From positions 1 through 24,231 of IMG/VR virus record IMGVR_UViG_3300031834_000046: a stretch of DNA of 24,231 nt; one strand, written 5' to 3'. This document shows, piece after piece, positions 1 to 24,231 of the stretch (positions are counted from its first letter, which is position 1; each line of letters opens with the position of its first letter). The notes beneath the pieces were generated by a model. That model did not search any database. It was not told the origin of the DNA and saw only the letters and a list, made by a program, of their open reading frames with translations. Both the position numbers and the translations under genes were made by a program. Origin of the DNA: a virus.

Positions 1-11
1 GTATACAAACA

Positions 12-257
12 ATGACAACCGCAACAAAGGATAGAGAGCCTAATTGGGATAGTTTCCCGCCAGAAATGAGGCGTATGATTGAACAGATCAGACAGAAGGG
101 GTCTGATTCATTAACTGAGATGCAAATGATGTTAATTGTGGAGATCTTTAGGGCAGCCACAATGACAACAGAGCCCAGGGTTATGTGGGTTCGTAAAAAG
201 ATCCAAGAGGCACACCTTGACTATTGCTTTAGGTTACCAGCCATGAAGGGTAAGTAA
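12..257 (+). CDS. Small early protein, unknown function
   Basis: An 81-residue protein, ATG start, with the stop overlapping the next ATG by one base (TAATG), so the two are probably translationally coupled. The sequence is charged and rich in Met, with FPPEMRRMIEQIRQKG near residues 15-30, and looks helical throughout; no membrane segment or known motif is visible. It is the first complete gene of the window and lies in the early block before the phage RNA polymerase. In T7 this position holds host-takeover genes, but nothing in this protein matches them, so no function is assigned. The reading frame itself is well supported by gene packing. Confidence 0.7.
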   Translation: MTTATKDREPNWDSFPPEMRRMIEQIRQKGSDSLTEMQMMLIVEIFRAATMTTEPRVMWVRKKIQEAHLDYCFRLPAMKGK

Positions 258-463
258 TGGTTACCCCTTATTCCTATTGGTTTCCTGATGGAACTAATGG
301 GTGTGTCATGGCTTACAACAAAGCCCATGCAATAGTCACGATCATTGAGTTTAATCCCTCTCAACGTATTGTTGATCTAACCCTTCATATTGAACCTGAA
401 TGGACTTCGAATCCGCTTTGCGTATCACAGGCCGCCAACACTTGCCCAACCCAGACACCTTAG
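257..463 (+). CDS. Small early protein, unknown function
   Basis: A 68-residue protein starting at the ATG that overlaps the previous stop by one base. It has a mix of aromatic and beta-prone residues (YSYWFPDG near the start, then AIVTIIEF and RIVDLTLHIE), suggesting a small beta-rich fold, and a low-complexity end (CPTQTP). Its last 64 bases are shared with the next gene in another frame, which is a long overlap for this genome; either the downstream start is later (a TTG at 442 would cut the overlap to 22 bases) or the C-terminal tail is not under strong constraint. No family is recognised. Confidence 0.6.
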   Translation: MVTPYSYWFPDGTNGCVMAYNKAHAIVTIIEFNPSQRIVDLTLHIEPEWTSNPLCVSQAANTCPTQTP

Positions 464-645
464 CAACACACCTTTCTGAGGTATTAACTTGGCGACAACT
501 TAGGAAACTAGCTAAGCGCAACCAAATAAGGCAATATAGCTACCTTAATAAGAAAGGGTTAGCTATGGTTCTTGCTTATCAAGCCTTCAATAAGGCATCA
601 CGTCACCCACAAATCAATGGCTTATCAACAGTACCGGGAAACTAA
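400..645 (+). CDS. Small protein with a SAP/Rho-N-like helical motif
   Basis: An 81-residue basic protein. Residues about 29-58 read LTWRQLRKLAKRNQIRQYSY followed by LNKKGLAMVLA, which resembles the helix-extended-loop-helix of SAP or Rho N-terminal-type nucleic acid binding modules (leading Leu, LRKLAK, a turn with a Tyr, then a Lys-rich second helix). That suggests a small DNA- or RNA-binding early protein; this is inference from the pattern. The ATG at 400 gives a 64-base overlap with the preceding gene; TTG at 442 is an alternative start that keeps the whole motif. The stop lies 29 bases past the start of the next gene. Confidence 0.62.
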   Translation: MDFESALRITGRQHLPNPDTLATHLSEVLTWRQLRKLAKRNQIRQYSYLNKKGLAMVLAYQAFNKASRHPQINGLSTVPGN

Positions 646-937
646 GTATGAGGTACAACTCTATGGGTTGTTGCATTGTAGTTTGGATAGATTGATTGAT
701 CTTGGGTCTAGGTTAGAGGCACATGGGGATGTATTAGCTACCCATGAAGAGGATGAAGAAACAGGGGAAGTAACTAAGCTTCCTGATGTACATCCTGAGG
801 ATCTACTATTGGCACAATTGGGTGTTGATGGGGCAGAAGAAGAGATTGAAGCAACACAACAATTAGTAAAGATTGTATCAAGGATAATGATTATTCGTAA
901 TGCTAGGAACATTATCCAATCATCACAAGCCTCTTAA
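617..937 (+). CDS. Acidic early protein, unknown function
   Basis: A 106-residue protein from the ATG at 617 (MAYQQYRETKYEV). A TTG at 572 is possible but would give a longer overlap. It is strongly acidic in the middle (HEEDEETGEV, then HPEDLLLAQLG and GAEEEIEATQQLV) and ends in a predicted helix with hydrophobic IVSRIMIIRNARNII. It ends three bases before the RNA polymerase start, so it belongs to the same transcript. Acidic small proteins in this early position are sometimes inhibitors or DNA mimics in other phages, but nothing here proves that. No family recognised. Confidence 0.68.
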   Translation: MAYQQYRETKYEVQLYGLLHCSLDRLIDLGSRLEAHGDVLATHEEDEETGEVTKLPDVHPEDLLLAQLGVDGAEEEIEATQQLVKIVSRIMIIRNARNIIQSSQAS

Positions 938-940
938 CTT

Positions 941-3289
941 ATGGCCACAACTGAGCAGCTCGCCCGTCAATTACAGCGAGAACTTGATGCCCGTAGTGAA
1001 GCGATTAAACGCCTCAGGGAACGCACCAGAGCAGCAGAGGACAGGCTTTATGCTAGTTCTACTGTTTATGGGTCAGCGTTTATTAAGCAAGGGTTAGAGA
1101 GTATTACTAATGAGATTGCGGGTAAGATTAGCCGCATTAGCCAGGGTTGGGCTACTGATAAGGCCGCAGCAGTTGTTATGATTAAGGACTGTGATCCTGC
1201 GGTATTAGCATTGATCACAGCTAAGTGTGTGTTGGATGTATTGGGGGTAAGAGGTACTGAATGCTTGAAGTATCCAGTAGTTACTCAAATGATTGGTGAT
1301 AAAATTCACGATCAGATAATGCTTGATGACTTTCAACGTAAGTATCCGATCTTATTTAGCGACGCCAAGTCTCTAATTCATGCACACAAGGGTTATCGGT
1401 ATAAAGTACAGCGTTATACATCAGTAATGCGTAAGAATGGAATAGATAGATTGAAATGGACAACTAGTGTTAAACACTTGGTTGGAGGATGGTTGTTTGA
1501 TCGGTTGGTTAGGGCTACGGGTTGGGTGACCGTCAAGCAGGTCTTTAAGACCCCGACAGAGAGTCAAAACACTCTGGTATACCACCCAGAGTTCCTAAAG
1601 GCCAAGATGGCGCTTATGGAGCAGGCTGAGGCGTTTGCTGGTTGTATGTGGCCCATGCTGTGTGAGCCAAACGACTGGGGGGTCAGGACAATGGGTGGGT
1701 ATTTAACCAACGACCTCAGAAGGCTAACTTCCCTGATCAGAACAGGAGTTTCAAGGAAAAAGCGGCGAAGTCTTGCACTAGCACCAGATAGCACGGCTCT
1801 TGTCATGCTAAACCGGCTCCAGAAGGTCCCCTATCGTATCAACGGCAGGGTGCTGGAGCTAGCCAACTTCTGTATGGAACGCCGCCTAAGGGTGGGTAAG
1901 TTCCGAGCGGAGGAGCCATCACCTCCACCGTCAAAGCCAGAGCCGTGGGAAACAGCCGCAATCGAGGATCGTAATGCTTATAAAAAGGCACGAACTCAGA
2001 TTGAGGATATGAACGCAGCTTTGGCACAGAAGAACTATCGAACAACTGAGGCTCTTTATGTAGCTAACAAGTACAAGGGTGAAGTCTTTTGGGTTCCTTG
2101 GTCGTTTGATTTTAGGGGTAGGGTTTATCCTATTCCCACAAGTCTCAGTCCTCAAGGTACAGATTTCGACAAGAGTCTGATTTACTTTGAAGAAGAGGGT
2201 CCTGTTAATGAGTGGTGGTTAGCCTTTCAGGTTGCTACTACTTATGGACTGGATAAAGCACCAATGGATGAGAGAATAGCATGGGTCAAAAAGAACCATG
2301 ATTTCTTAACTCAAATAGCTTCTGATCCTGAGGGAACAGTTGGTCTATGGGAAACAGCAGAAGAACCCTGGTGTTTTATTGCTGCTAGTATTGAGTACTA
2401 TGAATGTGTCATCAAAGGAAGCAAGAAGACATCTGGTCTTCCTGTGTCAGTTGATGCTACTTGTTCTGGTCTTCAACACTTGTCAGCATTAGCACTAGAT
2501 AAGACTGCTGCTGAAATGGTCAACGTTGTCCCTACTGACAAACCCTCTGACGGGTATAAGATCGTTGCTGAGAAGGCAAAGGAGATTCTTCCTGAGCATC
2601 TACATCATTTGATCACAAGAAAAGTAACCAAGAGAACTGTCATGACAACACCTTACGGGGTGACGGAAAACAGTGCTCGTGATTACATACGTCAGGAACT
2701 CAAGGGAATTAAACTTGAGAAGGGTGAGTTACAGATGATCGTGAAAGCTATCTATCGTTATGGTGTCAAGCAAGTCTTTGATGGTCCTTGTCGTTCTATG
2801 GAGTTTATCCAGAAGGTGGCGGGTGAATGTATCAAGGCTGGTAAGACAACTGTTGAATGGGTGACACCTTCTGGGTTTCATGTTATTCAGGAGTATCGCC
2901 ATAATGATGTGGATAGAATTACAACTAAACTACTTGGACAAACTGTATTAACAAACCTCTTAAAGGAATGGGATGAGCGTCAGATCAACTTAGCTAAATC
3001 CAAGACAGCCGCATCACCTAATCTAGTTCATAGTTTAGATGCTGCGTTGCTTCACCTTGTATTTGCGGAGTGGGATGCCCCATTTACTGTGATACATGAT
3101 TGTGTGCTTGGTCGTTCCTGTGACATGGATGATCTAGGTTTGGCAATCCGTGATAAGTTCGTTGAGATCTACTCACAGCCAGTGCTCCAGCAATGGGCAG
3201 AACAGCTAGGGGTTGACTTTGACGAGAGTGTCATGTTAAATACGCTTGACATCAATGATGTCCAACAATCCTCTTACTTCTTTTGCTAA
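941..3289 (+). CDS. Phage single-subunit RNA polymerase (T7 gp1-like)
   Basis: A 782-residue DNA-directed RNA polymerase, which transcribes the phage's own promoters. The polymerase core is complete: SFDFRGRVYP (388-397) matches the T7 DWRGRVY motif; SVDATCSGLQH (503-513) carries the first catalytic Asp (D505, T7 D537); RKVTKRTVMTTPYG (560-573) carries K564 and Y572 (T7 K631 and Y639, the NTP-binding Lys and sugar-selecting Tyr); LVHSLDAALLH (695-705) matches the T7 VHSQDGSH motif; IHDC (718-721) carries the second catalytic Asp D720 (T7 D812). It is about 100 residues shorter than T7 RNAP (883), the loss being N-terminal to the core motifs. The C-terminus ends in aromatic residues (YFFC), like the T7 FAFA foot. 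ATG start three bases after the previous stop. Confidence 0.97.
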   Translation: MATTEQLARQLQRELDARSEAIKRLRERTRAAEDRLYASSTVYGSAFIKQGLESITNEIAGKISRISQGWATDKAAAVVMIKDCDPAVLALITAKCVLDVLGVRGTECLKYPVVTQMIGDKIHDQIMLDDFQRKYPILFSDAKSLIHAHKGYRYKVQRYTSVMRKNGIDRLKWTTSVKHLVGGWLFDRLVRATGWVTVKQVFKTPTESQNTLVYHPEFLKAKMALMEQAEAFAGCMWPMLCEPNDWGVRTMGGYLTNDLRRLTSLIRTGVSRKKRRSLALAPDSTALVMLNRLQKVPYRINGRVLELANFCMERRLRVGKFRAEEPSPPPSKPEPWETAAIEDRNAYKKARTQIEDMNAALAQKNYRTTEALYVANKYKGEVFWVPWSFDFRGRVYPIPTSLSPQGTDFDKSLIYFEEEGPVNEWWLAFQVATTYGLDKAPMDERIAWVKKNHDFLTQIASDPEGTVGLWETAEEPWCFIAASIEYYECVIKGSKKTSGLPVSVDATCSGLQHLSALALDKTAAEMVNVVPTDKPSDGYKIVAEKAKEILPEHLHHLITRKVTKRTVMTTPYGVTENSARDYIRQELKGIKLEKGELQMIVKAIYRYGVKQVFDGPCRSMEFIQKVAGECIKAGKTTVEWVTPSGFHVIQEYRHNDVDRITTKLLGQTVLTNLLKEWDERQINLAKSKTAASPNLVHSLDAALLHLVFAEWDAPFTVIHDCVLGRSCDMDDLGLAIRDKFVEIYSQPVLQQWAEQLGVDFDESVMLNTLDINDVQQSSYFFC

Positions 3290-3543
3290 TGGAACTTAAG
3301 GAAATTGCTGAGCTTTTGGGTCTTCACCCTTCTGTGATTGATAACTACTACGAAGAGTGGGAGTTTCAAGAGAAGGGTAATGAAGAGGATCATTACGAGG
3401 TAACCTTTGTTGATTACCTTTGTAATGTCTTTGCTGAGTGTGCCTTTTTGACTGAGGCTGCCGAAAACGGAAGCAATGCTATGGCATGTCTTGAGGCATA
3501 CGATGAGGCTTACACCACTGTGGAGAGTATCCTTGACGTCTGA
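3289..3543 (+). CDS. Small acidic protein, unknown function
   Basis: An 84-residue protein, ATG start overlapping the RNA polymerase stop by one base (TAATG). A TTG six bases earlier is possible but unnecessary. The N-terminus (MELKEIAELLGLHPSVIDNYY) looks like the start of a helix-turn-helix of the AELLGLxPS type, but the rest is acidic (WEFQEKGNEEDHYEV, AAENGSNAMACLEAYDEAYTTVESI) and no second DNA-contacting helix is obvious. It lies between RNA polymerase and SSB, where T7 has its gene 1.1-2 inhibitors and small proteins; T7 gp2 (host RNAP inhibitor) is of similar size, but I see no sequence similarity. Function unknown. Confidence 0.72.
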   Translation: MELKEIAELLGLHPSVIDNYYEEWEFQEKGNEEDHYEVTFVDYLCNVFAECAFLTEAAENGSNAMACLEAYDEAYTTVESILDV

Positions 3544-3739
3544 AATCTTGGAACTAACCATTCCCTCCGATGCTTACGCTATTGAGTTAGCTGAGCGCAT
3601 TAACATAGGCTACGGTCTTTGTTGGTTACCAGAACATGTTCAGTATTGGGCAACCCGTGCTGATCTATTGCTGGATGACACCCTGGTTGATTTTATCGAC
3701 CTTATCGCACACCACGAATTTCTTACCAAAGATGTCTGA
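3533..3739 (+). CDS. Small protein, unknown function, probable TTG start
   Basis: A 68-residue reading frame from TTG at 3533. This start is preferred because a GGAGAG at 3522-3527 sits five bases upstream and the overlap with the previous stop is only 11 bases; in-frame ATGs at 3476 and 3503 would overlap the upstream gene by 68 and 41 bases. The protein is acidic and hydrophobic (EILELTIPSDAYAIELAERI, then GLCWLPEHVQYW and LLLDDTLVDFIDLIAHHEFL), probably all-helical and soluble. Its stop overlaps the SSB start by 8 bases. No family is recognised; the gene call rests on packing and the Shine-Dalgarno sequence. Confidence 0.6.
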   Translation: MTSEILELTIPSDAYAIELAERINIGYGLCWLPEHVQYWATRADLLLDDTLVDFIDLIAHHEFLTKDV

Positions 3740-4310
3740 TACACGTTTCATCATCACCACAAGCCTCGAAGGTTACATCAACGCACTAGTTCCAAGTGGT
3801 AAGTTTAACAACTGCACCATTGGATTTAAGGTGCCTGAGGAGTTCCTTACCAAGTTTGAAGATGCCTATCAAAAGGCATTGGAATGGGGTAAGAACAAAA
3901 TGGCTGGCAAACGATTCTCTGCTGAACTCCCTAAGTGGGATGAGGAAGGGTTTATTAAGGTTAGCTACGGTGGTGAAAGCACTACTCCTATGTTCCCTTG
4001 GGTGGATACAGATGGGGTTCCTATTGACCTTGACACACAGATCTGGAAAGGTACTGTTGTTAAATTGATCGTGGATCTTAAGCCTTATGTCTTTGGTCAA
4101 AAGGTTGGTTGCTCCGTTAAGGTGCGAGGTGCTCAAATCCTCAAGCTGGTTAGCGGGGGAGGTTCTGATAGCGGTGGCCTTGATGAGGATGGCGTGGCTG
4201 CGCTGTTCGGTAAGACAGATGGGTTTAAGGGTGGTAGCCCCAGCTTTGAACCGGCTGAAGATCCTGGTATTGGGCCAGTAGGCTACGATGCTGATGATGT
4301 ACCCTTCTAA
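3732..4310 (+). CDS. Single-stranded DNA-binding protein (T7 gp2.5-like)
   Basis: A 192-residue protein starting MSDTRFIITT. T7 gp2.5 (232 residues) coats single-stranded DNA at the fork and docks on polymerase and helicase through an acidic C-terminal tail. Support here is the gene order (RNA polymerase, this gene, endonuclease I, primase), the size, the beta-rich core including KLIVDLKPYVFGQKVGCSVK (111-130), a Gly/Ser linker (GGGSDSGG, 142-149) and a tail ending YDADDVPF. The Phe-terminated acidic end is the hallmark; it also resembles the DDIPF tip of bacterial SSB. The start at 3732 overlaps the preceding stop by 8 bases; a longer frame from 3636 is possible but would add residues with no match. 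Confidence 0.88.
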   Translation: MSDTRFIITTSLEGYINALVPSGKFNNCTIGFKVPEEFLTKFEDAYQKALEWGKNKMAGKRFSAELPKWDEEGFIKVSYGGESTTPMFPWVDTDGVPIDLDTQIWKGTVVKLIVDLKPYVFGQKVGCSVKVRGAQILKLVSGGGSDSGGLDEDGVAALFGKTDGFKGGSPSFEPAEDPGIGPVGYDADDVPF

Positions 4311-4687
4311 TGCCTAAATACCGTAGCCGCCTTGAAGAAAAGCTGGCACGGTGGTTCGAACTGAATGGGCACCAGTTTGAATATGAAACTCTAAAGCTTA
4401 CCTACACATTATCTGCTGTCTACACACCAGATTTCATCCTGCCCAACGGGGTCATACTGGAAGCCAAGGGTTACTTCAAACCAGAAGATCGAAGGAAGAT
4501 GCTTGCCGTTAAAAAGCAGCATCCAACTCTTGATATTCGACTTGTCTTCCAAGCCCCGTATAACACGCTCACAAAAACCAGTCAGACTACCTACGCTAAG
4601 TGGGCAGAAAAGAATGGCTTTTTGTGGGCACCATCACACGACATCCCACTCGATTGGTTCAATGATCTCAACTGCGACATCAAGTAA
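4310..4687 (+). CDS. Endonuclease I, Holliday-junction resolvase (T7 gp3-like)
   Basis: A 125-residue PD-(D/E)XK enzyme that in T7 cuts branched DNA and helps degrade the host chromosome. Clear motifs: SRLEEKLARWF near the start carries the first acidic residue (E9, T7 E20); YTPDFILPNG holds D41 (T7 D55); ILEAKG holds E51 and K53 (T7 E65 and K67); HPTLDIRLVF (71-80) matches the T7 HPELDIRIVF strand. T7 endonuclease I is 149 residues; this one lacks most of the N-terminal bridge extension. The ATG overlaps the SSB stop by one base. All four catalytic residues are present, so it should be active. Confidence 0.95.
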   Translation: MPKYRSRLEEKLARWFELNGHQFEYETLKLTYTLSAVYTPDFILPNGVILEAKGYFKPEDRRKMLAVKKQHPTLDIRLVFQAPYNTLTKTSQTTYAKWAEKNGFLWAPSHDIPLDWFNDLNCDIK

Positions 4688-4889
4688 GGAAGAAATTCTT
4701 AAGCGACTTGGTGAACATTTTGCTGACACCCTTGTTGAGTGTCTGGATTATGTCCATACTAAGGACATTGCCCCTGATGACATTGCCAAGTTAATCATTG
4801 ATGAGCTTGAAGATTGGATGGCTTATCACGCTTCAATGACTAATGCCGCTGATTCAGTTCGAAATGCACTCCGAGAACGAGTTTCTTAA
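4662..4889 (+). CDS. Small acidic helical protein, unknown function
   Basis: A 75-residue protein, ATG start 26 bases inside the end of endonuclease I. It is acidic and predicted helical (SKEEILKRLGEHFADTLVEC, then DIAPDDIAKLIIDELEDWM) and ends ALRERVS. It occupies the place between endonuclease and primase where T7 encodes gp3.5 (amidase and RNA polymerase regulator), but it is half the size and shows no amidase motif, so it is not a gp3.5 homologue. No function is assigned. Confidence 0.7.
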   Translation: MISTATSSKEEILKRLGEHFADTLVECLDYVHTKDIAPDDIAKLIIDELEDWMAYHASMTNAADSVRNALRERVS

Positions 4890-6468
4890 GCACGAACCAT
4901 GTCCTAGTTGTGGTAGTAGTGATGCCCTTGCTCGTTATACGGACGGACACGGGCATTGCTTTTCCTGCCTTTACTATGAACATGGGGACGATACACCAAC
5001 CACGATCACCAAAACCCACACCCATCTCATGGACTTTACTGGGGACTTTGTTCCTCTCAAGGGTAGAAACCTTAGGGAAGATACCTTAAAGAAGTTCAAC
5101 GTTCGATATGATCACGACACCAAAACCATTAGGTTCCCTTACTACTCACAGGCTGGCCAACTGGTTGGCTTTAAGAGTAGGGACACCGACAAGGACTTTA
5201 GGTGGACGGGTAAGAACGAAGACCACGCTTTGTTTGGTCAACAACTATGGGGACGTGGTAAGGAGATTGTCATCACCGAAGGCGAGTTAGATTGCCTTAG
5301 TGTGTATCAAATCCGCCCGACCTGGCCGGTTGTTAGCCTACCAAATGGCGCTGCTGGTGCCAAAAAGGCTCTACAACACCAGTTAAAATGGCTTATGGGG
5401 TTTGAGTCTATTGTTCTCTTCTTTGACTCAGATGAGGCAGGACAGCAAGCAGCACAAGACTGTGCTAGTTTGTTTCCCCATGATAAACTGTTCATTGCTC
5501 GACTTGATTCATATAAAGATGCCAACGAGGCATTAATTGCAAAAGACTATGAGGCAATCACATCGACAGTCCTCTGGAATAGAAAACCCTATTCGCCAAA
5601 GACTGTTATCGACGGACGAGACTTATTCGCTCTCGCAACTCGGCCCCTTCATGGCAGGGATGCTGATTGGCCCTTTACTGCTCTTGACCGTATCACTAGT
5701 GGTCTTAGGAAAGGGGAGTTGGTCACTGTCACCTCAGGTTCCGGCGTCGGTAAGAGTACCTTCTGTGGTGAAATAGCCCAGGCTCTTGTTGATCAAGGTG
5801 AAAAGGTAGGATACATTGCCCTTGAGGAAAGTCTTCAACGGACTGCTCTTAGGTTGATGTCAATCAAAGCAAACAAACCCCTTCATCTAAACAATGAATT
5901 ACCTGAGAAGGATCTTAAAGATGCCTTTGATGCTAGTCTTGGTACTGGTCAGGTATACCTGCGTGATGGGTTTGGTAGTGTTGACCCCGACAGTATCCTC
6001 AGTGACTGCCGGTTCATGGCACTGGCCAAGGAAGTAGGGTGGATCATTCTTGATCACCTTTCTATCCTTATGTCGGGTAATGAATCACACGATGAGAGGA
6101 AGCTGATTGATGTGACCATGACTAAGCTCCGTTCCTTTGTGGAGGAGACTGGTATTGGGATGCTGCTGATCAGCCACCTGAAGCGCCCACAAGGCGACAA
6201 AGGACACGAGGATGGTCAACAGGTCAGCCTTGGGCAACTTCGGGGGTCTCACTCGATTGTCCAGCTATCCGATATGGTGATCGCCCTTGAGCGTAACCTC
6301 TCTGCTGGAGACAACATGGCCAACATCCGTGTCCTGAAGAACCGTTTCAATGGGCAAACAGGACAGGCAGGAACCATCACATTCAACGGATCTACTGGTA
6401 GAATGACTGAAGACCTCACCACAGCTTTTAAACCCACTACTGAGATTGATGATGACTACGCCTTCTGA
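4864..6468 (+). CDS. DNA primase/helicase (T7 gp4-like)
   Basis: A 534-residue fusion of primase and hexameric helicase that primes and unwinds at the fork. Order: zinc-binding domain with C13, C16, C32 and C35 (CPSC ... CFSC); TOPRIM primase core with ITEGELD (137-143, E139) and FFDSDEAG (187-194, D188 and D190); RecA-like helicase with Walker A GSGVGKST (292-299), Walker B ILDH (D397), ISHLK (H438), LRGSHSIVQLSD (459-470) and the NRFNG arginine-finger segment (R494). The tail ends EIDDDYAF, the acidic, aromatic-ended tail by which T7 gp4 contacts the polymerase. The ATG at 4864 is chosen because similarity to T7 gp4 starts there; ATG at 4843 would add seven residues. T7 gp4 is 566 residues. 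Confidence 0.96.
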   Translation: MHSENEFLKHEPCPSCGSSDALARYTDGHGHCFSCLYYEHGDDTPTTITKTHTHLMDFTGDFVPLKGRNLREDTLKKFNVRYDHDTKTIRFPYYSQAGQLVGFKSRDTDKDFRWTGKNEDHALFGQQLWGRGKEIVITEGELDCLSVYQIRPTWPVVSLPNGAAGAKKALQHQLKWLMGFESIVLFFDSDEAGQQAAQDCASLFPHDKLFIARLDSYKDANEALIAKDYEAITSTVLWNRKPYSPKTVIDGRDLFALATRPLHGRDADWPFTALDRITSGLRKGELVTVTSGSGVGKSTFCGEIAQALVDQGEKVGYIALEESLQRTALRLMSIKANKPLHLNNELPEKDLKDAFDASLGTGQVYLRDGFGSVDPDSILSDCRFMALAKEVGWIILDHLSILMSGNESHDERKLIDVTMTKLRSFVEETGIGMLLISHLKRPQGDKGHEDGQQVSLGQLRGSHSIVQLSDMVIALERNLSAGDNMANIRVLKNRFNGQTGQAGTITFNGSTGRMTEDLTTAFKPTTEIDDDYAF

Positions 6469-6613
6469 TGATGAGGTTTGTATCACTTGTGGATGGAACA
6501 AGTTCATTTACAGTGAGATGATTCCTGGTGGCTGGTTCTGCGAAGAATGCGGCACACCATCTGCTAAGACACAAGAACTTCTCGACCGGGAAGAACCCGG
6601 CAACTGGTCATGA
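6452..6613 (+). CDS. 53-residue zinc-ribbon protein
   Basis: A very short gene. From ATG at 6452 it encodes 53 residues with two CxxC pairs: VCITCGW (C10, C13) and WFCEECGTPS (C30, C33), spaced 16 residues apart, a classic zinc ribbon or rubredoxin-like knuckle. The start overlaps the helicase stop by 17 bases and the stop overlaps the next gene by four (ATGA), so it fits the packed operon exactly. Such ribbons usually bind nucleic acid or a protein partner; which one here cannot be told. The fit of start, stop and four cysteines makes chance unlikely. Confidence 0.75.
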   Translation: MTTPSDDEVCITCGWNKFIYSEMIPGGWFCEECGTPSAKTQELLDREEPGNWS

Positions 6614-6858
6614 ATGACCTTTCCCCCGCCGCTGATGCGGTGCTGGATGCCTACATGAACAACTGTGGCTGGTTAGATGGCCCTTTAGAAAAAGATTATC
6701 GGTGTGCTGCTGCCGTCTTGCGGGCTGCTGCTGATCAGGTGGTGCCACCTTTTACTACCCGTCCATCTACAAGAACTGGATTGGTAAAACTTAATATTAG
6801 GAATCGACTTCAATCTCTAGCCGACGAGTTGGAGGGGCGCGATGCGACTACTATTTGA
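6610..6858 (+). CDS. Small picocyanobacterial-type protein, unknown function
   Basis: An 82-residue protein with ATGA overlap to the zinc-ribbon gene upstream and 17 bases overlap with DNA polymerase downstream. The N-terminus LSPAADAVLDAYMN and the central CAAAVLRAAADQVVPP are typical of short helical proteins I associate with Synechococcus/Cyanobium genomes and their phages (pattern SPAAxAVLDA ... AALRAAADQVVP), with no known function. It ends ADELEGRD. The presence of this type supports a picocyanobacterial host. No catalytic residues or membrane segment are visible. Confidence 0.75.
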   Translation: MNDLSPAADAVLDAYMNNCGWLDGPLEKDYRCAAAVLRAAADQVVPPFTTRPSTRTGLVKLNIRNRLQSLADELEGRDATTI

Positions 6859-8680
6859 CATTGAAACCAACGGCCTACCCCGTCAGGGGTTAGATCACAT
6901 TCATTGCGTTGTTGTCAAGGACATCGACACTGAGGAAGTGTTTCGCTTTAATGACACCGGAAACTCTGACTCAATCACTAATGCTATTACCTTTCTCCAA
7001 GAGGCTGATGTTCTTATCGGCCATAACATTGTTGGCTTTGACATACCGGTTATCCAAGGCATCTACCCCTTCTTCAATCCCAAAGCCACCCTATTCGATA
7101 CTCTGATCCTTAGCCGGATGTTCTTTCCGGATATCCTGTCTCGGGACTTCCGTAAGAAACCAATCGGAATGCCAAGTAAGCTTTACGGCCGTCACTCCTT
7201 GGAGTCTTGGGGTTATCGTCTTGGTGATTACAAAGGTGAGTTTGCCAAGCATACGGATTGGGTATCGTGGTCCCAGGAAATGGAGGATTATTGTGAGCAG
7301 GATGTTCACGTTGTTGGGTCACTCTTTAAGTTATTTGAGGGGAAAGGAATTGGTGACTACCAAGATTCCATTCGCCTTGAGCATGACCTAGCCACGATCA
7401 TGGCTAAGCAGGAGGTATCCGGTTGGCCCTTTGATGTTGTTGCTGCCCAAAAACTAGAAGCCACTCTCCGAACAGAGATGGATAAACTAGCTGATCAAAT
7501 GCGGGAAGCCTTTCCGTATGTTGACGGGGGCATTATGCTTCCTAAAAGAAACAACAGCACTAAGGGTTATTTTAAAGAGACAGGAGTACAGCAAGAACAA
7601 ATTTACAACAACCTAAAAGTTCTTGTAGATGAGTGTTCCTTCACCAAACTCAAGGAGTTCAACCCTACCTCGCGTGATCACATCGGCTGGGCATTTATGA
7701 CCTGGAGGGGGTGGAAACCAGACTCCTTTACCGACACTGGTAGGCCAAAGATTGATGAGGGTATCCTTATGGGTATTGATACGGATGAAGCTAAAATCTT
7801 TGCCCGTCTTCTTGAACTACAAAAAGCCCTTGGTCAACTATCCGATGGTGCTAATGCTTGGCTCAAGACTGTCACCAAAGAAGGACGTATCCACCACGTC
7901 TGTCAACTAGCAACCAACACAGGTCGTAATGCACACTCACGTCCCAATCTTGGGCAAACGAGCAGTGACCCACGCTGCCGCAAGTTGTTTCTACCGGGTA
8001 AAGGCATGGCTCAAGTGGGTGCGGATGCTTCTGGCTTGGAGCTTCGTATGCTCGGTCATTATCTTGCTCATTTTGATGGAGGGTCTTTTGCTGACGTTGT
8101 TGTCAATGGGGACATTCATCAACAAAATGCTGATCGAGTTGGCTGCTCACGCAAGGACGTTAAGACCTTGACGTATGCCTTCATTTACGGGGCATCGGAT
8201 AAGAAGATCGGTACTTCTCTAGACAAGTCCCTAGATGATAAGAAAGCGACTGTTCTTGGCAAGGAAATCAGAAGGAAGTTCCTTGAGGCCATACCGGGCC
8301 TAGAAGGGCTCCTAACGGCTGTTGCCAAGCGAGCAGAGGGTGATGTGCTCAAGGGCCTTGATGGGCGTCCTATCCGCCTCCAAGGCAAGAAACACGCTGC
8401 CCTCAACTACCTACTCCAGAGTGCTGGAGCAATTGTTTGTAAGCGATGGAACGTCATCACTTATCAACAACTTAATGATCTTGGATACCAGTGGGACATT
8501 GACTATCAATGGCTTGGTTGGATTCACGATGAGATTCAATTAGCTGTTAAACCACACCTTATTTCTGATGCCAAGTTCCAACTCGAATGGGCGATTGTCC
8601 AAGCCGGAGAGTACTACAACCTCAAAGTCCCCCTTGCCTCTGAAGCAAAAGATGGTAGCTCCTGGGCGGACTGTCACTGA
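6842..8680 (+). CDS. Family A DNA polymerase with 3'-5' exonuclease (T7 gp5-like)
   Basis: A 612-residue replicative polymerase. Proofreading exonuclease: DIETNG (D6, E8), NIVGFDIP (D67) and DYCEQDV (Y150, D154). Polymerase: motif A GADASGLELR (D395), motif B R437-K441-Y445-Y449 in the CSRKDVKTLTYAFIYGA segment, and motif C IHDE (D563). Y445 corresponds to T7 Y526, the residue that sets dideoxy/deoxy selection. It ends SSWADCH, closely matching the T7 end WAICH. T7 gp5 is 704 residues; much of the shortfall is in the thumb, where the T7 thioredoxin-binding loop (about 75 residues) is replaced by roughly 50 residues (226-277) of unlike sequence. All catalytic residues are intact. Confidence 0.97.
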   Translation: MRLLFDIETNGLPRQGLDHIHCVVVKDIDTEEVFRFNDTGNSDSITNAITFLQEADVLIGHNIVGFDIPVIQGIYPFFNPKATLFDTLILSRMFFPDILSRDFRKKPIGMPSKLYGRHSLESWGYRLGDYKGEFAKHTDWVSWSQEMEDYCEQDVHVVGSLFKLFEGKGIGDYQDSIRLEHDLATIMAKQEVSGWPFDVVAAQKLEATLRTEMDKLADQMREAFPYVDGGIMLPKRNNSTKGYFKETGVQQEQIYNNLKVLVDECSFTKLKEFNPTSRDHIGWAFMTWRGWKPDSFTDTGRPKIDEGILMGIDTDEAKIFARLLELQKALGQLSDGANAWLKTVTKEGRIHHVCQLATNTGRNAHSRPNLGQTSSDPRCRKLFLPGKGMAQVGADASGLELRMLGHYLAHFDGGSFADVVVNGDIHQQNADRVGCSRKDVKTLTYAFIYGASDKKIGTSLDKSLDDKKATVLGKEIRRKFLEAIPGLEGLLTAVAKRAEGDVLKGLDGRPIRLQGKKHAALNYLLQSAGAIVCKRWNVITYQQLNDLGYQWDIDYQWLGWIHDEIQLAVKPHLISDAKFQLEWAIVQAGEYYNLKVPLASEAKDGSSWADCH

Positions 8681-9410
8681 TCTTCAATTGAGGGTTGACG
8701 CTGACTTCTACGCCTACCGGGCATGTCAATCAGCAGAGACGGAGCTTGATTGGGGTGATGATCTGATTACCATTGCCTCTAACTTCCGTGTCGTACTAGA
8801 CATTTTCGAAGGAGAGGTGAGCAAGCTTCGCAGTAAGTTTGACACAACCAATGTCACTCTTTACTTCTCTGATACCAACAACTTCCGTAAGACCGTATGT
8901 CCCGATTACAAGGGAAAGCGTACCAAGCGTAAACCAGTTGGTTATCGTAGGTTGCTGGATTGGTGCGCCAAGCATTACAAAGTTGTGCGCTACAAGAATG
9001 TAGAAGCCGATGATGCGCTTGGTATTGAATGTCACCTAGACCCACGGGACTTCATATTAGTTAGTCCCGACAAAGACATGAAGCAGATTGCCTGCCGATT
9101 GTACAACGGGGAAGATGAATTCAATGTAACTCCAGAGGAAGCTGACTATTGGTTCTGGACCCAATGCCTAACGGGTGACCCCGTTGACGGGTATAAAGGA
9201 GTACCCGGCATCGGAGCAGTATCCAGTAAGAAGATCCTTGACGCAGCCGGTGACAACCCTTGGCAGGATATTGTTGCCGCATACGTCAAGGCAGGGCAGA
9301 CCGAAGAAGACGCCCTACGCAATGCTCGCTTGGCACGAATCCTGCGTCCTGGTGAGTACAACTCAACAACTAAGGAGCCTATCCTATGGACCCCACCTTC
9401 ATTGGATTAG
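8652..9410 (+). CDS. 5'-3' exonuclease, FEN/RNase H family (T7 gp6-like)
   Basis: A 252-residue exonuclease that in T7 removes RNA primers and degrades host DNA to nucleotides. Metal-binding acids sit in the expected places: LRVDADFYAYRA (D16, D18), NVEADDALG (E118, D120, D121), VSPDKDM (D140, D142) and LTGDPVDG (D176, D179), followed by the helix-turn-helix VPGIGAVSSKKIL (184-196) that grips the duplex. The ATG at 8652 overlaps the polymerase by 29 bases; a TTG at 8688, just after the polymerase stop, is a possible alternative that keeps all motifs. T7 gp6 is about 300 residues. Confidence 0.93.
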   Translation: MVAPGRTVTDLQLRVDADFYAYRACQSAETELDWGDDLITIASNFRVVLDIFEGEVSKLRSKFDTTNVTLYFSDTNNFRKTVCPDYKGKRTKRKPVGYRRLLDWCAKHYKVVRYKNVEADDALGIECHLDPRDFILVSPDKDMKQIACRLYNGEDEFNVTPEEADYWFWTQCLTGDPVDGYKGVPGIGAVSSKKILDAAGDNPWQDIVAAYVKAGQTEEDALRNARLARILRPGEYNSTTKEPILWTPPSLD

Positions 9411-9652
9411 ACCTTGGCTTATTGTTGGCTATTGTTTACATCCTTGAACCTAACCTACTCTATTACCTTTGGCTGCGAATAGGTGAATCCTTTATCAACA
9501 TTAGGTTACAAACCTATCGCAGACTTTTTGAATTACGATTCTGGTATGACAAACAATGTTTACGACCGGGACCAGTGGGACGATTTTTACGAGAACAACA
9601 GCTCCAATCCATCCAAAGAAAGTATGCTGACCTTTTCAAAGACCAACCCTAA
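9386..9652 (+). CDS. Small inner-membrane protein, unknown function
   Basis: An 88-residue protein starting ATG at 9386 with a good Shine-Dalgarno AAGGAG (9372-9377) eight bases upstream, one of the few clear ones in the window. Residues about 5-30 (FIGLDLGLLLAIVYILEPNL and on to YYLWLRIG) form one long or two short membrane segments; the rest is basic and aromatic (RLQTYRRLFELRFWYDKQ), consistent with a cytoplasmic amphipathic tail on the positive-inside side. The start lies 25 bases inside the exonuclease gene. Position does not reveal the role; phage membrane proteins of this size include superinfection-exclusion and lysis-timing proteins, but there is no specific evidence. Confidence 0.7.
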   Translation: MDPTFIGLDLGLLLAIVYILEPNLLYYLWLRIGESFINIRLQTYRRLFELRFWYDKQCLRPGPVGRFLREQQLQSIQRKYADLFKDQP

Positions 9653-9860
9653 GCACTACCAACATGGACGAATTCAGGTTTGGGATTTTATTGTGGATCA
9701 GCAGCTCGATTTTCTGGCTGGTAACGTCATTAAGTATCTCTGCCGTGCTGGCCGAAAGGATAAGGAGTCTACGCTCGACGACCTCCTCAAGGCTCAAGTA
9801 TACCTCAACAAAAAGATCGACACCCTAACCAATGACCACCACTCCAAAGCACCTAATTGA
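9624..9860 (+). CDS. DUF3310 protein (T7 gp1.7-type nucleotide kinase family)
   Basis: A small protein carrying the DUF3310 signature: NPKHYQ, then VWDFIVDQQLDFLAGNVIKY, LCRAGRKDKES and LLKAQVYLNKKID. The family includes T7 gp1.7, reported as a nucleotide kinase; most members are uncharacterised. The start is uncertain. ATG at 9624 gives 78 residues, the full domain and a 29-base overlap. ATG at 9546 (104 residues, adding an acidic WDDFYENNSS stretch) or GTG at 9483 (125 residues) would overlap the membrane-protein gene by 107 or 170 bases. Sitting next to a MazG-like gene and ribonucleotide reductase suggests a role in nucleotide supply. Confidence 0.8.
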   Translation: MLTFSKTNPKHYQHGRIQVWDFIVDQQLDFLAGNVIKYLCRAGRKDKESTLDDLLKAQVYLNKKIDTLTNDHHSKAPN

Positions 9861-10212
9861 ACAGGCTTTCGTCTTTCGGCTTGCTGCTGAGCAATCCTTA
9901 GATCCAAAGGATGAAGGCGTTCAAGATATGCAGATGCGCTTGATTCGGGAAGAGTTTCATGAATTCATAGAAGCACACTGCGCCGAAGATCACAGCGATA
10001 GTGCTGAGCATACCCTCAAGGAACTAGCAGATCTCGTCTTTGTCTGCTACCAGTATGCCTTGGCTCGGGGCTGGAATCTGGACACAGCGATGGCCAGACT
10101 CTTTGAAAGCAATATGAGCAAATTCGTGGATGGCAAGCCCCTCCGCCGCGAAGATGGTAAGATACTCAAGGGCCCGAACTACCAACCACCATTCCTGACT
10201 GACCTTCTATGA
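9832..10212 (+). CDS. MazG-like NTP pyrophosphohydrolase
   Basis: A 126-residue all-alpha NTP-pyrophosphatase-like protein. The metal-binding pattern EExxE...ExxD is present: RLIREEFHEFIEAH (E40, E41, E44) and LKELADLVFVCYQYA (E64, D67). The C-terminal part, NMSKFVDGKPLRREDGKILK followed by GPNYQPP, is the ending seen in phage phosphoribosyl-ATP-diphosphatase-like MazG members. Such enzymes hydrolyse (d)NTPs to monophosphates or lower alarmone levels; the substrate here is unknown. It starts 29 bases inside the DUF3310 gene and overlaps the ribonucleotide reductase start by four bases (ATGA), so it is probably co-translated with both. Confidence 0.85.
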   Translation: MTTTPKHLIEQAFVFRLAAEQSLDPKDEGVQDMQMRLIREEFHEFIEAHCAEDHSDSAEHTLKELADLVFVCYQYALARGWNLDTAMARLFESNMSKFVDGKPLRREDGKILKGPNYQPPFLTDLL

Positions 10213-11597
10213 CCGCCTCTCAAATTGCCCGCACTGGCCGGGTTCAAAGCTGGATTGATGATCCAGAATCACGTTTGCCTGTGTCTTGTACTGTCTTCGT
10301 TGTTGAAGATGAAATGGAAGGTCCCAATGGAATCGAAGCCAGTTGGAGATTCGTCTCCCATGCCCTCCGTAACGGAGCAGGAGTTGCTGTCCACCTTTCT
10401 AAACTCCGTGAGCGGGGAAGTGAAAACGGTAGAGGACTCGTGGCGTCAGGTCCTGTCTCTTTTGCCCGCATATATTCAACGCTCAATGAAATCCTGAGGC
10501 GTGGTGGCATTTATAAAAATGGTGCTGTTGTGTGCCACCTTGATTATACTCATCCAGATGCCCTTGAATTCGTCAAGGCATCACGTTCTGAGTTGTCCTG
10601 GGTTAAGCGGTGTCTCAACGTTGATGGTGCCTTTCTTACCAGCGCATCTCCTGAGTTGATAGATGCAACCCTTGATGGAATTAAGAAGGGTGACATCTGG
10701 CTAAATAAGATTCGCTTTGATGCGGATGGTAATCGTATTTATGGAAATGTCTGCCTTGAAGTTTATCTACCTAGCCGTGGCACTTGCCTTCTTCAGCATA
10801 TCAATTTGGGTGCTTGTCGTTTCGAAGACCTCACTCCAGCTTTCGTAGAAGGAATGACTTCCCTGATTAATCTTCACGCCAATACAGGCGTTGGAGACAC
10901 AGGGGAATATCTCTCTCCGGAAGTAGACCGTCAGGTTGGACTAGGTGTTCTTGGATTGGCTAACTTCCTATGTCAAAATGGGGTAACTTACAAACAGTTT
11001 GGCGACGCTCTCGATGCTTACATCTCACACCAACCAGTACATACACCAGCCTACCTCCTCGTCTCAGAGTTGGCCAAGTCAATCGAGATTGCGGCGCAGA
11101 TCGCTCGTCATGCGAACATGCACCGGGCCTTTGCCATTGCTCCTACCGCTTCTTGTAGTTACAACAACGTTGATCTTCGGGGGTACACTACCACTCCTGA
11201 GTTGGCTCCTCCTATTAGCCGCCACGTTGACCGCGATTCTGGGACGTTTGGAGTTCAATCGTTTGCGTACCCACCTGACTGCGAGATTGCATCGGAAGTT
11301 GGCTGGGCTGATTACAAAAAGGTAGCTGATGGAATTGTAACGTTGTTCCGATCAACGATGCTATTTCATGGGTACTCCTTTAACTCATGGTCCGATGTTG
11401 TTACTTACAACCGTGAGTTCCTAAGGGATTGGATGGCATCATCCCAGACATCCCTCTACTATGCCCTTCAAGTATTGCCAGACACTCAAGCAAAGGATGA
11501 TGCAATGGCTGCGCTTGATGATGACTTTAGAGATCTTTTTTCCTTTGAGGAAGAGACTGAGTTTAAAAACGAACCTTGTATTCCTTGTGGAGAATGA
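10209..11597 (+). CDS. nrdA: Class I ribonucleotide reductase, alpha (R1) subunit, short form
   Basis: A 462-residue catalytic subunit that reduces ribonucleotides to deoxyribonucleotides. Key residues are all visible: the substrate-site Cys in LPVSC (C27, E. coli C225), the active-site triad GNVCLE (N180, C182, E184; E. coli N437, C439, E441), the partner Cys in TCLLQHINLG (C193, C462), the phosphate loop APTASCS (311-317), the radical-relay tyrosine pair SLYYALQV (Y417, Y418; Y730, Y731), and the C-terminal reducing pair CIPCG (C457, C460). The YY pair and the adjacent R2-like gene mark class I, not B12-dependent class II. It is far shorter than cellular NrdA (about 760): the ATP-cone and N-terminal helical region are absent, so dATP overall-activity inhibition should be lost. 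Confidence 0.9.
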   Translation: MTASQIARTGRVQSWIDDPESRLPVSCTVFVVEDEMEGPNGIEASWRFVSHALRNGAGVAVHLSKLRERGSENGRGLVASGPVSFARIYSTLNEILRRGGIYKNGAVVCHLDYTHPDALEFVKASRSELSWVKRCLNVDGAFLTSASPELIDATLDGIKKGDIWLNKIRFDADGNRIYGNVCLEVYLPSRGTCLLQHINLGACRFEDLTPAFVEGMTSLINLHANTGVGDTGEYLSPEVDRQVGLGVLGLANFLCQNGVTYKQFGDALDAYISHQPVHTPAYLLVSELAKSIEIAAQIARHANMHRAFAIAPTASCSYNNVDLRGYTTTPELAPPISRHVDRDSGTFGVQSFAYPPDCEIASEVGWADYKKVADGIVTLFRSTMLFHGYSFNSWSDVVTYNREFLRDWMASSQTSLYYALQVLPDTQAKDDAMAALDDDFRDLFSFEEETEFKNEPCIPCGE

Positions 11598-12325
11598 CTA
11601 AGCACACATCACCTTATGATCAAGTAATCTCCAGAAAGCGGAAGTGGACGCCTGTTGCTGTTCAACGTGGGAAGCTGGTTGATGGAGCTGAGGATGCCCT
11701 ATTTCGGGCCCTTGGTCTCCGTCACCTAGAACTACCCGTTCGTGAGTTTCTCCAGCAGGGACTTGAAAAGGAACTACCTAAGACCCCTGGTGTTAGGGAA
11801 GCTCTTCTTTCTAATCAAATGGATGAAGAGAGGCATGATCAAGCTCTTAATTATGTGGTAGCTGCTCATGGTTCAGACGAGAAGTTTGAATCAGAAGCCA
11901 AGCACATTCTTAAGGCGTGGCTGGATGCCCCTGAACATCCACTACTAAAAGCCGCAATCCTTGAACGCAGTGTCTTCTTCGTTATCCTCCCCTTCTTCCG
12001 ATTCAATGGTGACATCGGAATCAGAACTACAGCAGCCGACATCAGCCGAGATGAACAAACCCACGTTGCCATCCACTCGATGGTCTGCTCTGAGCTTGGC
12101 CTCAAGTCCACATCAAGCCTCAATCGACTTCGCAGAGCGACTGTGGGATGGGTAGTAGATGGGCTTGGTAAATCTGAAAGCAAATATCTTGATAAGGATT
12201 TCTGGTTGGCTCAATCAGATTCCCTTTATGAAAAAGGAAAGGCACCTGGCCTATCTGATACCACCAGGGCTCGGATGCCTGCATTTTTTGAAGCTTCCAA
12301 CAACGACCTCCCACAATATGGTTGA
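11594..12325 (+). CDS. nrdB: Ribonucleotide reductase beta (R2-like) ferritin-fold subunit
   Basis: A 243-residue protein, ATGA-coupled to the alpha gene. It has the dimetal ferritin-like pattern: a first acid in helix one (E46 or E51), MDEERH (E78, H81), an acid in LERS (E124) and RDEQTH (E154, H157). R2 proteins house the metal and radical cofactor that starts catalysis in alpha. Aligning E78-xx-H81 with E. coli E115-xx-H118 puts Leu85 at the place of the radical Tyr122; the nearest Tyr is Y87. The cofactor may therefore be metal-only, as in class Ic, rather than a tyrosyl radical. It is short for R2 (usually 320-375 residues). Identity as R2 rests on motifs plus pairing with alpha. Confidence 0.85.
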   Translation: MTKHTSPYDQVISRKRKWTPVAVQRGKLVDGAEDALFRALGLRHLELPVREFLQQGLEKELPKTPGVREALLSNQMDEERHDQALNYVVAAHGSDEKFESEAKHILKAWLDAPEHPLLKAAILERSVFFVILPFFRFNGDIGIRTTAADISRDEQTHVAIHSMVCSELGLKSTSSLNRLRRATVGWVVDGLGKSESKYLDKDFWLAQSDSLYEKGKAPGLSDTTRARMPAFFEASNNDLPQYG

Positions 12326-12518
12326 CGCTTACTTCGACGCTGAAACCATTCCCCTCACCAGTGTTGTCGGGGGACGCATTGATCTAGCTGTTCTAACTGA
12401 AGAACTGGATCGAATGTATCCTGATGATTATCCTGATCATGAGATGACAGCGTGGGAAGCTGGCCGTATGGCTGGTGCTATTGCGGTAATCCGCTACCTC
12501 AAATCTAAACTAACTTAG
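12318..12518 (+). CDS. Small acidic protein, unknown function
   Basis: A 66-residue protein from the ATG at 12318, overlapping the R2 stop by 8 bases. It is acidic at the start (VDAYFDAETIPL, then LTEELDRMYPDDYPDHEMTA) and ends in a hydrophobic helix (GRMAGAIAVIRYLKSKLT). It lies at the join between the nucleotide-metabolism block and the structural block. No motif is recognised, and the amphipathic C-terminal helix is not long enough to call a membrane span with confidence. Confidence 0.7.
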   Translation: MVDAYFDAETIPLTSVVGGRIDLAVLTEELDRMYPDDYPDHEMTAWEAGRMAGAIAVIRYLKSKLT

Positions 12519-12522
12519 TATC

Positions 12523-12741
12523 ATGTGCCTTGCTCCTAAAATGCCTGCTCCACCGGAACCGCCACCCCCGGCTCCAACTCCTGTGACTTCAAGTACAACA
12601 CCTACCACAGTAAAGCCCACCATGTCTAACAGGGCCTCCATGCGTCAAGCAAGTCAAGGTCCCTCTAGCTTGAACATTCCCCTTGGTGGAACAAGTGGTG
12701 GTGGTGGTTCTTCAATGCCTAACCTTAGTATTGGTAAATAA
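12523..12741 (+). CDS. Small Pro/Gly/Ser-rich protein before the portal
   Basis: A 72-residue low-complexity protein: a proline-rich stretch (PPEPPPPAPTPV), a Thr/Ser stretch, then NIPLGGTSGGGGSSMPNLS. It begins MCLAPKM. It is in the same place as T7 gene 7.3, a small tail-associated protein encoded just before the portal and also low-complexity, so an analogous virion role is possible; sequence alone does not show homology. A Cys at position 2 could suggest lipid attachment, but there is no signal peptide. It is separated from the portal gene by only three bases. Confidence 0.72.
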   Translation: MCLAPKMPAPPEPPPPAPTPVTSSTTPTTVKPTMSNRASMRQASQGPSSLNIPLGGTSGGGGSSMPNLSIGK

Positions 12742-12744
12742 CAA

Positions 12745-14391
12745 ATGGAAAATCAATCTGCCGCAAGTCGTTACGCAAAGCTGGCAAGCGACAGAACGAT
12801 CTTTCTCGATACTGCTAGGGATTGTGCGGCCCTTTCTGTTCCTTATCTATTGACCCCCACCGGGGTTGTTAATGGTCAGAAACTGCCCACTCCTTGGCAA
12901 TCCATGGGCGCTAAAGGCGTTAACGTCATGGCATCTAAGCTGATGCTAAGTTTGTTCCCCGTGAACGCAACTTTCTTCAAGCTTCAGATTAATGATGGTA
13001 AGCTTAGCTTGGACCCCAGTTTAAGTGCTGCTGTTAAATCAGAGATTGATCTTTCCCTTTCCAAAATGGAACGGGTGGTCATGCAAACCATTGCCGAATC
13101 ACAGGATCGTGTTATCCTTCACCAGGCAATGAAGCACCTAATTGTAACCGGAAATGCTCTGGTATACATGGGTTCAAGTGGTGTTAAACTTTACCCTCTT
13201 GACCGATTTGTGGTCGTCCGTGATGGAGAGGGTAATCCCACCGAGGTCGTTACTGTTGAATCAATTGACCGTCAATTCCTTCCTGCTGAGTTTCAAACAG
13301 AACAAGCAAGGAATGTAAATGATGTAGCTGATAATACTAGTGCTCCTAGTGTTGATGTTACTGTTGGTGAAAATGAAGTTGCTGTTTACACTTGGGCTAA
13401 GCTCAAGGATGGACAGTGGCGATGGAGGCAAGAAGCAGAAGGGAAGATTCTTCCTGACTCTCTTGCTAAGGCTCCAAAGAATACCACCCCTTGGCTACCT
13501 CTCCGCTTTAATATTGTGGATGGAGAAGACTATGGGCGTGGTCGGATTGAGGAGTACCTAGGCGACTTGCGGTCCCTTGAGGGGCTCATGCAAGCCATGG
13601 TGGAGGGTTCTGCTGCTGCTGCCAAGGTAGTGTTCCTGGTGAGCCCAGCAGCTACTGTGAAGCCTTCTACGCTGGCTAAGGCTGGCAATGGAGCAATCAT
13701 TCAAGGTAGGGCTGAAGATGTTACTGCTGTTCAAGTGAGCAAGCAGGCTGACTTCTCTTCTGCCTATCAGATGATTCAGTCCCTGACGCAGCGACTGTCG
13801 GAAGCGTTTCTCATTCTGTCCGTACGTCAAAGCGAACGTACTACCGCAGAGGAGATCCGTGCTACCCAGCAGGAACTCAATGAGCAGCTTGGTGGAATCT
13901 ATGGTAACCTTACCGTAGAACTGGTTCGCCCGTACCTCCAACGGAAACTCTTCACCCTTCAACGTTCCAAGGAACTACCACAACTACCAAAGGGTATTGT
14001 CTACCCAACCATCATTGCTGGCCTTGAGGGCATTGGTCGTGGGCAAGATCGTGAATCACTCATGATGTTCCTTCAGACAATCTCACAAGCCCTTGGTCCA
14101 GAAGCTATGGCTCAATACATTGACCCAGAGGAAGCCGTTAAGCGTCTTGCTGCTGCTCAAGGCATTGATACCCTCAAGCTGGTTAAGACTGCTGACATGC
14201 GTCAACAGGAACAGCAGAAGGCACAGCAACTGCAAATGTCCCAAAGTTTGATGGGACAAGCAGGACAGCTGGCTAAGGCTCCGATGATGGACCCAACCAA
14301 AAACCCTGATTCTATTGAAGCCCTACAAAATGTCGTCAATTCAGCCTCGCAAGCAACCGGCCAGCCAGCCCCAGGACAGCCTCCCCAATGA
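12745..14391 (+). CDS. Portal (head-tail connector) protein (T7 gp8-like)
   Basis: A 548-residue portal; T7 gp8 is 536. The dodecameric portal forms the DNA entry and exit ring at one head vertex. The N-terminal half carries the podovirus signature of this family (residues 5-85: ASRYAKLASDRTIFLDTARD, then LLTPTGVVNGQKLPTPWQSMG and GVNVMASKLMLSLFP), the centre has SLTQRLSEAFLILSVRQSERTTAEEIRATQQEL, and the C-terminus is Gln-rich (RQQEQQKAQQLQMSQ) and ends GQPAPGQPPQ. Placement directly before scaffold and capsid agrees. Its last 62 bases are shared with a small overlapping gene. Confidence 0.95.
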   Translation: MENQSAASRYAKLASDRTIFLDTARDCAALSVPYLLTPTGVVNGQKLPTPWQSMGAKGVNVMASKLMLSLFPVNATFFKLQINDGKLSLDPSLSAAVKSEIDLSLSKMERVVMQTIAESQDRVILHQAMKHLIVTGNALVYMGSSGVKLYPLDRFVVVRDGEGNPTEVVTVESIDRQFLPAEFQTEQARNVNDVADNTSAPSVDVTVGENEVAVYTWAKLKDGQWRWRQEAEGKILPDSLAKAPKNTTPWLPLRFNIVDGEDYGRGRIEEYLGDLRSLEGLMQAMVEGSAAAAKVVFLVSPAATVKPSTLAKAGNGAIIQGRAEDVTAVQVSKQADFSSAYQMIQSLTQRLSEAFLILSVRQSERTTAEEIRATQQELNEQLGGIYGNLTVELVRPYLQRKLFTLQRSKELPQLPKGIVYPTIIAGLEGIGRGQDRESLMMFLQTISQALGPEAMAQYIDPEEAVKRLAAAQGIDTLKLVKTADMRQQEQQKAQQLQMSQSLMGQAGQLAKAPMMDPTKNPDSIEALQNVVNSASQATGQPAPGQPPQ

Positions 14392-14497
14392 GACTGACCC
14401 GGCTCCAGTAAAGATCACACCAAAGGAACAATTCAAATATGGTGATGTTAAAGTCACCTCTCCTGGTGTGGGCCGCGTTTCTATTACCATTCACTAA
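14330..14497 (+). CDS. 55-residue protein overlapping the portal end
   Basis: A short gene from ATG at 14330 (ATG at 14315 is an alternative) reading in another frame than the portal, whose stop it passes by 106 bases. The N-terminal part, shared with the portal's PQ-rich tail, is itself Gln/Pro-rich; the non-overlapping half (VKITPKEQFKYGDVKVTSPG then VGRVSITIH) is better-formed and looks conserved. It fills the gap between portal and scaffold, leaving five bases before the scaffold ATG. The function is unknown; a minor structural role is possible from position. Confidence 0.62.
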   Translation: MSSIQPRKQPASQPQDSLPNETDPAPVKITPKEQFKYGDVKVTSPGVGRVSITIH

Positions 14498-14502
14498 ACC
14501 AA

Positions 14503-15351
14503 ATGTCTGAAATTGTTTTTGATGCTACTGATCCAGATGTTACGTCTGCTCGACAAACCGAAGAGCTACGTCTCATGGAACAAGGTAGCCAGCTAATTGA
14601 AAAACAAGAAGCTGAGGCCGAAGATAAATATCGCCGCAGTGAACTTGAAGCCCAAGAACACTCTCAGTATGCTGGTAAATTCAAATCAGCAGAAGACCTT
14701 GAAAAGGCATACCTAGAACTTCAAAAGAAACTAGGTCAGAAAGAAACCGATGAGTCCTCTTCGACAGATGAAAACGAGAGTGATGATGGGGACACTGAGG
14801 AACAGGAAACTGAGTCCCCGGTATCCAAACGTGTTAGCTTCCTAAAGGAGGCTTCAGAGGAGTACTACTCTAATGATAATCAACTTAAGCCCGAGACAAT
14901 CGAAAAGCTTAAGGAGATGCCTTCGGAAGAACTCATCGAAGCTTATCTTGAACTACAAAAGAACAATCCTGTTGCTCAGTCACAGCCTCTCTCTACTGAT
15001 GCTGCTAAGACAATTGTTGATTCTGTCGGGGGACAGGATGCTTACAACGACACGTTGGCATGGGCTGCCGATAACCTCAAGCCTGAGGAAGTTGCTGCCT
15101 ACGATAACGTTGTCAATAGCGGTAACAAGGATGCTATTTTCTTTGCTGTTCAAGCCCTCAATCAACGCTATCGGGATTCCGTTGGATTTGAAGGTCAACA
15201 GGTCTCTGGCAAAGCACCCAAGAGTAGCGCCAAAGGATTCCGCTCTAACGCTGAACTAGCTACGGCTATCAGTGATAGGCGGTATCGTACTGACCCTGCT
15301 TATCGGTTTGATGTCGAACAAAAACTAGCCGCCTCTGGCGACTTGCTCTGA
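14503..15351 (+). CDS. Scaffolding / capsid assembly protein (T7 gp9-like)
   Basis: A 282-residue, strongly acidic, Glu/Gln-rich, largely helical protein; T7 gp9 is 307. Residues about 23-80 are coiled-coil-like (EEL, LIEKQEAEAEDKYRRSELEAQE, SAEDLEKAYLELQKKLGQK), followed by an acidic Ser/Asp/Glu tract (DESSSTDENESDDGDTEEQE), and the end is basic (FRSNAELATAISDRRYRTDP), as expected of the capsid-binding C-terminus of scaffolds. It would direct procapsid assembly and leave before DNA packaging. The place between portal and capsid is diagnostic. Confidence 0.9.
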   Translation: MSEIVFDATDPDVTSARQTEELRLMEQGSQLIEKQEAEAEDKYRRSELEAQEHSQYAGKFKSAEDLEKAYLELQKKLGQKETDESSSTDENESDDGDTEEQETESPVSKRVSFLKEASEEYYSNDNQLKPETIEKLKEMPSEELIEAYLELQKNNPVAQSQPLSTDAAKTIVDSVGGQDAYNDTLAWAADNLKPEEVAAYDNVVNSGNKDAIFFAVQALNQRYRDSVGFEGQQVSGKAPKSSAKGFRSNAELATAISDRRYRTDPAYRFDVEQKLAASGDLL

Positions 15352-15401
15352 GTTAAAATGGTCGCGCCGTAAGCAATATAAAAGTCCTTTGCAAAAAACT
15401 C

Positions 15402-15698
15402 ATGCTACCTCTTCTAACTACTCTGTCTGTCTTAAGCTCTTGGTATGGTCCTGGTTTCCACGGGAACCTAACAGCCAATGGTGAACGATACAATCAAAAC
15501 GGCCTTACGGCAGCGCACAAGACACTACCATTTGGAACACGCCTCAAGGTTTGTTTCAATAGGTGTGCCGTTGTTCGGGTCAATGATCGTGGTCCCTATG
15601 CTCATGGCAGGGGATTAGATCTAAGTAAAGGTGCGGCTGACAAGATCGGTCTGACCGGCTCTGGAGTTGGTAGGGTCTCCGTGACTCGCCTAAATTAA
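15402..15698 (+). CDS. rlpA: RlpA-like double-psi beta-barrel protein, putative lytic transglycosylase
   Basis: A 98-residue protein that is almost a bare RlpA domain. It shows SSWYGPGFHGNLTANGERYN, LTAAHKTLPFGTRLKV, VVRVNDRGPYAHGRGLDLSK and GVGRVSVTRL, the successive signature strands of the family. Bacterial RlpA cleaves septal glycan lacking stem peptides; the presumed catalytic residues, here E28, H39 and D62, are present. There is no SPOR domain. The N-terminus (MLPLLTTLSVLSS) is hydrophobic but lacks a basic n-region, so it is at best a weak signal peptide; in-frame codons upstream would encode KVLCKKL but contain no usual start codon. It sits between scaffold and capsid, where T7 has no gene. 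It may be a virion-associated or lysis wall enzyme; activity is untested. Confidence 0.88.
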   Translation: MLPLLTTLSVLSSWYGPGFHGNLTANGERYNQNGLTAAHKTLPFGTRLKVCFNRCAVVRVNDRGPYAHGRGLDLSKGAADKIGLTGSGVGRVSVTRLN

Positions 15699-15705
15699 AT
15701 GGATT

Positions 15706-15733
15706 GGGGGCACCTCAAAGTCGGACCCCCTTT
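15706..15733 (+). terminator. Possible weak terminator or attenuator after the rlpA-like gene
   Basis: A hairpin with a five-pair GGGGG/CCCCC stem, possibly extended inward by two C-G pairs, then only TTT before CCC. The short T-tract makes it a weak terminator; it could equally be a processing site or one arm of an alternative RNA fold with TTGAGG at 15737-15742. Confidence 0.35.
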
Positions 15734-15762
15734 CCCTTGAGGAAGGATACCTCGTTAAAAAA

Positions 15763-15774
15763 CCAACCGGTTGG
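15763..15774. repeat. 12-base perfect palindrome CCAACCGGTTGG
   Basis: A perfect inverted repeat with no spacer, about 105 bases upstream of the capsid ATG. Length and symmetry suit a dimeric protein site; as RNA it could form only a four-pair stem with a CCGG loop. No identical copy was noticed elsewhere in the window. Confidence 0.6.
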
Positions 15775-15775
15775 A

Positions 15776-15806
15776 GTATTGGCCCGCTGCGGTGGACACC
15801 CAATAC
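15776..15806 (+). promoter_or_regulatory. Stem-loop GTATTGG...CCAATAC upstream of capsid
   Basis: A seven-pair perfect stem (15776-15782 with 15800-15806) around a 17-base GC-rich loop. It starts one base after the 12-base palindrome. There is no T-tract after it, so it is not a simple terminator; it could protect the 5' end of a processed capsid mRNA, as RNase III hairpins do in T7. Confidence 0.45.
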
Positions 15807-15832
15807 AACACATCTATTGCCTTATCTTCAAA

Positions 15833-15846
15833 TACAAGTACTTGTA
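15833..15846. repeat. 14-base perfect palindrome TACAAGTACTTGTA
   Basis: A perfect 14-base inverted repeat, 32 bases before the capsid ATG and just upstream of a TATAAA-like element (15852-15857). This arrangement looks like an operator, or a symmetric element overlapping a promoter. No matching -35 box at the right spacing was seen. Confidence 0.55.
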
Positions 15847-15878
15847 ATCGTTATAAATCCCTTTTATTCATTATCCTA

Positions 15879-16898
15879 ATGACTGCTACCGTATCTTATC
15901 TTGGCGCCGCTAACAAAGCGGGTGGCCAATCTCCTACTTATGCTCAGCGGACTAACTTGTTCCTGAAGCTCTTTACGGGTGAGGTTTATGAAGCCTTCCG
16001 TAACTCTACTATTGCTAAGGATCTGGTCATGAACCGGACCCTGCGTGGTGGTAAGCAAGCTCAATTCATTCACACTGGCCGCATCACTGCTGCTTATCGC
16101 ACTCCTGGTGTGCCCATCCTCGGTTCGGGCAACCCAGCAGCCGCTGAAACCACCATCGCGTTGGATGACCTGCTGGTCGCCTCTGCTTTCGTTGATAACC
16201 TCGACGAGATCATGAGCCAGTATGACATCCGTGGCCCTATCGCCCGTCAGATTGGTCAAAGCCTGGCTGAGTTCTATGATCGCCGTATCTTCCGCGTTCT
16301 GGACAAAGCCTCTGCTGCTTCGGCTGCTGTGACCGGTGAGCCTGGTGGCTTCCAAATCAACCTTGGTGCTTCCAAGGAATATGACGCTCAAGCACTGGTT
16401 GATGGCTTCTTTGAAGCTGCTGCCCGTCTTGATGAAGTGGCTGCTCCTAAGGATGGTCGCGTGGCTGTTCTGAGCCCCCGTCAGTACTATGCCCTGATCT
16501 CTCAGGTTGATACCAATATCCTTAACCGTGAGTACGGTGCTGCCGGTGGTAGCATGAACTCTGGTGATGGTCTCTATGAGATCGCTGGTATCTCCATCAA
16601 GAAGTCCAACAACATCCCCTTCCTTGGGAAGTATGGCTCGGCTTCTGGCGCTGCTATTGATGCTGCTGCCGTGACTGGTGAGAACAACACCTATGGTATT
16701 GCTACTGACTTCACCAACAGCTGTGGTTTGATCTTCCACCGCGATGCTGCTGGTGTCGTTGAGGCTATTGGCCCCTCCGTGCAAACCACGGGCGCCGATA
16801 CCAAGGTGATCTACCAAGGCGACGTGATTGTGGGCCGTCTGGCCTATGGTTGCGGTGCTGTGCGCGTCGGCGTTGCCGGTGCTTTCCGTAACACCTGA
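15879..16898 (+). CDS. Major capsid protein (T7 gp10-like)
   Basis: A 339-residue HK97-fold capsid protein (T7 gp10A has 345). The start MTATVSYLGAANKAGGQ is at 15879; an upstream in-frame TTG at 15771 would translate the control region and is rejected. Family segments are clear: LFLKLFTGEVYEAFRNSTIA, SGK-like RGGKQAQFIHTGRITAAY (T7 GKSAQFPVLGRTQAAY), DNLDEIMSQYDIR (T7 DIEDAMNHYDVR), then GVVEAIGPSV and a C-terminal AYGCGAVRVGVAGAF. Codon use is distinct from its neighbours: about half of leucines are CTG and none TTA or CTA, as expected for the most highly expressed gene. No Shine-Dalgarno sequence is visible. A terminator follows. Confidence 0.96.
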   Translation: MTATVSYLGAANKAGGQSPTYAQRTNLFLKLFTGEVYEAFRNSTIAKDLVMNRTLRGGKQAQFIHTGRITAAYRTPGVPILGSGNPAAAETTIALDDLLVASAFVDNLDEIMSQYDIRGPIARQIGQSLAEFYDRRIFRVLDKASAASAAVTGEPGGFQINLGASKEYDAQALVDGFFEAAARLDEVAAPKDGRVAVLSPRQYYALISQVDTNILNREYGAAGGSMNSGDGLYEIAGISIKKSNNIPFLGKYGSASGAAIDAAAVTGENNTYGIATDFTNSCGLIFHRDAAGVVEAIGPSVQTTGADTKVIYQGDVIVGRLAYGCGAVRVGVAGAFRNT

Positions 16899-16911
16899 TC
16901 CTTTTAATACT

Positions 16912-16946
16912 GGGGCTGACTGTTAAAGGTTGGCTCCTTTTCTTTT
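16912..16946 (+). terminator. Rho-independent terminator after capsid (T7 T-phi position)
   Basis: GGGGCTGAC (16912-16920) pairs with GTTGGCTCC (16929-16937) over nine positions, three of them G-T wobbles, with an eight-base loop, followed directly by TTTTCTTTT. T7 has its only strong phage terminator, T-phi, at exactly this place after gene 10, where partial read-through lowers expression of the tail genes. Confidence 0.8.
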
Positions 16947-16964
16947 AATAATCCTGTCCGAATT

Positions 16965-17564
16965 ATGACAACCCAACTCCAGGCTATCAATCAGATGCTA
17001 ACGGGTATCGGGCAGGCACCAGTGGTGTCGCTCGACATCGCAAACCCAGAGATTGCTACGGCACTTTCAATTCTTGAGAATGTCAACCGTGAAGTTCAAG
17101 GAGAAGGATGGCATTTCAATTCTGAAATCGACTATCCATTTACCCCTAACACTGATGATGAGATCCTTGTACCTGATAATGTACTACAAATCTCAGACAA
17201 CAAGAATTCAAATGTTCAACAATACCAGACCGTATTAAGAAGCGGCAAACTCTACGATAAAGTAAACCATACTTATAAATTCATTAATCCAGTTCCAGTT
17301 CGCTGTGATGTGGTGTGGTTATTTAATTTTGAGGATCTTCCCCAAGTCTTTAAGGATTACATCACCCAACGTGCTGCTCGTGTGTTTGCGGGAAGTGTTG
17401 TTGGATCAAAGGAGATGTTCCAATTTAATGCTCAAGATGAAACCATGCTGAGAGCTAACTGTATTGCTTATGATACAGGAACGTCTGACGTAAACATCTT
17501 TGGTGTTGAGACAGGTCAGAACTTCTATATCTCTTATACTCCGTTCCGCACAATTGCACGATAA
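16965..17564 (+). CDS. Tail tubular protein A / gatekeeper (T7 gp11-like)
   Basis: A 199-residue protein; T7 gp11 is 196. It forms the dodecameric ring that joins the portal to the nozzle. Family features: QAINQMLTGIGQAPVVSL at the N-terminus (residues 6-23), LSILENVNREVQGEGWHFNS (35-54), and DYITQRAARVFAGSVVGS in the C-terminal half. It starts about 20 bases after the post-capsid terminator, and its stop overlaps the gp12 start by one base, so the two are translated together. Confidence 0.94.
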   Translation: MTTQLQAINQMLTGIGQAPVVSLDIANPEIATALSILENVNREVQGEGWHFNSEIDYPFTPNTDDEILVPDNVLQISDNKNSNVQQYQTVLRSGKLYDKVNHTYKFINPVPVRCDVVWLFNFEDLPQVFKDYITQRAARVFAGSVVGSKEMFQFNAQDETMLRANCIAYDTGTSDVNIFGVETGQNFYISYTPFRTIAR

Positions 17565-20515
17565 TGGCAGCCATCTCTCAGAAAATTTTTAGTCTTGTTG
17601 GGGGTGTGTCTCAACAACCTGATACAGTTAAGGTTGGCAATCAACTACGCATTTGTGATAACTATTATCCAGACATAGCCACTGGTTTGACCAAACGACC
17701 AGGGCTTAAAGGGATTAGTAAGCTGGCCAATGCGGTGGCTGATGGTACTTGGTTTTCTATCTTTAGGGATGATCAAGAGAAGTACATCATTCAGTTTAGC
17801 AAAGCAGGTGCCCTTAAGGTATGGAGTGCCAGCAATGGTGTCCAACAAACAGTTAACACAGTAGCTGCTGAATCTATTGCGTATGCTGTTCATACAACGA
17901 CAGATGATCTGCAAACTCTTCAGATCAATGATTACATCTTTGTTCTTAACCGTAAGAGAACCGTAGCAGCAGGTGTTGTTAGTAGTGCTGCTCAAACGCC
18001 ATATGCTTTTGCAGCCATTAATACAATAGCGTATAACTCCACCTACTCGATTAAGCTTGATGCTACCACGTTTTCTTATACTACCCCTTCCACATCAGCA
18101 ACTCAATTAAACATTGCTGATATTGTCAACAACATTGTTAATACAATTAATGTCAACACTAGTTGGGTAGCGACCGCTATCGGTAACATTGTTCATATTC
18201 GTCGTGCCAATGATGCTGACTTTGCAATTGAAGCAAAAGGTGGCAGTACCGGAACATCCATTGATGCGTTTAAAGGTTCTGTTGTTTCTGTTGCTCAACT
18301 TCCCAAGCAGTTTCTTAATAACCTAAAGATTAAGGTTGCTGGTTCTGTTGAATCAGGTGCTGATGACTATTGGGTTATCTTTAAAACCAGTGACAACACC
18401 ACTAGTGGCTATGGTTCTTGGGAAGAGACAATTGCTCCAAGCACTGTTACTGATCTAGATGAGGAGACGATGCCTCATGTTATCATCAGGGAAGCTAATG
18501 GAACCTTCACCTATCGTCAACTGGATTTAGCTTCTACTGGTACTGCTGGTACAACATCCGTCAGTGGTGTTCCCACAAGTGTTACCATTACTGGTGCTAC
18601 AAGTGCTGGCCACACTGTTGGAGAGATCTTTGCACCAACGGGTGGTACTGGCAACAACCTAAGACTACGAGTGGATAAGGTTCAAGATTTCTATTCATTG
18701 AATAATACCTTAGCTAACTCTGGCACTTATGTTAAGTCAGTCAGAGGCAGCATTAGAAGCCGTGGAATGAGTGGTAGTAGTACTTATGTAATTTATAATT
18801 ATACCTACTTTTGGTACGAGAATAACGCTCAAATTGGTGTAACTACGAATACCAATCCGTTGCAAATTGGTTACAAAACTTACTCAGTTGGAACATCGTT
18901 TCAAAGCATCAGCAATGAAACAAGGGCTGGCCTTAAGATTGAAGAACGCATCAATGGTTTGATTTCTGCCATTAGCATTGTTCAAGCCGGTCAAGGATAT
19001 ACAGCAACCAACACGGTTCAAAACACGGCAGGTGATACGTTTACCATTGCAAGCGTTAATACTGCTCCAGTTGAGGGAGATTTTAGTCGACTAAAATTCT
19101 GGAAGTATCGGGAAGTGGGTGATGCTACCACCAACCCATTACCCTCCTTTGTAGGGTTCCCAATTGATGCTATTTCCTTTTATAAGAACCGTCTGATCTT
19201 TACCTCTCGTCAAAATGTCATCTGCTCACAGGCAGGAGATTACTTCAACTTCTTTGCTAGCACGGTGATTACAATTGTTGATAGCGACCCTATTGACATT
19301 AGTGCTAGTAGTCTTAAACCAGTTCGACTGCGGTATGCTATTCCTACTCAAACAGGTCTGCTGTTGTTTGGTGATAATGCTCAGTATGTCCTGACAACAA
19401 CAACAGAAGCATTTTCTCCTAAGACTGCTGAGATCAACCTACTGTCTTCTTATAGTCAGTCTGAAAGTGTTTCTCCTCTTGATATTGGGGAAAGCTATCT
19501 ATTCTTGGAAGAAGGTGATAAGGCTTCATCCGTCTATGAGATGATGCCCAATGGTACGGATAAACCCAATACCATTGAATTAACTAGGATTATTCCTTCT
19601 TATATTCCTTCTGCTATTTATGACATGAAGGCTTCTGTGTCAGCAGGAACCGTGGCTCTTCTTAGCAAGCAAGAGCTTAGCAGCATGTATCTCTATCGGT
19701 TCTTCCGCAATGGAGATCAAAAGGTATTATCAAGTTGGTTCCGATGGACGCTTCCTGGTACGATTGAGTTTACTGATTTTGATCAGGATCAAATGTTTGT
19801 TGTTACCAAGCACGGTAGTAACTACGTTCTCAGTAAGGCATCCTTATTGACAGACACCCCAAGTGAGTCACTCTTCTTTGAGGGTCAGTATCTTGATGTA
19901 CGCCTGGATCTCTTTGATTATAAACCTACTCTTAACTATAATGCTGGTACAGGTTTAACTCGTGTCTGCTTTAAGGATGGGTTTGAAGATACCAATGAGC
20001 AACCAGTATTAATCTTCCTAGATCCTGCTATCTCTGGTTATTTTGAAGAACAAACTCTTCAATATGATGCCACCGCAGCAGTAGGACAGAGGTACTTCCT
20101 TACGGTTGAGGGCAATCAAACCACATCTAAGTTTGCTGTTGGGTATAAGTATGAAGCATTGGCTCAACTGCCTGCGTTCTACTTTATCAAAGATGCTCAG
20201 AGTGGACTCAAGGATACTGTTAACATTCCCAGGGTTAGTAGGATCAAAGTAAACAGTTACAATTCCGGCCCCTACAAGGCTGTGGTTCGATCTGAGGGTC
20301 GTGATGATTTCACCCTGGAACTACCACAGATCAATGCTGATTATTATCTAGCTAATAACATTCCTATCATTCGGAATGCTCAAAGTACGATACCAGTATT
20401 GGCAAAGGGTGACCAGTTTGAATTTGAATTAATTGCCGATAGTCCATTCCCAACAGCATTTACTTCTCTTGATTGGGAAGGAACATACAACAACAAGGGT
20501 ATCCAGTCCCTTTAA
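17564..20515 (+). CDS. Tail tubular protein B / nozzle (T7 gp12-like) with an inserted domain
   Basis: A 983-residue nozzle protein; T7 gp12 is 794. The N-terminal signature SLVGGVSQQPDTVKVGNQLR (11-30) and the conserved core PSFVGFPIDAISFYKNRLIF, DYFNFFASTVITIVDSDPID and the C-terminal LDWEGTYNNKG match the T7 protein. The extra length is mostly one block, residues about 323-505, between the strand TFTYRQLDL and FSRLKFWKYREV, where T7 has only a few residues. That block is rich in Gly, Thr, Ser and Tyr and holds GHTVGEIFAPTGGTGNNLRL and VQAGQGYTATNTVQ, patterns resembling beta-rich adhesin modules. Six copies would form the tail tip, so the insert is probably exposed. Confidence 0.93.
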   Translation: MAAISQKIFSLVGGVSQQPDTVKVGNQLRICDNYYPDIATGLTKRPGLKGISKLANAVADGTWFSIFRDDQEKYIIQFSKAGALKVWSASNGVQQTVNTVAAESIAYAVHTTTDDLQTLQINDYIFVLNRKRTVAAGVVSSAAQTPYAFAAINTIAYNSTYSIKLDATTFSYTTPSTSATQLNIADIVNNIVNTINVNTSWVATAIGNIVHIRRANDADFAIEAKGGSTGTSIDAFKGSVVSVAQLPKQFLNNLKIKVAGSVESGADDYWVIFKTSDNTTSGYGSWEETIAPSTVTDLDEETMPHVIIREANGTFTYRQLDLASTGTAGTTSVSGVPTSVTITGATSAGHTVGEIFAPTGGTGNNLRLRVDKVQDFYSLNNTLANSGTYVKSVRGSIRSRGMSGSSTYVIYNYTYFWYENNAQIGVTTNTNPLQIGYKTYSVGTSFQSISNETRAGLKIEERINGLISAISIVQAGQGYTATNTVQNTAGDTFTIASVNTAPVEGDFSRLKFWKYREVGDATTNPLPSFVGFPIDAISFYKNRLIFTSRQNVICSQAGDYFNFFASTVITIVDSDPIDISASSLKPVRLRYAIPTQTGLLLFGDNAQYVLTTTTEAFSPKTAEINLLSSYSQSESVSPLDIGESYLFLEEGDKASSVYEMMPNGTDKPNTIELTRIIPSYIPSAIYDMKASVSAGTVALLSKQELSSMYLYRFFRNGDQKVLSSWFRWTLPGTIEFTDFDQDQMFVVTKHGSNYVLSKASLLTDTPSESLFFEGQYLDVRLDLFDYKPTLNYNAGTGLTRVCFKDGFEDTNEQPVLIFLDPAISGYFEEQTLQYDATAAVGQRYFLTVEGNQTTSKFAVGYKYEALAQLPAFYFIKDAQSGLKDTVNIPRVSRIKVNSYNSGPYKAVVRSEGRDDFTLELPQINADYYLANNIPIIRNAQSTIPVLAKGDQFEFELIADSPFPTAFTSLDWEGTYNNKGIQSL

Positions 20516-20518
20516 AAC

Positions 20519-20983
20519 GTGAACCTAATCCACAACGCAAGCCGCTCAGACGCAATCTGGGTGGCTCAGCACTTACAAGAAGATGATCGAAGGGAACTAG
20601 AGGGTCTTGGCCATACCATTATGGAGGCCACCCTCTGCCTTTCTCTTGACCTATCAGACAACCCTGTAACCTTTCGAAACCCACTCGGAGAGATCTGCGG
20701 GGTAGCGGGGGTATCCAGAACAGATGCCCATTGCGGAGCCATATGGATGCTAACCACACCCCAGGTCCGACCGTATCCAAAACTATTTTTTAAGGAGGCT
20801 AAGAAATGGGTCGAACAACAAACCTCCTATGAGATGTTACATAACATAGCTGATCCAAGAAACAAACTACATATGAAACTCCTTCATATGCTTGGGTTTA
20901 AGAAGCTTATGTATGTCACCACTCAAACCAATCTTACTTATGTTGAATTTGCTAAACTAACAAAATCATGTGTGACGCCGTAG
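20519..20983 (+). CDS. Internal/virion protein, gp13-like with GNAT-type fold
   Basis: A 154-residue protein from GTG at 20519, three bases after gp12; no in-frame ATG lies near the start. The place between gp12 and gp14 is that of T7 gene 13 (138 residues, needed for virion assembly). Segments EICGVAGVSRTDAHCGAIWM, PKLFFKEAKKWVEQQ and NIADPRNKLHMKLLHMLGFK resemble the acetyltransferase-like fold used by several phage proteins of this family; the final block is the typical 'N ... H..LL..LGFK' GNAT end. Whether any acetyl transfer occurs is unknown. Confidence 0.82.
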   Translation: MNLIHNASRSDAIWVAQHLQEDDRRELEGLGHTIMEATLCLSLDLSDNPVTFRNPLGEICGVAGVSRTDAHCGAIWMLTTPQVRPYPKLFFKEAKKWVEQQTSYEMLHNIADPRNKLHMKLLHMLGFKKLMYVTTQTNLTYVEFAKLTKSCVTP

Positions 20984-21546
20984 TTATGGGGATTGCGACG
21001 GGCCTTATGGGTGCCGTTCAATCCATTGCTGGTTATCAAGCTGAAAGTCAAGCTGCCCGTGCTAGTGAGCAGGCTTATCAACAACAACGTACTCTTAATC
21101 AGGAAGCTGCCAATAGGGCTTACCAACAAACACAACTTAAGATGAAGGGTGAGATGGACAAGGCATCTCAAGCGGCTGAACAGGGGCTTGTGAGGCGCCT
21201 TCAAGCGCAGGGCAGTACCCTAGCTGCCGGACGTTCTGGCCAGTCAATTGAGGGCCTTCTAGCCGATGCTGAGAGGGTTGAGGGACGTGACCTAGGAACG
21301 CTTGGCATGAACCTTGCTTATGCCCAACAAGATTACTTCTTTGGTATGGAGGATATTAACCGTCAACAAACCTCTGCTAATATCGCCGCTGCGTCTCAGC
21401 GTCAAGCTAAGCCAAGTGCGGGTGGGTTGGCGCTTGGTCTTGCTGGTGCTGCCCTTTCTGGTGTTTCTACCTTTGCTGATGTTGAAGGGTCAGGAGCTTT
21501 TAATAAAAATAAACCAAAAGACCAACCAAAACCTACTCCTAAGTAA
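20968..21546 (+). CDS. Internal virion protein, gp14-like
   Basis: A 192-residue protein; T7 gp14 is 196. Gp14 leaves the capsid first and inserts in the outer membrane as part of the DNA-ejection channel. Here: a hydrophobic N-terminus (VVMGIATGLMGAVQSIAGY, 5-23), a long Gln/Ala-rich helix (SQAARASEQAYQQQRTLNQE), the pattern RRLQAQGSTLAAGRSGQSIEG (residues 76-96) conserved in the family, a Gly/Ala hydrophobic stretch (GGLALGLAGAALSGVS) and a Pro/Lys tail. It overlaps the upstream gene by 16 bases. Confidence 0.9.
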   Translation: MCDAVVMGIATGLMGAVQSIAGYQAESQAARASEQAYQQQRTLNQEAANRAYQQTQLKMKGEMDKASQAAEQGLVRRLQAQGSTLAAGRSGQSIEGLLADAERVEGRDLGTLGMNLAYAQQDYFFGMEDINRQQTSANIAAASQRQAKPSAGGLALGLAGAALSGVSTFADVEGSGAFNKNKPKDQPKPTPK

Positions 21547-21552
21547 CTAATT

Positions 21553-24231
21553 ATGGCTAGCATTTATGAATCCCCTAACCAGCAGGTTGCTTTAACTGGA
21601 TCTCAAACATCTCCTTCCTTTCAACCCGGCATAGCGTTTGATCCTAGCCGGCAGATGCTTGCTCAATCCGAAAAGGATCTTGGTGCTTTTGCTCAGTTTA
21701 GTGAAACGCTTGAAGGATTTCTTAAGCAACAAGCTGAAAAAAGAAAAAAAGCTAAAAGAGCTGAAGGTTATGCTAAATTTATTCGTGGAGAAGTTATTCT
21801 AGATCCACAAAATAAAGATAAATTTGTTGCCAAAACTGCTGTGGTAGAAGCCGCAGCAACTAGAGATATTAACGCCGCTAAAGCTATTGCTAACTCTGGA
21901 ACAGACCCTGGGGCAGCCAGTACTATTCTCTCTACCAGTCCAGCTCTTAAAGGTCAGGAAGCTATCGGTGCTGCCATCGCTGCTGCTCAATTAGCTCCGG
22001 CTAGTTTGGAATCCTTTTTGTATTCTAAAAAGAGAAGTGATCAACCCGTTACCTTATCAGATGGTAGTGTTGTAAAACCAAATGAAGCCAAGGGTTATCA
22101 AATTAGTGATGTGACCCGAGTACTAACTCAGCAATGGGTCCAAGAGTATGGACTTGATAGACTGAATCCAGAAATCATTCAAGAATACGGTGGCTATAAT
22201 ATGGCCATGGCTGAGCGCGAAGTTATGCGTTCTTGGATGAAAGAAACAGATGAACGTGAACTAAAGACACGGCAATATAATGTAACTATTAAAAGTGCCA
22301 ATACCATTACAAGTGCCTTGACCCCAAATGGTGCTGTTCAATGGCAAGCAACGTCTTTTGCTGATTTGCTGCGTGAATTTGGTGATCCTGTTACTGCCAA
22401 TGAAACGCAACTAAAGATCATTGATGATCAACTTAAAATATATGCAGATGTTATAGACACAGGTTCTATGGGTTCTCTCGTTGCATCCCTAGAACAGGCT
22501 CCAATTCCAGGAACTAATTTGACATTTGGCCAAAAGAATGCTGCTAAATTTAGGGAGTTTAAAGCATTAATTTCAACGACCCAAAAAGCAAAAGCTCAGG
22601 CAGCAGACAACAACGAAAAATCAACTTTAGATCTTCAATGGAATCAATTTCAATCCCTTAGGCGTACTGCTACTCCTGAACAATTAACTATTCTCCGAAA
22701 GAAATTTAGAGAGTCTTTAACTAAAAGTTCCAGTCCTTATGCAATGGAACTGCAAAATAAATTAACTACTGAAGACGGTTCACTACGATTAGCAGAAGCT
22801 ATTGAAAAGCAAATTCGTTCTGGAAATAAAAAGCCAGGAGGAGGATTCCTTTGGGATGAAACTGAGGTTGATAAGTTGGTTCTTAACGAAGATCTAGAAG
22901 AAGCAGATGCTAAACGCATTAAAGATATGCTTCCCGACATTCCCAGCGTAGCGGAATTGGGTAAAGGGATTGGTGCTCAAATGGTCATCCCTTCAGTTAA
23001 GGAAGATATCTTGCGTAAACTTGGTGCCAAAGGGTTAAATTATAAACCTGATTCCGGTTTTGGGATGAGAATTGATTCAGCCATTAATGGCGCTTCACGG
23101 GTTGCTTTTGATACTCTCTCTTCCAAATGGCAAGCCGAGTTTGATAAAACTGGAAAGTATCCTAATGATTCTGTAGCTGCGCAACAGTGGATTGTAGAGA
23201 CGCTAAAAAATCTTAGCCTTGAGAAAGAACCATATTATATTGATTTAAAAACAGGTTTAACTCCAAACACATTGAAGCCTCTTCCAGCTGGACAACCGTA
23301 TCAAATTAAGAATCCTGTTGCTTCTCCTGAAGAAGTTCGCCGCATCCGGCAACAAGTGGGGCCTTTGCCTACCATGTCGCCAACGGTTCAACGGATTGAA
23401 GATCCAAGTGATTTTGATTTTTATCAAAACATTATTAGTAAAGGAGGAGTGTTGCCCGAAGAGGTCACGGCTGCTGTTACTATGACTGGCCTTAGTGTCG
23501 ATGGTTGGATGGCTGCTCAGGGAAAATTATTAGGAGTACCCTACCAACCAAATCCTGATAAGTTGGCGTCATTTCAAAAGATGGCTGCTATCAATCGTAC
23601 TGCGGCTAATGTTCTCGGTAACCCTAGATCCACCGTTGCTCAAATGAAAAGTTCAATGCAATTTTTAGAAGCAGGGGCAACCCCTACTCCTATGGCACAA
23701 GGAGATAATTTAGGAACCGGTGATTTTGGTGGATTGGCTAAGCTCACTTCCAGTGGAGAGGGTGGATTCAATTCTGTTAATTATGGAACTACTAGTTCTG
23801 GTACGCAAATTAATCTCACCTCCATGAACATTGGAGAGGTAGAACAGTTGCAAAAACAAGGCAAATTATTTGCTGTTGGATTTGCTCAATGGGCTATTCC
23901 TGATGGAAAAAATAGTAACCTGACAAAAGCAAGGATTGCGGCCAACCTACCACCAACAGCCAAGATGACACCAGAAAATCAACTTAAGATGTTCTGGGGT
24001 TATATTCTTAATTCTAATGTGCGTCCTGATCTGCGTGATTACCTGCTGGGTAAGAACAATGACCTTGATCGAGCACAAGAAGCATTTGCTTTTGAATGGG
24101 CTGGAGCACCTGGAGTGAATGGCAAAGGCAAGTATGATAATGATGCTGCTGGCAATAAAGCCACCATTAATTCAACAAAACTTCGCCAAACCCTTCTTAA
24201 CGCTCGTCGAGAACTTAAGCAAATGATTGAT
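21553..24231 (+). CDS. Internal virion protein at the gp15 position, with a muralytic domain, cut by the window edge
   Basis: Open from ATG at 21553 to the last base, 893 codons without a stop, so it is partial at the 3' end. Following gp14, it should be part of the ejection core that crosses the envelope. It is mostly helical and Ala/Lys/Gln-rich, with a basic patch KQQAEKRKKAKRAEG near residue 58. From about residue 730 there is LTSSGEGGFNSVNYG, then SMNIGEVEQLQKQGKLFAVG and FAQWAIPDG, a pattern resembling phage peptidoglycan hydrolases (E736 the likely acid). T7 gp15 is 747 residues without such a domain; in T7 the wall enzyme is at the N-terminus of gp16. This may be a rearranged or fused gp15/gp16. 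Confidence 0.85.
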   Translation, partial: MASIYESPNQQVALTGSQTSPSFQPGIAFDPSRQMLAQSEKDLGAFAQFSETLEGFLKQQAEKRKKAKRAEGYAKFIRGEVILDPQNKDKFVAKTAVVEAAATRDINAAKAIANSGTDPGAASTILSTSPALKGQEAIGAAIAAAQLAPASLESFLYSKKRSDQPVTLSDGSVVKPNEAKGYQISDVTRVLTQQWVQEYGLDRLNPEIIQEYGGYNMAMAEREVMRSWMKETDERELKTRQYNVTIKSANTITSALTPNGAVQWQATSFADLLREFGDPVTANETQLKIIDDQLKIYADVIDTGSMGSLVASLEQAPIPGTNLTFGQKNAAKFREFKALISTTQKAKAQAADNNEKSTLDLQWNQFQSLRRTATPEQLTILRKKFRESLTKSSSPYAMELQNKLTTEDGSLRLAEAIEKQIRSGNKKPGGGFLWDETEVDKLVLNEDLEEADAKRIKDMLPDIPSVAELGKGIGAQMVIPSVKEDILRKLGAKGLNYKPDSGFGMRIDSAINGASRVAFDTLSSKWQAEFDKTGKYPNDSVAAQQWIVETLKNLSLEKEPYYIDLKTGLTPNTLKPLPAGQPYQIKNPVASPEEVRRIRQQVGPLPTMSPTVQRIEDPSDFDFYQNIISKGGVLPEEVTAAVTMTGLSVDGWMAAQGKLLGVPYQPNPDKLASFQKMAAINRTAANVLGNPRSTVAQMKSSMQFLEAGATPTPMAQGDNLGTGDFGGLAKLTSSGEGGFNSVNYGTTSSGTQINLTSMNIGEVEQLQKQGKLFAVGFAQWAIPDGKNSNLTKARIAANLPPTAKMTPENQLKMFWGYILNSNVRPDLRDYLLGKNNDLDRAQEAFAFEWAGAPGVNGKGKYDNDAAGNKATINSTKLRQTLLNARRELKQMID

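Follow-up and report, generated by a model that had tools for sequence, protein, structure and literature searches.

The capsid leader of a T7-like Synechococcus phage

The window analysed here, a 24,231-nt stretch of an IMG/VR virus record (IMGVR_UViG_3300031834_000046), covers part of the genome of a T7-like Synechococcus phage; its gene order is RNA polymerase, DNA polymerase, portal, scaffold, rlpA-like ORF, capsid and tail genes (names from ORF translations and the annotation of relatives). The capsid leader comprises the 180 nt between the end of the rlpA-like ORF (15698) and the capsid ATG at 15879. It holds all three features recorded by a first-pass annotation exactly where they had been placed: the perfect palindromes CCAACCGGTTGG (12 of 12 bases, Pal1) and TACAAGTACTTGTA (14 of 14 bases, Pal3), and the stem-loop GTATTGG/CCAATAC (P2 in Table 1), which begins after a single intervening A following Pal1. 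In the sequence of the window, no Shine-Dalgarno motif stands directly 5' of the ATG. The Syn5-type phage promoter ATTGGGCACCCG (PMC3950665) has no match in 15699–15878 with up to 3 mismatches; at the same tolerance, its 13 matches in the window are not above chance (15.9 expected), and we rejected it as an element of the leader. No Rfam 15 family passes in 15400–16000 of the window, the best being GP20-b with 16.2 bits against a gathering threshold of 36.2 bits.

Table 1. Positions of the leader features, the capsid gene and glutamine-II riboswitch matches (window positions unless a locus is named).
Feature	Position	Strand	Remark
H0 hairpin, GGGGG-CACCTCAAAGTCGGA-CCCCC	15706..15730	+	Directly 5' of the element
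P0 hairpin, GAGG/CCTC	15739-15742/15750-15753	+	Covariation A-U to U-A; 97.4% of cells paired
Pal1, perfect palindrome CCAACCGGTTGG	15763..15774	+	Self-complementary; letters vary among relatives
P2 hairpin	15776..15806	+	Outer stem 15776-15782/15800-15806
P2 inner stem	15784-15787/15792-15795	+	One G.U
P2 loop, TGCG	15788-15791	+	
P2 asymmetric internal loop	C15783 / ACAC 15796-15799	+	
Pal3, perfect palindrome TACAAGTACTTGTA	15833..15846	+	Self-complementary; letters vary among relatives
P6 start-proximal hairpin, GTAAT/ATTAT	15844-15848/15870-15874	+	Pairing in the window read from the sequence
Major capsid protein gene	15879..16898	+	3' of the leader
RF01704 matches	L090 561-617; L097 1488-1542; L096 1641-1694; L086 1558-1641; L093 1639-1690		

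Four hairpins accompany the palindromes. The loop of H0 (GGCACCTCAGAGTNGGACC) is kept in relatives while its stem varies freely. At least 120 stretches of IMG/VR DNA contain H0 (including L098–L142); in nearly all of those inspected, it stands directly 5' of the leader element. It has no match in Rfam, and a host origin was rejected, bacterial genome contigs giving only 3 MAG matches. Other phages carry a hairpin resembling a tRNA T-arm in its place, and Syn5 has a tRNA-like fold there, seemingly without an anticodon arm. We conjecture that H0 or the T-arm-like hairpin sets the 5' end of the RNA. A descriptor of P2 matched 140 of 242 leaders and none of 1205 background windows. P6, nearest the start codon, is weak in the window, where it covers the last 3 bases of Pal3, and stronger in relatives (e.g., GGGAA/TTCCC). 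It was detected in 48% of leaders versus 15% with shuffled tails. In 93 of 99 cases its 5' arm takes in the last 1–3 nt of Pal3, and the median distance from the end of its 3' arm to the ATG downstream is 9 nt.

Taken as a single sequence, the palindromes are close to chance and only mildly unusual. Perfect palindromes of at least 12 nt are no more frequent in the window than expected (5 present, 6.1 expected), and about 0.13 pairs with centres within 84 nt are expected. Their significance comes from the leaders of relatives. Elsewhere in the window, an 18-nt palindrome, ATTTTAGTCGACTAAAAT, lies at 19080–19097 within the gene for tail tubular protein B, and several relatives have its core TTTTAGTCGACTAAAA 5' of the rlpA-like ORF (L004 2460, L036 2466, L019 2442); this recurrence is probably coincidence, though a common 16-mer is odd.

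Palindromes persist in relatives while their letters change

We compared 246 distinct capsid leaders of T7-like cyanophages, taken from IMG/VR contigs and from Syn5, P60, P-SSP7, S-CBP1-4 and others. Loci were collected as a window group (80 IMG/VR loci with related capsids) and three further sets of 80 loci each, centred on S-CBP4, P-SSP7 and S-TIP28. A perfect palindrome of at least 10 nt occurs within 140 nt of the capsid start in 58/58, 65/65 and 43/55 distinct leaders of these three sets, respectively, versus 8–9% of background windows; the remaining 12 S-TIP28-type leaders have none of that length, and S-CBP4-type leaders lack the full Pal1. In the window's own group, leaders totalling 9.0 kb hold 96 palindromes of 12–14 nt, whereas 467 kb of sequence elsewhere hold 62 of at least 12 nt. 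The first-pass annotation would have given up its reading had close relatives lacked the palindromes; they are present in close and distant relatives alike. Controls behaved differently, with no palindrome of at least 10 nt in the capsid leaders of T7, Roseobacter phage CRP-125 and Pelagibacter phage HTVC011P.

The palindromes stand in the same places with differing letters, forming 92 haplotypes in the 246 leaders, and their centres take 15 of the 16 forms possible for a palindromic tetramer. In the window group, Pal1 appears as CCAACCGGTTGG, CCAGTCATGACTGG, CCAGCACGTGCTGG, CCAGTTCGAACTGG, CCAGTCTAGACTGG and CCAGCTAGCTGG, and Pal3 as TACAAGTACTTGTA, CCAAGTACTTGG, CCTAGATCTAGG, CCTTCATGAAGG, CCTTCTAGAAGG, CCAAACGTTTGG, CCAACATGTTGG, CCAAGCGCTTGG, CCAAAGATCTTTGG and more. 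On the capsid-gene tree, the centre changed from one palindrome to another at least 12 times in Pal1 and at least 16 times in Pal3, counts that recombination between leader and capsid gene could inflate. Some relatives have a short third palindrome of 8 nt between P2 and Pal3 (TTGCGCAA, ATCCGGAT). We found no evidence that the two palindromes of one leader are orthogonal, with different centres that would prevent cross-pairing: the centre is the same in 2 of 59 combinations, versus 2.85 expected by shuffling.

Cultured phages carry the element as well. We read the leaders of S-CBP1 to 4, S-SRP01, P60, Syn5, S-TIP28, S-CBP42, SS120-1, NATL1A-7, P-SSP2, P-SSP7, S-RIP2 and DSL-LC07; each contains one or more palindromes of at least 8 nt in the leader region, in most cases where they would be expected, and the majority have a UACG or UGCG hairpin loop with an AYA bulge after it. 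In the cultured phages, the Rfam 15 threshold is passed by tRNA and glutamine-II alone, both outside the leader element. Several of these phages have matches to the glutamine-II riboswitch (RF01704) a few hundred bases 5' of the capsid gene (Table 1). Six loci of the window group (L067, L070, L072, L080-L082) seemed at first to lack the element, but their core is intact further 5', behind an ORF that is possibly a homing endonuclease; in L067-type phages this ORF puts about 380 nt between core and capsid gene. The element keeps a fixed position 5' of one gene across many phages, and a search with model R1 gave a single match in the whole window.

The P2 motif is absent from the T7 gene 10 leader. 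By eye, P2-like hairpins can be seen in the capsid leaders of HTVC011P (GCCTGATACGTCAGATAAC; L459 19376-19626) and CRP-125 (GGCCTCATGCGTGAGACAACC; L457 341-592). Their presence suggests that the P2 module predates the palindromes or is more widely distributed than they are.

Selection acts on RNA of the coding strand

Covariation was scored in two alignments. In the window-type alignment (30 cores; P0, Pal1 and P2 scored), 96.2% of cells are paired and the covariation score is 0.335 versus 0.128 when shuffled, neither value being reached in 500 shuffles; pairing was lost when the partner was slid by one column. In the P-SSP7/S-CBP-type alignment (30 cores), P2 comes first, with Pal1 and then another hairpin (GTGG..CCAC or GTCG..CGAC) after it; here too 96.2% of cells are paired, and the score is 0.300 versus 0.083 (0/500 shuffles). 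Palindromes with one mismatch tell the strands apart. In leaders, 25 haplotypes have a U.G or G.U mismatch and 4 have A.C or C.A, compared with 30 and 38 in background DNA (Fisher p = 1.2e-4). Since mismatches are mostly U.G and rarely A.C, coding-strand RNA is what selection constrains. Judged by comparative sequence analysis, the leader is a conserved structured RNA of a new family, with compensatory base-pair changes in homologues. The same comparison demonstrates that its structure is conserved on the coding strand, with selection on self-complementarity through the centre of the palindromes.

Proposed self-pairing between capsid mRNAs

A hairpin requires paired arms and no particular loop sequence. 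Among tetraloop hairpins with stems of at least 5 bp, however, the loop is palindromic in 27 of 30 haplotypes in the Pal3 zone, versus 7 of 312 in the coding background, a test free of bias from the palindrome search itself. In Pal1, the two adjacent central columns are complementary in 100% of the rows in which they are present, and three types of pair occur there (AU, CG and UA). A self-complementary segment is therefore kept through its centre while its letters vary. As the two innermost bases covary and are unable to pair within one chain, pairing between molecules is the best reading, and we infer that the capsid leader RNA forms homodimers. Cofolding gave a median homodimer energy gain of -15.8 kcal/mol for leaders versus -8.5 kcal/mol for control segments of the same loci, 1.2% of controls reaching the leader median; this gain is partly a direct consequence of the palindromes and so is no independent evidence.

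The perfect two-fold symmetry, near a gene presumed to be highly expressed, would also suit DNA operators for a dimeric phage or host protein, as the first-pass annotation had proposed. Half-sites and centres nevertheless differ among close relatives while the symmetry is kept, and no half-site is conserved across the 92 haplotypes and 15 centre types, which disfavours operators because a base-reading protein would fix the sequence. The mismatches are moreover U.G on one strand, the coding strand, and the flanking hairpins, with their RNA-type covariation, form one unit with the palindromes. We regard operators as highly improbable, and the same evidence speaks against the accompanying proposal of sites for dimeric packaging or replication proteins: the element behaves as RNA. 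Plain intramolecular hairpins with four-base loops, serving as stabilisers or as RNase or ribosome landmarks, are harder to set aside. Each perfect palindrome also folds alone into 4–5 bp, as minimum-energy folds show, this hairpin may be favoured over the dimer at cellular concentrations, and U.G mismatches suit any RNA stem. Loop symmetry would then be meaningless, however, which sits poorly with the excess of palindromic loops over background (27/30 versus 7/312) and with covariation of two central bases that one chain cannot pair; the 8-nt middle palindromes (TTGCGCAA, ATCCGGAT) would give stems of only 2 bp. On balance, we find this explanation unlikely.

Self-pairing might serve another purpose if the leader were cut out as a free RNA that multimerises and acts in trans, in assembly or packaging or as a host-directed RNA, instead of acting in cis on capsid translation. 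H0 or the tRNA-like hairpin marks a 5' border, homo-oligomeric phage RNAs are known (GOLLD, ROOL, phi29 pRNA), and the spacing imposed by the ORF of L067-type phages, about 380 nt, means that the core need not adjoin the start codon. Yet both Pal3 and P6 are no more than 60 nt from the ATG, at a distance that is kept, and the element is 5' of the capsid gene in the loci studied. A free trans-acting RNA is conceivable but rather doubtful.

The reading that we consider probable is a structured leader of about 140–180 nt through which capsid mRNAs pair via Pal1 and Pal3, in competition with P6. The leader RNA would carry the hairpins H0, P0, P2 and P6 together with the self-complementary Pal1 and Pal3, and two capsid mRNAs, or two processed leaders, would join through these palindromes, either as an extended duplex of 12–14 bp or as kissing tetraloops. 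Because the 3' arm of Pal3 has 1–3 bases in common with P6, Pal3 pairing would compete with the full P6 and could alter the structure at the start site. Capsid translation or mRNA stability could then depend on mRNA concentration; an effect of the dimer on capsid synthesis is our guess. A more daring proposal is a self-sensing mRNA, in which Pal3 dimerisation switches the start-proximal hairpin and so forms a concentration-dependent capsid switch made of the mRNA alone, with fast-diversifying palindromes. We put this forward tentatively and would not expect it to hold in full.

Comparison with known RNAs and significance

The T7 gene 10 leader belongs to the homologous capsid gene and has a hairpin near its 5' end. 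It differs in being driven by a phage promoter and a Shine-Dalgarno sequence and in having neither a palindrome of at least 10 nt nor P2. Structured cis-regulatory RNAs do occur in cyanophage genomes (PhotoRC-II, manA, wcaG and the glutamine-II riboswitch), but these are tied to other genes and none matches the capsid leader. The phi29 prohead RNA is likewise a phage RNA and forms multimers by loop-loop pairing; it joins two different loops rather than palindromes and is part of the packaging motor, and our leader has no Rfam match to it. Palindromes mediate RNA homodimerisation in retroviral leaders (MoMuLV PAL1/PAL2 with SL1/SL2; HIV-1 DIS; PMC7357161), which share with the phage element a structured 5' leader and two palindromic segments. 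Those leaders, however, belong to RNA genomes packaged as dimers, whereas ours is an mRNA leader of a dsDNA phage in which the palindrome letters turn over. For OLE and GOLLD, intermolecular pairing was argued from covarying adjacent bases in palindromic tetranucleotides (PMC12286853). The same adjacent-base argument is made here with many more changes; OLE, GOLLD and ROOL are large free-standing RNAs, whereas the capsid leader has longer palindromes, two of them, and no Rfam match. By analogy, retroviral PAL1/PAL2 leaders and OLE/GOLLD/ROOL would be the closest counterparts in mode of action, and we do not claim membership in either group.

In the literature searched, for the most part open-access papers, we found no published description of the capsid leader element. 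Few RNA homodimers in nature are well supported as biologically relevant (PMC12286853, PMC7357161). To our knowledge, none of these few is the leader of a phage mRNA. The covariation of the palindrome centres, with 15 of 16 tetramers used and at least 28 changes on one tree, makes the sequence evidence that self-pairing is under selection unusually strong. The element is present in cultured, well-studied phages of abundant marine cyanobacteria (Syn5, P60, P-SSP7 and others), and self-pairing of their capsid leaders is therefore directly testable.

Follow-up and report, generated by a model that had tools for sequence, protein, structure and literature searches.

A nested, fast-varying insertion in the T7-type nozzle of cyanophage-like podoviruses: a putative surface-contact domain

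The stretch of DNA analysed here (the window, 24,231 bases) covers positions 1 to 24,231 of IMG/VR virus record IMGVR_UViG_3300031834_000046. Its genes stand in a T7-like order, running from RNA polymerase, endonuclease I, primase-helicase and DNA polymerase through a ribonucleotide reductase-like gene to portal, scaffold, capsid, gp11, gp12 and gp13/gp14-like genes. Within the phage collection searched, the capsid and portal proteins are nearest to those of Synechococcus phage S-CBP2 (68.8% and 65.1% identity, respectively), and from this kinship a picocyanobacterial host is likely; psbA, sought as a host marker, turned up in none of 12 possibly fragmentary records and is uninformative on the host. 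Between the scaffold and capsid genes, an unexpected location, a 98-aa protein (15402..15698, + strand) matches DPBB_1 (named lytic transglycolase, PF03330; E 7.4e-23) and is one that we take to be RlpA-like. An 893-aa open reading frame that follows the gp14-like gene (21553..24231, + strand) is truncated at the window end; its PHROG matches are weak, and it is probably an internal virion protein.

The subject of this work is gene 12, whose product scores 596.5 bits on PF25675 against a cut-off of 27. The full-length AF2 monomer model (54 sequences; pLDDT 80.5, pTM 0.71) aligns with the T7 nozzle (8e4g) over 747 of 793 chain residues (Z 34.0, r.m.s.d. 3.0), and in this model the T7 nozzle fold is retained around an insertion. 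Several entries of a viral structure library that match the full model are named, going by their entry names, as adhesin or similar domains. The features of the locus are as follows.

16965..17564, + strand: gene 11, adaptor (tail tubular protein A), directly upstream of gene 12 (phrog_446 tail protein, E 7.4e-60)
17564..20515, + strand: gene 12, nozzle protein (tail tubular protein B), 983 aa (Pfam Phage_nozzle PF25675, E 1.1e-178; AF2 model against T7 nozzle 8e4g)
18503..18529, + strand: conserved strand TFTYRQLDL, the left flank, probably the end of propeller blade 3 (alignment with T7 and other cultured nozzles)
18527..19099, + strand: whole insertion relative to T7, residues 322-512, 191 aa (multiple alignment)
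18530..18688, + strand: first half of the module, residues 323-375 (alignment to the 105-aa single-module class; AF2 strands 330-344 and 367-381)
18689..18952, + strand: nested head, residues 376-463, in the central hairpin of the module, absent from 21 of 83 nozzles (alignment of single and nested classes; AF2 insert model)
18695..18835, + strand: hypervariable stretch of the head, residues 378-424 (mean pairwise identity 0.37, against 0.70 for residues 506-983)
18953..19078, + strand: second half of the module, residues 464-505, with QAGQGYTATNTVQNTAGDTFTI (class alignment, module profile matches)
19100..19123, + strand: conserved block WKYREVGD, the right flank leading into blade 4 (alignment with T7 and other cultured nozzles)

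The initial annotation had described an insertion of about 180 residues in the nozzle, and this proved to be real: residues 323-505 are encoded at 18530-19078 as claimed, and phmmer and the multiple alignment agree. The phmmer match of T7 gp12 (6r21) splits into residues 1-321 and 512-977 of gene 12 and that of P-SCSP1u (8i4m) into residues 2-321 and 516-978, while the multiple alignment sets the strict insertion at residues 322-512, between T7 residues 326 and 327. Its 191 residues make up nearly all of the length difference from T7 (983 versus 794 aa, a difference of 189), again as claimed. The described richness in glycine, threonine and tyrosine holds for Gly (12.0% versus 5.8% in the rest of the protein) and Thr (15.3% versus 8.9%) but not for Tyr (only 5.5% versus 4.9%). 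The insert is neither a chance product nor an assembly error, because no stop interrupts the frame and relatives share the insert at 31-87% identity.

At the same site, 12 cultured references (T7, S-CBP2, Syn5, S-TIP28, SS120-1, P-SSP7, P-SSP3, S-SBP1, NATL2A-133, P60, RHEph01 and S-CBP3) have 0 to 12 residues more than T7. S-CBP42 was excluded from these references since its nozzle frame is broken, stopping after 384 aa; the gene (KC310805.1 5082-8196, L039) is unannotated in its record. A wider check drew 60 records from across the 2,531 phage records that had a match. Judged by match spans alone, none of the 30 rows that span the junction (H105-H134) has room for a 105-aa insert; H134 has the largest surplus, about 76 residues anywhere within its span, followed by H126 with about 40. 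No cultured member of the insert-bearing kind came to light in the phage collection.

Two scans of IMG/VR gave 91 loci, of which nine with an incomplete nozzle (under 880 aa) were dropped and 82 with a nozzle of at least 880 aa were kept, making 83 nozzles with the window. All 83 full-length nozzles of this set have the insert. The set is biased towards the window's kind, because of 579 relatives in the larger scan the 80 most like the window were kept, and because one of the six patterns used in the smaller scan lies inside the insert; insert-free relatives may be under-sampled. The inserts fall into distinct sizes, with 105 aa in 21 nozzles, 174-197 aa in 60, 240 aa in L024 and 266 aa in L076, and the flanks are near constant in length, two other sites excepted. 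The 105-aa form is a single module of exactly that length in 21/21 cases. Alignment of the classes reveals that the larger form is the same module with a head (88 aa in the window and about 88 in the class) nested in its central hairpin. An internal duplication of the module, first half against second, is not claimed, the profile comparison giving a probability of 0.4%.

L024 and L076 carry an additional domain ahead of the module. That of L076 aligns with a 76-aa domain located after T7 residue 662 in L017, L018, L019 and L062, and a similar excess length is found in the T7 662 part of gene 12 in L016, L020, L021 and L026. Separately, L079, L080, L090 and L091 have about 92 extra residues with GSGY repeats before the insert site, at about T7 181, which in L079 and L090 lie in the tip domain. 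By eye these tip inserts, and those of the cultured cyanophages, resemble the module (GSGY, GGTG-GD), but with the module HMM the best of their 14 segments (0.024) did not stand out from the best of 700 shuffles (0.03), and no more than a resemblance is claimed.

The conservation of the protein was profiled as the mean pairwise identity per region among 31 non-redundant close nozzles of the nested class. The values are 0.73 for residues 1-140, 0.63 for 141-322, 0.64 for 323-377, 0.37 for 378-424, 0.46 for 425-463, 0.60 for 464-505 and 0.70 for 506-983, and the ten lowest 47-residue segments of the whole nozzle all overlap the head. The insert is more variable than its flanks, most clearly in the head loop (0.37 versus 0.70 for residues 506-983). 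The initial annotation had proposed an alignment with cyanopodovirus gp12 to see whether the insert is variable between fixed flanks; in the 12 cultured references, mostly cyanopodoviruses, the insert is absent rather than variable. Among 21 disjoint pairs, some of which share near-identical members and are not fully independent, the loop (378-424) falls below core identity in 17 and below 95% of core segments in 14, while in 7 of the 21 it is not unusually variable. Between the window and L001 the loop is 62% identical and the seven other regions 92-97%, with a dN of 0.29 in the loop versus 0.01-0.06 elsewhere and a loop dS (0.42) that falls among the values of the other regions. The loop dN/dS stays under 1 in the variable pairs, some of which (L007/L023, L018/L026) also have a raised loop dS; because of these two properties, recombination or relaxed constraint could be the source of the loop variation.

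A core tree was built by a quick method (LG+G4) from 61 rows, namely 49 of the 83 nozzles and the 12 references, with the insert columns removed, and rooted on T7. The 12 insert-free references lie on one side of a branch with support of 100, S-CBP2 being the nearest (99) and several reference branches being long. The tree contains one change between absence and presence of the insert, and the insert-bearing nozzles form one clade adjoining S-CBP2; L111, an 80% relative of S-CBP2, is also without the insert. Of the single-module rows, nine group together; the other two, L083 and L088, are placed inside the nested group beside L059 and so would most simply have lost the head. Either the head or the single module may have come first, since the insert clade opens with an unresolved fork to which the nested row L078 belongs. 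The leading domains of L024 and L076 would most simply be two separate gains, because these rows lie apart on the tree. The near-identical gene 12 sequences of L087 and L088 differ sharply only at window residues 141-322 (77% identity, dS 0.75 versus 0.03-0.07 elsewhere), which suggests that the tip region was swapped by recombination.

The initial annotation had likened the insert to the repeats of phage adhesins, and here the profile searches lend it substance. An HMM of the 105-aa module matches repeats in three of seven cyanomyovirus virion proteins tested, S-SSM4 CYXG_00067 (E 5.5e-7), P-SSM4 PSSM4_087 (2.6e-6) and Sf-CH1b_90 (3.7e-5), with E-values at Z 1000 and a best of 0.65 among 140 shuffles. 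PSSM4_087, annotated as a YadA domain-containing structural protein, has a run of consecutive module matches, one strong and several weak. None of the seven was matched by the full nested-insert profile (A5), and none by the profile of the first half of the module; that of the second half matched one. Individual tblastn leads are weak (best E 0.04), but 13 of the 14 matched records listed, which come from 8 different phages, are cyanophages. Over 186 sources, for the most part short stretches retrieved on account of their nozzles, with some contigs represented more than once and other genes thinly covered, the module HMM matches 154 open reading frames, 151 nozzles and the three cyanomyovirus proteins just named; the head HMM matches 70 and the leading-domain HMM 10, all of them nozzles. 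In a separate module scan of viral contigs, for which the peptide patterns were derived from nozzles, 63 of 63 loci were nozzles.

Searches with the window insert itself returned no Pfam or PHROG match at E up to 10 and no clear match to a solved fold (Foldseek best E 0.019, probability 0.16; VIA best Z 4.2). The viral structure library gave weak matches only, none at E <=0.001, some of them to cyanophage structural proteins. An Ig-like nature of the head, suggested by eye from YxWYxNG, is unsupported by the Pfam or fold searches; Ig_3 was hit, under the cut-off (E 0.028), only in L079 of the proteins scanned.

Predicted alone with AF2, the insert is nearly all beta with a mean pLDDT of 90.0 and a 23-residue strand running from the head into the module, and the model presents it as a folding domain of its own. 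Six such inserts of 183 aa would presumably amount to about 120 kDa or roughly 146,000 cubic angstroms, by our own arithmetic from average protein values. The gates of the T7 nozzle are given as 8.6-23 Å wide (PMC6702177), and because the bulk of six inserts is too much for such gates, a fold internal to the channel is unlikely and a position outside can be argued.

In the full AF2 model the insert comes after strand 315-318 and before strand 536-540. The same source for T7 (PMC6702177) has the tip domain leaving blade 3, the gate-2 loop as part of blade 6, cysteine 504 in blade 7, cysteine 554 in blade 1, and Y281 at the propeller base; by these landmarks the insert site (T7 326) follows the last strand of propeller blade 3, 45 residues beyond Y281. 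On these landmarks we infer that the insert occupies the link between blades 3 and 4. In SU10 (PMC9509320), blades 4-6 line the channel and blades 1-3 are distant from the axis, and if that numbering carries over, the site would mark the boundary between channel-distant and channel-lining blades. T7 gp12 substitutions near or facing the host affect residues 184, 205 and 242, according to PMC12798971, and lie well before 326. The placement "at the tail tip" in the initial annotation finds no support in this wording, as the site is the blade 3/4 junction (T7 326) and that of the tip domain is T7 about 170-174; by the alignment and the published landmarks we reject the insert as part of the tip domain.

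With a probability that we put at about 60%, the insert is an accessory, outward-facing adsorption domain on a T7-type nozzle, a putative contact with the cell. A compact all-beta module would occupy the blade 3/4 connector in a clade of T7-type (cyanophage-like) podoviruses, with six copies displayed on the outer side of the knob, close to where the nozzle tip is rooted; most nozzles examined add a nested second head with a fast-changing distal loop, and two a further small domain in front. The module would serve as a low-affinity surface-contact domain alongside the ordinary tail fibres, and its variable loop would track differences in the host surface. The fibre N-terminal domain PF03906 was found in 13 of 13 records (12 of the clade and S-CBP2); as all carry a T7-type fibre gene, the insert does not replace the fibres. 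Tail tubular proteins of a Vibrio phage attach to a receptor on the cell surface (PMC7241545), and binding to cells is also stated for tail tubular protein B of phiYeO3-12 (PMC7582827). The reading as an accessory outward contact domain is drawn from these two points, fibres that are retained and tail tubular proteins that, in these sources, can contact the cell.

The main rivals to a contact domain are a stabilising collar and passive decoration. As a structural collar the insert would brace the six nozzle subunits or set the fibre angle, and its loop would co-evolve with the fibre or a neighbouring subunit. According to PMC9509320, the tail of SU10 is stabilised by its Ig-like nozzle domains, which touch the fibre dock and adjacent nozzle subunits, and a fibre gene is present in all 13 records tested; yet S-CBP2, the closest cultured relative, and L111 manage without the insert, head-less forms make up 21 of the 83, and the head loop is the least conserved stretch of the protein, unlike a fixed interface. 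We regard the collar as unlikely. More improbable still would be passive decoration, in which a permissive loop tolerates an acquired promiscuous phage domain that does little and whose head is under relaxed constraint, even though the domains differ among relatives at the T7 326 site and at T7 662 and the loop dS is also raised in several pairs: the module halves keep identities of 0.60-0.64, near that of residues 141-322 (0.63), and a length of 105 aa in 21/21 is not drift. An enzyme domain acting on exopolysaccharide is hardly credible. The leading domain of L024 weakly resembles a phage endosialidase beta-barrel domain (PF12195, E 0.0055, 17.1 bits versus a cut-off of 35), but the window insert has neither a Pfam or PHROG family at E up to 10 nor a clear fold match, and the invariant and nearly invariant insert positions include one acidic residue, Asp491.

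An extension of the contact-domain reading that we offer tentatively, as possible though doubtful, is that the nozzle is a modular display scaffold, with fixed loops (T7 326, 662 and about 170-181) where domains are gained, nested within others and lost. The nested head would then be a second, fibre-independent receptor site, and its loop would help to set the host range of uncultured cyanophages. Host range in short-tailed phages is commonly deduced from the genes for tail fibres; should the nozzle itself bear a variable contact domain, gene 12 would also need to be considered when predicting the hosts of a group of aquatic phages. The series from no insert to module, module with nested head and leading domain, in whatever order the head came and went, also provides material on how a tail protein gains and loses surface domains with its channel undisturbed.

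Compared with known nozzles, the window shares its fold and the gene order after gp11 with T7 gp12 (PDB 6r21, 8e4g; PF25675), which has no insertion at residues 326/327, where gene 12 of the window has 191 residues. The nozzles of seven marine cyanopodoviruses (Syn5, S-TIP28, SS120-1, P-SSP7, P-SSP3, NATL2A-133 and P60) are likewise enlarged T7-type proteins of 905-993 aa, but their extra 111-199 residues belong to the tip domain (T7 about 170-174), no more than 12 being added at T7 326, and the module HMM does not recognise these tip inserts above shuffles. The S-SBP1 nozzle has 193 extra residues, aligned at T7 104. The cyanomyovirus repeat proteins (PSSM4_087, CYXG_00067 and Sf-CH1b_90) are about 1,700-2,660 aa long and belong to T4-like phages, whereas the window has a single copy inside a nozzle. 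SU10 gp17, which has no detectable sequence similarity to T7 gp12, carries four Ig-like nozzle domains on a hexameric nozzle (PMC9509320), and so has extra beta domains between propeller blades, as in the window; they lie between blades 2 and 3 rather than 3 and 4, and no Ig fold was found for the window insert. The muzzle protein of crAss001, as the review PMC10136315 has it, is a propeller nozzle with added Ig-like and tip domains that may dock on the cell surface; its domains and the phage order differ from those of the window nozzle. Open-access titles and abstract openings, with few subscription journals among them, yielded no description of a module at the T7 326 site, of nested forms or of a hypervariable head. 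Added beta domains on propeller nozzles are already known from SU10 and crAss001; what may be new here is the module at the T7 326 site, its nested forms and its hypervariable head.
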